Origin: an uncultured Bryobacteraceae bacterium
Lineage (GTDB): Bacteria > Acidobacteriota > Terriglobia > Bryobacterales > Bryobacteraceae
Direction: 5' to 3'
NCBI GenBank assembly: GCA_938003835.1
Contig: CALKXJ010000020.1
Location: 62,001-126,000 of the forward strand
Length of the DNA stretch: 64,000 nucleotides
Shown here: positions 1-64,000 of the stretch, in pieces
Layout: the number at the start of each line of letters is the position of its first letter
Numbering within the stretch: position 1 is the stretch's first letter
Notes under the pieces: model-generated
What the model was told of the DNA's origin: nothing
Seen by the model: the letters and a program-made list of their open reading frames with translations, nothing else
Database searches by the model: none
Translations under genes and position numbers: made by a program

Positions 1-1350
1 GGGATAGTCCGGATTCTGCCCCTCGAGAAAGCCGATCCAGCCCTCTTTGGGAATGCGCTCCAGATCGCGGCGGTCCATCGACCAGAGGTAGATCTCCGTC
101 AGCCGGTCGATGAATAGGTCCGGGGTGTAGTGATACCACTCTTCGCGCCCGACATATTTGTAGCCGCGCGGGTCGCCGAACATCTTGGGCAGGAGCACCC
201 GCCCGTTTTCGACCTTCTTCTGCGCGTAGATGTTGTCCATCTGCCGCCTCAGGACGTCGATGTAGGCCTGGTCTCCGGTGAGCAGCAGCGCGTTGGCGAA
301 CCCAGGGAAGAGACCCGCATCGAAGGTATTCCGATGCGCGATCTGCTCGATCTCACCGTCGTAGATGGTGAAGTTCCAACCGTAGGTGCCCTTGTACCAG
401 CGCCCTCCGTACTCGCCTCCCGGCGTGCCGTCCAGCCCGACGTTGGTCGGCACGTTGCCGCCCGTGGCCGCGATCCGCTCCTTCCAGGCGTTCACGTATT
501 CGAGCACCCAGTCGCGGTATTTCTGCTCGCCCGTGAGCATGTAGGCGTTGGTGGCCAGGATCGTCGTGCCGAGGTTGAGCGGGTGATCGCCGACGCTGTC
601 CAGGTACTCCGTGCAGTGGGCCAGCATCTTCGGGTAGTAGGTCATCAGATCGAGCATCTTGCTGCGGCCGGCCGGATTATGCAGCAGGTGGAAGCGGCCC
701 GGCACGGGGTCGCCCACCCAGTCATACACCGTCGCCTTGTGCAGCATCGGCCCTTTGCTGCCCGTCCAGAGGCTGCGGATGAGCTTGTGCTTCGGGTCGT
801 AGTTAGGCGCGTCCGGATCCTCGTTCATGTACAGGCCGGCGAACCGCTTCATGCGCTGGATGAGCTTCTCGTCGTGCGGGTCCGAGAGGCCCTGGAGGAA
901 GAAGGCGCGCAGCCCTTCGCCCGTGTGGAACCAGTCGGACTGGGTGATGAATTCGTTGAAATAGGCGCCGTTTTCAGCGAGCTTCGTCTTAGTGGTGCGC
1001 AGCTCGCTGTACTGGAGCAGATGGCCGTCGTAGGCCTTGCGCCACATCTCGAGCAGCGAATCTTTGCCCCCGAGGGCATGCAGCAACGTCCAGTTGAAGA
1101 ACGTCTCGACGGCGTCGTCCGGGCCGTCGAGCGTGCCCCAGCGCGGCGTATGTAGCAGGTAACCGCGGGCGTCGACGTACTTCTCATAGAAGCGCTCGCA
1201 GGCGGCGGAGTTGGCTTTGAGCAGCTCCTGCTCGAGCAGCGCCCAGGCCGGCGGGCGCATGGGCGTGTTCACCCGAAGGGTCAGGTCCTGGCCGGCGAAC
1301 GCCATCGCGCCTGCCGCCAGAAAGGTCAGGCTCCAGAGTCGGTGCAGCAT
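1..1350 (-). CDS. Exported protein of unknown function, partial (tandem paralogue A)
   Basis: The frame is open from an ATG at 1350 to the window edge, giving 450 codons without the C-terminus. It begins with a Sec-type signal (MLHRLWSLTFLAAGAMAFAG), then a Trp/Tyr-rich body. It aligns without large gaps to the next gene upstream (1366-3243), sharing stretches such as PPAWALLEQELLKANSAACE and MKRFAGLYMNEDP, so the two are tandem duplicates. The start lies 15 bases after the paralogue's stop, with AGGAGCC before it, so the two are probably co-transcribed. I recognise no catalytic family. An all-alpha glycan-lyase-like or toroid fold is possible but is a guess. Confidence 0.85.
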   Translation of the reverse strand, partial: MLHRLWSLTFLAAGAMAFAGQDLTLRVNTPMRPPAWALLEQELLKANSAACERFYEKYVDARGYLLHTPRWGTLDGPDDAVETFFNWTLLHALGGKDSLLEMWRKAYDGHLLQYSELRTTKTKLAENGAYFNEFITQSDWFHTGEGLRAFFLQGLSDPHDEKLIQRMKRFAGLYMNEDPDAPNYDPKHKLIRSLWTGSKGPMLHKATVYDWVGDPVPGRFHLLHNPAGRSKMLDLMTYYPKMLAHCTEYLDSVGDHPLNLGTTILATNAYMLTGEQKYRDWVLEYVNAWKERIAATGGNVPTNVGLDGTPGGEYGGRWYKGTYGWNFTIYDGEIEQIAHRNTFDAGLFPGFANALLLTGDQAYIDVLRRQMDNIYAQKKVENGRVLLPKMFGDPRGYKYVGREEWYHYTPDLFIDRLTEIYLWSMDRRDLERIPKEGWIGFLEGQNPDYP

Positions 1351-1365
1351 CGGGGAAGAAGGCTC

Positions 1366-3243
1366 CTATTGTTTAGCCATCCAGCCGCGGTCCCAGGGCT
1401 GGACGAGCGTCGGCTGGTTGGCGTAGCGCTTCATCGTGAAGACCACGCGCGCGCCGCAGCCCGGCTCCAGCCGGACCGTGAGGTAAGGGTGGTCGATCGG
1501 GATCTCTTTGCCGTCCAGGCGCGCGCTCACGAAGTGATGCTCGGCGTAGCCGCCGGCCTGAACGATGACGTCGATCGGATGGACCGGGTCGGTGTTGACG
1601 AAGGTGACCGTGGCAGAGTCGGCAGCAAGCTTCTCCACCAGGGCGCCGAAGCTCTCCGGGGGACCCGCGCGGCGGCGCACCGGGTCGAAGTAGCGGAAGC
1701 GGCTGTGCAGCATCCAGATCCGGCCGCGGGGGAAATAGCCGCCGAGCATGAGATTCGTCAGCGCGTCCGTCTGCGCCGGGCTCATCGCCAGCAACCAGTC
1801 CGCCAGGCGCGTGGTCGGCGTGGTCGGATCGGTGCGGATGCGCTCCACCGCTCGCCGCAGCTCCTCGAACTCCTGCTCGAGCGCCTTAACCGGGTAGTCC
1901 GGGTCGCGGCCCTCCAGAAACCCGATCCAGCCCTCGATGGGGACACGCTCGAGATCCTTGCGGTCCATCGACCACAGATAGATCTCCGTGAGGCGGTCGG
2001 GGAAGGTGTGGGGGGTGTAGTGGTACCACTCTTCGCGCCCGGTGAACTTGTAGCCGCGGGGGTCGCCGAACATCTGGGGCAGAAGCGTGCGCCCGTTCTC
2101 CACCTTCTTCTGGGCGTAAATGTTATCCATCTGGCGGCGGAGCACGCCGACATAGCTCTGATCGCCGGTAAGCAGCAGGGCGTTGGCGAAGCCTGGCCAG
2201 GAGCCGGCGGTCAGGTAGTTGCGATGGGCGATCTCGCCGAGCTCGCCGTCGAAGACGGTGAAGTTCCAGCCGTAGACGCCCTTGTACCAGCGGCCGCCGT
2301 GCTCGCCGCCGATGCGCCCGTTGAGGCCGATGTTGCTCGGGATATTGCCGCCGTTGGCCTCGGTGCGCTCCTTCCAGGCGTTGACGTACTCGAGCACCCA
2401 GTCGCGGTATTTCTTCTCGCCCGTCAGCATGTAGGCGTTGATGGGAAGGATGGTCGCCGCCAGGTTCAGATGGTGGTCCCCGACAACGTCGTAATATTCG
2501 GCGAAGTGGCCGAGCATCTTCGAGTAGTTCGACATGAAGTCGAGCATGCGGGTCCGGCCTGCGGGGTTGTGCAGAAGGTGAAACCGGCCGCTGATCGGAT
2601 CGCCCGCCCAGTCATACGGCGTGGCCTTCCTGAGGAGCGGTCCCTTGCTGCCGGTGAACAGGCTCCGGATGATCCTGTGCTTGGGATCGTAGTTGGGCGC
2701 CTCCGGATCCTCGTTCATATACAGACCGGCGAACCGCTTCATGCGCCGGATGAGCTTTTCGTCCTTGGGATCGGCCAGGCCCTGAAAGAAGAAGCCGCGG
2801 AGCCCCTCGCCGGTGTGGAACCAGTCGAAGCTGGTGATGAACTCCTCGAAGTAGGCGCCGTCCTTGCCGAGGTCGGTCTTCGTGGTCTTGAGCTCGCTGT
2901 ATTGCAGGATGTGCCCGTCAAGCGCTTTGCGGAACATCTCGAGCAGCGAGTCCTTGCCGCCCAGCGCATAGAGCAGCGTCCAGTTGTAGAAGACCTCGAT
3001 GGCGTCGTCGGGGCCGTCGTTGCCGCCCCAGCGCGGCACATGCAGCAGGTAGCCGCGGGCGTCGACGTAGTTCTCGTAGAAGCGCTCGCAGGCGGCCGAG
3101 TTGGCCTTGAGCAGCTCCTGCTCGAGCAGCGCCCAGGCCGGAGGAGTCATCGGTGAGGCGATGTGCAGGGTCACCTCGCCGGCCGCCGGGAAGGTTCCCG
3201 TCAGGGCCGCGGCCGCCGTGAGCGCAAGCAGGGCTCGCTTCAT
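1366..3243 (-). CDS. Exported protein of unknown function (tandem paralogue B)
   Basis: 625 residues with an N-terminal signal (MKRALLALTAAAALTGTFPA). This is the full-length version of the truncated neighbour at 1-1350 and shows what that gene's missing end should look like: about 170 more residues ending in a beta-rich region (VTFVNTDPVHPIDVIVQAGG). The many Trp, Tyr and His residues (GEEWYHYTPH-like stretches, GRWYKGVYGWNF) suggest a secreted enzyme or binding protein acting on a polymer, but no known active-site signature is evident. Its start overlaps the stop of the UPF0434 gene by four bases (ATGA), indicating translational coupling. Confidence 0.85.
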   Translation of the reverse strand: MKRALLALTAAAALTGTFPAAGEVTLHIASPMTPPAWALLEQELLKANSAACERFYENYVDARGYLLHVPRWGGNDGPDDAIEVFYNWTLLYALGGKDSLLEMFRKALDGHILQYSELKTTKTDLGKDGAYFEEFITSFDWFHTGEGLRGFFFQGLADPKDEKLIRRMKRFAGLYMNEDPEAPNYDPKHRIIRSLFTGSKGPLLRKATPYDWAGDPISGRFHLLHNPAGRTRMLDFMSNYSKMLGHFAEYYDVVGDHHLNLAATILPINAYMLTGEKKYRDWVLEYVNAWKERTEANGGNIPSNIGLNGRIGGEHGGRWYKGVYGWNFTVFDGELGEIAHRNYLTAGSWPGFANALLLTGDQSYVGVLRRQMDNIYAQKKVENGRTLLPQMFGDPRGYKFTGREEWYHYTPHTFPDRLTEIYLWSMDRKDLERVPIEGWIGFLEGRDPDYPVKALEQEFEELRRAVERIRTDPTTPTTRLADWLLAMSPAQTDALTNLMLGGYFPRGRIWMLHSRFRYFDPVRRRAGPPESFGALVEKLAADSATVTFVNTDPVHPIDVIVQAGGYAEHHFVSARLDGKEIPIDHPYLTVRLEPGCGARVVFTMKRYANQPTLVQPWDRGWMAKQ

Positions 3244-3539
3244 TTCGACCCCCCGGCCTCGAACAGGGCGACGATCTCGGCGCCGAGCTGGGCGGTGGGA
3301 ATCGACTCGTCGATCAGCATCACCGGGATGCTCTCGCGGACCGCGTAGATGCGCTGGTGGTCCACCGTCACCAGGGCCTCTTCGAGGCGGTCCTTCACCA
3401 CGGCGCCGTTTTCATAACGCACCTCGCCCTGCGCGATGCGCTCGTTGATGCGAGCCAGCGCCTCGGCCGGCACCATCTTGAGGGGCGCCTTGGTCAGCGG
3501 GCAGCAAAGGATTTCGAGCAGGTCTTCCCGTACCGGCAT
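3240..3539 (-). CDS. UPF0434/Trm112-like small protein
   Basis: 99 residues starting MPVREDLLEILCCPLTKAPL, the usual opening of the UPF0434/Trm112 family, and ending with RESIPVMLIDESIPTAQL, the conserved family C-terminus. Trm112 proteins activate methyltransferases in tRNA and translation-factor modification; the bacterial members are poorly characterised. The zinc-type CPxC motif is not intact here (CCPLTK), so metal binding is doubtful. I chose the ATG at 3539 over the longer frame because GGAGAGG lies just upstream and the extra N-terminus is not family-like. It is the first gene of the operon with the two exported paralogues. Confidence 0.85.
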   Translation of the reverse strand: MPVREDLLEILCCPLTKAPLKMVPAEALARINERIAQGEVRYENGAVVKDRLEEALVTVDHQRIYAVRESIPVMLIDESIPTAQLGAEIVALFEAGGSK

Positions 3540-3589
3540 TGCATTACCTCTCCGGACTACCAAGAATATCGCAACCGCCGGTACTCCGA

Positions 3590-3595
3590 TACAAT
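3590..3595 (+). promoter_or_regulatory. Putative -10 box (TACAAT) for the YtxH-like gene
   Basis: TACAAT lies 30 bases before the ATG at 3626. A small hairpin (GAGAA-AGGA-TTCTC, 3604-3617) sits in the predicted short leader. No convincing -35 is visible. Confidence 0.4.
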
Positions 3596-3625
3596 GAGGC
3601 ACTGAGAAAGGATTCTCGACAGGCT

Positions 3626-3886
3626 ATGTCAGACAACACAAGCAAGGTGGTGTGGTTCCTCGCGGGCGCGGCCCTGGGGGCGGCGATCGCCATGCTGTAC
3701 GCCCCCGCCGCCGGCGCCGAGACTCGGCGGAGGATCATCACAAAGACACAGGAGGGCCGGGAGTCGCTGGTCGAATCCGGCAAGGACTTGATCGAGCGCG
3801 GTCGCGAGCTCTATGAGAAGGGCCGGCAGATCGCCGACGAGGCCGCCGAGCTGTTCGAGCGGGGCCGCAAACTGGTGCATGGGTGA
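3626..3886 (+). CDS. YtxH domain-containing small membrane protein
   Basis: 86 residues: a short N-terminus, one hydrophobic segment (about residues 7-26, VVWFLAGAALGAAIAMLYAP) followed by AGAETRRRI, the YtxH-family hallmark, then a charged amphipathic tail with repeated heptad-like blocks (LIERGRELYEKGRQI, LFERGRKLVHG). Such proteins are membrane-anchored, often stress-related, with no enzymatic role known. The ATG at 3626 was preferred over the upstream in-frame ATG because the hydrophobic segment then begins near the N-terminus. The aldehyde dehydrogenase starts four bases after this stop. Confidence 0.85.
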   Translation: MSDNTSKVVWFLAGAALGAAIAMLYAPAAGAETRRRIITKTQEGRESLVESGKDLIERGRELYEKGRQIADEAAELFERGRKLVHG

Positions 3887-3890
3887 AGCC

Positions 3891-5483
3891 ATGGCGGAAC
3901 CGACCCTTGCTGCAAGCAATGCTCTGCTGAAGGCGCTGCCCGAGTTTCGCAACGAACCCTGGGCGGACTTTTCCGTCGAGGACAACCGCCGGGCGATGAC
4001 CGAGGCGCTGGCCGCCGTGCGGGCCCAGCTCGGCCGGGAGTACGAGCTTCTGATCGCCGGCCGGCGGCGGAAGGCCGCCCGGCAGTTCATTTCGATCAAC
4101 CCCTCGCGGCCGAGTGAGGTCGTGGGCGTCCACCAGCGCGCCGGCGAGGCCCTGGCCGTGGAGGCTCTCGAGGCGGCGACGGCGTTCTTCCCCGTCTGGA
4201 AGAAGGTGCCCGCCGAGGAGCGCGTCCGGATGCTGCTTCGCGCGGGCGAGCTGCTGCGCCGCCGCAAATTCGAGTTCGAGGCCTGGGAAGTCTTCGAGGC
4301 GGGCAAGACCTGGCCCGAGGCGGACGCCGACGTCTCGGAGGCGATCGATTTCTGCGAGTATTACGCCCGGCAGATGCTCCGGTTCGCCGGCCCCATCCCG
4401 GTGCCGCAGTTTCCCGGCGAGCGGGACGAGTTGCGCTACATCCCGCTCGGTGTCGGCTTGATCATTCCGCCGTGGAACTTCCCGCTGGCCATCCTGGTGG
4501 GCATGACCACGTCGGCGCTGGTCGCCGGCAACACCGTGGTGCTCAAGCCCTCCTCGGACACCCCGACCATCGGCGCGCTTTTTGTTGATGTGCTGCTCGA
4601 AGCCGGTTTTCCGCCCGAGGCAATCCAGTTCGTCACCGGTAGCGGCGCCGAGGTGGGCGACCGCCTGGTCGTTCATCCCAAGACGCGCTTCATCTCTTTC
4701 ACGGGATCCAAGGAGGTGGGGCTCCGGATCAACGAACTGGCGGCCAAGCCGCAGCCGGGACAGATCTGGATCAAGCGCGTGGTGGCGGAGATGGGCGGCA
4801 AGGACGCCATCATCGTCGACTCCGAGGCCGATCTCGACGCCGCCGTCCAGGGCGTGCTGGTTTCCGCTTACGGTTTCCAGGGGCAGAAATGCTCGGCCTG
4901 CTCGCGCGCCATCGTCGACCAGACGCTTTATGAGGAGTTCCTGGAGCGGTTCCTCGCCAAGGTTCGCGCCATCACGGTTGGCCCGGCCGACGACCCGAAC
5001 AACTACATGGGCCCGGTGATCAACGAGCGCGCCATGCAGTCGATCCTCGGCTACATCGAGATCGGCAAGCAGGAGGGTCGGCTGCTCGCCGGCGGGGGTC
5101 GCGCCCCGGGAGAGGGGTACTTCCTCGAGCCCACGGTGTTTGCCGATGTCTCCCCCCGCGCGCGGATCTTCCAGGAGGAGATCTTCGGGCCGGTGCTAGC
5201 GGTGACGCCGGCGCGCGATTTCGATCACGCGCTCGAGCTGGCCAACGACTCCGAGTACGGCCTCACCGGTTCAGTCTATTCGCGGAACCGCGAGAAGCTC
5301 GCCCGCGCCGCCGAAGAGTTCCACGTCGGCAACCTGTACTTCAACCGCAAGTGCACCGGAGCGATGGTGGGCTCGCACCCGTTCGGCGGCTTCAACATGT
5401 CCGGCACGGACTCGAAGGCGGGCGGCCCGGACTACCTGCTCCAGTTCCTGCAAGCCAAATCGATCGGCGAGAAGCTGGGCTGA
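3891..5483 (+). CDS. pruA: L-glutamate gamma-semialdehyde (1-pyrroline-5-carboxylate) dehydrogenase
   Basis: 530 residues, the usual size for the stand-alone enzyme that oxidises glutamate semialdehyde to glutamate with NAD in proline breakdown. The aldehyde dehydrogenase fold is complete: [10 protein letters not shown] substrate/NAD segment, FTGSKEVG near residue 270, general base Glu300 (VAEMGGKD) and catalytic Cys334 ([13 protein letters not shown]), which is typical of the P5C dehydrogenase clade. An in-frame ATG at 3879 is also possible; neither start has a strong ribosome site. No proline dehydrogenase gene is adjacent, so the partner activity must be encoded elsewhere. It follows the YtxH gene by four bases. 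Confidence 0.93.
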
Positions 5484-6331
5484 AACGGCAACAAGAATCC
5501 GACGGAAGCACCTGACCCGAGGAGTGTCGGAAGCGCTTTCGCATCGTGACTCCGCCAGCGGAGGCGCGAGCGTTGACCGCGTCGGATGCACGAGCGGTTC
5601 GATTAGCCTCTGCAGGCTTGAGGGAGCGCCGGGAGACGAGTCATGCCGTGAGTTCCGCGGCGAGGATGAATCCGAAATTCTGGCTGACGCCGAACAGTTC
5701 ATTGAAGAGCAAAAAGCTAAGAGTGACGATCTGACCCAATAAGTCGAGACCTCGACTTGTTTGGCGCGCTTTATCCAATGCCACCGAGGCACAAGCGCAA
5801 GCGATCCCAGACATGACGCTGGCCATGTCCAGGGGTCAGAGCGGCCGGTAACTGCCAGGTAGGTTGACTCGGAAAGGAAACCAAGCGGAACCGCGGCATC
5901 GGCGCTCGCCTCGGTTCGGAATTCGACAAATCTCGCGCACATCAGCGCCGCGAGACGGGAGCCATGCCGTAAAAAAGATCTGTCGAAAAAATCAGCGTAG
6001 ACAATGACGCCTCAATCGTAGCTAACCGGAGTGCGAGGTGCTCATCGGGAGGGAGGTTCACGAACCACGAAAGGAGAAGTAAGAGACGGGCGATTGGACC
6101 TCGGCCGTGTTGAAAGATTCACGAAAGATGGTCGCCGCCTCAGGCAATCGTGCGAAGGAGACCGTCAGAAGATCCTCGTGCCACGCTGGCATCTCGTTGG
6201 CGCGCAGCGAGGATGATCTGACAAGACAGAAATGATCGGGATGAGGAGCAGCAGAGACGTGGGCTCGATGACGCGCAAAGGGCGCGGAGCGCCGCCCCAG
6301 GGAGCCCCCCGGCCCGCTCGCCGGAGTGCGT
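5484..6331. other. Gene-poor atypical region
   Basis: About 850 bases with only short unsupported frames on both strands. Composition looks less GC-rich than the flanks, with AT-rich runs (for example around 5701-5725 and 5970-5995). Two small hairpins are visible (5550-5563 and 5741-5758). A minus-strand frame at 5641-5826 encodes a hydrophobic stretch ending LFNELFGVSQNFGFILAAEL, which might be a decayed membrane-protein fragment, but I cannot assign it. I see no tRNA-like fold or recognised RNA gene. Confidence 0.5.
5741..5758. repeat. Perfect inverted repeat (8-bp arms)
   Basis: AAGTCGAG-AC-CTCGACTT, a near-perfect palindrome with a two-base centre, inside the gene-poor region. It could be a protein-binding dyad or cruciform. 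There is no T-run, so a classical terminator is unlikely. Confidence 0.5.
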
Positions 6332-6337
6332 CAGAAT
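6332..6337 (+). promoter_or_regulatory. Putative -10 box (CAGAAT), 6 bases from start codon
   Basis: CAGAAT, then GGAGGC, then the ATG at 6344. The six-base gap puts the expected transcription start at the start codon. The intervening GGAGG is too close to act as a normal Shine-Dalgarno sequence. Confidence 0.4.
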
Positions 6338-6343
6338 GGAGGC

Positions 6344-7411
6344 ATGGGGCTGCGTTTGGCCGTTCTGGGCCTGGCCTTGGTGGCTGCCGCGCCGGCCCAG
6401 CAGCGCCTTACCGTCAAGCAACTGGTAGAGTTCGTTCTTTCCTCGATCGAACTCGAGCATCCGGACCGCCAGGTAGCCGGGTTCCTGAAAAACGTCATTC
6501 TGAGCGAACGTCTGGACGACCGCACCATCGAGTCGCTCCAGGGTCGCGGCGCCGGGCCGAGGACGGTGGAAGCCCTACGCCGCCTGCGCGACGCCAGCCA
6601 GAGCCTGCCGCCGCCCGAGCCGGTGAAGCCCGAGCAGAAGGCGCCTGTCCGCCCGCCGCCCCCGCCCGAAGAACAGCAGCGGATCATCGAGGAGGTCCGC
6701 GAGTACGCACTCAACTATACGCGGCGGCTGCCCGACTTCATCTGCGTCCAGGTGACGCGCCGTTACGCGGATCCGAGCGGCCTCGAGTTCTGGCGGCGTC
6801 TCGACACCGTGACGGCGCGCGTCAGCTACTTTGAGCAAAAGGAAGACTACAAGGTCATTCTCCTGAACGACCGGCCGGTCGACCTGACCATGGACGACGT
6901 CGGTGGCTCGACCTCGACGGGTGAGTTCGGCACCCTGCTCAAGGAGATCTTCGAGCCGGAGACCGAAGCCAGCTTCCGCTGGCTGCGCTGGGGCCGCCTG
7001 CGTGGCCGCCTCACCCACGTCTACGAATATCGGGTTCGGAAAGACAAGTCCAAGTGGACCATCACCTGGGAGCGCAAACTGAGCACGGTGCCGGCCTACA
7101 ACGGCCTCATCTATGTCGATCACGACACCTTGCAGGTGCTCCGCGTCACGCTCCAGGCGCAGGACATCCCGCCCGATTTTCCCATCCAGGAGGCGGGCAC
7201 CGTGCTCGACTACGATTACGTCGACATTGCCGGGCACCAGTACCTGCTGCCGCTCAAGTTCGCCATGCGCATGCGCCAGGGCCGCCTGCTGGTTAAGAAC
7301 GACGTCGAGTTCCGCATGTACCGGAAGTTCGGCGCCGAGGCGGTGATCACTTTCGAGACGCCGGAACCCTTGAGCGAGGAGGTGACCACGGAGCAGCCGC
7401 CGCAGGAGTAG
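6344..7411 (+). CDS. Exported protein of unknown function
   Basis: 355 residues. The N-terminus is a signal peptide (MGLRLAVLGLALVAAAPAQQ) when read from the ATG at 6344, which I prefer to the GTG at 6326. A proline-rich linker (residues about 90-112, PPPPPEEQQR) leads into a body starting ALNYTRRLPDFICVQVTRRY, with later segments (WEFRLSTVPAYNGLIYVD-like) resembling uncharacterised acidobacterial exported proteins that have an outer-membrane-lipoprotein-sorting-like beta fold. That resemblance is from memory of the style and is not a firm family call. It converges on the next gene with only two bases between stops. Confidence 0.75.
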   Translation: MGLRLAVLGLALVAAAPAQQRLTVKQLVEFVLSSIELEHPDRQVAGFLKNVILSERLDDRTIESLQGRGAGPRTVEALRRLRDASQSLPPPEPVKPEQKAPVRPPPPPEEQQRIIEEVREYALNYTRRLPDFICVQVTRRYADPSGLEFWRRLDTVTARVSYFEQKEDYKVILLNDRPVDLTMDDVGGSTSTGEFGTLLKEIFEPETEASFRWLRWGRLRGRLTHVYEYRVRKDKSKWTITWERKLSTVPAYNGLIYVDHDTLQVLRVTLQAQDIPPDFPIQEAGTVLDYDYVDIAGHQYLLPLKFAMRMRQGRLLVKNDVEFRMYRKFGAEAVITFETPEPLSEEVTTEQPPQE

Positions 7412-7413
7412 GC

Positions 7414-7797
7414 TCAGACCTGGTCGTAGAGGATCGCGTTGAACTTCGTCAGGTTCTTCTCCATCGCTGGCCAGACCCGCTGGTGGTCGTCGGTGGCCAC
7501 CCAGGCCAGGCGCTGCTCTTCGGTCTCGAAGCTGATGAGCAGCTTGTAGGTGGCCTTGGTGGGCACCTCGCCCACCACCGCGTGGCGGAGCTTCAGGAGC
7601 TTGACGTCGACAAAACCGGGCTGTTTGCGGATCACAGGAGAAAACGTCTTATGGAAGGCCGCTTCGAGGGCCTGCTCCTTCCCTGGGGCCACCTCGAGAT
7701 CGCACTGAAGCTGGATGGGCTTTCCCGCTGCCCGCGCCGGCACGCCGGCTGCCAGGCCGGCCGCGGCAACCGTCTTGAGATACGCTCTGCGATTCAT
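7414..7797 (-). CDS. Exported antibiotic biosynthesis monooxygenase (ABM)-like protein
   Basis: 127 residues. It has a twin-arginine-like signal (MNRRAYLKTVAAAGLAAG) and then a single ferredoxin-like ABM/dabb-type domain: IQLQCDLEVAPGKEQALEAA, a helix ending VIRKQPGFVDVKLLK, and YKLLISFETEEQRLAWV. Members include small cofactor-free monooxygenases and many proteins of unknown role; the export signal is unusual for the group and the substrate cannot be inferred. The start is six bases from a CATAAT box, with no Shine-Dalgarno sequence. Confidence 0.75.
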   Translation of the reverse strand: MNRRAYLKTVAAAGLAAGVPARAAGKPIQLQCDLEVAPGKEQALEAAFHKTFSPVIRKQPGFVDVKLLKLRHAVVGEVPTKATYKLLISFETEEQRLAWVATDDHQRVWPAMEKNLTKFNAILYDQV

Positions 7798-7803
7798 GCG
7801 CTT

Positions 7804-7809
7804 ATTATG
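7804..7809 (-). promoter_or_regulatory. Putative -10 box (CATAAT), 6 bases from start codon
   Basis: Reading the minus strand: CATAAT, then AAGCGC, then ATG at 7797. It predicts a leaderless transcript for the ABM-like gene. No ribosome site is present. Confidence 0.5.
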
Positions 7810-7846
7810 GCGCGAACTGCGCGGGTCTCTCCAGAAAGGCGGTGGC

Positions 7847-7852
7847 TATAAT
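7847..7852 (+). promoter_or_regulatory. Putative -10 box (TATAAT)
   Basis: A consensus TATAAT 20 bases before the ATG at 7873, giving a leader of about 14 bases. No good -35 hexamer is seen. Confidence 0.45.
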
Positions 7853-7872
7853 TGACACTGGGATCGCGTCCG

Positions 7873-9429
7873 ATGAGGGGCAGCGCGCGGCGAGGAGCTT
7901 GCTTGGCGGCTTTGGCGGCGGCCGCGGCGCTCCTGCCGGGCCAGACACGCCCGATCGAGCTCGAAAAGCGGCCCGTCTTCCGCGTCGAGGTCGTCGAGAA
8001 GATCACCATCGCCATCAACTACCGCCACCGCAGCGGGCCGACCCGGATCGACTTCAAGGGGACGGTGCTGATGCCGCGCGCGGCCGGCGAAGCGCAGGTG
8101 GAGAGCAAGCGCGGCTATATCGAGATCGACGCCGAGTTCAAGAACATGAGCTCGCCGATGACATTCGGCGCCGAGTATCTCACCTTCGTCCTCTGGGCGA
8201 TCACGCCGGAGGGTCGCGCCAGCAACCTGGGCGAGGTCGTGGTTCGGAACGGCAAGAGCCGCCTCAAGGTGACGACCGAGCTTCAGGCCTTCGGCCTGGT
8301 GGTGACCGCCGAGCCGTACTTTGCCGTGCGCCATCCGAGCGACCTGGTGGTGCTCGAGAACGAGGTCCGCAAGGACACCAAAGGCATCGTGGACGTCATC
8401 GACGCCAAGTACGAGCTGCTGCGCCGCGGCCAGTATCAGCCGCTGGCTAACCCGCTGATGCTGACGCTCGACCCGAAAGTGCCGGTGGAGCTTTACCAGG
8501 CGCGCAACGCCGTCCAGATCGCCCGCGCCTCCGGCGCCGACCGCTACGCCAAGGAGACGTTTCTCAAGGCGGAACGCAGCCTGCGCCAGGCCGAGGCGTA
8601 TCAGGCTCGCAACGCGGGCTCGAGACCCGTCGCGATGCTGGCGCGCGAGGCGGTCCAGACCGCCGAGGACGCCCGCGAGATCGCCGTGCGCCGGCAGGAG
8701 CAGGAGCAGCTCGCGCGGGAACGCGAGGAGGCCGCCCGGCGCGAGGCGCTCGCCAAAGCCGCCGCCGAAGAAGAGGCCAAACGGCGCGCCGAGGCGGAGG
8801 CGGCGCGCAAGGCCGAAGCGGAGCGGCGGGCCAAGGCGGAAGCTCTGGCCGAGGATCGAGCTTCGGAGGCTGCCCGGCTCCAGCGTGAGCTCGCCGCCGT
8901 GCGCGAGGCTGTCCGCAAGGCCCAGGAAGAGGCCCGGCTGGCCAAGCTGAAGCTCCAGGAGCAGACCGAGCAGCTTTCGGCAGAGCGGGCTCGCTGGGAA
9001 GAGGAGCTCAAGCGTCGCGAGGCCGACGAGGCCGAGCGGCGCCGCCGCCTGGCCGAGCTCGAGCGCGCCGAGCTCCGCCTCCGCCTGGTGGATCAGATCA
9101 GCAAACACCTGCCGGCGCGCGAAACTCCAGGCGGGCTGGCGTTCCAGATCGAGGACGATCTGTTCGAGGCTGGCGGCGCCGAGCTGGCGCCTGCGGGGCG
9201 CGAGCGCTTGGCGCTCGTCACCGGAATTCTGCTCGCTCATCCGGGCCTGGCGTTTTCGGTTTCCGGCTCCGATGTCGCGGCTGAGGCGGTGCGACGCTAC
9301 CTTGCCGGCCGGGGCCTGCCCGAAGCCTCGACGCCGGAGCCCGCCGCCAACGGTTCGCCGGCCGCTCTGGAGGTCTTCATTTCCGGCCCGTCCATCTCTC
9401 CGGCCCGGGAGGCAGGCGCGGGCTTCTGA
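7873..9429 (+). CDS. Exported coiled-coil protein with degenerate OmpA-like C-terminus
   Basis: 518 residues from the ATG at 7873. Order: signal peptide (ACLAALAAAAALLPGQ); a beta-rich domain to about residue 200; a DUF4398-like segment (YAKETFLKAERSLRQAEAYQ); a long Ala/Glu/Arg-rich coiled coil (about 260-400); then a C-terminal stretch matching the start of an OmpA domain (FEAGGAELAPAGRERLALV, ILLAHPGLAFSVSGS). The peptidoglycan-contacting part of OmpA (TDxxG and the Asp/Arg pair) is missing, as if deleted between the second strand and the final helix. Probably an envelope protein; its anchoring to peptidoglycan is doubtful. Confidence 0.75.
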   Translation: MRGSARRGACLAALAAAAALLPGQTRPIELEKRPVFRVEVVEKITIAINYRHRSGPTRIDFKGTVLMPRAAGEAQVESKRGYIEIDAEFKNMSSPMTFGAEYLTFVLWAITPEGRASNLGEVVVRNGKSRLKVTTELQAFGLVVTAEPYFAVRHPSDLVVLENEVRKDTKGIVDVIDAKYELLRRGQYQPLANPLMLTLDPKVPVELYQARNAVQIARASGADRYAKETFLKAERSLRQAEAYQARNAGSRPVAMLAREAVQTAEDAREIAVRRQEQEQLAREREEAARREALAKAAAEEEAKRRAEAEAARKAEAERRAKAEALAEDRASEAARLQRELAAVREAVRKAQEEARLAKLKLQEQTEQLSAERARWEEELKRREADEAERRRRLAELERAELRLRLVDQISKHLPARETPGGLAFQIEDDLFEAGGAELAPAGRERLALVTGILLAHPGLAFSVSGSDVAAEAVRRYLAGRGLPEASTPEPAANGSPAALEVFISGPSISPAREAGAGF

Positions 9430-9487
9430 TCCAGGGGGCCGGCTCGCTTCCCCGTCGGCGGGCGCGGTAGCCTAAACTGACGAAGCG

Positions 9488-9934
9488 ATGTTGCCTGCGC
9501 GATCTTCGCCATGGCTGCTGGCAGCTCTGGCGGCTGTCATATGGCTCGCGTTCTCGGCACAGTTAGGCCTCTATGAGGCCACGGTCCGCTTCAACAAACA
9601 GAATCCCGATCCTTATCGCATCAGCTTCCAGGAACCGCGCTTTCAGGATGCGGCGGCGCTGCTGCCGCTCGAAGAACCGGTCGGTTACGTCTCCAATCTC
9701 GAGCTCAACGAGGTGCGCGGCGTGGCGGCCTTTTTCGGCGCCCAGTACGCGCTGGCGCCCCGCATCCTGATTCCGTTTCCGGATGACCGCGCCGGCCGGT
9801 TCGTTCTGGGCAACTTCTCGCCCGAGGTCGAACTTGCTGACGCTACCTCGCGGCTGGCGCGTGAGCACAACCTGAAGGTGGTCCGCGCCTTCGATTCGGG
9901 CGTCGTCGTCTTCGAGAATTCGAAGCGGCCATGA
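9488..9934 (+). CDS. Membrane-anchored hypothetical protein, partner of GT39-like gene
   Basis: 148 residues with one N-terminal membrane segment (WLLAALAAVIWLAFSAQL) and an extracytoplasmic domain of about 120 residues rich in aromatic and acidic residues. No family is recognised. It shares an ATGA overlap with the following GT39-like gene, so the two are translated together and may act in one envelope glycan step. A TAAACT -10-like box lies nine bases before the start. Confidence 0.7.
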   Translation: MLPARSSPWLLAALAAVIWLAFSAQLGLYEATVRFNKQNPDPYRISFQEPRFQDAAALLPLEEPVGYVSNLELNEVRGVAAFFGAQYALAPRILIPFPDDRAGRFVLGNFSPEVELADATSRLAREHNLKVVRAFDSGVVVFENSKRP

Positions 9935-11364
9935 CGGCACTGATTTCCGTGGCGCTTGCGGTCTTGCTCGGCTGGCTGCTGGTGCGCCTCACCGGGCTTA
10001 CCGATGAGCTACGCCCCCGATGGGCGGCCAGGCTCTGCTGCCTCGCCATGGGCGCCGGTGCGGGCGTCGCGGTCACCTCCGGGATCTTGTATGGGCTGCT
10101 CCGTGCGGGCCTTGCCTCGCGCGCGGGCGTGCTCGGGACGGAGCTCGCGATTCTGGCGGTACTGGCTGTCGCCCAGCGCCGTCGCCTGCGCGCTGCCGCG
10201 ACCGGCCAGCCGGACCTTGCCAGGTTTCGTTTCAACGGCGTCCTGCTGGCCGGCCTGATCGCGGCTCTGGCTCTGCTCATCGCCACGCAGGTCAGCATGG
10301 TGCGCGCGGCGCCGCATGGCAACTGGGACGCCTTCGCCATCTGGAACCTCCGTGCCAAGTTCCTGCTCGCGCCGGGCGAGCTATGGAAGAACGCGGCTTC
10401 GCCGTTGCTCGAGCGGACGCACCCGGAGTATCCGTTGTTGCTCTCGGGCTTCGTGGCGCGCACGTGGCGGCTTGCCGGCGCGGTCTCACCGGCGGCGCCG
10501 CTCGCCACCGGGTATTTGTTCGCCGCCGCCGTCGTGGCGTTGCTCGTCGCCCTGTTGAGTTTGAGCCGCGGCACGGCTGCCGGCCTCCTTGCCGCTCTGG
10601 TCTTTTTCGCCTCGACCTCCTATCTCGAGCAGATCTCCTGGCAATACGCCGACATCCCGCTGAGCTTTTACTTTCTTGCGACGTTCGGCTGCCTGTTGCT
10701 CGGCGTGTTTCACACCGGCCGGCAGGCCCTGGTGGCCTATGCGCTCGCCGGATTCTTCGCCGGCTTCGCTGCGCTAACCAAAGACGAGGGATCGGCGTTC
10801 CTCGTGGTGAGCTCCGCGGTCCTGGCAGGGTGGCTCGGCCGTCGCCTCGGCGCCCGCCAGGCCTGGAGCCGGCTTCGCTGGTGGTTTGCCGGTGCGCTTC
10901 CAGGGCTGGCGCTGTTGGCCGACTTTCGCCTATTTCTGGCGCCGCCGGTGAAGCTCCTCGGCGATCAGACGCTCCCGCAGATTCTCGAGAAACTCGCGGA
11001 CCCCGGCCGGTATCTGGCGCTGGGCCGGGCCTTGCTCACCGAAACAATTGCGCTCGGCGACGGCTGGAGCCACCCGCTCGTCCTGCTTGCCCTGCTGGCC
11101 GCCGTCCTACGCGTCGAATGGGATGAGCGCCTGCGCCTGCCGATTGGGTTTGCGGGGGCGACGCTGGGTGGGATGGCGCTCGTCTACATCGGGGTGTACC
11201 TGATCGCCCATTACGACCTCGACTGGCTGCTCGGCACCTCGCTCGGCCGCCTCTACACGCAGGTGTGGCCCCCCTTGCTTTTCGCCGCCTTCCTTGTGCT
11301 CGGCCGCCCGGCCGATCCCGCGCCGGCTGAGCGGGCTTCCCGTCGCGGGAAAAAAGCAAGATAA
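9931..11364 (+). CDS. Polytopic membrane protein, glycosyltransferase family 39/PMT-like
   Basis: 477 residues, almost entirely hydrophobic, with about 10-12 predicted membrane segments. Features typical of lipid-linked-sugar transferases are an early extracytoplasmic loop with NWDAFAIWNLRAKFLL, the THPEYPLLL motif and AALTKDEGSAFLVV. Such enzymes move a sugar from a polyprenyl-phosphate donor onto an outer acceptor. The acceptor here is unknown. A downstream Lys/Arg tail (RASRRGKKAR) sits on the cytoplasmic side. Coupled to the preceding gene by ATGA. Confidence 0.75.
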   Translation: MTALISVALAVLLGWLLVRLTGLTDELRPRWAARLCCLAMGAGAGVAVTSGILYGLLRAGLASRAGVLGTELAILAVLAVAQRRRLRAAATGQPDLARFRFNGVLLAGLIAALALLIATQVSMVRAAPHGNWDAFAIWNLRAKFLLAPGELWKNAASPLLERTHPEYPLLLSGFVARTWRLAGAVSPAAPLATGYLFAAAVVALLVALLSLSRGTAAGLLAALVFFASTSYLEQISWQYADIPLSFYFLATFGCLLLGVFHTGRQALVAYALAGFFAGFAALTKDEGSAFLVVSSAVLAGWLGRRLGARQAWSRLRWWFAGALPGLALLADFRLFLAPPVKLLGDQTLPQILEKLADPGRYLALGRALLTETIALGDGWSHPLVLLALLAAVLRVEWDERLRLPIGFAGATLGGMALVYIGVYLIAHYDLDWLLGTSLGRLYTQVWPPLLFAAFLVLGRPADPAPAERASRRGKKAR

Positions 11365-11375
11365 TAAAGCTTGTC

Positions 11376-12659
11376 ATGCGACTGAGCCGTCGCTCGTTTC
11401 TCGGCGCCGCGCCCGCCATCCGCCTCACCGCGCAAAGCCCGAATGAGAAATTCCTGGCGGCCGGCATGGGCTGCCGGGGCCGGGCCCGCGGGCTGCTTTA
11501 CGGATTCGCCGCTCTGCCTGACGTCGAGGTCATCGCCGTCGCCGACGTCGACAGCCGCCAGTTCGCCGATGCCGTGAAAGGAATCGCCCAGCGGCAGGGG
11601 AGGGAACCGAAGACCACCGGGGATTTTCGCCGCCTGCTCGAAGACCGTGACGTCGACATCCTTGTCATCGGTACGCCCGATCACTGGCACGCGATTCCGG
11701 CGATTCTTGCCTGCCAGGCGGGCAAACACGTCTATGTGGAGAAGCCGGCCGGACACAACATCCGGGAGGGGCAGCGCATGCTGGCTGCCGCCCGGCGTTA
11801 CAACCGGGTGATGCAGGTCGGCATTCAATCGCGCAGTGGCACCAGCTACGAGGCGGCCTGCGAGTACATTCGCACGGGCGCGCTGGGCAAGGTCCATTTC
11901 GCCAAGGGCTGGGAGACCACCCACCAGCCGAACATCGGCCGGCCCCCGGACGAGCCTGCGCCCGCGGGCGTCGACTACGAGATGTGGCTGGGGCCCGCCC
12001 CCAAACGGCCTTTCAACCGAAACCGCTTCCACAGCTCCTGGCGATGGTTTTTCGATTACGGCTCGGGCGATCTCGGCAACGACGGCGTCCACCGGCTGGA
12101 CTACGCGCGCCGGGGGCTGGAGGCGGCTCTGGCGGCGCACGGACGGAAGCTCCCGGAATGGCCCTCGGCGGTGGTGGCCTCCGGCGGCAAGTTTTACTTC
12201 GACGACGCCCAAGAGTGGCCGGACACGCTCCTGGTGAGCTGGGAGTACCCCGGCGCGCTGCTCGTCTACGAGATGCGCATCTGGTCGCGCCCGCCGCTCC
12301 ATGAGGAGCCGGAAGGCGCAGCCGTGTTTGGAGAGAACGGCTACGTCATCATCGGCAACGACGTCTGGCGCGCCTACGACGCCAAGGGCCAGCTCGTCAC
12401 CTCCGGCTCGGGCGACGGCGGCGAGGACGACGTGCGCCACAAGCGCGACTTCCTGCGCGCCATCCGGGACGGCGGCCGGCCGAGTTGCGACATCGCCATC
12501 GGTCACGTCGCCAGCGCTCTGGTTCACATGGGCAACATCTCCTGGCGAACCGGCCGGAGACTGGAGTGGAACGGCGCGCGCCAGGAATTTTCCGACCCCG
12601 AAGCCAACCGACTGCTCGGCCGCAGCTACCGCGCGCCGTGGACGCTGCCCGAGGTCTGA
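11376..12659 (+). CDS. Tat-exported Gfo/Idh/MocA family oxidoreductase
   Basis: 427 residues. Twin-arginine signal (LSRRSFLGAAPAIRL), Rossmann nucleotide-binding domain (GMGCRGRARG; VADVDS), the GTPDHWHA motif around 100-106 and the catalytic EKP at 122-124, then a C-terminal substrate domain with WLGPAPKRPFNRNRFH and FFDYGSGDLGNDGVH. Family members oxidise or epimerise sugars or cyclitols with NAD(P), and exported ones usually carry the cofactor across the membrane. The substrate is unknown. It is the first gene of a run with the beta-helix protein (13 bases downstream) and perhaps the second oxidoreductase. A GATAAT box lies ten bases before the start. Confidence 0.9.
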   Translation: MRLSRRSFLGAAPAIRLTAQSPNEKFLAAGMGCRGRARGLLYGFAALPDVEVIAVADVDSRQFADAVKGIAQRQGREPKTTGDFRRLLEDRDVDILVIGTPDHWHAIPAILACQAGKHVYVEKPAGHNIREGQRMLAAARRYNRVMQVGIQSRSGTSYEAACEYIRTGALGKVHFAKGWETTHQPNIGRPPDEPAPAGVDYEMWLGPAPKRPFNRNRFHSSWRWFFDYGSGDLGNDGVHRLDYARRGLEAALAAHGRKLPEWPSAVVASGGKFYFDDAQEWPDTLLVSWEYPGALLVYEMRIWSRPPLHEEPEGAAVFGENGYVIIGNDVWRAYDAKGQLVTSGSGDGGEDDVRHKRDFLRAIRDGGRPSCDIAIGHVASALVHMGNISWRTGRRLEWNGARQEFSDPEANRLLGRSYRAPWTLPEV

Positions 12660-12672
12660 CAGGGCGACGGTG

Positions 12673-14007
12673 ATGAACGCCCGGACCCTGCTCGGCGTAA
12701 GTTTGACTGCACTGCTCGCGCCGGCGATCGGCGCCCAGCCCAACCGCGCCAACCCGGCCGCAGTGGCTGAAGTCGCCGCCGGCAAGCGCGATGTCGCCAA
12801 CGCCGCCTGGTGGGGATTCGATCCAGATGATTCGACCAGAGCCCTTCAGGCCGCCATCGACTCCGGCGCGCGCAAGGTCATCGTCCCTTACATGGGCTCG
12901 CCGTGGGTCCTCACGCCGGTCCGGTTGCGCGGAAACCAGGAACTGATTCTCGAATCCGGCGTGGTGCTTCTAGCCAGGAAAGGAGCCTTCCTCGGCCCGG
13001 GCGACAGCCTGCTCACCGCCGACGGGGTCGAGAATCTCGCCATCCGCGGTTACGGCGCCGTGCTGCGCATGCGCAAGGGCGATTACCAGCAACCGCCGTA
13101 TCCCAAGGCCGAGTGGCGCATGTGCCTGGCCCTGCGCGGCGTCAGGAACGTGCTGGTGGAGGGTTTGCGGGCGGAAAGCTCCGGCGGCGACGGCTTCTAT
13201 GTTTCGGGCAACTCCGTGCGTCGCTGGGCCGAGGATGTGACCCTGCGCAACTGCGTGGCCGAGGACAATCACCGGCAGGGCATCAGCGTCATCAGCGCGG
13301 TCAACCTGGTCATTGACAACTGCCGGTTCGCTTCGACCGGAGGAACGGCGCCGGAGGCGGGCATCGACATCGAGCCGGACACCGAGCAGGAGCGCGTGAG
13401 CAACATTTTGGTGCGCAACTCGATCTTCGAGAACAACCGCGGCCACAACATCCTGATCCATCTGGCGAACCTGACCCGGCGCTCGGGGCCTGTCACGATC
13501 CGTTTCGAGAACTGCCTGGCGCGGATGACGGACGCCGGCGCCGGGGGTCACGCGGGCATCGCCGTCGGCGGGCTCCGCCGGGGCGGGCCGGAGGGTCTGA
13601 TCGAGTTCGCTGGCTGCGTCACCGAGCAGACGGGCCGCGATTCGGTCCGGATCTACGACAAGTCGGCTGAGGCGGCGAAGCTGAGGTTCGCCAACTGTCA
13701 CTTCCACTCGCCCTGGCGCGCGGCGGCACTCGACTTCGCCGGCCCGCGCGTGCCGATCCTGCTTCTGGTGCGCCGGGCGCCGCAGGTGGCCTCCTTCGGC
13801 AACATCGAGTTCGAAGACTGCCACGTCTATGACGCCGTCGATCGGCCCGTGGTGCAGTTCGATTCCGAAGACCCCGTGGATCTCGAGGCAGTGCGCGGCA
13901 CGCTTTACGCCGTGGGGCGCCAGAAGGCCAGAGCGCGCCTGGCCGGCGCCGGTCGCGACGTCACCTTGCGCGTCGTCGCCGTGCCTGCCGGCTCCGGGGC
14001 GCCCTGA
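12673..14007 (+). CDS. Exported right-handed beta-helix (pectate lyase-superfamily) protein
   Basis: 444 residues with a signal peptide (LLGVSLTALLAPAIGAQ). The start is the ATG at 12673, 13 bases after the preceding stop. The DDSTRALQAAIDSGARKVIVP opening and serial short strands with repeated Asn and Ile/Val (NVLVEGLRAESSGGDGFYV; NCVAEDNHRQGISVIS; NILVRNSIFENNRGHNIL) are the pattern of a parallel beta-helix as in polysaccharide lyases and glycosidases. Catalytic residues cannot be assigned from sequence alone. Lying between two sugar-type oxidoreductases, it probably handles a polysaccharide or its fragment. Confidence 0.82.
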   Translation: MNARTLLGVSLTALLAPAIGAQPNRANPAAVAEVAAGKRDVANAAWWGFDPDDSTRALQAAIDSGARKVIVPYMGSPWVLTPVRLRGNQELILESGVVLLARKGAFLGPGDSLLTADGVENLAIRGYGAVLRMRKGDYQQPPYPKAEWRMCLALRGVRNVLVEGLRAESSGGDGFYVSGNSVRRWAEDVTLRNCVAEDNHRQGISVISAVNLVIDNCRFASTGGTAPEAGIDIEPDTEQERVSNILVRNSIFENNRGHNILIHLANLTRRSGPVTIRFENCLARMTDAGAGGHAGIAVGGLRRGGPEGLIEFAGCVTEQTGRDSVRIYDKSAEAAKLRFANCHFHSPWRAAALDFAGPRVPILLLVRRAPQVASFGNIEFEDCHVYDAVDRPVVQFDSEDPVDLEAVRGTLYAVGRQKARARLAGAGRDVTLRVVAVPAGSGAP

Positions 14008-14024
14008 AACAGCCCCCGCGCCGG

Positions 14025-14030
14025 TACAAT
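14025..14030 (+). promoter_or_regulatory. Putative -10 box (TACAAT)
   Basis: TACAAT 42 bases before the ATG at 14073. The predicted transcript would begin at or next to the hairpin at 14038-14060. Confidence 0.45.
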
Positions 14031-14037
14031 CATCACA

Positions 14038-14060
14038 GGCAGCCGCCTGATGCGGCTGCC
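14038..14060 (+). promoter_or_regulatory. 5'-leader hairpin (9-bp perfect stem)
   Basis: GGCAGCCGC-CTGAT-GCGGCTGCC folds as a perfect nine-pair stem with a five-base loop. It lies between the TACAAT box and the GGGAGG ribosome site (14062-14067) of the oxidoreductase gene, so it would be the extreme 5' end of the mRNA. It could protect the transcript or act on initiation; it might also be the terminator of the upstream gene, although no T-run follows. Confidence 0.6.
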
Positions 14061-14072
14061 CGGGAGGCGCCG

Positions 14073-15227
14073 ATGGATCGACGTTGTTTTCTTGCCTCGG
14101 CGGTGAGCGCCCTAGGTTACGCCGCCCCGCCGCGCCGCCGGTACCGCGCCGCCGTGATCGGCCATACCGGCCACGGCAACTACGGGCACGGGCTGGATGT
14201 TGTCTGGCGGGCCTTCGACTTTGTCGACGTGGTCGCGGTGGCCGACGCTGATCCGGAGGGCCTGGCGCGAGCTCAACAGCGCACGGGCGCTCGCCGCGCA
14301 TACCGCGACTACCACGAAATGCTCGACAAGGAGAAGCCGGACCTGGTCAGCATTGGCCCCCGCTGGCTCGATCAGCGCGTCGAAATGGTCGAAGCCGCCT
14401 GTGAGGTCGGTTCGCACATTTACATGGAGAAACCGTTCGCCCAGGATCTCGAAGATGCCGACCGGATGGTCGCGGCGGTGCGCCGCCGCGGCGTCAAGCT
14501 CCAGATCGCCCATCAGATGCGCGGCTCGCCGTTTCTTGCGCGGGTGCGGGAGCTCATCGACGGGGGCGCCATCGGCAGCCTCCAGGAGCTCCGCGCGCGC
14601 GGCAAGGAAGATCACCGGGCCGGAGGCGAGGATCTGATGGTGCTCGGCTCCCACCTTGGCGACATCCTGCGCATCTTTCTCGGCGATCCGGAATGGGTCT
14701 TCGCTCACGTCACGCAGGACGGCGAGGAGCTCGCGCCGGCTCACACGCGCCGGCCCACCGAGCCGGTCGGTCCGGTGGCGGGCAACCAGATCGCCGCGAT
14801 GTTCGCCTTCGCCGGCGGCCGGCACGGTTATCTGGCCTCCAAGGCTTGCGAGGAGACTCACCCGCTGCGGTTCGGCACCTTCCTCTACGGCAGCCGCGGC
14901 GTCATCTTTCTTCCGAACGCTATCTATCCCGAAGGGCAGCCCTACCTGCTGCGATCGGCCGCCTGGTTCCCCGACGAGCTGCACCGCTGGGAGAAGATCG
15001 AGCCCAAGGTCGATCTGAGCAGCGTCCGCGAGGATTCGGCCCTGCTGGCCAACGCCTTCATGGTCCGCGATCTCATCGACGCCATCGAGCGCGACCGCAA
15101 GCCGCTGTGCAGCGAGGAGGACGGCCGCTGGACCATCGAGATGATCCTGGGGGTGTACCAGTCGCAGAAGGCCGGCCGGCCCGTCCGCTTCCCGCTAGCA
15201 CAGCGGCGGCATCCTCTGGCGGCGTGA
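14073..15227 (+). CDS. Tat-signal Gfo/Idh/MocA family oxidoreductase
   Basis: 384 residues. N-terminal MDRRCFLASAVSALGYAAPP resembles a twin-arginine signal. A Rossmann domain follows (VIGHTGHGNYGHG, VAVADADPEG) and the catalytic EKP is at 119-121 (YMEKPFAQD). The C-terminal half is the family's substrate/dimer domain. The motif between residues 30 and 40 has a Thr-Gly-His insertion in place of the usual GxGxxG, so cofactor contacts may differ. Start supported by GGGAGG six bases upstream. It lies in the same cluster as the beta-helix protein but seems to have its own promoter. Confidence 0.87.
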   Translation: MDRRCFLASAVSALGYAAPPRRRYRAAVIGHTGHGNYGHGLDVVWRAFDFVDVVAVADADPEGLARAQQRTGARRAYRDYHEMLDKEKPDLVSIGPRWLDQRVEMVEAACEVGSHIYMEKPFAQDLEDADRMVAAVRRRGVKLQIAHQMRGSPFLARVRELIDGGAIGSLQELRARGKEDHRAGGEDLMVLGSHLGDILRIFLGDPEWVFAHVTQDGEELAPAHTRRPTEPVGPVAGNQIAAMFAFAGGRHGYLASKACEETHPLRFGTFLYGSRGVIFLPNAIYPEGQPYLLRSAAWFPDELHRWEKIEPKVDLSSVREDSALLANAFMVRDLIDAIERDRKPLCSEEDGRWTIEMILGVYQSQKAGRPVRFPLAQRRHPLAA

Positions 15228-15248
15228 CGGTCTCTTTTCGTGTGAGCG

Positions 15249-15470
15249 ATGCGCCGTGCCGTGCTCGTCCTGGTCGTCTCCGGCGCGATGGCCGTCTTTG
15301 CCGGCATCGTTGTGGCGCTTCTCGATGTTCTGCCCGTCCCGCACAGTCGCACCGATTACTTGGTGATCGGCTCCCTCGCCACCCTGGCGGCGCTCGGCAT
15401 GCTGTTTATCGGCTGGATCGCCTGGCGGGCCGGCCGCGGCGAGCTGTTCTGGCGCAGGAGGCGCAAATGA
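15249..15470 (+). CDS. Small two-segment membrane protein
   Basis: 73 residues with two hydrophobic segments (residues about 4-27 and 39-60) and a strongly basic C-terminus (FWRRRRK). No family is recognised. It lies 21 bases downstream of the oxidoreductase and ten bases from the convergent sugar kinase stop. The ribosome site is weak, so expression is less certain than for its neighbours. Confidence 0.6.
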   Translation: MRRAVLVLVVSGAMAVFAGIVVALLDVLPVPHSRTDYLVIGSLATLAALGMLFIGWIAWRAGRGELFWRRRRK

Positions 15471-15480
15471 GGGGCCCGGC

Positions 15481-16410
15481 TCACTCGAGGAGGCGAACCT
15501 CGACCTCCGGGTAGAGGCGCTCCGCCTCCTCCAGGCTGGCCAGATTCAGCCCTGGCAGCGCCGCCGACGCCGTTCCGGCCGCCACTCCCCAGCGCACCGC
15601 GTCGAGGAAATCCTCTGACCGGCGCATGGCCCAGACGAAGGCCGCGTTGAGCGCATCGCCCGCTCCGATGGGGCAGACGGCCTCAATGCGCGGCGGGATC
15701 ACTTCGGCTATGGTCGTTCCGTGCGCCAGCATCGCACCGCGGCTGCCGAGCGAAAGGATCACGGACTCGGCGCCCATCTCACGAATGCGTTCGAGCGCCT
15801 CTCTGAGGTGGCTCCGGGTCACCAGGGCCCGGTTGAGCAGCCACTCAGCCTCCTGCTGGTTGGGCGCCACCACGGTGGGGCGCGCTTCGAGGCCCTCCTC
15901 GAGGGGAGCGCCGTCGGTGTCGAGCAGCGTCTTGACGCCGCGCTCGCGGGCCTTGCGGACCAGGCATCGGTAAAATCCGGCCGGAACGCCCGGCGGAACG
16001 CTGCCGCACAGCAGCAGCCAGTCGGCGCCGTCCAACCGGCGGTCGACCGCTTCCTCGAGAGCCGCCACCTCTTCCGGCTCGAGCTTTGGGCCCCGCTCAT
16101 CGAGCTTGACGGTGAGCCCATGACGGTCGGTGATGGAATAGTTGGTCCGGATCTCCCCCCGAATCCGCACCAGCTCGAAAGGGAAGCCCTCCCGGGCCAG
16201 CATCTGCTCGAAGCGGGCGCCTGCCTCCCCGCCGCAGATGGCGACGGCGAAGGTCGGCACGCCAAAGCTTTTCAGGACGCTCGAGGTCTTGATGCCGCGG
16301 CCACCCGGCGCGGTGGAGCGGGCGAGCATGTACGCGCGAGAATCAAAAGCGAGATGATCGGCCGTGAAGTTGAGATCAATCGCCGGATTGGCCGTCAGCG
16401 TAAGGATCAA
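15481..16410 (-). CDS. PfkB-family sugar kinase, 1-phosphofructokinase-like
   Basis: 309 residues, the length of 1-phosphofructokinase/tagatose-6-phosphate kinase. N-terminal LTLTANPAIDLNF matches the family's opening. The anion-hole and catalytic-base motif near the C-terminus is intact (PIGAGDALNAAF). The sugar-phosphate-binding GGKGINVA block is altered to GGRGIKTSSVL, so the substrate may not be fructose 1-phosphate. No PTS fructose transporter is adjacent. It starts at a TTG (16410), six bases from a TAGAAT box and without a Shine-Dalgarno sequence. Confidence 0.85.
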   Translation of the reverse strand: MILTLTANPAIDLNFTADHLAFDSRAYMLARSTAPGGRGIKTSSVLKSFGVPTFAVAICGGEAGARFEQMLAREGFPFELVRIRGEIRTNYSITDRHGLTVKLDERGPKLEPEEVAALEEAVDRRLDGADWLLLCGSVPPGVPAGFYRCLVRKARERGVKTLLDTDGAPLEEGLEARPTVVAPNQQEAEWLLNRALVTRSHLREALERIREMGAESVILSLGSRGAMLAHGTTIAEVIPPRIEAVCPIGAGDALNAAFVWAMRRSEDFLDAVRWGVAAGTASAALPGLNLASLEEAERLYPEVEVRLLE

Positions 16411-16416
16411 ACGCCT

Positions 16417-16422
16417 ATTCTA
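16417..16422 (-). promoter_or_regulatory. Putative -10 box (TAGAAT), 6 bases from TTG start
   Basis: On the minus strand: TAGAAT, AGGCGT, then the TTG of the sugar kinase. It predicts a leaderless transcript. It lies 15 bases from the opposing TAAGCT box of the EamA gene. Confidence 0.5.
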
Positions 16423-16437
16423 TCCGAGACCGGGTGT

Positions 16438-16443
16438 TAAGCT
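16438..16443 (+). promoter_or_regulatory. Putative -10 box (TAAGCT), 6 bases from TTG start
   Basis: TAAGCT, GAGAAG, then TTG at 16450. It is the divergent counterpart of the box at 16417-16422. Both promoters fit within the 39-base intergenic space. Confidence 0.45.
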
Positions 16444-16449
16444 GAGAAG

Positions 16450-17454
16450 TTGAGACGGCACCCGCTCCTGGTTCCCTATCTCGCGCTGATCTCTGTTTGT
16501 TTCTTCTGGGGAACGACGTACGCAGGCATTCGCATGGCGCTCGAGTCGTTCCCCCCGTTTCTGCTGGTCGGCACTCGCTTCACCATCTCCGGCACGCTGT
16601 TGCTCGGCAGCGCGCTTCTGGCCGGGGTGAAGCTGCCCTCTTGGCGGGACGCGGCCTGGGCGGCGCTGTTCGGCATGGTGATCCTCGGCGTGGGCAACAC
16701 CTGCCTCACGATCGCGGAAACCTGGATCCCGAGCAGCCTCGCGGCGTTGCTGGTGACCACCTCGCCCTTCTGGCTGACCGGCTTGGAGGCCCTGATGCCC
16801 GGCGGCGAGCGTCTCGGCAGGCTCACGCTCGCGGGAATGCTGGTCGGTCTGGCGGGCGTGGCGCTGCTGGTCGGGCCGGACTGGCAAGCGGGTCTCAAGG
16901 CCAACCTGGTCAAGGGCTTCCTCGTCCTTCAGCTCGGCTGCTTCTCCTGGTCGCTCGGCTCTGTGCTCCAGCGCCGGAGGATTGCGCACCTGAACGCCGT
17001 GCTCAACGGCGCCATCCAGCAGCTCGCGGCGGGGTTAGGCTTCCTTCTGATCGCCGCGCTGGCGCCCGGCCGGCCGGTGGCCTTAAGCGGGCGCGGCGTC
17101 GGGGCCGTCCTCTACCTGGTGGTGTTCGGGTCCATCGTCGGCTACACTTCTTACATCTATGCGTTAAAGCATCTGCCCGTGGCTCTCGTGGCCGTCCACA
17201 ACTACGTCAACCCGGTGGTGGCCGCCGTGCTCGGCTGGCTCATCTACCGCGAGCCGTTCGGCTCGCGCGAGATGGTGGCGATGGCGATCATCTTCCTGGG
17301 GGTGTTTCTCGTCTCCCGTACCTCTGCGCCACGGGAGAGCTCGCCCGAGGCCGACGCGACCCTGGTGCTGGCCGTCGCCGGCCGGGCTCCGGCAATCAAT
17401 CCCGTTCGAGAACCTTGGCGCCCATCGCGCCGCCCAGCGTCGGAAGGAGAGTAA
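16450..17454 (+). CDS. EamA/DMT-family inner membrane exporter
   Basis: 334 residues with ten hydrophobic segments arranged as two EamA repeats (about 10-145 and 160-290). Family signatures: FFWGTTYAGIRMALESFPP at the start of repeat one, and the repeat-two ending VALVAVHNYVNPVVAAVLGW with IYREPFGSREMVAMAIIFLG. Such transporters export amino acids or metabolites; the substrate is unknown. The hydrophilic tail (about 295-334) overlaps the convergent zinc-ribbon gene by 59 bases. Starts at TTG (16450). Confidence 0.88.
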   Translation: MRRHPLLVPYLALISVCFFWGTTYAGIRMALESFPPFLLVGTRFTISGTLLLGSALLAGVKLPSWRDAAWAALFGMVILGVGNTCLTIAETWIPSSLAALLVTTSPFWLTGLEALMPGGERLGRLTLAGMLVGLAGVALLVGPDWQAGLKANLVKGFLVLQLGCFSWSLGSVLQRRRIAHLNAVLNGAIQQLAAGLGFLLIAALAPGRPVALSGRGVGAVLYLVVFGSIVGYTSYIYALKHLPVALVAVHNYVNPVVAAVLGWLIYREPFGSREMVAMAIIFLGVFLVSRTSAPRESSPEADATLVLAVAGRAPAINPVREPWRPSRRPASEGE

Positions 17455-18034
17455 GCAGCAAGAACATCATCACCAGAGAGACCAAGATCAAGGAAGCCAG
17501 GCCGGCCGGCCGCTCCAGCATCTCCAAGATCTGCTCGACGTCGAGGTTTGCCGGGGCACCTTGAGCGGTGAGCCGGTCGCGGTAGAACTCGGCCAGGCTG
17601 CTGCGCCGGGAGATCGCCAGCACCGTGGCTGTGAACAGGATGGTGGTGATGGCGAATGAGAACAGGCCGGCCATCCACCCCATGCGCGCCCCTTGGCGCG
17701 CGGTCAACTGCTGGCCGGTGCGCCGCTGATAAAGGTAAACGGCCAGGAAGCCTGAGGCCGTCAGCCAGCCCAGCATCCAGATCAGGTTGAGGTACATGGG
17801 CATGGGCAGCGAGATGATCACCGACGTGGCCAGGGCCACCAGGAACCCGGTCCGGACGGCCGTGCGGTTGTGGAAGTTGATTTCGGGCGGCGGCGCGGCG
17901 AGTGGCGCGAGCCTCGGCGCGCTGGCTTCAACAGGGTCTTCGGGGGGCGTCCACTCGAATAGCGGCCGGCCGCACTTGTGGCAGAAACGGGCTTCCGGGA
18001 CGAGCTTAGCCCCGCAGGTGCAATACTCCTGCAC
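17396..18034 (-). CDS. Zinc-ribbon membrane protein of unknown function
   Basis: 212 residues from the GTG at 18034. An N-terminal zinc ribbon (CTCGAKLVPEARFCHKCGRP, four Cys in two CxC/CxxC pairs) is followed by a linker and about five hydrophobic segments. A longer frame starting GTG at 18079 adds 15 residues (MRLLARCLRL...) that look non-native before the zinc ribbon. Neither start has a clear ribosome site. Its 3' end overlaps the convergent EamA gene by 59 bases. Together with the next gene upstream it forms a small operon of membrane proteins. Confidence 0.75.
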   Translation of the reverse strand: MQEYCTCGAKLVPEARFCHKCGRPLFEWTPPEDPVEASAPRLAPLAAPPPEINFHNRTAVRTGFLVALATSVIISLPMPMYLNLIWMLGWLTASGFLAVYLYQRRTGQQLTARQGARMGWMAGLFSFAITTILFTATVLAISRRSSLAEFYRDRLTAQGAPANLDVEQILEMLERPAGLASLILVSLVMMFLLLTLLPTLGGAMGAKVLERD

Positions 18035-18079
18035 ACATTCAGTTTGCCGCAAACGCAAGCAGCGAGCAAGGAGGCGCAC

Positions 18080-18481
18080 TCAGCCGAGGGGACCGAAACG
18101 GCGCTCGAAAAGTATCCGGGAATTGCGCGCCAGCAGAACCCAGAGGCCGTAGATCCCCAAGGCCGTACCCAGGGGAACGTTCAACAGGTCGATCGCACTG
18201 AGCACGATGGTGAGGATTCTCGCCCACGGACGGTACTTCAGCAATCCTGCCCCGGCGATGATCGACGGCAGCGAAACGATAAGAATGGCGAAGAACAGGG
18301 CTCCGCCAATGGCGGCGAGCACCGGAACGGCGATCCAGGCTTCCGCCTCGCGCGCCGCCTCGGTCGCAGCCAGCAGTCCGGCGAGCCCTCCGAAGGCCAG
18401 CAGCGCCGCCGCGGCGATCAGGATGCCCAGACAACCCGCGACGATCCGCAGGATGGCCAAGATCCGTACATGCGATTCCAC
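18080..18481 (-). CDS. Small polytopic membrane protein
   Basis: 133 residues with three to four hydrophobic segments, no recognised domain. GLLKYRPWARILTIVLSAIDLL resembles a repeated motif of uncharacterised membrane proteins that often sit beside zinc-ribbon membrane proteins. Starts at a GTG (18481) with GGAGG five bases upstream; a TATACT box lies further upstream. Co-directional with and directly upstream of the zinc-ribbon gene. Confidence 0.7.
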   Translation of the reverse strand: MESHVRILAILRIVAGCLGILIAAAALLAFGGLAGLLAATEAAREAEAWIAVPVLAAIGGALFFAILIVSLPSIIAGAGLLKYRPWARILTIVLSAIDLLNVPLGTALGIYGLWVLLARNSRILFERRFGPLG

Positions 18482-18585
18482 GAATGCCTCCGGTTGTTTG
18501 CCCTAATCAGTATACGGACGGCCGGGCCGGTCGTTCCCGGAATCCTGTTACCTGGCCAGGCGGAAGCGCATCTACCCAGGTGACT

Positions 18586-18966
18586 ATGCTGTTCGAGGTT
18601 GCTTCGACCAAATCGCTCGATGAGATCGGCCGCGGCCTGGAGGAGGCTGCCGCTCGTCATAAGTTCGGCATCATCGCCACGCACGACCTCAAGGAGACCA
18701 TGAAGAACAAAGGGGTCGACTTTGCGGGCGAATGCCGGATTTACGAAGTTTGTAACCCGCACCAGGCCAAGAAGGTGCTGGAGACCGACGGGTCGATCTC
18801 GACCGCGCTGCCCTGCCGCATCTCGGTCTACCGCGCCGGCGAGCACTACCGCATCGCCACGCTGCTGCCGACAGCGTTGATGGGGATGTTTGGCAAGCCC
18901 GAGCTCGAGCCGGTGGCGCGAGAAGTCGAGGCGGTGATCAAGGCGATGATCGAGGAGGCCGCCTGA
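18586..18966 (+). CDS. DUF302 domain-containing protein
   Basis: 126 residues. DUF302 signature: the opening FEVASTKSLDEIGRGLEEAA, then KFGIIATHDLKETMKNKG, and the central EVCNPHQAKKVLETDGSI and LPCRISVYRAGEHYRI blocks. The function of the family is unknown; members are small cytoplasmic alpha/beta proteins. The ATG at 18586 was chosen because AGGTG lies just upstream and the domain starts immediately. The preceding in-frame extension has no family character. Confidence 0.88.
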   Translation: MLFEVASTKSLDEIGRGLEEAAARHKFGIIATHDLKETMKNKGVDFAGECRIYEVCNPHQAKKVLETDGSISTALPCRISVYRAGEHYRIATLLPTALMGMFGKPELEPVAREVEAVIKAMIEEAA

Positions 18967-19132
18967 GGGTCGGCACCTCTCCGGCTCTTGCTTCATCCCT
19001 ATCGGTTTCATGGGCCCGGGCTTTCTGTGCTGAATTTCGCGGCAGAGGCCTGCACAGGAATCCGTCACTCGGCGGCGTTCATTACGCTCCCATTTCCATT
19101 GGATTTAAACAGGAAAACCTTCGAATTTGCTC

Positions 19133-19161
19133 TTGACATCGGCCGCTGAGCCGGGCATGAT
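19133..19161 (+). promoter_or_regulatory. Sigma-70-type promoter (TTGACA-N17-CATGAT)
   Basis: TTGACA at 19133-19138 and CATGAT at 19156-19161 with a 17-base spacer, 55 bases before the receiver-like gene. An overlapping GATAAT at 19159-19164 is the alternative -10. This is one of two promoters in the window with a consensus -35. Confidence 0.6.
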
Positions 19162-19216
19162 AATGGCAGGCTCCTAAGCCAGTCGACTCGAGACGTTCAG
19201 ACGTGGGGAGGTGCCC

Positions 19217-19711
19217 ATGCAGGCAGGACCGTACGGAAACCTGCCCGAGGTTCCCCCGGCAGACCGAACCGTCTGTGTCTTGGCCGTCAGCCCCTACGAA
19301 GAGGATCATGCCTGCCTACGCATGATCTTCAGCCATTCGAATTGGAGGATTTTCCGGGCTCGGGACTGCCGCGAGGCGATTCAGTTCGCCTCGGAGAATC
19401 GCGTCGCGGTGGTGATTTCCGAACGGGACCTTCCCGATGGCAACTGGAAACGGCTCCTCGAGCTGCTCTCTGCGTTGCCCGCACCCCCGCTATTGATAGT
19501 CACCGCAAGAGATGCTGACGATTCTCTCTGGGCGGAGGTGCTGAACCTCGGCGCATATGATGTTTTGTCGAAGCCCTTGGACCGCGCCGAGGTCACCCGG
19601 ATCATTAGTTTGGCTTGGCTACATTGGAAGGAGGAGCTGGACCGCGCTCGCCGGCGCCCGATGACTCGCGCGGTATCCGGCGAAGCGGCTAGCCTGACGG
19701 CAACGGCCTAG
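19217..19711 (+). CDS. Degenerate response-regulator receiver-domain protein
   Basis: 164 residues: one receiver domain (about 18-135) without an output domain. The switch Thr96 (LLIVTARDA) and Lys119 (VLSKPLDRAE) are kept, but the phosphoacceptor Asp position is Glu69 (ISERDLP) and the N-terminal acidic pair is replaced by Ser-Pro (VLAVSPYEED). It therefore is unlikely to be phosphorylated normally, and Glu may mimic the phosphorylated state. Asp71 is nearby and could be an alternative. The ATG at 19217 has GGGGAGG five bases upstream and a clear promoter. No histidine kinase is adjacent. Confidence 0.8.
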   Translation: MQAGPYGNLPEVPPADRTVCVLAVSPYEEDHACLRMIFSHSNWRIFRARDCREAIQFASENRVAVVISERDLPDGNWKRLLELLSALPAPPLLIVTARDADDSLWAEVLNLGAYDVLSKPLDRAEVTRIISLAWLHWKEELDRARRRPMTRAVSGEAASLTATA

Positions 19712-19768
19712 CACGGGACGGCCGGGCCGGGCCCTCGCGGCACAAGCGGTGTCTCTGGGGTAGGCTAT

Positions 19769-19795
19769 CCGGCAGCCTGGAAGCGAGGCTGCCGG
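19769..19795. terminator. Bidirectional hairpin between convergent genes
   Basis: CCGGCAGCCT-GGAAGCG-AGGCTGCCGG is a perfect ten-pair stem with a seven-base loop, in the 117-base gap between the convergent receiver-like and GT2 genes. No T-run, so it may act as a bidirectional barrier or with Rho. Confidence 0.55.
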
Positions 19796-19828
19796 GGAGA
19801 GGGAGCCTGTGTCGCTAGCGCCGCGGCT

Positions 19829-20914
19829 TCACCCGCTCTGACGCCGCGTCCAGACAGGTTCCAGACTCGGCGCCGACACGGCGACTTCGACTGGGCGGCT
19901 GACGGGCTGCCCGGAAAACCAAGGCAACAGCTCTTCGTCCGAGGCGCGGCGGCGTTGCATGAGATTTCGGCGCTTGGCCAGCGCCCGGGGTAAGGCTTGC
20001 GCCAGACGCCAGAATCCGGCGAGCGAGTAAGGCTCAAGGAAGAGGCAGCCGGCCACCACCAGCAGGTCCCTGGCCGTTGCCTGCGGCCAATGTCGCCGGT
20101 AGAGCCCCCAGGTGACGTTCTTGACGCGCATCAGGAAACGGTTCTTCACCGAGTGCATTCGCAACCGCGCCGGAACGCTCCGCCGGCGATCCGGAGCCAG
20201 GCGGCGTACATGATAGGCCACAGCTTCGGGCACGTAGAGGCACCTCCAGCCGAGTAACTGCGCTCGCCAGGCCACGTCGGCATCCTCGCGATAGGTGAAG
20301 AAATCTGGATCGAAGAATCCGTCAGTGAACGCCACGTCGCGAATCATGTCCCGCCGATATAGCGCCGCTGCCGCGCAGGCGCCGAAGACATACTCCGGCC
20401 GGTCATAGCGACCGTCGTCGGGCTCGTTCCAGCCGCGGTCGAAGTGGCGGAACTCGGGCGTGAAGTAAATCCCTGTGGAATCGATCCGCTCCACGCCTGG
20501 CGTTTCAGTCTCCGGCAGCCAGCGGCGGAGCTTGCCGCACACCGTGCCCACGCGGGAATCCCAGCGCCCCGCCTCGACCAGGCGGTCGATAAAGTGCGGC
20601 TCAAGTCGCACGTCCGGGTTCAAGGTCAGCACCCATTCGCCGCGGCTGGCCGCAATCGCTTGATTCTGCCCGGCCGCGAATCCGGTATTACGCTCGTTAT
20701 AGAAGATTCGCGCCAGGCGCTCGTAGCGCCGCAGCCGCTGGCGCGTGGCGTCGGTCGAGGCGTTGTCGACGACAACCACTTCGAGCGGCACGCGTTGCCC
20801 GGAGAAGACCGACTCGAGACACGAGTCCACGAAGCCGGCGCTGTTGTGAGTGACAATGGTGACGCTGACCGGCGGGGCGCCTGCTGCTGCGCTTCTCGTC
20901 GGGTTCACTCTCAA
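19829..20914 (-). CDS. Glycosyltransferase family 2 (rhamnosyltransferase-like)
   Basis: 361 residues. GT-A fold: VSVTIVTHNSAGFVDSCLES at the start, LEVVVVDNASTDATRQRL nucleotide-binding strand, the metal-binding motif LTLNPDVRLEPHF, and FDPDFFTYREDADVAWRAQL catalytic region, as in dTDP-rhamnose and related glycan synthases. Starts at TTG (20914), with AAGG upstream; a GTG two codons later is possible. Follows the ABC operon by 54 bases in the same direction, so it may be its last gene. Probably adds sugars to a surface glycan. Confidence 0.88.
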   Translation of the reverse strand: MRVNPTRSAAAGAPPVSVTIVTHNSAGFVDSCLESVFSGQRVPLEVVVVDNASTDATRQRLRRYERLARIFYNERNTGFAAGQNQAIAASRGEWVLTLNPDVRLEPHFIDRLVEAGRWDSRVGTVCGKLRRWLPETETPGVERIDSTGIYFTPEFRHFDRGWNEPDDGRYDRPEYVFGACAAAALYRRDMIRDVAFTDGFFDPDFFTYREDADVAWRAQLLGWRCLYVPEAVAYHVRRLAPDRRRSVPARLRMHSVKNRFLMRVKNVTWGLYRRHWPQATARDLLVVAGCLFLEPYSLAGFWRLAQALPRALAKRRNLMQRRRASDEELLPWFSGQPVSRPVEVAVSAPSLEPVWTRRQSG

Positions 20915-20968
20915 TAGACCTTCGGCCCGAGCCTTTCCACTACAGCCGCACTCTTCGAGGCAGCCGGC

Positions 20969-21805
20969 CTATTCCTCGTAGCGGATTTCGAGCCTGCGGG
21001 CCCGGAACGCGGCGCAGGCAAGCAAGGCCGCGGAGAAAAGCAGCACACCGAGCACCGCCTTCCAGGCGGGCATGGGGGCGAGGTCGGCGGCGAGCACCGC
21101 CAGCGGTCCCGTCTCCGGCAGCTTCACCGGGACGAGGGTTTTCAGGTAGTAGACCACGCTGAGCTTCTGAAGCGGCGGCGGCAGAAAGGCGTTGATGCTT
21201 TCTGAAACCAGCAACACCGCCGCAGGCAACATCGGGTTGGCGAAGATCTGGCCGACGACGAGGAAGAGGGCGCCGTAGCCGAGCGAGGCAAGCGCGGTCA
21301 CTACCAGGTACCAGCCGAGGTGGGCCAGTCCCTCGCCCTCAAGAAGAAACTCCTCGAACCGCGGGCCGAAGTGCGCCATCAGGCTCAAGTAGGAGGCGGC
21401 CACGCTCCCGAGAAACAGCGGGACGAGGGCGCTCAGGCCGGCCAGGAACTTGGCGCAGACCAGCACCTCGCGCCGCAGGGGCGCGAGCAGGTAATAGTGG
21501 AGCGTTCTGTCGAGCGCATCGCCGCGAAAAAGATTGGCGAAGACGACGGCGCATCCGAGGTAGATGCTGAAGCGCAGATAGGCGAGCTGAAACAATCCGG
21601 CGAACGTGCGGCTGTCACCGGTCACGGTGTGGATCCAGTCGCCGCGACGCCACATCGCTAACGAGTGGCCGGCGGCTAACATGACGGGCAGCGCCGCCAG
21701 CAAGAGGATCCAGCCGGTTCGCTTTCCGGCAAAACCTTTCTTCCATTCCAGGGCGACGACGGCGCGGACCTGCCTCGCCCACGCCGGCCAGGCAGAGCTG
21801 CTCAT
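20969..21805 (-). CDS. ABC-2 type transporter permease (second unit)
   Basis: 278 residues with about six membrane segments. Reads as an ABC-2 exporter subunit: LHYYLLAPLRREVLVCAKFLAG and the C-terminal VLLFSAALLACAAFRARRLE are characteristic of the family's cytoplasmic loops and last helix. The start overlaps the stop of the ATPase gene 21802-22743 by four bases, so the two are co-translated and form the second of two ATPase/permease pairs. Substrate unknown. Confidence 0.85.
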   Translation of the reverse strand: MSSSAWPAWARQVRAVVALEWKKGFAGKRTGWILLLAALPVMLAAGHSLAMWRRGDWIHTVTGDSRTFAGLFQLAYLRFSIYLGCAVVFANLFRGDALDRTLHYYLLAPLRREVLVCAKFLAGLSALVPLFLGSVAASYLSLMAHFGPRFEEFLLEGEGLAHLGWYLVVTALASLGYGALFLVVGQIFANPMLPAAVLLVSESINAFLPPPLQKLSVVYYLKTLVPVKLPETGPLAVLAADLAPMPAWKAVLGVLLFSAALLACAAFRARRLEIRYEE

Positions 21806-22743
21806 GAAAAATCCCCTCCTGCGCCCACCAAGTACTGATACAGCGACTCGACATCCGCATCGACCGGGGCGACGGTTTCGATATCAGCGCCCAGCTCGAC
21901 GGCGAGGCGGTTCAGGGTGAGGAGCATCTGCTCGGCGCTGCGCGTCCCGACCACCGCAGTGTCGCCTGAAGCCCCCAGCCGAACTTCGTCGGCGGCCCCG
22001 GCTTCCATCAGGTGCGCCGCAAGCTGCCGCGCCGCCGAAGCGCGGATGAGAAAGCGCGCCGGCTGGTCCTTGACCTCTTCTCTCACTTCGCCGATGCGCC
22101 CCTCGGCGACGATGTAGCCGCCGTCGAGCAGCACGATCGCATCGGAGATGCGGTCGAGCTCATGCAGGATGTGGCTCGAGACGATCACATACCGGCCTTG
22201 AGAGGCCAGCTCCTTCAACAGCGCCAGCGTCTGGGCGCGCGCGATCGGATCCAGCCCGTTCAACGGCTCGTCCAGTACGAGGACTACCGGCTCGTGGGCG
22301 AGCGCCTGCGCCAGCTTCAAGCGCTGCCGCATGCCTTTGCTGTAGGCGGCGATCCTGCGCCCGGCCGCCTCCTCGAGGCCCACGCGGCGGAGCGCTTCCC
22401 AGGCCGCCCGCTTGGCTTCGGCGCGCGCCGCTCCGTGCAAGCGCATGCAATGGTAGAGAAAATCGTAGCCGGTCAATCCCCGCGGAAAGGCGTCGTACTG
22501 CGTGGCGTAACCGGTGCGGCGGAAGAGCTGCTCCGGGTGCTCCGGCGAGATGCCCAACACGCTCACCTGACCCCGGCTCGGGCGCACGAGCCCCGTCATG
22601 AGGTTCATCAGCGTGGTCTTGCCGGAACCGTTCGGTCCGACCAGGCTGGTGACGCCGGGTCCGATGGCGAGCGTGACATGATTGACGCCGAGCACCTCGC
22701 CGTAAAACTTGGATACGTCCTCGAAGAGGATGCCTCCGCTCAC
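21802..22743 (-). CDS. ABC transporter ATP-binding protein (second unit)
   Basis: 313 residues. Walker A (GPNGSGKTT), signature motif (YSKGMRQRLKLAQAL, a GMRQR version typical of ABC-2 exporters), Walker B (VVLVLDEPLNGLDP) and H-loop (VIVSSHILHE) are all in order, followed by a C-terminal regulatory extension of about 80 residues. The GTG at 22743 forms a GTGA overlap with the upstream permease stop and has GGAGG before it. Longer frames further upstream are shadows of the permease gene. Confidence 0.93.
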   Translation of the reverse strand: MSGGILFEDVSKFYGEVLGVNHVTLAIGPGVTSLVGPNGSGKTTLMNLMTGLVRPSRGQVSVLGISPEHPEQLFRRTGYATQYDAFPRGLTGYDFLYHCMRLHGAARAEAKRAAWEALRRVGLEEAAGRRIAAYSKGMRQRLKLAQALAHEPVVLVLDEPLNGLDPIARAQTLALLKELASQGRYVIVSSHILHELDRISDAIVLLDGGYIVAEGRIGEVREEVKDQPARFLIRASAARQLAAHLMEAGAADEVRLGASGDTAVVGTRSAEQMLLTLNRLAVELGADIETVAPVDADVESLYQYLVGAGGDFS

Positions 22744-23642
22744 CGGACTGCCTCCACTGCCCGGAGCTTCCTGTTGAGCAGGGCCAGAGAAAGCAGGCAC
22801 ACGGCGATCAACATGCCCCAGACCGCCCACTCCGGCGTCTGGCCGCCACGCGCCTGCACCCGGAAGAAGACGGCGCCCGCGCCGGGTTCGGCGGGCCTTC
22901 CGAACAGGCGCACCCAAACGGTGCCGATCAGATGGCTGAGGTTCAGAAGTTGTCCCCAGTGGGTCCGCAACAGCTCGTTGGAGGCGTTGCCGAGAGCGCC
23001 TCCGAGGAAGAAAACGAGGAAAAGCACGGCGCCGGCCAGCGGCTTCCATCGGACCCAGGCCGAGATCGCCAGCACGATCAGCGAGAGGACGACAATCCAG
23101 ACCCATGAGCCGGCAAGGAGCGCGAAGGCGATCCGCCCGTACCGAGCGGCCCAGGCGGCGCCTTCGAGGCTCCACTGAAGGGCAAACAGCAGCAGGCCGG
23201 GCACCCAGGTGATCAGGGAGATGAGTACTGCCAGCACGGCCATCTTGCCCAGCACATACCCTCGGCGCGTGAGCGGCCGGGTGAGATAGAGCGGTAGGGC
23301 GCCGTGCGCCAGATCGGCCGCCACCAGCCCCGGGCCGGCAATCGCGACCACGAAGAAACTCAGCATGCTCTGAAAGCCGAGAAAGAACAGGAAGAAACCT
23401 TCGTCGATGGGCACCCACCGGCCGGCGTCGAGCTGGAGCGCTTTGAGCGCCGCGACGTTGTAGCGCAGATAGATGACGAGGGCGCAAAGGATGGGGCACA
23501 ACAGGGTTCCGAGCAAGAAAAGACTGAAGAAGCGCCTGGCGCGCAACTCCTCGAAGGCGTAGCGCGCTGGGACGAGAAAGCGCGACCATTCCGGCGTCAG
23601 CGGGCCGGCGTAGCAGGCGTAGGTCTTCTTATGAATCGCCAT
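22740..23642 (-). CDS. ABC-2 type transporter permease (first unit)
   Basis: 300 residues with about seven membrane segments. ABC-2 family features: [22 protein letters not shown] near the N-terminus, the [20 protein letters not shown] substrate-side loop typical of the CcmB/NatB class, and hydrophobic helices throughout. The start overlaps the end of the first ATPase gene by 14 bases. Probably forms an exporter with that ATPase; the substrate is not evident. Confidence 0.85.
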
Positions 23643-24561
23643 CGGGCGTCTCCATGGCGCGGAAGAACAGCTCCTCGAGCGAATCCCGCTTGTAGCTCAC
23701 GCGGACCAGTTGTACGTTGTGCCGCGCGGCCGCTTCATACAGGGGACGCGTGCCCAACCCGTCCGGCAGCGTGAGCCGGCCCCTGCCGTTCGGCATCCAG
23801 GAGACCTCGAGTGCGAAGCGCCGGAGCTCCTCGAAGAAGGCCGGCACGGCGCCGCGCGCCTCGAGCTCGACCCATCGGCGGTGGGTGCGCCGCTCCTCGT
23901 CGAGGTCGCAGAAGGCGGCGATGCGCCCCTCCTTGAGGATGAGCACCTGGTCGCAGGTCTCCTCCACGTCCCGCAGCAGGTGCGAGGAGATGAGCAGCCG
24001 GGCCTGGCCGCTCGCCCGGATCTGGCGGATGAGCTTGATCATGCGCTCCCGCGCAGGCGGATCAAGACCGTTGGTAGGCTCGTCCAGCACCAGGAGGCGC
24101 GGCCCGTGGGCGATGGCCTGCGCGAGCTTCACCATCTGCTTCATGCCCGTCGAGTAGGTCCCGAGCCGGCGATAGCGCGCCTCGCCCAGACCGACGTAAA
24201 ACAGCGCCTCATGGGCGCGTTCCATGGCCGCCTCCGGCGGCAGTCCCGCCAGCTCGGCCATCAAGCGCACGAATCCGACGCCGGTCATCGAGGCGATGTA
24301 GGCATCGTTTTCGGGCATGTACCCGGTGGCGGCCTTGAGCTGCCGGCTCTGACGCCGGATGTCGAAACCGCCGAAGCGCGCCGTGCCGGCTGAAGGCGCC
24401 ACGAGACCGAGCAGCGTATGGATCAAAGTCGTCTTGCCCGCGCCGTTCGGCCCCAGCAGCCCGATCGCCTGCCCGGAGAACGACCCGCTCAGGCCCTGTA
24501 GAATCCTGCGGTAGCCGAAGCGAACCTCCAGGCCGTCGAGCTCGATGAGCGGCCCCATCAC
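23629..24561 (-). CDS. ABC transporter ATP-binding protein (first unit)
   Basis: 310 residues: Walker [11 protein letters not shown], signature [15 protein letters not shown], Walker [14 protein letters not shown], switch His in [11 protein letters not shown], and a C-terminal extension of about 95 residues. The GTG at 24561 follows a TATCCT box by exactly six bases, in keeping with the pattern at other genes here; an in-frame ATG at 24558 is the alternative. It is the first gene of a four-gene transporter operon (two ATPases, two permeases). Confidence 0.93.
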
Positions 24562-24567
24562 TTATAG

Positions 24568-24573
24568 AGGATA
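24568..24573 (-). promoter_or_regulatory. Putative -10 box (TATCCT), 6 bases from GTG start
   Basis: On the minus strand: TATCCT, CTATAA, then GTG at 24561. Divergent from the box at 24621-24626. The fit depends on accepting GTG rather than the ATG three bases later. Confidence 0.35.
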
Positions 24574-24620
24574 CGCCGCCAAGTTGCCCCGGAGTTCTTC
24601 CCAAAGCGTGCATGCCCGCC

Positions 24621-24626
24621 TATAAT
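24621..24626 (+). promoter_or_regulatory. Putative -10 box (TATAAT), 6 bases from ATG
   Basis: Consensus TATAAT followed by ATGGCC and then the ATG at 24633. It predicts a leaderless transcript and therefore favours the 24633 start over the ATGs at 24612 and 24627. Confidence 0.6.
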
Positions 24627-24632
24627 ATGGCC

Positions 24633-25604
24633 ATGCTGAGGTTACTCGTTGCGCTGTTGGCTCTCCTGAGTGAGGCTGTCGGCCAGCAGGCCTCCCTGCT
24701 CATCCTTCACAAGGGGGCCAGCTCGCTCGGCTTTTACACCCACGAGGGAGCCCACTTGACCTCGGTCCCCGTCGGCTTGCATCCGCACGAGATGGTGCGC
24801 TCGCTCGACGGCCGCTATGTTTACACCACCGACAACGGCACCATGCGCATTGAGCAGGCCGGCGAGGGCGGCAACACCGTCTCGATCGTCGACCTGGAGG
24901 CCAGAAGCAGGCTCGGGGAGATCTCTCTTGGCCACTACCGGCGCCCGCACGGCATCGACCTGGATCCCAAGACGGGCCTCCTCTACGTCAGCACGGAACT
25001 TCCCGACCGGTTGCTGGTGGTGGACCCAAATAGCCGCAAGGTCGTCCGAACCTATGAGACCAAGGGCAAGACGGCCCACATGGTGAAGCTCGGCCCCGGC
25101 GCGCGGTGGGCCTATGTGAGTCACAGCAATTCGTCGAATGTGGCCGCCATTGAGCTGGCCACCGGCGAGGTAAAGCTCATCGCCACGGGCGCCCGTCCCG
25201 AAGGAAGCGCGCTGTCTCCCGACGGCCGCTTCCTCTATGTCGTCAACCGGGAGGCGGCGCAAATCACCGTGATCGACACCGCCACGCAATCCGCCGCCGG
25301 CGTGATCCCGACTGGCAAAGGCCCGGTGCGCGTCCAGGTGGCCCCGGACGGCACCATCGTCTACGCGCTGATGCACGAAAAGGCCGTCGGCTTTGCCGAC
25401 CCGGCGGCCCGGCGTCAGCTCGCCGCCGTGGCCTTGGGCGGCGAGCCGGTCTCGCTGGCGCTCGCCCCGGATGGCTCGCTCGCCTTCGCCGCAGCGCAGG
25501 ATCTCGATACCGTTTATGCGGTGTCGGTGAAGGAGCGCCGCGTGGTCCGGGAAATCCGGACCGCGCCCCAGAGCTTTCCGGACGCCATCCTCGTGCTCCG
25601 CTGA
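24633..25604 (+). CDS. Exported YVTN-type beta-propeller protein
   Basis: 323 residues starting with a signal peptide (MLRLLVALLALLSEAVGQQ), then repeated blades each with a GxxP/V...DGRYVY or DGRFLYV motif (SLDGRYVYTTDNG, SPDGRFLYVVNRE) and IDTATQSAAGVIPTGKGPV-type YVTN/6-bladed repeats. Such proteins are periplasmic and usually act as binding scaffolds. Two earlier ATGs (24612, 24627) are in frame but would put the promoter inside the coding region. Its end lies 12 bases from the convergent lipoprotein-like gene. Confidence 0.82.
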   Translation: MLRLLVALLALLSEAVGQQASLLILHKGASSLGFYTHEGAHLTSVPVGLHPHEMVRSLDGRYVYTTDNGTMRIEQAGEGGNTVSIVDLEARSRLGEISLGHYRRPHGIDLDPKTGLLYVSTELPDRLLVVDPNSRKVVRTYETKGKTAHMVKLGPGARWAYVSHSNSSNVAAIELATGEVKLIATGARPEGSALSPDGRFLYVVNREAAQITVIDTATQSAAGVIPTGKGPVRVQVAPDGTIVYALMHEKAVGFADPAARRQLAAVALGGEPVSLALAPDGSLAFAAAQDLDTVYAVSVKERRVVREIRTAPQSFPDAILVLR

Positions 25605-25616
25605 GCCCCGCCAGTT

Positions 25617-26462
25617 TCAGCGCCGCTCGGTCACGCTCACCGGAGCGGCCAGTTGGAAGCGAAGCACCGACTCGGCGGGAATCTCCGCCGGATCGCCGCG
25701 TGTCGCTAGCGTTCCGGCCACTCCCGCGCCCGCGCCCACGCCGGCGCCGATGGCTGCGCCTTTGCCGCCGCCGGCGATGCCGCCGATGGCAGCGCCAATG
25801 CCGCTGGCGATGCCGGTCTTGACGGCGTCTTTCTTCACGGAGCCCTTGGCCTCGACCCGATAGCGGCTGGTCTCGATCTCCACGCGCTGCCCGTCGGCGG
25901 TCGTCAGGCTCTCCAGCGTCACCACCAACGAGGCCACGCCCTTCACCCGACCGCCCGGGTCGGACTCGACAACCCGGCCCTCCACGGTCGCCCCTTTCGG
26001 CGCAATCACCCACGTACCGCTCACCAGGGGCTCCTCGAGCGTGGCCAGGAAGCGCTCACCGGTCTTCACCAGTTTGGTGGATAACGTATTCGTGGTGCGC
26101 ACCGCGATCGGCGTGCCCGCCTCGAGCCGGGCCTGCTTTGGCGGGGGCGGGGCCGGAGCGGGAATCGCCGCGCGAGGCGTCTCGGGGGCTGCCGCAGGAG
26201 GCGTCGCCGGAGCTGCGGTGCCTCCCTGCGGTCCGCTCGCAGCACGGCGCGGCGGAGCCTGAGCCGGAGGCGTCGCTGGTGCTGCGGCCGGCGCGGGCGC
26301 CTGGGGCTCGCTCGGAGCTAGTGCGGAGGTCTGGGGTGGGGTCTGCTCGGCCGGCGCTTCAGCCTGCCGGGTTGCCTCGCGCTGGCACGAGGCCGGCAAC
26401 AAGGCCGTGAGTAGAACTGCGAGAATCCACAACCGGGCGTCTCCATCAAACGAGCTGCGCAT
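25617..26462 (-). CDS. Exported glycine-zipper protein, Pro/Ala-rich linker
   Basis: 281 residues. A signal peptide ends in LLPASC, possibly a lipobox though the -3 residue is Pro. A long Pro/Ala/Gln-rich linker (residues about 30-110) is followed by a beta-rich domain (LSTKLVKTGERFLATLEEPL; GTWVIAPKGATVEGRVVES) resembling the C-terminal part of TrbI/VirB10-like or surface-presented proteins, then a glycine-zipper helix (SGIGAAIGGIAGGGKGAAIG) that would insert in a membrane. The function is unknown. Start is six bases from a TAAGAT box, without a ribosome site. Confidence 0.7.
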   Translation of the reverse strand: MRSSFDGDARLWILAVLLTALLPASCQREATRQAEAPAEQTPPQTSALAPSEPQAPAPAAAPATPPAQAPPRRAASGPQGGTAAPATPPAAAPETPRAAIPAPAPPPPKQARLEAGTPIAVRTTNTLSTKLVKTGERFLATLEEPLVSGTWVIAPKGATVEGRVVESDPGGRVKGVASLVVTLESLTTADGQRVEIETSRYRVEAKGSVKKDAVKTGIASGIGAAIGGIAGGGKGAAIGAGVGAGAGVAGTLATRGDPAEIPAESVLRFQLAAPVSVTERR

Positions 26463-26468
26463 AACTCG

Positions 26469-26474
26469 ATCTTA
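26469..26474 (-). promoter_or_regulatory. Putative -10 box (TAAGAT), 6 bases from ATG
   Basis: On the minus strand: TAAGAT, CGAGTT, then ATG at 26462. No ribosome site. Confidence 0.5.
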
Positions 26475-27929
26475 CGCCAGCCCGAGCTCCTCGATGGCTT
26501 CGCCGGCCCCGCGCAGATTCGCCAGGCGCATCTCCGAGTATTTCCGCGACAGCAACACCCCATGGGCTCCGGCGCCGAGCGCCGCGCGCACTGCCGCCTT
26601 GGTCCCCTCAGGAGTGCATTGGCTGTGGCCGGCTTCGGTAGGAATGTCGATGTCGATGCCGGACCAGATCTTCAGACGTGTACCCGAGGCCGCCGCCAGC
26701 GCCCGCCGCGTTTCCCGCGCGACGTAATCGGCCGAGAAACCGGTGAAGGGGATCGACGGGAGATCTTTTTCGCGATAGTTCATCACGCGGTAGTGGAAAT
26801 CGAGCGTCTCCTGCGGTGCGAAATCTCCGAAGACGTTGCCGGTGACGCGCCGGATATAGCTTGCCATACGCTCTCCTGCCGCGTTGTGATACATGACGAC
26901 CTTCAGGAAATCGGAGCAGCGGCTGAGTTCGCGCACGTCCTGCTGGGCGCGGTAGAGGGGGCTGAAGGAGTTGTTGTGCCAGATGTGCCAGCCCACCGCC
27001 GCCTCAGGCCGGATCGATTTCACCTTGCGGTAGATCGCCAGATAGGTCTCGCGCAGGCTGTCGTGCCAGAACTGTTCCCAGGCCAGCAGCTCGGGATAGC
27101 GCATCAGCAGGCGCAGGAAGCTGACGAAGCGGCCGTCGGTGGGACGCTCCCCGGCATGCCATTCGTTCACCATCTCCTCTAGGCGCAGATACCCTTCGCG
27201 CACGCCTCGGAAGTCGAAACGGCCCTGCCGTCGGGCCTTGGTTTCGCAGTACGGGCAGAAGCAGCCCACGCGTCCGGCATCGTTCGGGGCGCCGCCGTGA
27301 CTGGCGCTCAGGGCGTTGCCCAGGGCGCCTTGCCGCTCCGAGCCCCACATGATGCCGTCGATCTCGTAAGAGCGCGTGTAATCCTCGACGAGACCGAGCA
27401 GGAAGTTGCGGTGGTAGGGGTTGTTCAGGCAGAGCCTGGCGCCGCGCCGCCCGTGCAGGTCGATCTCGCGCAGTTGGTCGATGCCCGGAATGTCGTCGCG
27501 CCAGACGTCCTCGGCCCACAGGATCACCTGCATGCGGCGCTTCCGCGCCTCGGGCAGCACCGCGGCCACAAGATCCAGATCGCCATGGTCCGGGGCGCGC
27601 GTCTCCTCGGGCCGGATGCCTGTGTCCCGGTAGTACTCCGGGTGGACGGTGGCGTAGTTGCCGCCGTGGAAATCGAGATCGTACTCCTGCTTGCCGTGGT
27701 CCGGCAGCGGCTGGCCGGGCACCTGCCGCCCGGCGATGCCCCTCCCATAGGTGAAGACGGCCAGAAACAGGGTGTTGATGTGCGCGGTCCGCTCGAAGAT
27801 GTCCAGCACCCGATCGACGCCCTCGTCGACAAAGGAGACGGCTCCTACCTGAATGCCGATCATCTTGCCGGTCTCGAAAGGTACCTGCGCTGCCAGCGCC
27901 GGGATTGCCAGAAATTCGCGCCTTTGCAT
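26472..27929 (-). CDS. Tat-exported glycosidase-like TIM-barrel protein of unknown function
   Basis: 485 residues with a twin-arginine-like signal (MQRREFLAIPALAAQ). The body alternates strands and helices as in a TIM-barrel glycosidase (INTLFLAVFTYGRG, QVILWAEDVWRDDIP, EIDGIMWGSERQG, AVGWHIWHNNS), and a CxxC pair (CFCPYCETKA) lies near the middle. I cannot assign a GH family or catalytic Glu pair. It may act on plant material given the divergent arabinofuranosidase. Its stop lies nine bases before the start of the glycine-zipper gene, inside the latter's -10 box region. Confidence 0.7.
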   Translation of the reverse strand: MQRREFLAIPALAAQVPFETGKMIGIQVGAVSFVDEGVDRVLDIFERTAHINTLFLAVFTYGRGIAGRQVPGQPLPDHGKQEYDLDFHGGNYATVHPEYYRDTGIRPEETRAPDHGDLDLVAAVLPEARKRRMQVILWAEDVWRDDIPGIDQLREIDLHGRRGARLCLNNPYHRNFLLGLVEDYTRSYEIDGIMWGSERQGALGNALSASHGGAPNDAGRVGCFCPYCETKARRQGRFDFRGVREGYLRLEEMVNEWHAGERPTDGRFVSFLRLLMRYPELLAWEQFWHDSLRETYLAIYRKVKSIRPEAAVGWHIWHNNSFSPLYRAQQDVRELSRCSDFLKVVMYHNAAGERMASYIRRVTGNVFGDFAPQETLDFHYRVMNYREKDLPSIPFTGFSADYVARETRRALAAASGTRLKIWSGIDIDIPTEAGHSQCTPEGTKAAVRAALGAGAHGVLLSRKYSEMRLANLRGAGEAIEELGLA

Positions 27930-28018
27930 GGCTTCAAAATCCTGGCACCAATTTTCCGCCCGCCGGACGCCCTGTGTCCAGCGAGGCGGGCGGCCTGATA
28001 TATTCGGTTCGACGCGCC

Positions 28019-29620
28019 ATGAAGAGGAGAACCTTCCTGCAATCGATGGCGGCGGCGTTGCCCGTGCCGCTCGCGGCTCACGGGTCGACCGCCGAAGCCG
28101 TGGTTCGCGTCCGGCCGGGCGAGCCCGGTCCGGAGATCAGCCCGCACATCTACGGCCAGTTCATCGAGCATCTGGGAGGCGTCATCGAGGACGGCATCTG
28201 GGTCGGGCCCGGCTCGAAGATTCCCAATGTGGCCGGCCTGCGCCGCCAGTTCGTCGACGACATGAAGCGGATCGCGACGCCGAACTTCCGCTGGCCGGGC
28301 GGATGTTTCGCCGACGCCTACCACTGGCGGGATGGCATCGGGCCGCGCGAGCGCCGGCCGAGGACCTACAACTTCTGGCAGCCGGCGGTGCCCAAGGGCG
28401 TCGACGTCACCGAAACCAACCAGTTCGGCACGCACGAATTCATCCGGCTGTGCCGGCTCACCGGCGCCGAGCCCTATATTGCCGCCAACGTCGGCTCAGG
28501 CACCCCGGCCGAGTTCGCCGACTGGGTGCTCTATTGCAACGCCCCGGCGAACACGGTGAGCCTGGCGCGCGAGCGGGCCTCCAACGGAGATCCTGAGCCC
28601 TTCCGGGTGCGCTACTGGGGCGTGGGCAACGAAAGCTGGGGCTGCGGCGGCAACATGAAGCCGCAGGAGTACGCCACCGAATATCGCAAGTTCGCCACGC
28701 AGTACCCCCGGGCCTATCAGGAGCCTTTCTTCATCGCGGTCGGACCGAGCGGCGGCCGGCCGGACGGGCATCTGGAGTGGACGCGCGGCTTCTTCGAGGC
28801 GATGGCCGGGCACAGCGCCGCGATCTGGCCGCACGGCTGGGGGCTGCACTACTACACGCGCGCCCGCCGCTCGGCGAAGGCGGATCGCCGTTCGGCCGAA
28901 CGCTTCTACGACACGCTGGTGACCGGCGCCCGCATCGAGTGGCTGCTCGAAGAGCACTGGAAGATCATGGGTGAGTTCGACCCGCAGCGGCGCACCCGTT
29001 TCGTCGTGGACGAATGGGGCGTCTGGCAGCCGCCGGGCACCGAGATCGGCCCGCGCTATCTGTTCAGCCAGGAGGCCAATCTCTGCGACGCGCTCCATGC
29101 CGCGCTCACTCTCGATGTCTTCAACCGGCACGCCGACAAGGTCGCCATGGCGCAGATCGCGCAGACGATCAACTGCATCCACTCGCTGTTTCTGGCCTCG
29201 GGCTCGCGTTTCGTGCGCACGCCGACCTACTACGTCTTCGAGCTCTACCAGCCGCACATGGGCGCCCGGCGGGTGCCGATCGAGGTTCGCGCCGCCGACC
29301 TGAAGGTCCCGGTGGGTGATGGCGCCGAGCCCCTGTTCGGGCTGGCCGGCTCGGCCTCCCGAAAGGACCGGCAGCTTACGCTGACGCTGGTCAATCCCTC
29401 GCTCGAGGTGGAGGTAGCGGCCGCGGTCGAGCTTGACGGCGCGCAGCCGGTCGAGGCGCGCGCCCGAGTGCTGACTCACGAGGATCCGCATGCGGCCAAC
29501 AGCTTCGACGCCGGTGAGCCGATCAGGCCCGCGCCGCTCGACGCGGCGGTGCAAGGAGGCCGCATTCGGGTGCGGATTCCGAAACACGCCGTTGCGGCGC
29601 TCGAGATCCGGCTCGCCTAA
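28019..29620 (+). CDS. GH51-like alpha-L-arabinofuranosidase, Tat-exported
   Basis: 533 residues. Twin-arginine signal (MKRRTFLQSMAAALP), then a TIM barrel with the GH51 signatures: EISPHIYGQFIEHLGG, FRWPGGCFADAYHWRDGIGP, acid/base Glu205 (YWGVGNESWGCGG) and nucleophile Glu332 (FVVDEWGVWQPPG), followed by a C-terminal beta-sandwich. It would release arabinose from arabinan or arabinoxylan side chains in the periplasm. Start chosen at 28019 because it gives the Tat signal; a TATATT box lies 14 bases upstream. The stop TAA forms the first bases of the next gene's -10 box. Confidence 0.93.
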   Translation: MKRRTFLQSMAAALPVPLAAHGSTAEAVVRVRPGEPGPEISPHIYGQFIEHLGGVIEDGIWVGPGSKIPNVAGLRRQFVDDMKRIATPNFRWPGGCFADAYHWRDGIGPRERRPRTYNFWQPAVPKGVDVTETNQFGTHEFIRLCRLTGAEPYIAANVGSGTPAEFADWVLYCNAPANTVSLARERASNGDPEPFRVRYWGVGNESWGCGGNMKPQEYATEYRKFATQYPRAYQEPFFIAVGPSGGRPDGHLEWTRGFFEAMAGHSAAIWPHGWGLHYYTRARRSAKADRRSAERFYDTLVTGARIEWLLEEHWKIMGEFDPQRRTRFVVDEWGVWQPPGTEIGPRYLFSQEANLCDALHAALTLDVFNRHADKVAMAQIAQTINCIHSLFLASGSRFVRTPTYYVFELYQPHMGARRVPIEVRAADLKVPVGDGAEPLFGLAGSASRKDRQLTLTLVNPSLEVEVAAAVELDGAQPVEARARVLTHEDPHAANSFDAGEPIRPAPLDAAVQGGRIRVRIPKHAVAALEIRLA

Positions 29621-29623
29621 ACT
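29618..29623 (+). promoter_or_regulatory. Putative -10 box (TAAACT), 6 bases from ATG, overlapping a stop codon
   Basis: TAAACT, GAAAGC, then ATG at 29630. The first three bases are the TAA stop of the arabinofuranosidase. Predicts leaderless transcription within what looks like a continuous gene run. Confidence 0.5.
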
Positions 29624-29629
29624 GAAAGC

Positions 29630-30118
29630 ATGCGGTGGGTTTTGGCGCTTGGGGCGGTGCTGGCCGGCGTGGCGGTCCCCCAGCAGACGGCTGAAACGCG
29701 GCATCTGAAGCTCCGCTGGTCCGCCGATGCCGCGACCCTGCGGCCGGGCGGCGCGGTCCGGCTGGCTGTCGAGGTCGAGCTCAAGCCGCGCATGCACGTC
29801 TATGCCCCGGAGGTCGAAGGCAGCTACATCCCTGTCTCCTGGAAGCTCAACGACTCACCACAGTGGCGAGCCGGTGAGGTCGACTGGCCGCCGGCGCGGA
29901 AGCTCTATCTGGCCGCCATCGATGAGACAGTGCCGGTCTATGAAGGCCGCTTCCGTCTGGAGCGCCGATTGGAATTCTCACCGGCGGCCTCCGGCGAGGT
30001 GACCGTCGAGGGCGCCTTCCGCTATCAGGCCTGCGACGACAAGATGTGTTACCGGCCCGAGACGGTTCCCCTGCGGTGGAGCTTCCTCATCGAGCCTACA
30101 GCTCGTCCGGGATCTTGA
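29630..30118 (+). CDS. DsbD N-terminal (DsbD-alpha)-like exported protein
   Basis: 162 residues with a signal peptide (MRWVLALGAVLAGVAVPQQ). The rest matches the immunoglobulin-fold alpha domain of the thiol:disulfide interchange protein DsbD (RLAVEVELKPRMHVYAPEVE), including its paired Cys in YQACDDKMCYRPETVPL. In full-length DsbD this domain passes electrons to periplasmic thiols; a free-standing domain needs a membrane partner encoded elsewhere. Converges on the GNAT gene, with a 23-base overlap of the two 3' ends. Confidence 0.82.
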   Translation: MRWVLALGAVLAGVAVPQQTAETRHLKLRWSADAATLRPGGAVRLAVEVELKPRMHVYAPEVEGSYIPVSWKLNDSPQWRAGEVDWPPARKLYLAAIDETVPVYEGRFRLERRLEFSPAASGEVTVEGAFRYQACDDKMCYRPETVPLRWSFLIEPTARPGS

Positions 30119-30575
30119 TGAACCACCGGATGGAGCGCGCCACCTCGACGAAACCTTCGCTGCGGTAGAGGTTGTTGCCCGCCTCGTTGTCCACCAGGCA
30201 CTCCAGGTGCGCGTGCACGGCGCCCTGCTGTTTGAGCCAGGCGAGCATGCCTCGCAGCATTTCGCGCCCGTAGCCGCGGCCCTGCGCGCTGCGGTCCACC
30301 GCGAGCAGGTCGATGTAACCCAGGCGGGTCTCCTCGTCCAGGGTGCCGCTGGCGAAGGCGACGATGCGCCCCTCGGCTTCGCCCACCAGCACCTTTTGCG
30401 TGGCGAAGGCATGGCGGAAGCGCGACTGCCAGCGGGCCCGCCAGTCGCGGCCGTTGAGCGGGCCGAAGCGCTCGTCGGCCTTTTTCATCCAGGTGATCGG
30501 CTCGAAGCTCGAAATGCAGAGCTCCTCGAGCACGGGGTAGTCCTCGGCGCGCGCGGGCCGGAAGCGGAGCGACAT
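30096..30575 (-). CDS. GNAT-family N-acetyltransferase
   Basis: 159 residues. Classical GNAT order: SLRFRPARAEDYPVLEELCI opening, the GRIVAFASGTLDEE strand, acetyl-CoA-binding LAVDRSAQGRGYGREMLRGM (RxxGxG/A motif), and a C-terminal LVDNEAGNNLYRSEGFVEVA stretch. Acceptor unknown. A TAGAAT box lies 15 bases before the start. Its end overlaps the DsbD-alpha-like gene by 23 bases. Confidence 0.92.
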   Translation of the reverse strand: MSLRFRPARAEDYPVLEELCISSFEPITWMKKADERFGPLNGRDWRARWQSRFRHAFATQKVLVGEAEGRIVAFASGTLDEETRLGYIDLLAVDRSAQGRGYGREMLRGMLAWLKQQGAVHAHLECLVDNEAGNNLYRSEGFVEVARSIRWFIKIPDEL

Positions 30576-30619
30576 AACGTTCGCTAGCCGATTCTACCGC
30601 GGCGATACACTGGCAGGAA

Positions 30620-31462
30620 ATGCTGATCATCGACACGCACGCCCACATCTACTCGCCGGACGAAGAGCGCTACCCACCCATCGACAACCCGTTGCGGCCG
30701 CCCGGCGGGAAGGCTTCGGTCGAGGATCTGCGGGCCGTGGCGCGGGCCAACGGCGTCGACGGCGCCTGTCTCATCCAGACCAGCACCTTCTACCGCTTCG
30801 ACAATCGCTACACGGCGGATGCGGCGAAGGCGAACGCGGACTGGGCCGCGGGCGTGTGCACGCTGGATCCCGATGATCCGCACAGCCCGGGCCTGCTCCG
30901 CCAGTATGTGCTCGAGTCCAACATCCGCGGCATGCGCAGCATCCCGGCGCGCGACGGGCGCCTCGTGCATCCGGGCGTCGAGGCGCTCTGGCGGACGGCG
31001 CTCGAGCTGGGCATCGTCATCAACGTGCTCGTCGGACCGGACAAGGCCGATCAGGTGGAGACGATGCTCGGCAGGTTTCCCAGGCTGAGAGTGGTGCTCG
31101 ACCACTGCATGAACCCGAAGGCGGGGCCGGATCTCGAGGCCACGCTCGCGAAAGTCTTGCGCCTGGCGCGTTTCGATAACCTGCATGCCAAGCTCACCTT
31201 CATTCCGACAGGCAGCGCGACCGGCTATCCTTGCGCGGATATGCACGAGGCGTGTCTCGAGGTGGTGAGGGCCTTCGGCGCCGAACGCTGCGTCTGGGGC
31301 AGCAACTTCCCCAACCGCCTCTGGACGCCCAAGGTCAGCTACGAAGAGCACCTGCGCATCTTTCGCGAGCTCCTCCCGCTGCGCGACTCCGACCGCCGTC
31401 GCATTCTCGGGGAGACGGCCAACCGGCTGTGGTTCGGCGGCCGGCTCAAGGATACGGCATGA
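30620..31462 (+). CDS. Amidohydrolase (2-pyrone-4,6-dicarboxylate-hydrolase-like)
   Basis: 280 residues. TIM-barrel amidohydrolase of the 2-pyrone-4,6-dicarboxylate/fucono-lactone hydrolase group: metal-binding IIDTHAHIYSPDE, RLRVVLDHCMNPKAG, and the C-terminal CVWGSNFPNRLWTPKVSYEEH with WGSNFP, which marks this group. These cleave lactones or aromatic ring products. The substrate here is unknown. A TACACT box lies eight bases upstream with GGCAGGA between. Overlaps the next gene by ATGA. Confidence 0.9.
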   Translation: MLIIDTHAHIYSPDEERYPPIDNPLRPPGGKASVEDLRAVARANGVDGACLIQTSTFYRFDNRYTADAAKANADWAAGVCTLDPDDPHSPGLLRQYVLESNIRGMRSIPARDGRLVHPGVEALWRTALELGIVINVLVGPDKADQVETMLGRFPRLRVVLDHCMNPKAGPDLEATLAKVLRLARFDNLHAKLTFIPTGSATGYPCADMHEACLEVVRAFGAERCVWGSNFPNRLWTPKVSYEEHLRIFRELLPLRDSDRRRILGETANRLWFGGRLKDTA

Positions 31463-32493
31463 CGCGGCGCGAGTGGCTGGGCGCGGCGCTGGCGGCGGCC
31501 AGAGGCGCGGACATCGACGCGCTTTATGATCAGGCGATCGTCGTCGACGCCCTGAGCGTCACCGACTGGGACGAGGCCGCCTTTGCCGACTGGAAACGCT
31601 CGGGCTATACCGCCATTCACACTTCGCTCGCCAACCGCAATTTCGCCGTGGGCCTGCGGGAGCTCAAACGCTGGCGCGAGCTCTTTGCCCGAGAGGCCGC
31701 GAGGCTGCTCCCCTGCCGGCGCGCCGCCGACATCGAACGCGCCAAACGCGAGGGCAAGCTTGCCGTGATCCTGGGCTTCCAGAACGCCACGGTGATCGAG
31801 GACGATCTCGACAACCTCGACCGCCTTCATGCGCTTGGCGCCCGCGTCATTCAGCTCACCTACAACGCGCGCAACCTGCTCGGCGACGGCTGCACGGAGC
31901 GGACCAACGCCGGCTTGTCCGATTTCGGCATCGCCTGCGTGGAGCGCATGAACGAGCTCGGCATCGCCGTGGATCTCTCGCACTGCGGCGAGGCCACCAC
32001 GGCCGACGGCATCGCCTTCTCGAAGAAGCCGCCCGCCTTCACTCACACCATGTGCAAGGCCATTTACGATCACGTGCGGGCCAAGACGGACGCGCAGTTG
32101 CGCGCGCTCGCCGACAAAGGCGGCGTCACGGGGATCGTCGCCCTCGGCTACTTCATCGGGCCCGGCCCCGAGACCTCGCTCGAGGACTTCCTCCGCCACA
32201 TCGACCATGCGGTGAAAGTTTCGGGCATCGATCACGTCGGCCTGGCCGCCGATTTCTCCATCCGCGGCATCCAAGCCACGGCCACGCGCGAGGACTGGTA
32301 CCTGCCGCGTCTCAGGATTTTCAAGCCCTCCTACCGCGTGCGCTGGCCGCCCTGGATTGCGGAACTGGACCGGCCGGAGCGCTTTCGCACGGTGGCGCAC
32401 GAGCTGGACCGCCGCGGCTACAAGTCGGGCGATATCGAAAAGATCCTCGGGCTGAACTGGCTCAGGTACCTCCGGGAGGTCTTCGGCGGCTGA
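31459..32493 (+). CDS. Tat-signal M19 (membrane dipeptidase)-like protein, altered metal site
   Basis: 344 residues, starting MTRREWLGAALAAARG, a twin-arginine-like signal. Family M19 fold: the second half keeps two zinc-type histidines (IAVDLSHCGEATTADG, PPAFTHTMCKAIYDH). But the N-terminal HxD is replaced (VVDALSVTDWD) and the bridging Glu position reads GFQN (VILGFQNATVIEDD). This matches a distinct subgroup rather than a standard zinc dipeptidase, so hydrolysis of dipeptides is uncertain. The ATG at 31459 forms an ATGA overlap with the amidohydrolase stop. Confidence 0.8.
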   Translation: MTRREWLGAALAAARGADIDALYDQAIVVDALSVTDWDEAAFADWKRSGYTAIHTSLANRNFAVGLRELKRWRELFAREAARLLPCRRAADIERAKREGKLAVILGFQNATVIEDDLDNLDRLHALGARVIQLTYNARNLLGDGCTERTNAGLSDFGIACVERMNELGIAVDLSHCGEATTADGIAFSKKPPAFTHTMCKAIYDHVRAKTDAQLRALADKGGVTGIVALGYFIGPGPETSLEDFLRHIDHAVKVSGIDHVGLAADFSIRGIQATATREDWYLPRLRIFKPSYRVRWPPWIAELDRPERFRTVAHELDRRGYKSGDIEKILGLNWLRYLREVFGG

Positions 32494-32510
32494 ACCGGCC
32501 AGGGCCGGGC

Positions 32511-33158
32511 TCAGCCGGGCTGCGGATCGCCCAGCACCTCGGCAATCTCGCGCTCGGAAATCGCCCCCGCGCGAATCAGCCGCCACCCCTCTCCGGTGAC
32601 GTCCACCGTGGTGGCGCCCTGGCCGGTGCACAGGCCGCCGTCGAGCACCAGATCGACGCGCCCGTCCATGACGGCAAAGGCCTCGATGCCGCTGCGGCAG
32701 GTCGGCTGGCCGGAAATGTTGGCGCTCGTGCAGATCAGGGGCTGGTTGAGCGCTTCGATCAGCGCGGCCAGCAGCGGCGAGCGTGACTGCCGCACGGCGA
32801 GCCGTCCGGTGTTGCCGGTGACCTTGAGCGGCACCTTCGCCGAGGCCGGAACGATGATGGTCAGCGCGCCCGGCCAGAAGCGCCGCGCCAGCAGATAGAA
32901 GCGCGCGGATAATTCGGCGGCCAAATCCTCGGCCATCATCACGTCACTTACGAGCAGCGGGAGCGAGCGGTTGAGCTCACGCCCTTTGGCGGCGAAGACG
33001 CGCGCCACCGCTTGTAGGTTCATCGGATCGGCCACCAGCGCGTACAGTGCATCGGTCGGAACGGCAACCACCCGGCCGCGGCGCACGGCTGCGGCGGCCC
33101 GTTCGATCGCTTCCGGAGCGGGTTGCTCCGGGTTGACTTCGATCAGATCAGTCGCCAC
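32511..33158 (-). CDS. Threonylcarbamoyl-AMP synthase (Sua5/YciO/YrdC family)
   Basis: 215 residues, the length of the single-domain YrdC/TsaC enzyme that makes threonylcarbamoyl-AMP for tRNA t6A37. Family motifs: GRVVAVPTDALYALVADPMN, VFAAKGRELNRSLPLLVSD, the KRxxxxPL-type lysine/arginine region, ARRFWPGALTIIVPAS, and SANISGQPTC. Starts at GTG (33158). Last gene of a four-gene minus-strand run, 27 bases after the methyltransferase/reductase fusion, though a TAGAAT box overlaps that gene's stop codon and may add expression. Confidence 0.93.
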   Translation of the reverse strand: MATDLIEVNPEQPAPEAIERAAAAVRRGRVVAVPTDALYALVADPMNLQAVARVFAAKGRELNRSLPLLVSDVMMAEDLAAELSARFYLLARRFWPGALTIIVPASAKVPLKVTGNTGRLAVRQSRSPLLAALIEALNQPLICTSANISGQPTCRSGIEAFAVMDGRVDLVLDGGLCTGQGATTVDVTGEGWRLIRAGAISEREIAEVLGDPQPG

Positions 33159-33185
33159 GTGGTCTTGAGAGTGACTCCGGATATT

Positions 33186-35057
33186 CTAGCGGGGCCCGAC
33201 GGCCTCGGCGACCTCGACGGCCATCTCGTAACGGCCGAACGGGGCGCTGAGCTGGATGCCTTGCACCATGGGCCGCACCAGGCGCACCATCTCCTGGGCG
33301 ATCGCCACGCCTTCACGCCGTGCGGCCTCGGCATCCTCGGCCCGCCGCATGCGCTCCAGAAAGGCGGCCGGAACGGGCACCCGCAATTCGTTCACCATGA
33401 ATTCGGCGTTGCGGTAACTGGTGAGCGGCCAGATGCCCGCGATCACCGGAATCCGGTAGCCTTCGATACGACGCAGAAAGTCCTCGAGCAGCCGCACGTC
33501 GAAGACCGGCTGCGTCACCACATATTCGGCGCCGGCCTGCACCTTCCATTCAAAGCGCCGGATCTCTTGCTCCAGGTTGAGTGCGCCCGGATTGGCCCCG
33601 ACGCCGATCACCAGCGCCGTCTGCGAGCCGATGGGGTTTCCGCCGATATCCAGACCCTGGTTGAGGTTGTTGACGATGTTGACCAGTCCGATGGAATCGA
33701 CGTCGAAGACCGCCGTGGCCTCCGGGTAGGAACCCATCCGCGGCGGGTCGCCCGTGATGCAGATCAGGTTGCGGATGCCCAGGCTATAAGCGCCCAGCAG
33801 CTCCGACTGGATGCCGAGGATATTGCGGTCGCGGCAGCAGAAGTGCAACACCGCCTCGATGCCCGCCTGCTGCTGGATCAGATGGCAGGTCACCTGGGCG
33901 CTCATGCGGGCGCTGGCCCGCGGCCCGTCGGGAACGTTGATGCAGTCGATGCCGTGGCGGGCGCACAGGCGCGCCCCTTCGATCTCCTTGCTCGCGTCGA
34001 CGCCGCGCGGCGGCAGGATCTCGACAAAGACGACGAAGCGGCCGGCGGCCAGCTTTTCGCCGAGCTGCGACTTCTTCTCGAGCGGGAGTTTCTCCCGCGC
34101 CCGCGCCTTGACCTCGGGCTCCGCCACCGTCGCCTCGATGCGGCGGTGCACCGGGGCGAGAGAGCGCACCTCGGCGCGGATCTGGCGGATGTGCTCCGGC
34201 GTGGTGCCGCAGCAGCCGCCGATCACCTTGACGCCCGCCCAGAGGAAGCGCCGCGCATACTGCGCCATATATTCGGGCGAGCAGAGGTAGATGTTGCGTC
34301 CCTCGACGCGCGCCGGCAGGCCGGCGTTTGGCATCGCACTCAGCGGTTTGCGCGTGAGCCGGAGCATCTTCTCGATCGTCTCGAGCGTCGCCTTCGGCCC
34401 CACGGAGCAGTTGCAGCCGATCACGTCGGCTTCCGACTCGTCGAGGATCCGCGTGTAGGTTTCCGTATCCGTGCCGTCGCGCAGGTTTCCGAAATCGTCG
34501 ATGGTGACCTGAGCAATGATGACGAGCTCGCTCCCGGCGGCCTCGCGCGCGGCCAGGATCGCCTGGCGCAGTTCGTTGATGTCGGAGAAGGTCTCGAGGA
34601 TCAGCAGGTCGACGCCGGCGCGCACGAGCACTTCGGCCTGTTCGCGGAAGATCTCGCGTGCTTCCTCGAACGAGGTCGGCCCGAGCGGCTCGATCAGCAC
34701 TCCGAGCGGCCCGATGGCGCCGGCGACGAATGCCGCCCCTTGCGAGGCTTCGCGCGCCAGACGGACACCGGCCTCGTTGATTGCCGGAAGCCTGTCGGCC
34801 AGGCCGTAGCCGGCCAGCCGCATCCGGTTGGCCCCGAAGGTGTTCGTTTCCAGGATTTCAGCGCCCGCGCGGACGTACTCGCCGTGAATCTCCCTGATGA
34901 GGGAGGGCTGCGAGAGGTTCAGCTCGTCGTAGCAGCGGTTGATGAAAACACCCCGGCTGTAGAGCATCGTGCCCATCGCGCCGTCGGCTACGAGCGCACG
35001 CCGCTCGAGCGATCGCCGGAATTCCGCCGCGCGGCTGGGCGGGAGCTGATCCGCCAT
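33186..35057 (-). CDS. Bifunctional homocysteine S-methyltransferase / methylenetetrahydrofolate reductase
   Basis: 623 residues, two fused domains. N-terminal domain (about 1-295) is a zinc-dependent homocysteine methyltransferase: DGAMGTMLYSRGVF, GCNCSVGPKATLE and the zinc pair in VIGGCCGTTPEHI. C-terminal domain (about 325-623) is the FAD-linked MetF barrel: FVVFVEILPPRGVDASKE, LICITGDPPRMG and VVTQPVFDVRLLEDFL. The fusion joins methyl-THF production to methionine formation. Unlike the cobalamin enzyme MetH, no B12 module is present. It follows MutM by 14 bases. Confidence 0.93.
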   Translation of the reverse strand: MADQLPPSRAAEFRRSLERRALVADGAMGTMLYSRGVFINRCYDELNLSQPSLIREIHGEYVRAGAEILETNTFGANRMRLAGYGLADRLPAINEAGVRLAREASQGAAFVAGAIGPLGVLIEPLGPTSFEEAREIFREQAEVLVRAGVDLLILETFSDINELRQAILAAREAAGSELVIIAQVTIDDFGNLRDGTDTETYTRILDESEADVIGCNCSVGPKATLETIEKMLRLTRKPLSAMPNAGLPARVEGRNIYLCSPEYMAQYARRFLWAGVKVIGGCCGTTPEHIRQIRAEVRSLAPVHRRIEATVAEPEVKARAREKLPLEKKSQLGEKLAAGRFVVFVEILPPRGVDASKEIEGARLCARHGIDCINVPDGPRASARMSAQVTCHLIQQQAGIEAVLHFCCRDRNILGIQSELLGAYSLGIRNLICITGDPPRMGSYPEATAVFDVDSIGLVNIVNNLNQGLDIGGNPIGSQTALVIGVGANPGALNLEQEIRRFEWKVQAGAEYVVTQPVFDVRLLEDFLRRIEGYRIPVIAGIWPLTSYRNAEFMVNELRVPVPAAFLERMRRAEDAEAARREGVAIAQEMVRLVRPMVQGIQLSAPFGRYEMAVEVAEAVGPR

Positions 35058-35071
35058 GTCGTGTTATCGGT

Positions 35072-35863
35072 TCAACGCTGGCAACCGGGACAGAAGTAGG
35101 TGGAACGCCCTGCTTGCCGGATTCTCCGGATTCGCTGCCTGCATCGGGGGCAGGGCATACCCTCACGCCCATAAACGGCCAGGGGGAATGTCTCGCCCGC
35201 GTCGAATCTCCCCGGTCCAGAATAAGCGTTACACGTCGATTGTATCGCAACGTCGAGAACTTCAACAATCGCTCGATAGAGGCGCTCGATTCGTTGACGG
35301 CTCAACCGGTTGGCGGGCTTCGCCGGGTGGATCCCGGCGCGAAAGAGCGCCTCGGCCGCATAGATGTTGCCCAGGCCCGAGATCCGCTTCTGGTCCATCA
35401 GGAAGAGCTTCGCCGGGGCGCGCGAGGCGCGGGCCAGCTCGGCCAGCCGTTGGGGCGTGAACTCCCGGGCGACGGGTTCGAAGCCCAGGCTCGCATCGAG
35501 CTGTTCGGCCTGCTCTACCGAGAGCAACTCCAAGCGGCCGAGCGCCCGCGGGTCGTCGAGCACCAGAGCGCGGCCGCCGTCGAGTTCGAGCCACGCCCGG
35601 GTGGTGGCGGGCCGCCGCCGCGCGTCCGCGATCGTGTAGAGATTGCCGGTCATTTCCAAATGCACGCGCAAGACGGCGCCTCCGCTCAGCTCGAGCAGGA
35701 GGTTCTTGCCCCGGCGCGTGACACTCTCGATTCGACGGCCACGCAAGCGCGACTCGAGCTTTCGGTCGGGGCGGCGAACCAGGTGTGCGGCGGCGATGAC
35801 GGCGCCCGTGATTTCGCGATTGAGCTTGCGGCGGACCGCCTCCACCTCGGGCAGCTCCGGCAT
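35072..35863 (-). CDS. mutM: Formamidopyrimidine-DNA glycosylase
   Basis: 263 residues. The mature N-terminus MPELPEVEAVRRKL carries the catalytic Pro and Glu. The lesion-binding middle (RRGKNLLLELSGG, LRVHLEMTGNLY), the helix-two-turn-helix (ISGLGNIYAAEALFRAGIHP) and the C-terminal zinc finger (CPRCRQ...FCPGCQR) are all present. It removes 8-oxoguanine and formamidopyrimidines and cuts the strand by beta/delta elimination. Seven bases downstream of the SAM hydrolase-like gene. Confidence 0.96.
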   Translation of the reverse strand: MPELPEVEAVRRKLNREITGAVIAAAHLVRRPDRKLESRLRGRRIESVTRRGKNLLLELSGGAVLRVHLEMTGNLYTIADARRRPATTRAWLELDGGRALVLDDPRALGRLELLSVEQAEQLDASLGFEPVAREFTPQRLAELARASRAPAKLFLMDQKRISGLGNIYAAEALFRAGIHPAKPANRLSRQRIERLYRAIVEVLDVAIQSTCNAYSGPGRFDAGETFPLAVYGREGMPCPRCRQRIRRIRQAGRSTYFCPGCQR

Positions 35864-35870
35864 GGCGTCT

Positions 35871-36659
35871 TCAGAGAATCATCAGCTCGACCGGCGATTC
35901 GGCGCCGCACTTGAGGATCTGGGCGGCCGAGCCTTGCCGCGTCGCCACCTCGAGGTAGCCGGTGCTGCCCGGAATCAGGACGAGCTCGCCGGGTTCGGCC
36001 TCCTGGTAGTTCGACGCCAGCCGGGTCACTGTCAGCATGCCCACCGTCATCCGGAACGGGCGCACGCGCAGGTCGGGAAACTCCTCGAGGCGGAAGTTCG
36101 TGATCAGGTTACCGAAGCGATCCACATGCAGAACGGAGCCGGTCCAGTAGCGCTTGCCCGTACGCACCGGCCGGGCGAATTCGGTCTTCAGGTGATCTTG
36201 GATCAGCTTGCCGATCTGGGCAGGCCGTACGCCTTTGGCCAGATGCGCCGCCACGGGAGCGAAAATGTCCCGGCCATGGAAGGTGTTGCTCACCGGTTTG
36301 AGGAAGTACTTCTCGGCGGTGATGTGCCGCGCCTTGTGCTTGCGCCCGGCGTAGACCATCGACAGCACGCCGTTATCCGGACCGAGAAAGTAATGGCCTT
36401 CGGCTTCGATGAGGATCGGCCGGCGCGCGGTGCCCACGCCGGGGTCGACCACCACGACATGGACGGTTCGCTTGGGAAAGTAACGGAACGCCTGGGCGAT
36501 GGCGAAGGCGCCTTCCCGGATCGAAAACGGCGGAACCTCGTGCGTGATGTCGACTACCTGGGCGGCGGGCTGGATGGAGAGGATGACGCCTTTCATGACG
36601 CCCACAAAGTGGTCGCGGGCGCCGAAGTCCGTCGTGAGCGTGACGATGGGGCGCTTCAT
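35871..36659 (-). CDS. SAM hydroxide adenosyltransferase (DUF62) family protein
   Basis: 262 residues. Signature TLTTDFGARDHFVGVMKG at the N-terminus, GPDNGVLSMVY in the middle and HVDRFGNLITNFR in the C-terminal domain define the S-adenosyl-L-methionine hydroxide adenosyltransferase/fluorinase-chlorinase superfamily. Housekeeping members hydrolyse SAM to adenosine and methionine, and the flanking methionine gene (homocysteine methyltransferase/MetF) fits such a role. The halogenating enzymes are rare, so hydroxide transfer is the likelier activity. First gene of the minus-strand run ending in the Sua5-type synthase. Confidence 0.92.
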   Translation of the reverse strand: MKRPIVTLTTDFGARDHFVGVMKGVILSIQPAAQVVDITHEVPPFSIREGAFAIAQAFRYFPKRTVHVVVVDPGVGTARRPILIEAEGHYFLGPDNGVLSMVYAGRKHKARHITAEKYFLKPVSNTFHGRDIFAPVAAHLAKGVRPAQIGKLIQDHLKTEFARPVRTGKRYWTGSVLHVDRFGNLITNFRLEEFPDLRVRPFRMTVGMLTVTRLASNYQEAEPGELVLIPGSTGYLEVATRQGSAAQILKCGAESPVELMIL

Positions 36660-36688
36660 GCGCTGATAAGATCGAAGAAGAAGCTCCT

Positions 36689-37852
36689 GTGGATCGTTTC
36701 TACTTCGACCATAATGCCACGACCCCCGTGTCGGCCGAGGTGCTGGCAGCCTACACGGAGGCCTTGCGCGAACTCTGTGGCAACGCCTCGAGCATTCACG
36801 CCTTCGGCCAGCAGGCCAGGCAGAGGCTCGAGGAGGCGCGCGGGCGCATCGCCCGGCTGGTCGGAGCGGAGGCGAAGCAGGTTGTCTTTACCAGCGGCGG
36901 CACCGAGGCCAATAACCTGGCCGTACTCGGCGTGGTGCGGGCCTCGCGGCGCGGGCGGCGCCACGTCATTACGACCGAGATCGAGCATCCGGCGGTGCTC
37001 GCCTCCTGTGCGGCACTGGAGCGCGAAGGCGTCGACGTCACTTACCTGCCGGTGAACGGCGCCGGGTTGGTGGATCCCGACGAGGTTCGCCGGGCGTTGC
37101 GGCCCGAGACGGTGCTGATCTCGGTGATGCACGCCAACAACGAGATCGGCGTGATTCAACCGATCGAGGAGATTGCCGGGATCGCGCGCCAGGCGGATGT
37201 CGTCTTTCATTCCGACGGCGTGCAGGCGGCGGGCCGGCTTGCCCTCGACGGTGTGGGCGGCTGCGTGGATCTGTACGCCATCAGCGGGCACAAGTTCCAT
37301 GCCCCGAAGGGCATCGGCGCGCTGATGCTCCGGGGCTCGGTGGCGATCGAGCCGCTCATGTACGGCGGCCATCAGGAGCGCGACCGGCGGCCCGGGACCG
37401 TGAATGTGCCCGCGGCGGTGGCCATGGGCGTGGCGGCGGAGGCGGCCGTTCGGGATCTCGAAAGCGAGCAGGCGCGCCTGGCTGGATTGCGCGACCGCCT
37501 GGAGAGCATGATCCTCGATCGCATTCCCGGCACCGGGGTCAACGGCGGCGGCGCGCCGCGCCTGGCCAACACCACCAACATCTACTTCGACGGCGTCAAT
37601 GCCGAGGCGCTGCTGATCGCCCTGGATCTCAAGGGCTTCGCGGTCTCGACCGGCTCGGCCTGCTCGAGCGGCGCCGTCGAGCCTTCGCACGTGCTCACGG
37701 CGCTGGGTCTTTCGCGCGACCGGGCGCGGGCGAGCCTGCGCTTCTCGCTCGGCCGCGCCAATACCGTCGAGCAGGTCGAGGCGCTGGTCGAGGCGCTGGT
37801 CGAGGCCGTGGCGCATCTGCGCCGGCTGTCTCCGGTGGCCGTCCATGTCTGA
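36689..37852 (+). CDS. Cysteine desulfurase (NifS/IscS-type)
   Basis: 387 residues. PLP-lysine 202 (SGHKFHAPKG) and the persulfide-forming Cys325 (STGSACSSG), with FDHNATTPV at the N-terminus and TSGGTEANNLA in the cofactor loop. It transfers sulfur from cysteine to acceptors. Starts at GTG (36689), 29 bases from the divergent SAM hydrolase-like gene, with a TAAGAT box at 36667-36672. Its stop overlaps the mnmA start by eight bases, so its main acceptor is probably MnmA. Confidence 0.95.
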   Translation: MDRFYFDHNATTPVSAEVLAAYTEALRELCGNASSIHAFGQQARQRLEEARGRIARLVGAEAKQVVFTSGGTEANNLAVLGVVRASRRGRRHVITTEIEHPAVLASCAALEREGVDVTYLPVNGAGLVDPDEVRRALRPETVLISVMHANNEIGVIQPIEEIAGIARQADVVFHSDGVQAAGRLALDGVGGCVDLYAISGHKFHAPKGIGALMLRGSVAIEPLMYGGHQERDRRPGTVNVPAAVAMGVAAEAAVRDLESEQARLAGLRDRLESMILDRIPGTGVNGGGAPRLANTTNIYFDGVNAEALLIALDLKGFAVSTGSACSSGAVEPSHVLTALGLSRDRARASLRFSLGRANTVEQVEALVEALVEAVAHLRRLSPVAVHV

Positions 37853-38951
37853 CGAGCTGATCGCCGTCGCCATGTCGGGCGGCGTGGACAGCTCCACCGT
37901 CGCGGCCCTGCTACACCGCCAGGGCCTGCGCGTCGTCGGTTTGACGATGCAGCTCTGGAATCAGCGGCGTCTGCCTGAGATCGCGGGGCAGGGCACTGCC
38001 GGCCGCTGCTGCTCGCTCGATGACGTCTACGACGCGCGCGCCGTGGCCGCGCACCTGGGTATCCCGTACTACGTCGTCAACTTCGAGGAGCGATTCGAGC
38101 TCCAGGTGGTGAAGCCCTTCATCGAAGAGTACCTGGCCGGACGAACGCCGATTCCCTGCACACTCTGCAATAACTTCATCAAGTTCGATGAGTTTCTCGA
38201 GCTGGCGGCGGGCGTCGGCGCCCGGCGCATCGCGACCGGGCACTATGCGCGCATCCGAAAAGATCCCGAGACCGGGCGCTACCAGTTGCTCAAAGGGATC
38301 GATGAGTGGAAGGATCAGAGCTACTTTCTCTTCGGCCTGACGCAGGAGCAGTTGGCGCGCACGCTGTTTCCGCTCGGCGGCTACAGCAAGGCGCAAGTGC
38401 GCGCGCTCGCCCGCCAGTTCGGCTTGCCGGTGGCGGAGAAGGGCGAGAGCCAGGAGATCTGCTTTGTGCCCAACGGCGACTACGCCGCCTTTATCGAAGC
38501 CTATTTCCGCGAGCAGGGGCTCGATCCGCCCCGGGCGCGAGGCGAAATCGTCACGCGCGAGGGTACGGTGCTCGGCGAGCACGAGGGTGTGCACCGCTTC
38601 ACCGTGGGGCAGCGCAAGGGGCTGGGCGTGGCCGTCGGCGAGCCTCTTTATGTGATCGCCACGGAGCCGGCCTCCCGGCGGGTGGTGGTAGGCCGGGCGA
38701 ACGAGCTGCTGCGCGAGCGGCTGGAGGCACTCGAGGTCAACTGGGTCTCGATCGCGGGACTGGAGGCGCCGCGCCGGGCGGAGGTTCGCATTCGCCACAA
38801 GCACATCGCCGCCCCGGCGACGCTCTATCCCACCGGCGAGCCCACCCGCGTGGAGGTGGTGTTTGACGAGCCGCAGCGCGCGGTGACGCCCGGCCAGGCA
38901 GCGGTTTTCTACGAGGGCGAGGTGGTGCTCGGCGGCGGCTGGATCGCCTGA
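37845..38951 (+). CDS. mnmA: tRNA-specific 2-thiouridylase
   Basis: 368 residues. PP-loop AMSGGVDSSTVAALL, the paired catalytic Cys105 (PCTLCNNFIKF) and Cys206 (ESQEICFVP), and the C-terminal tRNA-binding module (GQRKGLGVAVGEPLYV; EPQRAVTPGQAAVFY). The enzyme adds sulfur at position 2 of the wobble uridine in tRNA Lys, Glu and Gln. Overlaps the desulfurase by eight bases. The REP-like repeat begins at the base after its stop codon. Confidence 0.97.
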   Translation: MSDELIAVAMSGGVDSSTVAALLHRQGLRVVGLTMQLWNQRRLPEIAGQGTAGRCCSLDDVYDARAVAAHLGIPYYVVNFEERFELQVVKPFIEEYLAGRTPIPCTLCNNFIKFDEFLELAAGVGARRIATGHYARIRKDPETGRYQLLKGIDEWKDQSYFLFGLTQEQLARTLFPLGGYSKAQVRALARQFGLPVAEKGESQEICFVPNGDYAAFIEAYFREQGLDPPRARGEIVTREGTVLGEHEGVHRFTVGQRKGLGVAVGEPLYVIATEPASRRVVVGRANELLRERLEALEVNWVSIAGLEAPRRAEVRIRHKHIAAPATLYPTGEPTRVEVVFDEPQRAVTPGQAAVFYEGEVVLGGGWIA

Positions 38952-38983
38952 AAATCGGTGACAGTATACTCAATCCCCAATTT
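38952..38983 (+). repeat. REP-like palindromic repeat, copy 1 (imperfect)
   Basis: Begins directly after the mnmA stop. Shares GACAGTATACTCAATCCCC and AATTTCGG with the element at 45915-45946, with one difference in that shared part. The left arm is mutated (AAATCGGTGA) relative to the perfect arm of copy 2. Confidence 0.7.
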
Positions 38984-39010
38984 CGGGGCGCGCCGTGTCG
39001 CTCGACGGCC

Positions 39011-39016
39011 TACAAT
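39011..39016 (+). promoter_or_regulatory. Putative -10 box (TACAAT), 6 bases from TTG start
   Basis: TACAAT, GGACGC, then TTG at 39023. No ribosome site before the TTG. Supports TTG as the start. Confidence 0.5.
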
Positions 39017-39022
39017 GGACGC

Positions 39023-40258
39023 TTGATCAGCCGCTTCGAACTCTTTGTCGCCTTGCGGTACCTCAAGGCGAAACGCAAACAGGCTGTCATCAGCCTGATT
39101 ACCGCGATTTCGATCTTGGGGGTGGCGGCCGGGGTAATGGCGCTGATCATCGCGCTCGCCATCAACAACGGCTTCCGGAACACGCTCCAGAAGAACCTGA
39201 TCGGCGCCACCGCGCATGTGACGGTGCTCGAGAAGGAGCCGGGCTACGGCATCAGCGGCTGGCGCGAGATCGTCGAGAAACTGGCGGCGCTGCCCCATGT
39301 GGTGAACGCCGCGCCATCGCTTTACGCGCCGGTCTTCCTCAGCGGACCGCTGCGCTCGGAAGGGGCGATTTTGAAGGGGATCGTGCCCGAGACGGGCGTC
39401 CAGCCCATTGAGGCGCTGAACCGGCTCAAGGAGGGCTCGCTCGAGGGGTTGCGGGAGGGGGCCGAGCCACCGGGCATCATTTTGGGGTCGCGGCTGGCGC
39501 AGGCGACGGGCATGCTTTACGGCGCCCGCATCACGTTGATCAGCCCGCAGGGGGAGTTGACCCCATTCGGACCGCGGCCGAGCTACCACCGCTTCCGCGT
39601 GGTGGGCATCTTCGAGTCCGGCTTTTATGAGCTGGACGCTCACTGGGCTTTTACGTCGCTCGCCTCCGCGCAGCGTGTGCTGGCGGTCGAGGACGTGGTG
39701 AACGCCATCGAGCTCCGCCTGGACGACATCCACGCCGCGCCGGAGGTCGCCGCCCGGGCCGAACAGATCCTGGGCCAGGAGCTGGCGGCGACCACCTGGA
39801 TGGAACAGAACCGGCAGATCCTGAACGCGCTGCGCATGGAGCGGGTGGTGACGGTGATCACCATCGGTCTGATTCAACTGGTGGCCGCGCTCAACATCCT
39901 GATCACGCTGGTGATGATGGTGATGGAGAAGCAGCGGGACATCGCGCTGCTCATGTCGATGGGCACGCGCCGCCAGCAGATCCGCAACATCTTCATGCTT
40001 CAGGGCGTCACGATCGGCGTCATCGGCAGTGTGCTGGGTCTCGCCGCCGGTTACACGCTCAGCTACCTGGCCGACAAGAACCGCTGGATCCGGCTCGACG
40101 AGGAGGTCTATTCGATGAGCTACGTGCCGTTTGATCCCCGCTGGATCGACGCGCTCTGGGTGCCGGCGGCGGCCGTGTTCGTCAGCTTCCTGGCGACGCT
40201 CTATCCCTCGCGCGCCGCCTCGCGCATCGCCCCCGCCGAGGCGCTGCGCTACGAGTAG
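39023..40258 (+). CDS. LolC/LolE-like ABC transporter permease
   Basis: 411 residues with the MacB/LolC topology: one membrane segment near the N-terminus (VISLITAISILGVAAGVMAL), a periplasmic domain of about 220 residues, then three C-terminal segments. The opening SRFELFVALRYLKAKRKQAV and the NNGFRNTLQKNLIG block match lipoprotein-releasing permeases, as does the ending PSRAASRIAPAEALRYE. No LolD ATPase or second permease lies next to it. Starts at TTG six bases after TACAAT. Probably involved in moving lipoproteins to the outer membrane. Confidence 0.88.
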   Translation: MISRFELFVALRYLKAKRKQAVISLITAISILGVAAGVMALIIALAINNGFRNTLQKNLIGATAHVTVLEKEPGYGISGWREIVEKLAALPHVVNAAPSLYAPVFLSGPLRSEGAILKGIVPETGVQPIEALNRLKEGSLEGLREGAEPPGIILGSRLAQATGMLYGARITLISPQGELTPFGPRPSYHRFRVVGIFESGFYELDAHWAFTSLASAQRVLAVEDVVNAIELRLDDIHAAPEVAARAEQILGQELAATTWMEQNRQILNALRMERVVTVITIGLIQLVAALNILITLVMMVMEKQRDIALLMSMGTRRQQIRNIFMLQGVTIGVIGSVLGLAAGYTLSYLADKNRWIRLDEEVYSMSYVPFDPRWIDALWVPAAAVFVSFLATLYPSRAASRIAPAEALRYE

Positions 40259-40296
40259 CTCTGCGATATGATGGCGGCTTCGGAGGCATTGAGCTT

Positions 40297-40725
40297 GTGA
40301 GAACGCACCGAACGTTTTTGCTCGTGGCACTGATCGCGGCGGGGGCTCTGGCTGCCGGGCCCGAGGACGAGATCCGCAACGCCGAGAAGCAGTGGGCCAC
40401 CGCGGTCATGAAACAGGATTTCACCACGCTCGCCAGCATCCTGGGCGAGCAGCTCATCTACGCGCATTCGACCGGCGTGGTCGACAGCAAGGGCGAATAC
40501 CTCGGAAAGTTGAAGGCCGGCGGCACGCGTTACGACGTGATCGAACACCGCAGCCTCACCGTGAAGGTTTACGGGGAGGCGGCCGTGGCGCATGCGCGCG
40601 TGCACATGAAGGGCGCCACGCGCGAGGGGCCCTTCGACAACGAGCTGATGATGTTGCACCTGTGGGTGAAGCAGGGCGGCCGCTGGCGCCTGGTGGCGCA
40701 TCAGACGACGCGGCTGCCCACCTAG
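40297..40725 (+). CDS. Exported DUF4440 (NTF2-like) protein
   Basis: 142 residues with an N-terminal signal (RTFLLVALIAAGALAAG) and a DUF4440/NTF2-like domain (PEDEIRNAEKQWATAVMKQD; YDVIEHRSLTVKVYGEAAV; LHLWVKQGGRWRLVAHQTT). These small cone-shaped domains bind hydrophobic ligands or act as isomerases; the role is unknown. Starts at GTG, ten bases after GGAGG. Ends 12 bases from the convergent CBM9-like gene. Confidence 0.82.
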   Translation: MRTHRTFLLVALIAAGALAAGPEDEIRNAEKQWATAVMKQDFTTLASILGEQLIYAHSTGVVDSKGEYLGKLKAGGTRYDVIEHRSLTVKVYGEAAVAHARVHMKGATREGPFDNELMMLHLWVKQGGRWRLVAHQTTRLPT

Positions 40726-40737
40726 ACAGCCGGACCT

Positions 40738-41436
40738 CTACTTCACCAGAAGCAGGCGGCCGAAGGCCTCCGGCGTGTGGTAACTGGGCGAGTGCACCGG
40801 CCGCCAGGCGATGAACTTGCGGTTGGGCTCGGCGCCCTCGATGCGGTAAAGATTAAGACGGAGCTGGTTGCCCTCCTTGGGCGGCCGGGGATCGATCGAG
40901 GTCCAGGGAATCGCCATCTCGCAGTACCAGATGCACCGGGCCTCGTCAATGCGGGTCTTCGACCTCAGACCGGCATTCCATTTCCAGTCGACTTTCGGAC
41001 CGTCGCGGTCGCGATCGACGTCCAGATCGATCCAGTCGTTCTGGGGAGAGACTTCGAACTCCTTGTAGCGGTTGATCCTCTCGAGATCGTGTCCGATGAA
41101 GACCTCGACGACGTCGTAGTCCCAGAGTCCCCAGGTTTCCTGCTCGGGATTGGGCTGCGGCCTCAGGCGCATGGACTCGTATTGCGAAATGAAGAGGAAA
41201 TACAGGTTCCGGTCGGTCCAGCGGCTGCGGATCTCGGTGCGCGCATTCTGGAGCGGCTCGCCCCAGCGGCCGGACTCGGTCACCACCGAGGGGGCGTCGC
41301 GCCAGTGAGGCGCCTCCGGATTGGCGGTCAGCTCGAAGTCCGCCGGCGCGTACCGGCTCCTCATGACGTCATCGGCGGGCCGGGAGGGAGCCACCGCGAG
41401 GAAAAGTAACAGAGCCATGGTGCGCATCGGGATCAC
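40738..41436 (-). CDS. Exported carbohydrate-binding family 9-like protein
   Basis: 232 residues with a signal (MRTMALLLFLAVAPSRPAD within the first 25). The CBM9-like beta-sandwich features are ARWTDRNLYFLFISQYES-type strand, WDYDVVEVFIGHDLE, NDWIDLDVDRDRDG and EMAIPWTSID. CBM9 binds reducing ends of cello- and xylo-oligosaccharides. The GTG at 41436 forms a GTGA overlap with the oxidoreductase stop; an internal ATG at 41427 gives the same signal. The pairing with the oxidoreductase suggests a joint sugar-handling role. Confidence 0.8.
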   Translation of the reverse strand: MIPMRTMALLLFLAVAPSRPADDVMRSRYAPADFELTANPEAPHWRDAPSVVTESGRWGEPLQNARTEIRSRWTDRNLYFLFISQYESMRLRPQPNPEQETWGLWDYDVVEVFIGHDLERINRYKEFEVSPQNDWIDLDVDRDRDGPKVDWKWNAGLRSKTRIDEARCIWYCEMAIPWTSIDPRPPKEGNQLRLNLYRIEGAEPNRKFIAWRPVHSPSYHTPEAFGRLLLVK

Positions 41437-43010
41437 CCGTTCAGCGTCCAGCCGGACCGGTAGCGGCGGGCCAGATACTCATTCGCCTCGGCGAGATTGG
41501 TAACGCGGCCGGAGGCGGGGTCGTACTCGAGGCGCTTGCCCATCCGGTGCGCAACCAGCCCCAGCAGCATCTGTTCCATCATCGTGCCGGCGTAGTCGAA
41601 ATCGCAGTGAGTTTTGCTGCTTGTGCCGTGCCGGACGTCGTCGCTGCGGCCCTTGCAGGCGTCGATCCAGTCCGCCTGGAAGGCATCGCGTCCGGGCGCG
41701 CGGCCACTCTTCTCCGCTTCCAGCATGGCCTCGATGTCGGTGTTGGGAAGGCCGAGGGCGGCCGGGATGCCGGGTTCGATGAACTGAATGACGGCGAAGC
41801 CGTTCGGCCCGGGTTCGGGGCTCGGCCATGCCGCCAGGCCCGGCGGCGGCTGAGGCGGACCGGACGGGGCCCGTTGCGGCCGTGGCGCCGGAGAAGGCTG
41901 GCCGATGCCGCCCACCAGCGGCAAGAGCTGCTCACGCGCCCGCCGCCGATAGTAAGTGAAGTCGCCGTCGTCGTTGTTGGGAAGGATCACGCGGCTGGTG
42001 AAATCGGCCAGGATTGCGCCTTTGGTGCCCTCGAACAGGGCGCCGTTGGCGATGCGCGTGATGTCGATGTAGCCTCGGGGCGGTTCGGGCTTGAGTCCTC
42101 CCTGATACCACACGCAGGCCAGAGGGCCGCGCCAGGCATTGGCCGGCAGCTCGAACGTGACCTTGAGCTTCACCGGGCAGACCTCCGGATGGTAGGGGTC
42201 GCTTACGTCCCAGTCCACCTCGACGGCCGTGGGCGCCGAGCCGTCGATAGCGTTCCAGACCAGGTCCATGGTGTGCGCGCCCATGTCGCCGATCTGGCCG
42301 ACGCCGAAATCGCGATACATGTTCCAGAACAGGCAGTTCAGGCCGGAGGTGCCGCCGAAGTACTGCGGGCTGTAGGGGTGATAGGGCGAGGGGCCGATCC
42401 ACTGTTCGTAATCGAGAAAAGCGGGCGGAGCACCCTCGCCGGGAGGGTAGCCGGGACGAGGCAGGCGCCGGCTATCCCAACTGTGGACGCGCTGCAGCTC
42501 GCCGATGGCGCCGTCGAGGATCAGCTCGCGCAGGCGCTCGAAGTTCGGGTAGGCGTGGCGCTGGGTGCCGTGCTGGGTGGCTAGCTTGGCCTTGCGCCGG
42601 AGGTAGTTGGCCCGGACGGTGCGCACCTCTTCGACGGTGATGCCCAGTGGCTTTTCGCAGAAGACGTGCAGGTTGCGGTTGAGCGCCCAGTTGGCGATGA
42701 AGGCGTGGTGATGATCGGCGGTGCAGATAATCACCGCCTCGACGTCTTTCTGGTCGAGGCAGCGGCGCCAGTCGCGATACGTCTTTGCTTTGGGGAAGAG
42801 ACGCAGAGCCTCGGCGGTGCGGCGGTCGTTGACGTCGCACAGGGCCACGACGTTTTCCTTGCGCAGCGTGTTATAGAAGGCCGTGCCGCGCCCCCAGACC
42901 CCGATCAAAGCAATATTCAGCCGCTCGCTCGGCGGGGGGGTGCCACGCACCACGCCTGCGGGCAGGATCGTCAGGCCGGCAGCCGATTTCAGCAAGTCGC
43001 GTCGTCTCAT
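41433..43010 (-). CDS. Tat-signal Gfo/Idh/MocA family oxidoreductase, extended form
   Basis: 525 residues, longer than the usual 350-450. Twin-arginine signal (MRRRDLLKSAAGLT), Rossmann part (LIGVWGRGTAFYN, ALCDVNDRR), CTADHHHAF motif and EKP at 119-121. The extra length comes from a Pro-rich insertion (about residues 365-400, QPSPAPRPQRAPSGPP) before the final segment. The start at 43010 is fixed by the Tat signal; the longer open frame upstream is a shadow of xseA. Overlaps the CBM9-like gene by four bases. Confidence 0.88.
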   Translation of the reverse strand: MRRRDLLKSAAGLTILPAGVVRGTPPPSERLNIALIGVWGRGTAFYNTLRKENVVALCDVNDRRTAEALRLFPKAKTYRDWRRCLDQKDVEAVIICTADHHHAFIANWALNRNLHVFCEKPLGITVEEVRTVRANYLRRKAKLATQHGTQRHAYPNFERLRELILDGAIGELQRVHSWDSRRLPRPGYPPGEGAPPAFLDYEQWIGPSPYHPYSPQYFGGTSGLNCLFWNMYRDFGVGQIGDMGAHTMDLVWNAIDGSAPTAVEVDWDVSDPYHPEVCPVKLKVTFELPANAWRGPLACVWYQGGLKPEPPRGYIDITRIANGALFEGTKGAILADFTSRVILPNNDDGDFTYYRRRAREQLLPLVGGIGQPSPAPRPQRAPSGPPQPPPGLAAWPSPEPGPNGFAVIQFIEPGIPAALGLPNTDIEAMLEAEKSGRAPGRDAFQADWIDACKGRSDDVRHGTSSKTHCDFDYAGTMMEQMLLGLVAHRMGKRLEYDPASGRVTNLAEANEYLARRYRSGWTLNG

Positions 43011-43072
43011 GGCGCACACCTTTCCGCCTATGGTAGTCCAAGTACCCGACGGGGCGCACCGTGAAAGGATTT

Positions 43073-44434
43073 TCAGTCGCGCCGCGTGTGCGTAACGACG
43101 GCTTTCAGGCGGCCGCGGTGGAGCCGCACGGCGAGGGGATCGCCGGCGGCGACGGTGGCGGCGTCCCGAACGATGCGGCCGTCTCGATCCTGCACGATGG
43201 CGTAGCCGCGCTCGAGGATGGCAAGCGGACTGAGCTGCGCCAGGATGGCGCCCAGGCGCTCCAGGCGGCCGCGGGCCGAGACCAGGCGGAGCTTCATCCG
43301 CTCGCCCATGGCCGCCCGCAGTCCCTCCAGCCGACGGCGCACCTCGCCCATGCGCAGGCGCAAGTCTTGCCGCCGCAGGCGCGCTTCGAGCGCGGCGAGC
43401 GCGAGGCTCCGCCGTTCGAGCGCGCGCCGCGAGGCCTCGCGCAGCCGCTCCTCGAGCTCGTCGAGCCGCTCGAAGTGCCGCCCGATGGTTCGCCGCAGCA
43501 CGTCCGCGGCCCGTTCGATGCCGCGCTCGTGAAGCTGGTTGCGGGCGCGCACCAGCCGGTAGCGCAGCGCCTGCTCGATCTTGCGCCGGGCCTCTTCGAC
43601 GCGGGCGGCCAGCTGGCGTCGCTCCGGGGCCACCAGTTCGGCGGCGGCCGAAGGCGTCGGGGCGCGCAGGTCGGCGACAAAGTCGGCGATAGTGAAGTCG
43701 GTCTCGTGGCCGACCGCAGAGATCACAGGAACGGGGCAGGCGGCGATGGCGCGGGCGACAATCTCCTCGTTGAAGGCCCAGAGGTCCTCGAGCGAGCCGC
43801 CGCCGCGGCCCACGATGAGCACATCGGGCCAGCCCGAACGGCCCATGAAATCGATCGCCTGAGCGATGACCTCGGCCGCACCTTCCCCTTGCACCGGCAC
43901 CGGGTAGAGGCGCAGATGGATACCTGGCAGGCGGCGCCGCAGGATCGATACGAGGTCGCGAATGGCGGCGCCGACGGGTGAGGTGATGAGGCCGATCCGC
44001 CGGGGAAACAGCGGGAGGGCGCGCTTGCGCGAGGCATCGAACAGGCCTTCGGCGGCCAGCCGTTTCTTGAGCTGCTCGAAGGCCAACTGGAGGGCGCCGT
44101 AGCCCTGCGGCTCGAGTACCTCCACCTGAAGCTGGTAGCTGCCCCGGGGCGGATAAACGTCCAGGCGGCCGCGGGCGATCACCGCGATGCCGTCCTGGGG
44201 CTTGAAGCGCAACAGGCGCGCGGAGGTGCGGTAGCAGACGCAGGCGAGCACGGCCTCGGAATCCTTCAGCGTGAAGTAGTAATGGCCGCTCGCGGCGCAT
44301 TTAGTTCCCGAAATTTCCCCGGCCACCCAGATGTCCCGGAACTCCTCCTCGAACAGGTCCCGGATGGCGCGCGTGAGCTCGCTCACCGAGTAGACGCGCC
44401 GCACCGGCTCCAAATTTAAGCTGATCTGCCCCAT
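43073..44434 (-). CDS. xseA: Exodeoxyribonuclease VII large subunit
   Basis: 453 residues. N-terminal OB-type domain ([41 protein letters not shown]), catalytic core ([73 protein letters not shown]), then a long coiled coil (about 290-400) for binding the small subunit. With XseB it degrades single-stranded DNA. No xseB is visible nearby. Ends 62 bases upstream of the oxidoreductase start. Confidence 0.95.
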
Positions 44435-44504
44435 AAGGAATTTCTATTGGACGACTCGTCGGCGATTCGCTATTCTAGCGATTTTCAATTTGACAGGAGG
44501 TGGA

Positions 44505-45914
44505 ATGACTCCGAAGGAAGTCCTGGATTTCGCCAAAGAGAAGGGCGCCCGGCAAGTGGACCTGCGTTTCACGGACCTGCCAGGGATCTCGCACCACGTC
44601 TCGTACCCGATCAGCGAGCTGAGCGAGGAGTCGTTCGAAGAGGGTTTCGGTTTCGACGGCTCGAGCATTCGCGCCTGGGCGGTGATCCACGAAAGCGACA
44701 TGCTGCTCATCCCGGATCCCAACACGGCCTTCATGGATCCGTTTGCGGAGACGCCGACGCTGGTCATGGTCTGCGACATCGTGGATCCGATCACCCGGCA
44801 GCATTACGAGCGCGATCCCCGCTGGATTGCCAAGAAGACTGAAGCCTATCTGGCCGCGACCGGCGTTGCCGACACCGCTTACTTCGGGGCGGAAGCGGAA
44901 TTCTTCATCTTCGATAACATCCGGTTCGACCAGCGGGAGCACTGCGGCTATTACTTCATCGACGCCGAAGAAGGCCGCTGGAACACGGGCCGGGAGCAGA
45001 ACAACCTCGGTTACCGGCCGCGCTACAAGGAAGGTTACTTCCCGGTGCCGCCCACCGATCATTATCAGGATCTGCGCAGCCGGATGGTGCAGGTGATGAT
45101 GGAGTGCGGTCTGGCGATCGAATGCCATCACCACGAGGTGGCCACCGGCGGGCAGGGCGAGATCGACCAGCGCTTCGACACGCTGGTGCGGGCGGCCGAC
45201 AACATGATGCTTTATAAGTACATCGTGCGCAATGTGGCCTACCGCGCCGGCAAGACCGTCACCTTCATGCCGAAGCCGATTTTCGGCGACAACGGCAGCG
45301 GCATGCACACCCACCAGAGCCTGTGGAAAGAGGGCAAGCCGCTGTTTGCCGGCGACGGCTACGCGGGCCTGAGTCAGCTGGCGATGTACTATATCGGCGG
45401 TCTGCTGCGCCACGCGCGGGCCTTGAGCGCGATCATCGCTCCGACCACGAACAGCTACAAGCGGCTGACGCCGGGCTTCGAGGCGCCGGTGAATCTGGCT
45501 TACTCGCGGCGGAACCGGTCCGCGGCGGTTCGCATCCCGATGTACTCGCCGAGCCCCAAGTCCAAGCGGGTCGAGTTCCGGCCCCCGGATCCCTCCTGCA
45601 ACCCGTATCTGGCCTTTGCGGCGATGACGATGGCGGGGCTGGACGGCGTGCTCAACAAGATCGATCCGGGCGAGGCGCTCGACAAGGACATCTATGATCT
45701 GACGCCGGAGGAATTGAGGAACGTGCCGTCGATGCCGGCTTCGCTCGAGGAGGCCCTGGATTGCCTGGAGCAGGACCATGCCTTCCTGCTCAAAGGGGAC
45801 GTGTTCACGGAAGAGCTGCTTGAGACCTACATCAACTACAAGCGGACGGCGGAGGCGGCGGCGGTGCGCCTGCGGCCGCACCCCTACGAATTCGCCCTCT
45901 ACTACGACATCTAA
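44505..45914 (+). CDS. glnA: Glutamine synthetase, type I
   Basis: 469 residues, the standard GS I length. N-terminal beta-grasp ([21 protein letters not shown]), then the catalytic domain with [14 protein letters not shown], the [18 protein letters not shown] metal/ATP block, and [18 protein letters not shown]. Tyr397 lies in [10 protein letters not shown], the site adenylylated by GlnE, which is encoded in this window at 56249-59170. Start fixed by a strong AGGAGGTG at 44495-44502. Makes glutamine from glutamate, ATP and ammonia. The stop is followed at once by a REP-like hairpin. Confidence 0.97.
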
Positions 45915-45946
45915 AAATTGGGGACAGTACACTCAATCCCCAATTT
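45915..45946 (+). repeat. REP-like palindromic repeat, copy 2 (perfect hairpin)
   Basis: AAATTGGGGA-CAGTACACTCAA-TCCCCAATTT, perfect ten-pair arms with a twelve-base loop, starting at the base after the glnA stop. The same element, with a mutated left arm, follows mnmA at 38952. It may act as a terminator or mRNA-end stabiliser, and it looks like a mobile or dispersed repeat. Confidence 0.75.
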
Positions 45947-45995
45947 CGGCCGGAGCGGGGCCACCGGAATTTACCGCCTCGCCCCGGCCGGCGCC

Positions 45996-46490
45996 ATGAC
46001 GGGAACAATTCTCCAGGTCAACATCTCGCCGGGCGGAGTTCCCAAGCGCCCGGTGGCGGAGGCATTCCTGACGCCGCTCGGGCTGAGAGGCGACGCCTGC
46101 GCCCACCCGGCGATTCACGGCGGCCCGAAACAGGCTCTCCTGGTGATGTGCGCCGAGGTCGTCGGCGCCTTGGCCGCGAAGGGTTATCCCGTCTTCTTTG
46201 GCGCTCTCGGGGAGAACTTGACCGTGGCCGGGCTGGATCCCCGCCGGTTCCGCACCGGCCAGCGCTACCAGGCGGGCGAGGCAATCATCGAGTTGACCCG
46301 GCTGCGGCGCCCCTGCCGCACCATCGCTGTCTACGGCGCAGGCATCGAGCAAGAGATCTTCGACCGCGCGGCCTCACAAGGTGACCCCACTTCGCCCAAG
46401 TGGGGCTTGGGAGGGGTCTACGCAGCCGTGGTGCGGACCGGCTGGATCCGCGCAGGCGATCCCTTCGTATTGCTCGAGGAGTTTGCCTGA
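45996..46490 (+). CDS. MOSC domain-containing protein
   Basis: 164 residues. MOSC core: TGTILQVNISPGGVPKRPV, GLRGDACAHPAIHGGPKQALL, FFGALGENLTVAGLDP, TRLRRPCRTIAVYG and the C-terminal VRTGWIRAGDPFVLL. MOSC proteins bind sulfur and act with molybdenum cofactor or in N-hydroxylated compound reduction. The conserved Cys in RRPCRT is present. No YiiM-type reductase domain is fused. Start at the ATG at 45996; the longer frame runs over the REP-like element. Converges on the DUF362 gene with three bases between stops. Confidence 0.9.
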   Translation: MTGTILQVNISPGGVPKRPVAEAFLTPLGLRGDACAHPAIHGGPKQALLVMCAEVVGALAAKGYPVFFGALGENLTVAGLDPRRFRTGQRYQAGEAIIELTRLRRPCRTIAVYGAGIEQEIFDRAASQGDPTSPKWGLGGVYAAVVRTGWIRAGDPFVLLEEFA

Positions 46491-46493
46491 AGC

Positions 46494-48110
46494 TCAGGCC
46501 TCCCAGCGGATGCCGTCCACCGTGTCGCCGTTGTTGCGCGGGCCCACCAGCAGCGCGCTCAGAAGCGCTTCATCGCCGGCCGGGCGCACTTCAATGACGA
46601 GCAGGTTCTCGCCCGAGCGCAGCTCGACCGGCTCGCGGAACTGGCCGATGCGGTACCGGGTGAGGTTCTCGACCTCGAGCACCGGCTGGCCGTTGAGCAG
46701 CGCGCGGGCCTTTCCGCGCACGCCGAGCCAGAGGTACGCCTTGGCCGTCGCCTCCGAACGTACACGCACCGCCGCAACATAAGGGGCGCCGGGGGAAGGC
46801 GGGCCGGCAACTTTCACCAGATTGAGCGTATCCGTAGGGATGGTGACGCGCTTGAGGCGCTCGAGCGAATCGGCCTGGCCAACCCCGACACGCCACTCCC
46901 GGTTGCAGCGCCCGAACCAGGGGCCGCGGCGGGTGTTCGGTTTGCCCCAGATCCAGCGGGCGCGATCCGGCTCATCGCCGACCACTTCGATCTGCTTGAG
47001 CTCCATCGTGCCCAGGTCGCGCTGGACGGCCATGTGCAGGAACTCCATGTCCCAGACGTTGAATCCGGCCAGGTACGCGGCCAGCGCGTCGGTGGCCACC
47101 GTGTCCTCGCCGGCCAGGACCATGTTGTTGCGCACACTCTGGTCCGGCTTGCCGATGTTGTGCTCCATGTACTGAAGCCCGCGGATGGCGTCCACGACGT
47201 TGTAGTCCGGGGGGTGGAAGGCGGCCAGGTCGCAGATGAAGCTGTCGATGCGGCCCTCGAGCGAATGCTCTTCGTGCAGGTGGACGTTCCACCAGCGACG
47301 GGGCGCGCCGTAGGCTTCGCGCGGCGCCGTTCCGACATAGTTCTTGAAGCAGCAGGTGATGCCGGAGCCCTCGTGGATCTTGAGCACCGGCACGCTGATG
47401 AGGAAATCGCAATTGCGGATGGTGTTCGTGATGTAGTAGTCGGTGCGGGCGCCGAAGCCGCCCACGCCCCGGGGGGTCTTGGGCACCTCGATGCGCAGGA
47501 AGTTGCCGGAGGCGTCCCGCACGGCGTCGTACGCCAGGTCGACGTAGTCGAATTGCTTGTCGGGAAAGGCGCCGGCGAATTCCTTGAGCATTCCGCCGAG
47601 TGTGCCGCCCCAGCCGGGGAACTCCTCGGTGCCCCAGTCGAAGCTCAGGGCGTCTACGCGCCGGCCGTTCTGAATGACCGCGCTGTCGGTGAGGGGATCG
47701 CTCGGCCGCCGGTAGCTGCCGCCCTCGGCGATGGTGATGCGGCGGGCCTGCGAGAAGCGGGCCACGTACTCGAGCACGGCCTGGGTCACCCGCATGTCGG
47801 TGATGTCGCCGGGCGCGTAGGAGGGCTGGGGCCGCAGGAAGACGATGTTCGGCTTGATGACCACCCAGGAGCCGCGAGGGATCTTCTGCTCCAGGCGGCC
47901 GGCGCGCGTTGGCGCGTACTCGATCGCCTTCCAGACCATGTCGCGCACGCGCTCATAATCGAGCGGGTCCTCGAGCGAGGACGGGCGAGCAAGCTTCGGG
48001 TGGTTCGAGCGGACAAAGCCCACGCGCGGCTTCTCAGACGGGAGGCGCGCCGCGGCGGCCAGGCCGGCCTGCGCGGAAAGGAGCAGGAAATCTCGGCGGG
48101 CGAGTTTCAT
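46494..48110 (-). CDS. Tat-signal DUF362 protein with added C-terminal domain
   Basis: 538 residues. The start MKLARRDFLLLSAQAGLAA has a twin-arginine-like signal. Most of the protein (about 40-380) matches DUF362, a family of uncharacterised proteins often near ferredoxins: PRGSWVVIKPNIVFLRPQP, RNCDFLISVPVLKIHEGSGI and the CCFKNYVGTAP block. A C-terminal part of about 130 residues (KAYLWLGVRGKARALLNGQP; VELRSGENLLVIEVRP) looks like a galactose-binding-type beta sandwich and is not part of the usual DUF362. Function unknown. Start lies six bases from TATAAT. Confidence 0.78.
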   Translation of the reverse strand: MKLARRDFLLLSAQAGLAAAARLPSEKPRVGFVRSNHPKLARPSSLEDPLDYERVRDMVWKAIEYAPTRAGRLEQKIPRGSWVVIKPNIVFLRPQPSYAPGDITDMRVTQAVLEYVARFSQARRITIAEGGSYRRPSDPLTDSAVIQNGRRVDALSFDWGTEEFPGWGGTLGGMLKEFAGAFPDKQFDYVDLAYDAVRDASGNFLRIEVPKTPRGVGGFGARTDYYITNTIRNCDFLISVPVLKIHEGSGITCCFKNYVGTAPREAYGAPRRWWNVHLHEEHSLEGRIDSFICDLAAFHPPDYNVVDAIRGLQYMEHNIGKPDQSVRNNMVLAGEDTVATDALAAYLAGFNVWDMEFLHMAVQRDLGTMELKQIEVVGDEPDRARWIWGKPNTRRGPWFGRCNREWRVGVGQADSLERLKRVTIPTDTLNLVKVAGPPSPGAPYVAAVRVRSEATAKAYLWLGVRGKARALLNGQPVLEVENLTRYRIGQFREPVELRSGENLLVIEVRPAGDEALLSALLVGPRNNGDTVDGIRWEA

Positions 48111-48116
48111 GACCCG

Positions 48117-48122
48117 ATTATA
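48117..48122 (-). promoter_or_regulatory. Putative -10 box (TATAAT), 6 bases from ATG
   Basis: On the minus strand: TATAAT, CGGGTC, then ATG at 48110. Consensus hexamer; no ribosome site. Confidence 0.6.
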
Positions 48123-48181
48123 CCGATGAAGAGCCGTTTTCGATCCGAATCGGCGGTTGCCAGGGGGCCGGTCCCCGCGGC

Positions 48182-49315
48182 TCAGTGGTATTGGAGTAGA
48201 GTCAGCAGCTTCCAGTCGAGCTTGTGCCCGTACCAGTCGCGGTAGTCGACGTCTTCGCGGCCGGAATCGAGCACGCCGAAGGAGCCGCGGAAGTTCCACA
48301 AGGCCCAGCCGATGTTGTGGATCTTGAGGATGTCGAGCACGTCGCAGATCCATTTCAGGAAGGTGTCGTGGGGCGTCTTGTTGTAGGCGCCGGCCTCGCC
48401 GCAGTGCACGCCGATGCCCTGGCGGACCAGCCAGCCCCAGGGCTCGTAGTGCTCTTCGAGCGTCTCGCGGCTGATCAGGCCTGAGCCGTCGCGCCGGACG
48501 GCGGGCCACAGCGGGTAGGGAAAATCGCGGCGCTTGTCCACCCAGGTGGCCCGGTAGTGGCTGACCTCGGCGGGTAGGTAGGCGTGCACGCTTTGCGCGA
48601 CGCCGGTGGGCATCATTTCGTAGACCACCTCGTTGCCCACGCTCAGGCCGTCGATGAGAATGGTCCGGTCAGGCGTAATTTCCCGAATCTTCTCCGTCGC
48701 GCGGGTCATCACCCGCCGGTAATCCTCGCGGCTCATGTAGCCCGGCCGCGGCCGAGGCGCCTCGTTCACCAGGTTGAAGCTTAGCTCCGCCGGCCGGATG
48801 TCGCGGTAGCGGCGGGCGAAGACTTCCCAGTGATGGACGAAGGCTTCCTCGGCCTCCGGGTCGCGCCAGAGCACGAACGGCTCGAGCTCCGCGGCGTTGA
48901 TGCAGAAGCCCGGCGCGCGGTGGAAGTTGAGGCTGACGTGGATGCCGTATTTGCGCCCATAGTCGACGATGCGGTCGACCGGCTCCAGACCGCTTTCGAC
49001 GATCTTGAGGACGTCCTGGCGGGCAGGCCGTCCGGTCTGGCGCCAGTTGGGCTCGATCCAGAACCAGTAGTCCATTGGGATGCGCGCGAAGTCGAAGCCC
49101 AGGTCGGCGATCATGCGAAAGTCGTCTTCGGGGATCTCTACCGGCCCCTCCTGGCGGCGTGCCTGAAACAGGTAGAGGAGATTGAAGCCACGCCAGCGGG
49201 GCAGCGCGTTTTTCGGCGCGGCGGCGGCCGGAAGCGTGCCGGCGGCCGCGCCAAGGCTCGAGGCGCCGAGGAATCGGCGCCGGGTCCAGCCGTGGTGACG
49301 GTCCGTTTCGCTCAT
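48182..49315 (-). CDS. Tat-exported GH5-like (cellulase-family) glycoside hydrolase
   Basis: 377 residues. Twin-arginine signal (TRRRFLGASSLGAAAG) after ten residues, then a TIM barrel with PRWRGFNLLYLF, GFDFARIPMDYW, acid/base Glu185 (SFNLVNEAPRP) and nucleophile Glu307 (IGVHCGEAGAYNKT), plus the end strand HNIGWALWNFRGSFG. This is the pattern of GH5 endoglucanases and mannanases; the substrate is not resolved. The start is six bases from TATCAT without a ribosome site. Confidence 0.9.
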   Translation of the reverse strand: MSETDRHHGWTRRRFLGASSLGAAAGTLPAAAAPKNALPRWRGFNLLYLFQARRQEGPVEIPEDDFRMIADLGFDFARIPMDYWFWIEPNWRQTGRPARQDVLKIVESGLEPVDRIVDYGRKYGIHVSLNFHRAPGFCINAAELEPFVLWRDPEAEEAFVHHWEVFARRYRDIRPAELSFNLVNEAPRPRPGYMSREDYRRVMTRATEKIREITPDRTILIDGLSVGNEVVYEMMPTGVAQSVHAYLPAEVSHYRATWVDKRRDFPYPLWPAVRRDGSGLISRETLEEHYEPWGWLVRQGIGVHCGEAGAYNKTPHDTFLKWICDVLDILKIHNIGWALWNFRGSFGVLDSGREDVDYRDWYGHKLDWKLLTLLQYH

Positions 49316-49321
49316 GTAGGC

Positions 49322-49327
49322 ATGATA
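49322..49327 (-). promoter_or_regulatory. Putative -10 box (TATCAT), 6 bases from ATG
   Basis: On the minus strand: TATCAT, GCCTAC, then ATG at 49315 of the GH5-like gene. Predicts a leaderless transcript. Confidence 0.5.
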
Positions 49328-49395
49328 AAGCGAGCAAGGGTTGCGAAAATACGAAAGTTCCGGGTGCGCTCGGTCAAAATATACAGGGAGCGCCT

Positions 49396-51576
49396 ATGAA
49401 AGCCTGCCTATGCTGGACCGTCCTGTGGGCGGCCTGCCTTGGGGCGGCCGAGCCCGCTTATTATCAGTTCGCCGTCGATCAGGACCGGCTGGGCGGCGAT
49501 GTCGATTTCAGCTTCCTCAACCGGCCTCTCGAGCCGCGGGATCGCATCTTCGTCCGCGGCGCCGAGTTCCGGAGGGTGGGCGCGGACCTGGAGCCAGGCA
49601 CCTGCGACGACGAACCTGTCCGCTTCTTCGGCGTCAACCTCGCCTTCGGCGGCAATTTTCCCGAGGAGCGGAGTGCCGAACGGATTGCCCGGCGACTGCG
49701 GCGCCTCGGGGTCAACATCGTCCGCCTGCACCACATGGATACGAGTCCGGACGCCAAACCGGAGACGGCGCGCAGCATCCTCACCACCGAGCCATATCCG
49801 ACCTTCAATCCGGTGACGGTGGCGCGCCTGCGCCGCTTCATCGACGCGCTGGCAGCCGAAGGCATCTATATCAACCTCAATCTCAAGGTGGGCTACGTGT
49901 TCCGGCCGGAGGTGGACGGCGTGCCGGCGCCGGCCGCCGGCTCGATGCCGACGCAGAGCAAGCCGCTTCACATCTTCCATCCGCGCATGGTCGGGCTCCA
50001 GACGGAGTACGCCCGCCGGCTGATCGAGGTGCTGGGCCTTAAAGGCCACCCGGCACTGGCGATGGTGGAGATCAGCAACGAGAGCTCGCTCGTTTGGGCC
50101 TGGCAGCGACGGCAGCTCGATCGGTACTTGACCGGCGCCTACCACGAAGAGCTCGAGCGGCAATGGAACGCCTTCCTGCGTTCCCGCCGCGGTCTCGAGG
50201 CGGAGATGCCGCTGATCAAGGATACAGCCGACGAGCCGGAGGAGCTGCTCGAAGACTATCTGTTGTTTCTGGCGGAAACCGACCGAGCGTATCTCAACCG
50301 CATGGCCGCCGCCGTCCGCGAGGCGACCGACGAACTCACTCCCATCACTGGCACCCAAATGGGCTTCGGCGGGCTGCTCAACCTGGACTCCCACCAGGAG
50401 CTGGACTACGTCGACGAGCACTTTTATATCGACCACTACAATTTCCCCGGTCGGGCGTGGGATCCCCGCGATTGGCGTATTCGGGACAGCTCGGCCACCG
50501 GCAGCGGCCTGCGAACCTATCTCCAGGTGGCTGCCGCGCGCCGGGCCGGACGTCCCTACACGGTAAGCGAGTTCAACCAGAACTGGCCCAACCGCCAAGC
50601 CGCCGAGTTGGATCCGACGATCGCCGCCTTCGGCGCATTCCAGGACTGGAACGCGCTGATGCACTTTGCCTACGCGCACGCGGCCCACTGGGATCTTGAG
50701 GCGCCCTCGGGTTTCGATCTGGTGAGCGATCACACGAAACTGGTGGCTTTCGGGCAGGCGGCGTGGCTGTTCCGCAGCGGCGCGATCCGCCCCGGTCAAC
50801 AGCGCATCGAAATACCGGTTCCCCTCGAGCTGCGGCTGGCAGCGGCTCGAGCCAGGCGGATCCGCGACCTCCCCGAGTTCTTTCAGGAGAGGCTCGGCCT
50901 CGCGCCCGAGACGATCTTCGTTCATCCGGTCGGGCTGGTGATGAACGACACGGGCGAGTTGCCGGATTCTGCCCGCCAACGGCCGGAAGCGCCGTACCGA
51001 GCGGATACAGGCGAACTGAGTTTCGATCCGGCCCGGAGGCTGTTGTTGATCCACGCACCCCTGGCCGCCGGGGTCTTTGGCTTTGCGGGGTACGAGCGGG
51101 TAGCTGCCGGCGACATCGAACTCGAATTGGCCCCTTCCTCACGCGGCTTTGCAGCGGTTCTGGTGACGGCGCTCGACGGCCAGCCGATCTGCGAGTCGGG
51201 CCGGCTGCTGGTGACGACTCCTGGCCACACCCTTCGGTCCAAGTCCGGAACGGAGCCACCGGAGCCGCAGCGGCTGGTTCTCTACCCGGGCACGAAGGAT
51301 TGGTGGACCCTGGAGCCGGACCCGGAGGAGCCCGCGAGACCTTCCGGCAGCCGTAGCGGGGGCCATGGGCCGGTCTGGATGGAACGCATCGAGAGCCGGC
51401 TCACGGTCCGCACCTCGGCCGGGCGCGTGGCGGTCTATCCGCTCGATCGGGCCGGTGCCCGGGGAGAGCCGTTGGAGAAGAGATTCGTTTCGGCGGTGCC
51501 TGGCGGCTTTGCGATTCATTTCCACGCCGAAGGCCAGCAGCCGGCACCCTGGTACGTGATCGAAGCCGAACGCTGA
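49396..51576 (+). CDS. Exported large glycosidase-like protein (GH-A clan type)
   Basis: 726 residues with a signal peptide (MKACLCWTVLWAACLGAAEP). TIM-barrel features: VRFFGVNLAFGGNFPEERS, RRLGVNIVRLHHMDTSPD, likely acid/base Glu229 (MVEISNESSLVWAW) and likely nucleophile Glu392 (YTVSEFNQNWPN), followed by beta-rich C-terminal domains of about 250 residues. It resembles uncharacterised glycosidases of clan GH-A (cellulase/mannanase type) but I cannot give a family number. GGGAG lies before the ATG. Divergent from the GH5-like gene. Confidence 0.82.
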   Translation: MKACLCWTVLWAACLGAAEPAYYQFAVDQDRLGGDVDFSFLNRPLEPRDRIFVRGAEFRRVGADLEPGTCDDEPVRFFGVNLAFGGNFPEERSAERIARRLRRLGVNIVRLHHMDTSPDAKPETARSILTTEPYPTFNPVTVARLRRFIDALAAEGIYINLNLKVGYVFRPEVDGVPAPAAGSMPTQSKPLHIFHPRMVGLQTEYARRLIEVLGLKGHPALAMVEISNESSLVWAWQRRQLDRYLTGAYHEELERQWNAFLRSRRGLEAEMPLIKDTADEPEELLEDYLLFLAETDRAYLNRMAAAVREATDELTPITGTQMGFGGLLNLDSHQELDYVDEHFYIDHYNFPGRAWDPRDWRIRDSSATGSGLRTYLQVAAARRAGRPYTVSEFNQNWPNRQAAELDPTIAAFGAFQDWNALMHFAYAHAAHWDLEAPSGFDLVSDHTKLVAFGQAAWLFRSGAIRPGQQRIEIPVPLELRLAAARARRIRDLPEFFQERLGLAPETIFVHPVGLVMNDTGELPDSARQRPEAPYRADTGELSFDPARRLLLIHAPLAAGVFGFAGYERVAAGDIELELAPSSRGFAAVLVTALDGQPICESGRLLVTTPGHTLRSKSGTEPPEPQRLVLYPGTKDWWTLEPDPEEPARPSGSRSGGHGPVWMERIESRLTVRTSAGRVAVYPLDRAGARGEPLEKRFVSAVPGGFAIHFHAEGQQPAPWYVIEAER

Positions 51577-51711
51577 GACCTCCCGGATACGGTCGTCGCC
51601 TGGCTGGAATGGCGGTGGCGCTCCGGTCTTGGGCGGCACGAGCAGGGGGAATCGTCCCGGCTTGGATGCGTGGTGGAAACGGAGGCAGTTCGGGCCGGCA
51701 GCAACCAGTAC

Positions 51712-51740
51712 TTGACAAACGGCTCAGAAAACCTTAAGAT
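51712..51740 (+). promoter_or_regulatory. Sigma-70-type promoter (TTGACA-N17-TAAGAT)
   Basis: TTGACA at 51712-51717, 17-base spacer, TAAGAT at 51735-51740. Predicted start near 51747, giving a leader of about 130 bases before the cytochrome gene. One of two consensus -35 promoters in the window. Confidence 0.7.
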
Positions 51741-51879
51741 TCCAATCTGGAGTTTTTGGTCAAACTTGCTGTGCCGCTCCCGGAGAGGGGCAGGGAGCGC
51801 GGGCAGGAAACGGGGAAGGGGCCCATACGGCCGGAATTCGGATCAGCGTTCCGAGCCTGCGAGGGGAAAGGAGCGGGTT
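51741..51879 (+). promoter_or_regulatory. Structured leader of the cytochrome/ferredoxin/NrfD operon
   Basis: Non-coding stretch of about 130 bases between promoter and first gene. It contains a hairpin with seven-pair arms (CGCTCCC at 51775-51781 and GGGAGCG at 51793-51799, eleven-base loop). No known riboswitch was recognised. The ribosome site AAAGGAG is at 51867-51873. Confidence 0.45.
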
Positions 51880-52338
51880 GTGAAAGGCCGTTGGCAAAAT
51901 TCGATTCACTTGATCCGGCCAGCGGCGGTCTTCCTGGCCGGGCTTGTCCTGTTTCTGGTGGTGCGGGTTTTTGTTGTGCCTCCAACTTTCGGACAGTTTG
52001 GACACTATCGCGGGGCGGTGCTGGATGAGATCCGGGCCCTGCCGGTGAAGTACGCCGGCCAGCAAGCCTGCGCCGCCTGCCACGAAGAGGAAACACACCT
52101 CAAAAGCAAAGGCAAACACGCCAGCGTGGCGTGCGAAACCTGCCACGGCCCCGCAGCACAGCATGCGGAGGATCCCGGATCGGTCAGGCCAGGGAAGCCC
52201 GAGGAGACGGCCTTGTGCGCGGGCTGTCACGAGATGGACGCGGCCAAACCGAAGTGGTTCCCGCAGGTGAATACCAAGGAGCACATGGCCGGGATGCGGT
52301 GCCTGGAGTGTCACCCCGCCCATGATCCGGCGCCTTGA
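51880..52338 (+). CDS. Membrane-anchored tetraheme c-type cytochrome
   Basis: 152 residues. One N-terminal membrane segment (about residues 15-33, AAVFLAGLVLFLVVRVFVV) and four CxxCH haem motifs, Cys at 64/67 with His68, 85/88 with His89, 113/116 with His117, and 141/144 with His145, giving a periplasmic tetrahaem domain. It resembles the cytochrome subunits of quinol-linked redox complexes (NrfH- or DsrJ-like roles). Starts at GTG (51880), with AAAGGAG upstream. First gene of the operon with the ferredoxin-type and NrfD-type proteins. Confidence 0.9.
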   Translation: MKGRWQNSIHLIRPAAVFLAGLVLFLVVRVFVVPPTFGQFGHYRGAVLDEIRALPVKYAGQQACAACHEEETHLKSKGKHASVACETCHGPAAQHAEDPGSVRPGKPEETALCAGCHEMDAAKPKWFPQVNTKEHMAGMRCLECHPAHDPAP

Positions 52339-52356
52339 GAGAGAAGGGAGAAGGGT

Positions 52357-53100
52357 ATGGAGACGACGCGCCGAGAGATCTTAAAAGGAGCCGGTCTGCT
52401 TTTGATTTTGGGGGCGCGGGCCAATCCCGGCGGGGCGCCCCAGACGGCCGCCGCCGCAGGGAGCTACGATCCGCACCAGCACCTATGGGCGATGACGATC
52501 GACATCGACAAGTGCATCGGCTGCGGCCACTGTGTGCGCGCCTGCGCGCAGGAAAACGACGTACCGGAGGAGTATTTTCGGACCTGGATCGAGCGGTACG
52601 AAATTGATGGCAGCAACCTGGAGCACCCGACGGTCACCTCGCCAGACGGCGGCAAACACGGCTTTCCGCCTTCCTCGGAGACGAGGACCAAACAGTTCTT
52701 CGTGCCGAAGCTGTGCAACCACTGCCTGGAATCGCCCTGCGTGCAAGTCTGCCCGGTGGGGGCGACGTTCCACTCGCCGGACGGGGTAGTGCTGGTGGAC
52801 GAGTCCTATTGCCTGGGTTGCCGTTACTGCGTGCAGGCCTGCCCGTACGGCTGCCGCTACATTCATCCCGAGAAGTTGACGGTGGACAAGTGCACGTTCT
52901 GTTACCACCGCATCACCAAAGGGCTCACCACCGCCTGTTGCGAAGCTTGTCCGACGCAAGCGCGGGTGCTGGCGGATTTGAAGAATCCCGCCGATCCGGT
53001 GCATGCCTTTCTGAGGGAGAACAAGGTTCAGGTTCTCAAGCCGCACATGGCCACGCGCTCCAAGGTGTTCTACCGTGCGCTGGACGGCGCCGTGCGTTGA
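52357..53100 (+). CDS. Tat-signal 4Fe-4S ferredoxin-type protein (NrfC/DsrO/HybA class)
   Basis: 247 residues. Twin-arginine signal (METTRREILKGAGLLL), then four ferredoxin-type Cys groups: CIGCGHCVRAC (53-63), CNHCLESPCVQVCPVG, CLGCRYCVQACPYGC and CTFCYHRI with CCEACPTQA, consistent with four 4Fe-4S clusters (16 Cys in total). This is the electron-transfer subunit of the NrfC/DmsB/PsrB class that links a catalytic periplasmic subunit to an NrfD-type quinone subunit. Located 18 bases after the tetraheme gene and followed by NrfD at 22 bases. Confidence 0.93.
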   Translation: METTRREILKGAGLLLILGARANPGGAPQTAAAAGSYDPHQHLWAMTIDIDKCIGCGHCVRACAQENDVPEEYFRTWIERYEIDGSNLEHPTVTSPDGGKHGFPPSSETRTKQFFVPKLCNHCLESPCVQVCPVGATFHSPDGVVLVDESYCLGCRYCVQACPYGCRYIHPEKLTVDKCTFCYHRITKGLTTACCEACPTQARVLADLKNPADPVHAFLRENKVQVLKPHMATRSKVFYRALDGAVR

Positions 53101-53122
53101 ACGAAGGAGGTGAAGCAAGACG

Positions 53123-54319
53123 ATGGGTCCGGTGCCGGGCGTAGAAGGCTTCATGTATCCGAATGAAGTGGAGCTGCAATGGAGCCTGCTCATCGTGCTG
53201 TATCCTTACATCACCGGCCTGGTGGCGGGAGCATTCATCCTCGCTTCGCTGGAGCGGGTGTTCCGGGTCAAGGCGGTGAAGCCGACCTACCGTCTGGCGT
53301 TGCTGACGGCGTTGGCCTTCCTGCTGGTGGCCCCCCTGCCCCTGCAACTCCATCTGGGCCATCCGGAGCGCAGCTTCGCGATGTTCCTGACGCCTCATCG
53401 CTCTTCCGCCATGGCGATGTTCGGCTTCGTCTATCTCTGGTATCTGCTGGTCGTGCTGCTGGCCGAGATCTGGCTGGATTACCGGGCGGACATCGTGCGA
53501 ATGGCGACCGTGGAGACCGGTTGGAGGCGCTGGCTGTACCGGGTGCTCACTTTAGGGTCGATGAACGTCAGCGAGCAGGCGCGGGCGGTGGACGAGCGGG
53601 TGGGCTATTGGATTACGATCATCGGAATTCCGTCCGCCTTTCTGTTGCACGGCTATGTGGGATTCATCTTCGGGTCGGTCAAGGCGAATGCCTGGTGGTC
53701 GACCCCACTGATGCCGATCGTCTTCCTGTTCTCGGCGATGGTCTCCGGCATCGCTGCGGTCATGTTGCTCTACATGGCCGCCATGCGCCTCCAGGGCAGA
53801 AAGCTGGACATGCTCTGTCTGGACACGATCGCCAGGTATCTTTTTTACGTTTTTCTTATCGATTTTTCCCTGGAAATGCTGGATCTGGTTCACCGGATTT
53901 ACGAAGCGGACGAATCTTTCCGCAGCCTGGATTTCATGGTGCATTCGCGGCTTTGGACCTCGCAGGTGGTGGTGCAAATCCTGCTGGGCACCTGCGTTCC
54001 TCTCCTTCTGCTGGCGTCGGTGCTGCTCTTCAGATTCAGCGAGACGGCGCGGAAGCACATCTACGTGGTCGCGGGGATCCTGACGCTGGTAGGGATCTTT
54101 GCGATGCGGTGGAATGTCGTCATTGGGGGCCAGCTGTTTTCCAAGAGCTATCTGGGCTACACATCCTACAAACTGGACTTCGCCACTCGGGAAGGATTAC
54201 TGCCGGCGATCGTCTTGATGCTGCTTCCCTTCGCCATTCTGTGGGTTCTCGTGAAGCTGCTGCCTCCGTGGAAGCCGGAGGAGGAGGGCCGAGATGGCGT
54301 CTGCGCCGTCGCCTCTTGA
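53123..54319 (+). CDS. nrfD: NrfD/PsrC-type quinone-interacting membrane protein
   Basis: 398 residues with about ten membrane segments. NrfD features: YPYITGLVAGAFILASLERV near the N-terminus, PLPLQLHLGHPERSFAMF after the second segment, and repeated aromatic helix ends. The family oxidises or reduces menaquinone or ubiquinone and passes electrons to a 4Fe-4S subunit. Strong AAGGAGGTGA (53104-53113) sets the start. No molybdopterin catalytic subunit precedes or follows, so the complex resembles a DsrJOP- or Qrc-style module without an enzymatic head. Overlaps the next gene by 26 bases. Confidence 0.9.
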   Translation: MGPVPGVEGFMYPNEVELQWSLLIVLYPYITGLVAGAFILASLERVFRVKAVKPTYRLALLTALAFLLVAPLPLQLHLGHPERSFAMFLTPHRSSAMAMFGFVYLWYLLVVLLAEIWLDYRADIVRMATVETGWRRWLYRVLTLGSMNVSEQARAVDERVGYWITIIGIPSAFLLHGYVGFIFGSVKANAWWSTPLMPIVFLFSAMVSGIAAVMLLYMAAMRLQGRKLDMLCLDTIARYLFYVFLIDFSLEMLDLVHRIYEADESFRSLDFMVHSRLWTSQVVVQILLGTCVPLLLLASVLLFRFSETARKHIYVVAGILTLVGIFAMRWNVVIGGQLFSKSYLGYTSYKLDFATREGLLPAIVLMLLPFAILWVLVKLLPPWKPEEEGRDGVCAVAS

Positions 54320-56054
54320 ACATGCCAAAGGCGAGCTCGAAGAGAGGCTGAACCGGATCGAGGCGCGGCTGGGGGAAATCGAGCGGCGGCTGGGGATCGC
54401 CGATGGCGCGGCGCTGGGTGCAGGCGCTGCTGCGGAAACCGCGGCGGAGTCGCCGGAGCGGCAGTGGGTGGAGGCGGGGCATCTGCCGGGGCTCGCGGGC
54501 AAGTCGTTGCTGGGTCTGGCGGCCGCCTATCTGCTCCGGGCTTTCACCGAAAGCGGCATGCTGGCGCCCGCCGTCGGGGTCGCGCTCGGACTGATCTACG
54601 CCCTGGCCTGGCTGGTATGGGCGGCTCGCACGCCGGCGAGCGAAGCGCTCACCGTGCTGGTGAGGGCGCTGACATCGGCGCTCATTCTCGGCCCGCTGCT
54701 CTGGGAGGCCCACCTGAGATTTCGAGCGATCGATTCCTGGCAGACGGCCGGCGTTCTGGTGTTGTTCGTGGGGATGGCGCTGGCGATCTCCTGGCGCAAG
54801 AATCACACCGCGGTGGCGCTCATCGGCTCCTTGGCCGGAATGTTTCTGAGCGCGGCCTTCCTGCTCCGCACCCACGATCTGGTCCCTTATACCGTGGCGT
54901 TGCTGGCGATGGCGGCCGCCGTGGAGGCTTCGGCCTGTCTCGAGCACTACCTGGGAGAACGCTGGATCGTTGCGGGGGTGACGAACCTCGCCGTGCTGCT
55001 GCTGACTTTCATCGCGACGAAGCCGCCGGGCAGCCTGCGGAGCTATGTGCCGGTGGATCGGGCGGAGGCGATCGCAGCGCAGGCGGCTCTGGTGGGGATT
55101 TATCTGGCCAGCACGATGGTGAGGACGCTTTTACGAGGATTCCGAATCTCCGTGTTCGAGCTGGCCCAGGCGACAGCCGCGCTCGGCATTGGCGTCTGGG
55201 GCGCCATCACGGTGGCCCACGGACACCCCCGGGCGGTTCTGGCGGCGGGCCTGTTCTGCGGCCTCTCCGGGATTCTGTGCTACGTGGTCTCCTTTGCGTT
55301 CCTGGAGCGCCGGGCGAGAAACGACCGGAATTTTTACAGCTATGCCAGTTTCGGGCTGGCGCTGGTGCTGGCCGCGAGCGGATTGCTGCTCGCAGGCACC
55401 GCGCGCGTGCTGCTGTGGGCCGCACTCGCTACGGCCTTTGTCGTGGCCGGGCGCGAGTCCGGACGCATGCTGCTGAAGCTACATGCCGGCATCTACGCGT
55501 CGCTTGCGGTCTCCGTGTCCGGGCTTGCCGCGACAGCGAACGCGAGCTTGCTGGGCCACGGGCCGCATGAAGCCGGTAGCGGCGCCCCGGCGATGTGGAT
55601 TGCTGCGGCCGGGGCTTTGAGCGGTTACGGGCTGCTGCTGCGAAGCGGATTGCCGCAACATGGCACCGCCGTCTATCGGCTGGCAAGCCTGCTTTTGGGG
55701 GCGGGGGCGCTCTGGTCGCTGGCGGCGGCGGGCGCCGTGGCCGTAGGCCTCTGGTGCAGCAGAGCACCGGGAGCCCCGCGCTTTTGTCCGGCGCTGCTGA
55801 CGGCTGTGCTGGCGGCTGTGGCGGCCGCGGCGGGGCTTGGTTTCCGGCACTGGCACCGCCAAGAGCTGAAATGGATGGCTTGGCTGCTCACACTTGCGGC
55901 AACCTACAAGATCTTCTTCCAGGACTTGCCGAAAGCCCACCCGTTCGCGATCGTCTTTTCGCTGCTGCTGTTTGGCGCCCTGCTAATCTGGATGCCGCGG
56001 CTGACGAGACAAACCCAGCCCGGCCGCGTTCCGCCTGGCGCCGACTCTTCCTGA
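54294..56054 (+). CDS. Large polytopic membrane protein with N-terminal coiled coil (DUF2339-like)
   Basis: 586 residues: an N-terminal charged coiled coil (about 8-40, HAKGELEERLNRIEARLGEI) then at least 14 hydrophobic segments filling the rest. The layout matches DUF2339-type membrane proteins of unknown role. It overlaps NrfD by 26 bases with GGAGGAGGG upstream of its ATG, so it belongs to the operon, but a link to electron transfer is only inferred from position. Confidence 0.75.
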   Translation: MASAPSPLEHAKGELEERLNRIEARLGEIERRLGIADGAALGAGAAAETAAESPERQWVEAGHLPGLAGKSLLGLAAAYLLRAFTESGMLAPAVGVALGLIYALAWLVWAARTPASEALTVLVRALTSALILGPLLWEAHLRFRAIDSWQTAGVLVLFVGMALAISWRKNHTAVALIGSLAGMFLSAAFLLRTHDLVPYTVALLAMAAAVEASACLEHYLGERWIVAGVTNLAVLLLTFIATKPPGSLRSYVPVDRAEAIAAQAALVGIYLASTMVRTLLRGFRISVFELAQATAALGIGVWGAITVAHGHPRAVLAAGLFCGLSGILCYVVSFAFLERRARNDRNFYSYASFGLALVLAASGLLLAGTARVLLWAALATAFVVAGRESGRMLLKLHAGIYASLAVSVSGLAATANASLLGHGPHEAGSGAPAMWIAAAGALSGYGLLLRSGLPQHGTAVYRLASLLLGAGALWSLAAAGAVAVGLWCSRAPGAPRFCPALLTAVLAAVAAAAGLGFRHWHRQELKWMAWLLTLAATYKIFFQDLPKAHPFAIVFSLLLFGALLIWMPRLTRQTQPGRVPPGADSS

Positions 56055-56248
56055 AGACACCCCTGCGGGATTGCGCATACCCCCCGCAACGACGGCTCGC
56101 ACGTGTTGCCTGGGGCCTGCGCAAGCCTGATCTTGCCTGCTCGCCGCCTCGCTTTTCGGGACGCACTGGCCCGCAGAGCCGGCCCGCAACGACTCGGTGC
56201 CGAGCCACGATCGGCCCGGCCGCCCCCTATGGGATAATCGCGGCAGGG

Positions 56249-59170
56249 ATGCCCGAGCTGGCGCCTGAGTCCGTTTTCCGTAATCAGGAACGAGCCGCCC
56301 AGAGCTTTGCCGAGCTGGCCGCGGGGATCCCACCGGCGGCCCTGCGGCGGATCTCGTTGCTCGTCGGAGCTTCGGCCGATCCTGACGGGGCGCTGCACTA
56401 TCTGGTGCGATTTCGCGAGGCGCAGCCGGCGGCCTTCCAGCGCCTTGTCGTCTCCCCAGCCGCCATGCAGTATCTGGTGGCGGTCTTTGCCTCCAGCCGC
56501 TTTCTCTCCGAGGCTCTGCTCCGGCACCCGGACTGGATCGAGCTGCTGCCCGGCCGGGGCGACCTCCACCGCGTCATCAGCCGGGAGGAGCTGGTGGCGG
56601 AGCTTGAGGCGCAACTGGCGCCTGCCGGTCCGGGCGCCTTCTCTCCTCTCAAGCTCGCCGAATTCCGCCGCCGCCAGATGCTGCGGATTCTCGTTCGTGA
56701 CCTGCTCGGGTTCGGCACGCTGGCGGAGATCACCGAGGAGCTGTCGAACCTGGCGGACGCGATCCTCGAGGTCGCCTACCGGAGCCTGCGCGTCGAGCTG
56801 GTACGCCGCTACGGGCGGCCGTTGTATCGCACCGCCGAGGGCGAGACGCGCGAATGCGGCTTTTCCATCATCGCCCTTGGCAAGCTGGGCGGCCGCGAGC
56901 TCAACTACTCCTCCGACATCGACTTGATGTTCGTTTACTCGGCCAACGGGGAGACCGAGGGCCGGGAGCCGGTCAGCAACCGCGAGTTCTTCAGCAAGCT
57001 GGCCAACCACTTGACCGATGTTCTGTCGACCCACACGGCCGAGGGCCGCTGTTACCGTGTCGATCTTCGGCTGCGGCCCGAGGGCAGGCTGGGCGACGTC
57101 GCCTCGTCGGTGGATGCCATGCGCGCCTACTACGAGCAGCGGGCGCGTGACTGGGAGCTGCAAATGCTCATCAAGGCCCGCGTGGCGGCCGGCGATCGCG
57201 CTCCGGGCCAGGAGCTGCTCGATGCGGTCGAGGCACTCATCTACCGCTCGACGCTCGACTTCTCGGCCGTCGAATCGGTTTCGGAGACGCGCGAGCGCAT
57301 CCATGAGAAGACCGGGCGGCGCCGGATGCGCGGCGGCGGGCTGAACGTGAAGCTGGCCCGGGGCGGCATCCGGGACATCGAGTTCTTGGTGCAATGCCTC
57401 CAGCGCTTGCACGGCGGCCGCGAACCTTGGGTGCGCCGTAGCGGCACCCGGGTGGCGCTGCGCCGCCTCAGGGATAAAGACCTGCTTTCCGACACAGAGT
57501 ATTCGCGACTGGCTTCGGCTTACGAGTTTCTGCGGCATCTCGAACATCGCCTTCAGATCGTCGACGACCGCCAGACGCACGAACTGCCCACCGACCGCGA
57601 GGAGCTGGAGATCCTCGCCCGCCGCATGCCCGGGTGGAAGGCGGGGGGCGTTCCCTCCGCCGAGGGCCTGCTCCGCATGCTCAACGTGCACCTGGAAGAG
57701 GTTCAGGAGATTTATGAGCGGGTGATTCACTCGCAGCAGCCGATTTATTACAGCCCGCATCCGGAGGCGCTCACCGGAGCAGGTCCCGGCGCCGGCGAGG
57801 CGGAGCCGGAGTTGCTGGCCCCGGCGGTGAGCAACCTCGTCAGGTTCCTGGACGAGCGCGCTCCGCGGCTGGCGGCGACGATCGCGCGCAGCCGCCTGCG
57901 GCAAGGCGCCCAGGCCTTCGAACATTTTCTCGAGCAGGTGCTTGACCGGCCCGAATGGCTCGAATGGCTCGAGAGCGATCGGGCGCTGGCCGGCTATGTC
58001 ATTGACCTGTTCGAACACAGCTCGCATTATGCCGAGCAGCTTGTCCGCAAGCCGGAGCTGCTCGAAGAGCTGCGTTGCATCGGCGAGGAGCCGGACCGCG
58101 TGCCCGACTACGCGCAGACGGTGGGAGCCGCAAGCGACGCGGGCGGGCTCCGGCGGCTGTTCGCCCGCCAGATGCTTCGCATCCAGGCCGAGAGCATCTG
58201 CCTGCGGACGCCCATCTTCGACACCCTCAAGCGCACCTCGGCGCTCGCCGACGCCGCCATCGCCGCCTGCTACCGCATGGCGGTGGAGGACGTCCGGCGA
58301 ACCTGGCGCCCCGCGCAGGCCGGCTACGAGCCCCGCGATCAGATGGTGACCGTCGCTCTCGGCCGGCTGGGAATGACGGAGTTCGATCTGGCCTCCGACG
58401 CCGACCTGGTCTTTGTCCTGCCCGATGCCGACGCCGCGGAGATCACCTTCTGGACGCGCGTGGCCGAGCGTATGATCCAGCTCATCACCGCATACACCGG
58501 CGACGGCGTCCTGTTCGCTGTCGACACCCGCCTGCGGCCCAACGGCCGCGAGGGGATGCTCGTGCAGACCGAGCAAGCCTACAAGGACTACTTCGCCCAG
58601 CGGGCCGAGGCCTGGGAGGGCATCACCTACATGAAGTCGCGTGCGGTGGCCGGCCACCTCGCCTGGGGCACCGCGTTCTTGAGCGAGCTTCAGAAATTGG
58701 ACTGGCGGCGGTGGGGCCAGAGCGGGCGTTCCAAGCGCAAGCTCTGGGACATGCGGATGCGACTGGAGAAGGAGCAGGGCGCCGCCAATCCGCTCAAGGC
58801 CGGCCGCGGGGGCTACTACGACATCGATTTCGCCCTGATGTACCTGCGGCTCAAAGCAGCCGGCTTCTTCTTCCCTGTGCTCAACACGCCGGAGCGCATC
58901 GATGTGCTCGAGAAGATGGGGCATCTCGATCGCGAGGATGCGGCCTTTCTGCTCGATGCCGCCACCTTCTACCGCGCGCTCGATCATGGCTTGCGGGTCT
59001 TCTCCGGTCACGCCGAGGGCAACCTGCCGAAGAGCCGCATGCAACTCGAGGCCCTTCAGAGGCTGGTGAGCCGATGGACCCCGGAGCACCTGCACGACCA
59101 GCCGCTCGACGTCGAGCTGGCGCAGATCCAGGCGCGCACCCGGGAGTTCTTCGAGCGGCTGTTCGGTTAA
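56249..59170 (+). CDS. glnE: Bifunctional glutamine synthetase adenylyltransferase/deadenylase
   Basis: 973 residues, full length for GlnE. Two nucleotidyltransferase domains: N-terminal with ALGKLGGRELNYSSDIDLM near residues 210-225 (adenylyl removal in the known enzymes) and C-terminal with ALGRLGMTEFDLASDADLVF near 705-722 (adenylylation), joined by helical regulatory segments. Controls GlnA by adenylylating Tyr397, which is intact in this window. The ATG at 56249 was chosen over a much longer open frame because the upstream part has no family match; a GATAAT box lies ten bases before it. No glnB is nearby. Confidence 0.95.
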   Translation: MPELAPESVFRNQERAAQSFAELAAGIPPAALRRISLLVGASADPDGALHYLVRFREAQPAAFQRLVVSPAAMQYLVAVFASSRFLSEALLRHPDWIELLPGRGDLHRVISREELVAELEAQLAPAGPGAFSPLKLAEFRRRQMLRILVRDLLGFGTLAEITEELSNLADAILEVAYRSLRVELVRRYGRPLYRTAEGETRECGFSIIALGKLGGRELNYSSDIDLMFVYSANGETEGREPVSNREFFSKLANHLTDVLSTHTAEGRCYRVDLRLRPEGRLGDVASSVDAMRAYYEQRARDWELQMLIKARVAAGDRAPGQELLDAVEALIYRSTLDFSAVESVSETRERIHEKTGRRRMRGGGLNVKLARGGIRDIEFLVQCLQRLHGGREPWVRRSGTRVALRRLRDKDLLSDTEYSRLASAYEFLRHLEHRLQIVDDRQTHELPTDREELEILARRMPGWKAGGVPSAEGLLRMLNVHLEEVQEIYERVIHSQQPIYYSPHPEALTGAGPGAGEAEPELLAPAVSNLVRFLDERAPRLAATIARSRLRQGAQAFEHFLEQVLDRPEWLEWLESDRALAGYVIDLFEHSSHYAEQLVRKPELLEELRCIGEEPDRVPDYAQTVGAASDAGGLRRLFARQMLRIQAESICLRTPIFDTLKRTSALADAAIAACYRMAVEDVRRTWRPAQAGYEPRDQMVTVALGRLGMTEFDLASDADLVFVLPDADAAEITFWTRVAERMIQLITAYTGDGVLFAVDTRLRPNGREGMLVQTEQAYKDYFAQRAEAWEGITYMKSRAVAGHLAWGTAFLSELQKLDWRRWGQSGRSKRKLWDMRMRLEKEQGAANPLKAGRGGYYDIDFALMYLRLKAAGFFFPVLNTPERIDVLEKMGHLDREDAAFLLDAATFYRALDHGLRVFSGHAEGNLPKSRMQLEALQRLVSRWTPEHLHDQPLDVELAQIQARTREFFERLFG

Positions 59171-59196
59171 GTGTTGCGGATTATGATGGGGATAGG

Positions 59197-59823
59197 ATGC
59201 TGCGCCTCGCCCTCGCCGCCGCGCTGGTGTTTGTTTCCGGTGGCGCCGGTGCCTTCGGGCAGGTGATCGAGTTCGAATCCGGCGGGCTGAAGTACCAGAC
59301 CCTCACCAAGAACGGCCTGACGATCATGTTCGCCCACCTGCCGTCGCAGGTGCGCGAATATTCGATCATCCAGGTCGCGGTCTCCAACGGCTCGAACGCT
59401 CCGTGGGTGGTGCGGCCGGAGGATTTTCGTTTCGAGCTGCCCAACGGAACGGTGATCCGTGCCGTGCCTGCCCTCCAGGTGATCAACGAGCTGATCCGGC
59501 ACGCTTCGGGCGACGACGTCATCAAGCTCGTCACCACCTACGAGCTGGGCCTCTACGGCATCAACCGGATCCATTCCACCAGCGGCTATGAGAAGCGCCG
59601 GCAGTCCGCTCTGGCCGTCGTCTCCTCGGCCCGGCTGAAGGCGGCCGCCGCGGCTTCGGCCATCGCGCTAGTCGAGACCCGCCTGGCCCCGGGCGAGAGC
59701 ACCGACGGCGCGGTCTTCTATCCCACCGCCGGCCGGCCCATCGGCGAATCGCGCCTCAAGGTCTATACTGCCGGGACGGTTTTCGAGTTCGAGGCGAGCA
59801 CGCCGCAGTGGGCCTCGAAGTAG
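59197..59823 (+). CDS. Exported protein of unknown function
   Basis: 208 residues with a signal peptide (MLRLALAAALVFVSGGAGAF). The body is a beta-rich domain (LPSQVREYSIIQVAVSNGSN, APWVVRPEDFRFELPNGTVI) followed by a helical middle and a final strand pair (LAPGESTDGAVFYPTAG). No family is recognised. A TATGAT box lies nine bases before the ATG; longer upstream frames are shadows of glnE. Ends 14 bases from the convergent repeat protein. Confidence 0.72.
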   Translation: MLRLALAAALVFVSGGAGAFGQVIEFESGGLKYQTLTKNGLTIMFAHLPSQVREYSIIQVAVSNGSNAPWVVRPEDFRFELPNGTVIRAVPALQVINELIRHASGDDVIKLVTTYELGLYGINRIHSTSGYEKRRQSALAVVSSARLKAAAAASAIALVETRLAPGESTDGAVFYPTAGRPIGESRLKVYTAGTVFEFEASTPQWASK

Positions 59824-59837
59824 GTGGAGGCAGCCCG

Positions 59838-61559
59838 TTACTGATCGGCCTCCTCGACGCGGAGAAGCTTCAGCTCCCTGACCTCCTGTGAGCGCTCTTT
59901 CACGGTGACCTTGACGCCGTCGTCGTCGTACCGGTCGAGGAAACCGGGGTCACGCCAGGCGCCGGCCTCGACCTTATCCCAGGCGAAAGCCGTGTATTCT
60001 CCCGGCGGTACGCCCCGGAAGCTGAAGCGCCCGTTCTGATCCGCGGCCTGCTGGAAGAATAGATCCTCGCGGTGGCGTTTGCTCTCCTCCGGAATGAGAA
60101 CTACGGCAGCGCCGGGGGCGGGTTTCTGCTCGGCGTCGAGAACGACTCCGTCCACCTGCCCGCCGGACGGGCTCACGAGCAAGTTGAGGAAACCGCCCGA
60201 AGTGAGCATCAGGGGAGAGGCAAGCGCCTCCTGGTCGCCCAGCCGCGCCGCTTTGAGATAACTGCCCTCCGGCAAGCCCGCGATCCGGACGCTGTAACGG
60301 CCCGGGGAGAGATTCCGCAGCTCGAAGGAGCCATCCTCCTTGACGCGTCCGTCGCCCATACCGAAAAACTGCACCTCCTGCTCTTCGGATTGGAGCAGGA
60401 CGCGCGCGCCGTCGAGCTTCACCGTGGCGGCGCTGCCCGGCTCGATCTGGACGCGGCCCTGAACGGTGACGCCGGGCGCGAGCACCAGCTCGATGCCTTC
60501 GATGTCGGCGCTGCCGACCTCGATCTCCCGCCGCGCGTAGAGCGTGTTCTCGCCGTCCCGGTACACAGCCGTGAGCAGGTGCGAACCCGGGCGCACATTC
60601 GTCAGGGTGAAGCGGCCCGTCGATGCCTCCACCTGTGCGAAGCGCCGCCGCGCCGATCCGAGGAAGCCCAGGCCCGTGCGCGGCGCGATCATCAGCATCA
60701 GGCCGCTCCCGGCGCGTTCGCCTCCCGGCTTCACCACGCGCCCGCTGATGCTGATGGCTTGAGCAGGCCAGAGGCGGAAGTCGATGCCGCTGCGCTCCTC
60801 GCCGGCCTTCACCACCACGGGCGCGGCCTGCTCGGGCTCGAGCACACCGGGATAGTAAACGTCCGGGTAGGCGATCCGGTCCGCCGTCCGCGCCCGCGCC
60901 AGCGGCCGGAGGCCTATCTCGCGTTCCGTCCAGGCAGCGCTCACCCAGTAGCGGCCGGGCGCCAGACCGAAGATCCGGTACTCGCCCCGGTCGTCGGTGG
61001 CGGCGCCGCCCGCCGGCACGAGCTCCCGCTTGCCTTTGAGGTAGCGGTACTGCATCGCGGTGACGCGCGCCCAGGCGAGCGGTTCGCCGTCCTCATCGAC
61101 GACGCGCCCGGCGATCACCGCCGCAGGCGTCATTCTGAGGACCAGGCCCTTAAGATGCTGTCCGGGGGCAAGAGTCAGGCTGGCCGGATTTCCCGCCCTA
61201 CCCGCCTGCGTGTCGCTGCCCGCATAGCCGTTGCGCCGCAACGAGATCTGGTACCGGCCCGGCGGGATCTTCTCGATTACGAAGCGGCCCGAGGCATCGC
61301 TGATGCCACCGGCGCCGCCGAAGCCTGCGCCGCGGCCGCCAACTAGCACCACCGCGGCCTTTCGGATCGGCGCCTGGGTGCGGGCGTCAAGGACGACTCC
61401 CTCGACCGTGCAGTAGTCCTCCTCCTTGAGGGGCGGCGCCTCTTGCTGGGCCTGCGGTGCGCCCGCACCCCTCGGGGGCGACCCCGGTTGAACGTTGGGT
61501 GGGGCTTGGGCAAAAACCCAGCCTGCCAGCGCGATCCACGCCATTCCGACGCGCGGCAT
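59838..61559 (-). CDS. Exported carboxypeptidase-regulatory-like repeat protein
   Basis: 573 residues with a signal peptide (MPRVGMAWIALAGWVFAQ). It consists mainly of repeated Ig-like carboxypeptidase regulatory-like domains, each with a G-V-V-x-D or GRVxxP opening, SDASGRFVIEKIPPGRYQIS-type turn and Y-xVR-like ending (VVDEDGEPLAWARVTAMQ; DDRGEYRIFGLAPGRYWVS; QNGRFSFRGVPPGEYTAFA). Proteins of this sort are abundant in acidobacteria and usually surface-associated. No catalytic domain is seen. AGGAGGG precedes the ATG. Confidence 0.85.
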   Translation of the reverse strand: MPRVGMAWIALAGWVFAQAPPNVQPGSPPRGAGAPQAQQEAPPLKEEDYCTVEGVVLDARTQAPIRKAAVVLVGGRGAGFGGAGGISDASGRFVIEKIPPGRYQISLRRNGYAGSDTQAGRAGNPASLTLAPGQHLKGLVLRMTPAAVIAGRVVDEDGEPLAWARVTAMQYRYLKGKRELVPAGGAATDDRGEYRIFGLAPGRYWVSAAWTEREIGLRPLARARTADRIAYPDVYYPGVLEPEQAAPVVVKAGEERSGIDFRLWPAQAISISGRVVKPGGERAGSGLMLMIAPRTGLGFLGSARRRFAQVEASTGRFTLTNVRPGSHLLTAVYRDGENTLYARREIEVGSADIEGIELVLAPGVTVQGRVQIEPGSAATVKLDGARVLLQSEEQEVQFFGMGDGRVKEDGSFELRNLSPGRYSVRIAGLPEGSYLKAARLGDQEALASPLMLTSGGFLNLLVSPSGGQVDGVVLDAEQKPAPGAAVVLIPEESKRHREDLFFQQAADQNGRFSFRGVPPGEYTAFAWDKVEAGAWRDPGFLDRYDDDGVKVTVKERSQEVRELKLLRVEEADQ

Positions 61560-61653
61560 CGGCCCTCCTTGCTCTAAACGTCCCCGTTATTCTCATTATC
61601 TCCGCAACTTGCGCCCGGGCACGCCCCACCTTGTTAAGATTGCGACGATCCCT

Positions 61654-62895
61654 ATGCGAATCACCCGGCTCACCACCGCCGTCATCGAAGCGAATTTCGA
61701 CTGGACGCTGATCAAAGCGGAGACCGACGAGGGCATCACCGGCTACGGTGAAGCCTACTTCGGTCCCGGCCTGCCCGCGGTCATCCGGGAATACGCCGCG
61801 CTCATCGAAGGCGAAGATCTCACTTCGATCGATGTCCTCGTTCGAAAGATGAAGGCCGCCTCGGTGCATGTCTGGCCGGGGCTGGCTACGCACGCCGTCT
61901 GCGGCATCGAAGCGGCGCTGCTCGATGCCCTCGGCAAGCGGTACAGGCTGCCGCTCTGGCAGATCCTCGGCGGCAAGTATCGCGACCGTGTGAGCGTTTA
62001 TGTCGACTGCCATGCCGGCGAGTCGCTCGAGAGCATCACGCCGCTGCTGGTGCCCCGCACGCCCTCCTGGCAAGCCGGCGAGAGCGGGCCGGCGGCCCGC
62101 GCGCCCAGCGTGAGGCACCGCTGGGACCAGCCCGGCCGCAAGCACCTGACGCCGGAGGCCTATGCGCGTCGCGCCGCCGAGATGGCTGCGCGCGGCTTCC
62201 CGATCCTCAAGTTCGACATCGACGTCCCAATGCCGTTCCCCACCGATCAGTACAATCGGGACCTGAGCCCGGCGGAGGTGGACTACGCCGCCTCGCTGGT
62301 GGCCGCCGTCCGGCAAGCCGTCGGGCCGGGCCTCGGCGTGGCGATTGACTGCCACTGGAACTACGGTGTCGGCGCCGCCGTCGAGCTGGCGCGGGCGCTC
62401 GAGCCCTATCGCCTGGCGTGGTTCGAAGATCCCGTTCCTCCGGAGAATCTGGACGCCCTCGCCCAGGTGCAGCGCGCCACGCGGCTGCCGGTAGCCACCG
62501 GCGAAAACCATTACCACCGCGTCGATTTCGAGCGGCTGATCCGGGAAGCGGGCCTTCGCCTGCTCGCGCCGGACGTGCAGAAGGTCGGGCTCTGGGAAGG
62601 GCGCAAGCTCGCCGACCTCGCCGACATGCATTACGTCAACCTGGCGTTCCACAATGTCAGCGGACCGATCGGCACCATGGCCGGCGTCCACCTTTCGGCC
62701 GCCGTACCCAACTTCCTGGCTCTGGAGTGGCACGCCGCGGACGTTCCCTTCTTCGACGCGCTGGTTCGCGGGCTTGATGGTCCGCTGATCGAAAACGGCT
62801 CGATCCGCGTGCCGGACGCTCCCGGGCTCGGCATTGAGCTCGATGAGGATGTCGCCTGGCGCTATCGCAAGCCGGGCGAGAGATTCTTCGAGTAG
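61654..62895 (+). CDS. Mandelate racemase/muconate lactonizing enzyme family protein
   Basis: 413 residues. Enolase-superfamily fold: N-terminal capping domain (MRITRLTTAVIEANFDWTLI, EGITGYGEAYFGPGLP), a catalytic KxD (FPILKFDIDVPM), three metal ligands in AIDCHWNYG, AWFEDPVPPE and ATGENHYHR, and a C-terminal His (NLAFHNVSGPIGTMAGVHLS). These are sugar-acid dehydratases or related enzymes, fitting the sugar-degradation theme. A roughly 30-residue insertion (about 125-155) lies before the second-half strands. Its 3' end overlaps the convergent partial gene by 34 bases. Confidence 0.88.
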   Translation: MRITRLTTAVIEANFDWTLIKAETDEGITGYGEAYFGPGLPAVIREYAALIEGEDLTSIDVLVRKMKAASVHVWPGLATHAVCGIEAALLDALGKRYRLPLWQILGGKYRDRVSVYVDCHAGESLESITPLLVPRTPSWQAGESGPAARAPSVRHRWDQPGRKHLTPEAYARRAAEMAARGFPILKFDIDVPMPFPTDQYNRDLSPAEVDYAASLVAAVRQAVGPGLGVAIDCHWNYGVGAAVELARALEPYRLAWFEDPVPPENLDALAQVQRATRLPVATGENHYHRVDFERLIREAGLRLLAPDVQKVGLWEGRKLADLADMHYVNLAFHNVSGPIGTMAGVHLSAAVPNFLALEWHAADVPFFDALVRGLDGPLIENGSIRVPDAPGLGIELDEDVAWRYRKPGERFFE

Positions 62896-64000
62896 CGCCG
62901 GGCGAGCAGCAACAGAAACGCTGCGCCGCCGGCGAACGCGGCCGCGAGCGCGGCGACGCCGTTCATACGCAGGTCGGCGGCCGGCTGCGTCGCCAGGGGC
63001 AGGGCGCGCCGCGCCGCCTCGATCCAGAACAGCGCCACGCCGAAGCTCACCAGATCGACGCTCGAAGTGCGGATCACCAGCCAGACGATGCCGATGAGCA
63101 CCGCGCCGGCGGCGAAATGGAAAAGCCACTGCCAGGCATTCGTCGAGCGGCTGAGCGCCACCAGCGCCAGCACCACACCGGCCACCGCGAGGCCGGTGCG
63201 GAAACGCAGATAGCCGATGCCCGCCGATGCGAGGATCGTCGCCGTGCAGAGCGTTCCGAAGGAAACGAACAGGCTCCGGCCGAGGGCGGCGAAGGCGGGC
63301 AGGTAGGTCTCCGGACCTGCCAGGCTCCACAGCCCGACCGAGAGGCGGTCCCCGGGCACATGCTGGCTGGCGAAGGTCAGAGCCTCTGCCGTGCCCCAGA
63401 CAAGCGCGGCCACGGCGACAGCCCGCGCCAGGGAGGGCCTGGGCAGAGTGCGGTAGCCGTAGCCGACCTGCAAGAAAATGTCGGTCGCCAGCGCCAGCAG
63501 GAAGATGCCTGCGCCGGAGAGAACGGCCATGACCAGCCGGCTGAGCAGAGCCTGCTGAATATAGTTCTGAAGCGGCTTGGCCGTGTCGTAAGCCGCCAGG
63601 ACATTCGGCCACTCGTTGGCCGCGGCCGCCAGGGCCACCACCGTCGCGGTGCCGCCCGCCGCCAGATAAACTCTCCAGCGCGGCTGATGCGCCGCCTCTC
63701 CCTCGCGGCCGCTCAGGCGGCGGATCCCCGCGACGAGCAGCAGCAGACCCAAGGCGCCGCCGAGCGCCGGCATGATCGTCGATTGCAACCGCGGCCGGTT
63801 GAACTCGCGCAGCCATTCTTCAGGCAGTTTCAGGAAGCGGCGGAAGTAGGAGATGTCCTCTCCTACCACGGTCAGCGACAGCCGCGCCGTCGCTTCACCG
63901 GCGCGGAAGCCCTGTTCCTCCCAGACAAAGACGTGATCGGTGCGATTCTCGAGGTTCGATACGTTCGAGTCGACCAGCCGGTAGCGCTCGATGGCAATCT
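62862..64000 (-). CDS. Polytopic membrane protein, partial at its 5' end
   Basis: The frame is open to the right edge, so the N-terminus lies outside; 378 residues are visible. A soluble start (LVDSNVSNLENRTDHVFVWE; LSLTVVGEDISYFRRFLKLP) is followed by about eight hydrophobic segments. The soluble part resembles the extracytoplasmic region of acidobacterial CPBP-type intramembrane proteases, but the EExxxR catalytic motif is not seen here, so that family assignment is only a possibility. Overlaps the enolase-superfamily gene by 34 bases at their 3' ends. Confidence 0.7.
   Translation of the reverse strand, partial: IAIERYRLVDSNVSNLENRTDHVFVWEEQGFRAGEATARLSLTVVGEDISYFRRFLKLPEEWLREFNRPRLQSTIMPALGGALGLLLLVAGIRRLSGREGEAAHQPRWRVYLAAGGTATVVALAAAANEWPNVLAAYDTAKPLQNYIQQALLSRLVMAVLSGAGIFLLALATDIFLQVGYGYRTLPRPSLARAVAVAALVWGTAEALTFASQHVPGDRLSVGLWSLAGPETYLPAFAALGRSLFVSFGTLCTATILASAGIGYLRFRTGLAVAGVVLALVALSRSTNAWQWLFHFAAGAVLIGIVWLVIRTSSVDLVSFGVALFWIEAARRALPLATQPAADLRMNGVAALAAAFAGGAAFLLLLARRYSKNLSPGLR

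Follow-up and report, generated by a model that had tools for sequence, protein, structure and literature searches.

A conserved acidobacterial operon for a tetrahaem cytochrome, an Fe-S protein and NrfD, with a DUF2339-like partner: a candidate stand-alone quinol:cytochrome oxidoreductase

Results and Discussion

The operon and its gene products

A four-gene operon from an uncultured Bryobacteraceae bacterium probably encodes a stand-alone menaquinol:multihaem-cytochrome c oxidoreductase. It occupies positions 51880-56054 of a 64,000-nt stretch that was analysed as a whole (the window; GCA_938003835.1, contig CALKXJ010000020.1, 62,001-126,000, forward strand) and carries genes for a tetrahaem cytochrome c, an Fe-S protein, an NrfD-type protein and a fourth membrane protein, whose association with quinol complexes is the new part of the finding. 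Genes were called from open frames and profiles, with no annotation program.

The first gene (51880-52338, + strand) has a GTG start and encodes a 152-aa protein with four CxxCH motifs, in agreement with the tetrahaem cytochrome described in an earlier sequence-only reading of this DNA. Exactly four CxxCH motifs are found in the cytochrome of 78 of 81 loci, the other three being two contig edges and one run of N; its N-terminal hydrophobic stretch is read as a membrane anchor. The second gene (52357-53100, + strand) encodes a 247-aa NrfC/DsrO/TtrB-like Fe-S protein with a twin-arginine N-terminus. Its four 4-Cys motifs supply 16 ligands, in keeping with the proposed 16-Cys ferredoxin, and two further Cys bring the total to 18; 17 Cys as well as Arg5-Arg6 are conserved over 78 aligned rows. 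It scores 86.6 bits against PF13247, and its best PDB match is PsrB (2vpw_B).

The third gene product (53123-54319, + strand; 398 aa) is an NrfD-type quinone-binding membrane protein that passes PF03916 with 128.5 bits (cut-off 25.8) and thus belongs to the NrfD protein family. Over 81 rows, 201 of its 398 positions are at least 97% conserved, and its His77 and Ser95 align with His74 and Ser92 of Escherichia coli NrfD, which have been linked to quinol binding (PMC8076601). The predicted model is nearest to ActC of alternative complex III (Z 31.7-33.6 over 366-371 residues, rmsd 2.9-3.3); a PDB sequence search gave no match up to E 1 with the single sequence or 0.01 with a profile. A plasmid search with NrfD returned six records, all haloarchaeal NrfDs of 27-33% identity. 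The fourth gene (54294-56054, + strand), which overlaps the NrfD gene by 26 nt, encodes a distant DUF2339-like polytopic membrane protein of 586 aa.

The flanking genes scanned encode a GH5-like protein, an unmatched 726-aa protein, a carboxypeptidase-regulatory-domain protein and GlnE. The sequence-only reading had noted the lack of a molybdopterin or cytochrome reductase subunit on either side, and none is present among these genes. Its view of the first three genes as the electron-transfer and quinone part of an enzyme without its catalytic subunit is likewise supported. The conservation of NrfD and the kept gene set also establish that the operon genes are real, beyond chance.

Of the features proposed upstream, the strong promoter is weakly backed and the structured leader is not supported. 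The sigma-70-type promoter-like site TTGACA-17-TAAGAT (51712-51740, + strand) is a consensus match only, at 10 of 12 positions, and is unremarkable in that one such site was found where shuffled sequences give 0.5 (sd 0.8); the leader folds no better than shuffled versions of it (z 0.16), 108 of 200 of which fold equally well or better. No Rfam family reached its cut-off anywhere in the window.

Conservation in Acidobacteriota and the missing catalytic subunit

The module is conserved well beyond this genome. The 80 named acidobacterial loci are those ranked highest by similarity among 520; NrfD is present in 80, the Fe-S gene in 79, the cytochrome gene in 78 and the fourth gene in 64. Intergenic gaps are short, with medians of 21, 12 and -1 nt, measured on 63, 78 and 59 pairs with each gene called from its first start. 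No other neighbour family occurs in more than 9 of 81 loci; the next five are found in 9, 8, 8, 6 and 6 loci, and naming one member of each gave a response regulator, an outer-membrane barrel, a MacB-type permease, an ABC transporter and a protein kinase. Cytochrome, Fe-S and NrfD genes are also kept together in 27 of 28 further loci from other acidobacterial genomes, distant NrfDs set aside. At locus L149 the cytochrome and Fe-S genes are missing beside an NrfD of this family. Of 297 acidobacterial genomes, 37 encode a near-full-length NrfD of the family. The fourth gene is absent from 13 module loci that have more than 3 kb of right flank, and so is not strictly required.

Four of the six molybdopterin-domain proteins of the genome itself were used as tblastn queries against 112 stretches, and no catalytic subunit was detected in the module loci searched. 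The matches were confined to three loci with distant NrfDs (L150, L161 and L173) and to L086, where the matching frame is read as a piece of a hydrogenase diaphorase. A catalytic subunit alongside the homologues is what the sequence-only reading had named as evidence against itself, and its claim survives this survey of neighbourhoods. The 80 named loci and 27 of the 28 further ones keep the same content with no catalytic subunit found; local loss is therefore rejected as the reason for its absence here.

Comparison with known systems

The E. coli NrfBCD proteins are encoded in the identical order of multihaem cytochrome, Fe-S protein and NrfD, and the quinone-site His and Ser align. However, NrfB is annotated as pentahaem and NrfA is adjacent in E. 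coli, whereas the NrfA of the present genome (443.2 bits) lies on another contig (C7) beside an NrfH-type gene and not by the module, which does not qualify as an NrfABCD system. The curated scores are below cut-off for both NrfC (146.6 bits; cut-off 377.6) and NrfD (52.2; 347.6). The likeness to DsrJOP suggested from the sequence holds for the composition, namely a small multihaem cytochrome, an Fe-S protein and an NrfD-type protein, but by score the proteins are not Dsr: DsrO (175.6 bits; cut-off 200) and DsrP (32.5; 350) both fall short. DsrJ, as described in the available part of PMC11434368, has three haems, against the four here, and none of the flanking genes scanned was named DsrM or DsrK in a search with profiles other than those for DsrM and DsrK. 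With no molybdopterin catalytic subunit among its genes, the operon is also not of the PsrABC/TtrABC molybdoenzyme type.

The gene content, a multihaem cytochrome c, an Fe-S protein and NrfD with no catalytic subunit, is that of the CbcSTU/NrfCD type, with an activity that is predicted. By description, Geobacter Cbc4 (CbcSTU) likewise combines a cytochrome c, an Fe-S protein and a membrane quinol protein; the excerpted text of PMC11434368 calls it a menaquinol:ferricytochrome c oxidoreductase, describes Shewanella SirCD (Fe-S protein and NrfD) as able to replace CymA, and mentions a DUF2339-like partner for neither. The Melioribacter NrfCD and MBNT15 cluster 2 proteins, again likened by description and from other phyla, are presented in the portions consulted of PMC3534657 and PMC9386147 as a quinol:electron acceptor reductase that has no catalytic subunit and is proposed to supply electrons to multihaem cytochromes and for the reduction of Fe(III). 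To call the operon an undescribed module, as was suggested, is hence too strong, given such NrfCD- and CbcSTU-type quinol:cytochrome reductases in the passages of PMC3534657, PMC11434368 and PMC9386147 available. Among the matches listed, no open-licence PMC title or abstract start concerned this operon.

The DUF2339-like protein and its other partners

The fourth protein had been called DUF2339-like, which is true distantly: two homologues score 31.1 (L151) and 14.7 bits (L179) against PF10101 (gathering score 33.6), and the copy in the window has no Pfam match. Its AlphaFold model (pLDDT 90.3) has about 18 membrane-length helices. The best Foldseek match has E 0.13, and a second alignment was led by helical-repeat and designed proteins; such poor matches do not imply a new fold. 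No plasmid records of the gene were found.

The fourth gene tracks the module even where the two are unlinked, the module being present in 9 of 10 carriers among 61 genomes. Away from the module, it adjoins DsrO/DsrP-type, Rieske/cytochrome b or NapC-type genes within 1.5 kb in 17 of 31 loci. Such partner genes are found in 18 of 31 fourth-gene stretches and in 2 of 19 control regions from genomes carrying the fourth gene, the controls being counted liberally (L219 by an Fe-S match only, L216 by two multihaem matches); the same liberal rule brings the fourth-gene loci to 20 of 31 (L193 and L204, weak cytochrome matches). Of 48 genomes with the fourth gene, 12, all of one genus (code g84), were left out of the reading, and 6 of the 10 DsrP-type loci come from this genus. 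At least eight partner changes are placed on the fourth-gene tree (FastTree; long branches flagged). A second module with the same fourth gene (L187) passes the DsrP cut-off (410.7 bits; 350) and nearly that of DsrO (195.4; 200).

The machines found elsewhere beside the fourth gene probably do a similar job. We tentatively suggest that the DUF2339-like protein might be a general helper (a subunit, an assembly factor or a haem-wire docking factor) of the inner-membrane quinol oxidoreductases by which Acidobacteriota supply electrons to wires of multihaem cytochromes. It would then have been recruited by four or more kinds of complex, whose membrane parts fall into three unrelated classes: NrfD-like (both the present type and the DsrO/DsrP type), Rieske/cytochrome b, and NapC/ImcH-like. 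The NrfD module might in that case count among the quinol oxidases still missing for MtrCAB in Acidobacteriota. No open-licence PMC title or abstract start linked DUF2339 with quinol complexes among the matches listed.

Candidate electron acceptors

The module probably serves an unlinked periplasmic partner, as had been envisaged, and a candidate is an MtrC-MtrA-MtrB-type conduit encoded elsewhere in this genome. One cluster, unlinked to the module, contains MtrC (497.8 bits; cut-off 209.3), MtrA/DmsE (234.1; 192.2) and MtrB (25.0; 23), the last a marginal porin match that covers 36-200 of 635 and scores 21.4, under the cut-off, in a genome search. Of 61 genomes, 14 have the module, counting two sister types with eight haems (G019, G037) and a broken copy (G030). 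MtrC-family genes (E up to 1e-30) are found in 12 of these 14 and in 18 of the other 47 (p 0.002, Fisher, phylogeny ignored). Within the family the difference falls short of significance (11 of 12 against 16 of 25; p 0.12, Fisher, phylogeny ignored), and the association may therefore reflect ancestry. The broken copy and a NapC-type gene are found together with mtrC-mtrC-mtrA-mtrB on one 38-kb contig. Few loci, 7 of the 111 scanned, have quinol-complex or multihaem genes near the module: Rieske-cytochrome b-multihaem groups in L038, L144, L154 and L175, and NapC-type genes in L142, L158 and L176. NapC-type proteins are common in the relatives (43 of 61), so another quinol oxidase could feed Mtr.

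Three other candidates were rejected: NrfA as a partner, which does not co-occur with the module (3 of 14 module genomes, 11 of 47 others); an MHC9-type multihaem protein as an obligate partner, which has no match in this genome (6 of 14 against 9 of 47; p 0.09); and the MtrB porin as a marker, which is found in 4 of 14 module genomes and 5 of 47 others (p 0.19).

Proposed mechanism and alternatives

In the proposed route, NrfD would bind and oxidise quinol close to the periplasmic face, and the exported Fe-S protein would relay the electrons, over its four [4Fe-4S] clusters, to the tetrahaem cytochrome anchored in the membrane, from which they would go on to multihaem cytochromes encoded elsewhere. 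With the Mtr-type conduit as a plausible acceptor, the module would fill the place that CymA or SirCD has in Shewanella. The DUF2339-like protein may be an accessory or assembly factor common to other quinol:multihaem-cytochrome complexes.

Electrons might instead run in reverse, from periplasmic cytochromes that have received them from hydrogenase, formate dehydrogenase or other enzymes, through the tetrahaem protein to the menaquinone pool. QrcABCD works in this direction and, according to the accessible part of PMC13059093, has an NrfD-type subunit and acts as a cytochrome c3:menaquinone oxidoreductase. Nothing in the sequence fixes the direction. We nevertheless consider this rather unlikely, given that the five commonest other neighbour families (6-9 of 81 loci), judged by one member each, are regulators, transporters, a kinase and an outer-membrane barrel, and that the nearby quinol complexes or multihaem genes are of the Rieske/cytochrome b, NapC or Mtr type, which are usually taken as quinol oxidisers or electron exporters. 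The resemblance of the NrfD model to ActC invites comparison with a minimal alternative complex III passing electrons aerobically from quinol via cytochrome c to an aa3-type oxidase. This is distinctly unlikely: the operon has a single NrfD (not two, ActC and ActF) and no ActB-like protein, no oxidase subunit is present among the flanking genes scanned, the distribution of the family in 37 of 297 genomes is too patchy for a core complex, and ActE carries one haem, by the part of PMC9386147 consulted, against four here.

It is very improbable that the module is part of a molybdoenzyme with its catalytic subunit at another locus of the genome. Molybdopterin-domain proteins do occur in 61 of 61 relatives, with six matches in this genome, but they are equally found in the 47 genomes without the module, so their presence at the family level carries no signal. 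One of the six matches (on contig C25) has an NrfD_2-type gene close by, and another (L165) is read, from its neighbourhood, as NuoG of complex I; the Fe-S gene in module loci adjoins the cytochrome gene instead.

Implications

Many soils and peats are rich in Acidobacteriota, and little is known of how these bacteria export electrons from the membrane. In the sections available of their paper, which concern MtrCAB loci only, Baker et al. report that a putative inner-membrane quinone oxidoreductase is absent from the vicinity of the Group 5 MtrCAB clusters (Acidobacteriia, unclassified or Bryobacterales), in contrast to almost all other groups (PMC8805035), and the text available of Zhong and Shi counts 0 CymA, 2 CbcL-type and 19 ImcH homologues in Acidobacteria (PMC6295460). 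The operon is a concrete, testable further candidate for an acidobacterial inner-membrane quinol oxidase, and a so far unstudied membrane protein gains a functional address through its fourth gene.

Organization of the operon

The four genes of the operon run in one direction on the plus strand and encode a tetrahaem cytochrome c (51880-52338), an Fe-S protein (52357-53100), NrfD (53123-54319) and a distant DUF2339-like polytopic membrane protein (54294-56054), the last of which overlaps the 3' end of the NrfD gene by 26 nt. Downstream lies glnE (56249-59170; PF03710, 380.9 bits) and upstream a 726-aa protein for which a Pfam search gave no match. The sequence-only reading had ascribed a strong promoter and a structured leader to this operon. 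One sigma-70-type site is indeed present (51712-51740, plus strand), but its supposed strength finds no support, shuffled sequences giving 0.5 such sites; nor is the structured leader supported, its folding being similar to that of its shuffles (z 0.16).

Conservation without a catalytic subunit

The same reading had found no catalytic subunit beside the operon, and the neighbourhoods of homologues bear this out: none was found beside a window-type NrfD in the loci searched. A scan of genome contigs found 520 NrfD relatives, of which the best 80 were used; their titles are acidobacterial wherever a group is named. Profile searches of these best 80 of 520 loci detected NrfD in 80, the Fe-S protein in 79 and the cytochrome in 78, compared with 64 for the fourth gene; the absent Fe-S gene (L056) and absent cytochromes (L055, L056) correspond to contig edges. 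With the window included, exactly four haem motifs occur in 78 of 81 loci, the exceptions being two contig edges and a locus with a run of N (L042). Clustering of the neighbours in these 81 loci revealed no further family present in more than 9 of them; the next five families, judged by a single member of each, are a response regulator, outer-membrane barrel, MacB-type permease, ABC transporter and protein kinase. Elsewhere in the phylum, cytochrome, Fe-S protein and NrfD occur together in 17 of 20 loci, with distant NrfDs in two (L150 and L161; 101 and 114 bits) and an NrfD of 369 bits lacking cytochrome and Fe-S genes in L149. All ten additional module loci (L166-L172, L174-L176) possess the trio, which is kept in 27 of 28 further acidobacterial loci altogether, the distant L150 and L161 set aside. 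There is no sign that a catalytic subunit was lost locally, since the same content is kept across the best 80 of 520 loci and these 27 of 28.

When four of the six molybdopterin-domain proteins of the window's own genome were used as tblastn queries against 112 stretches, matches appeared only in L150, L161 and L173, all of them loci of distant NrfDs, and in L086, where the matching frame reads as a putative hydrogenase diaphorase piece. One molybdopterin-domain protein of the own genome has an NrfD_2-type gene nearby (L162, contig C25).

Distribution and an eight-haem sister branch

The module is widespread yet patchy: near-full-length NrfD (at least 360 bits) occurs in 37 of 297 acidobacterial genomes from 25 family codes, and the NrfD profile also detected a fragment in G164. 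A sister branch of 14 loci has lower NrfD scores (552-590 bits; 60-61% identity measured for genomes G019 and G037). Its cytochromes carry eight haems in 12 of 14 loci (L142-L145, L147, L151-L154, L156, L167, L168), seven in L146 at a contig start and four in L148; all 13 loci of the same set with NrfD of at least 693 bits have four. Judged by eye, the eight-haem sequence resembles two four-haem units in tandem, as if by duplication. Very haem-rich frames also lie near the module, with 26 and 16 CxxCH motifs in L158 (13649-15670 and 15558-16925) and 34 in L032 (3-2501).

The operon had been considered a possibly undescribed module. Catalytic-subunit-free NrfD complexes are already known in kind, as PMC3534657, PMC9386147 and PMC11434368 attest. 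As far as literature searches show, three things are new: the acidobacterial version, which is widespread and strictly conserved; the sister with eight haems; and the fourth protein with its changing partners.

Fe-S protein, cytochrome and NrfD

In an alignment of homologues, 17 Cys of the Fe-S protein are conserved, along with an Arg pair that belongs to a Tat-like motif; all four CxxCH motifs of the cytochrome are conserved, as are further His residues, which could be distal haem ligands. His77 and Ser95 of NrfD align with His74 and Ser92 of E. coli NrfD, positions linked to quinol binding by Calisto and Pereira (PMC8076601). The NrfD model (pLDDT 76) most resembles ActC from alternative complex III (Z 31.7-33.6); ActF comes second (26.4), ahead of bd oxidase (up to 21.9) and the shorter-chain PsrC (20.2). 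Compared with the NCBIfam families NrfC/D, DsrO/P, TtrB and QrcC, NrfD and the Fe-S protein score under the respective curated cut-offs.

The fourth protein

The fourth gene (profile A2) is found in 10 of 61 relatives, nine of which have the module, one of them broken (p 1e-6); within the family it occurs in 9 of 12 module genomes vs 1 of 25 others. It is retained on a different contig from the module in G015 and G036. Over 297 genomes the figures are 14 of 38 module genomes (37 with near-full-length NrfD, and G164 with its fragment) vs 34 of 259 others (p 7e-4), 18 of these 34 belonging to a single genus code, g84.

We read 31 loci in which the fourth gene does not adjoin a window-type NrfD (L177-L181, L187-L200, L202-L213), 12 further g84 genomes standing outside the count. 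In 18 of these, the stretch also encodes a quinol:multihaem-cytochrome complex: cytochrome-DsrO-DsrP type in ten (six from g84; at 4 kb in L178), Rieske-cytochrome b-multihaem type in seven (L191 showing only the multihaem gene before its contig ends) and NapC type in L192 and in L196, where the Rieske type is also present. The DsrP naming is based on the single tested member L187 (410.7 bits, cut-off 350). The complex is within 1.5 kb in 17 of 31 loci, which represent 11 genus codes. Of the other copies, nine that are intact or almost so, including L178, have no direct complex neighbour, and five are contig-end fragments. Control regions elsewhere in genomes carrying the fourth gene contain any such genes in 2 of 19 (L216, L219; Fisher p 0.001). 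A FastTree tree of 99 copies, with long branches flagged, implies at least 8 changes of neighbouring system among rows with a partner. In the g84 loci L187, L188, L202, L203, L212 and L213 the homologue adjoins tetrahaem cytochrome, DsrO-like and DsrP-like genes; in L097 and L155 window-type and DsrP-type NrfD modules share one gene run, tandem or interleaved.

The predicted model of the protein (pLDDT 90.3) has an N-terminal helix followed by about 18 membrane-length helices, and a structure search gave no helpful PDB match. Conserved positions number 16 of 586 vs 201 of 398 in NrfD, and this conservation, lower than that of the trio, would be more in keeping with an accessory protein than with a redox core. 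In our reading the protein may be a helper common to several quinol oxidoreductases feeding multihaem cytochromes.

Candidate electron acceptors

Unlinked to the operon, the own genome carries on contig C23 (L233, 5385-10302) an MtrC-MtrA-MtrB-type outer-membrane conduit. It comprises two decahaem cytochromes, one of the OmcA/MtrC family (497.8 bits, cut-off 209.3) and one of the DmsE/MtrA family (234.1 bits, cut-off 192.2), together with an MtrB/PioB-like porin whose match is partial (25.0 bits, cut-off 23; 21.4 when the genome was searched). Of the module genomes, 12 of 14 have MtrC-family genes (E up to 1e-30) vs 18 of 47 others (p 0.002); within the family the link is not significant (11 of 12 vs 16 of 25, p 0.12). 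The median number of multihaem domains within the family, G030 left out, is 17 in module genomes (one subtracted) vs 9 (n=11 and 25, p 0.046).

A single G030 contig (L240, C194) carries an NrfD broken across two frames and an adjoining, intact fourth gene, and in addition mtrC-mtrC-mtrA-mtrB, genes for a four-haem and a NapC-type protein, and a Rieske/multihaem group; a search of this contig for the module's cytochrome and Fe-S genes found neither. This co-location is one weak case because the 10.7-Mb assembly has 10% contamination. In L241 (G020:C28:55000-74500), another NrfD-type module is physically linked to an Mtr-like conduit, an MtrA-like decahaem gene and MtrB/PioB porin being directly followed by Fe-S and NrfD-like genes.

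Baker et al. (PMC8805035) state that mtrCAB of their Acidobacteriia group lacks a quinone oxidoreductase in its vicinity. NapC/ImcH-like proteins are rival fillers of this gap. The own genome encodes a 481-aa NapC-type protein on C8, and also NrfA with an NrfH-type gene on C7. Close to the module, NapC-type genes occur in L142, L158 and L176 and Rieske-cytochrome b-multihaem groups in L038, L144, L154 and L175, a total of 7 of the 111 loci scanned. Our working hypothesis for the module is that electrons would pass from quinol to the Fe-S protein, the tetrahaem cytochrome and then other multihaem proteins. The module would fit the gap that the absence of a nearby quinone oxidoreductase leaves at mtrCAB in the Acidobacteriia group of Baker et al.
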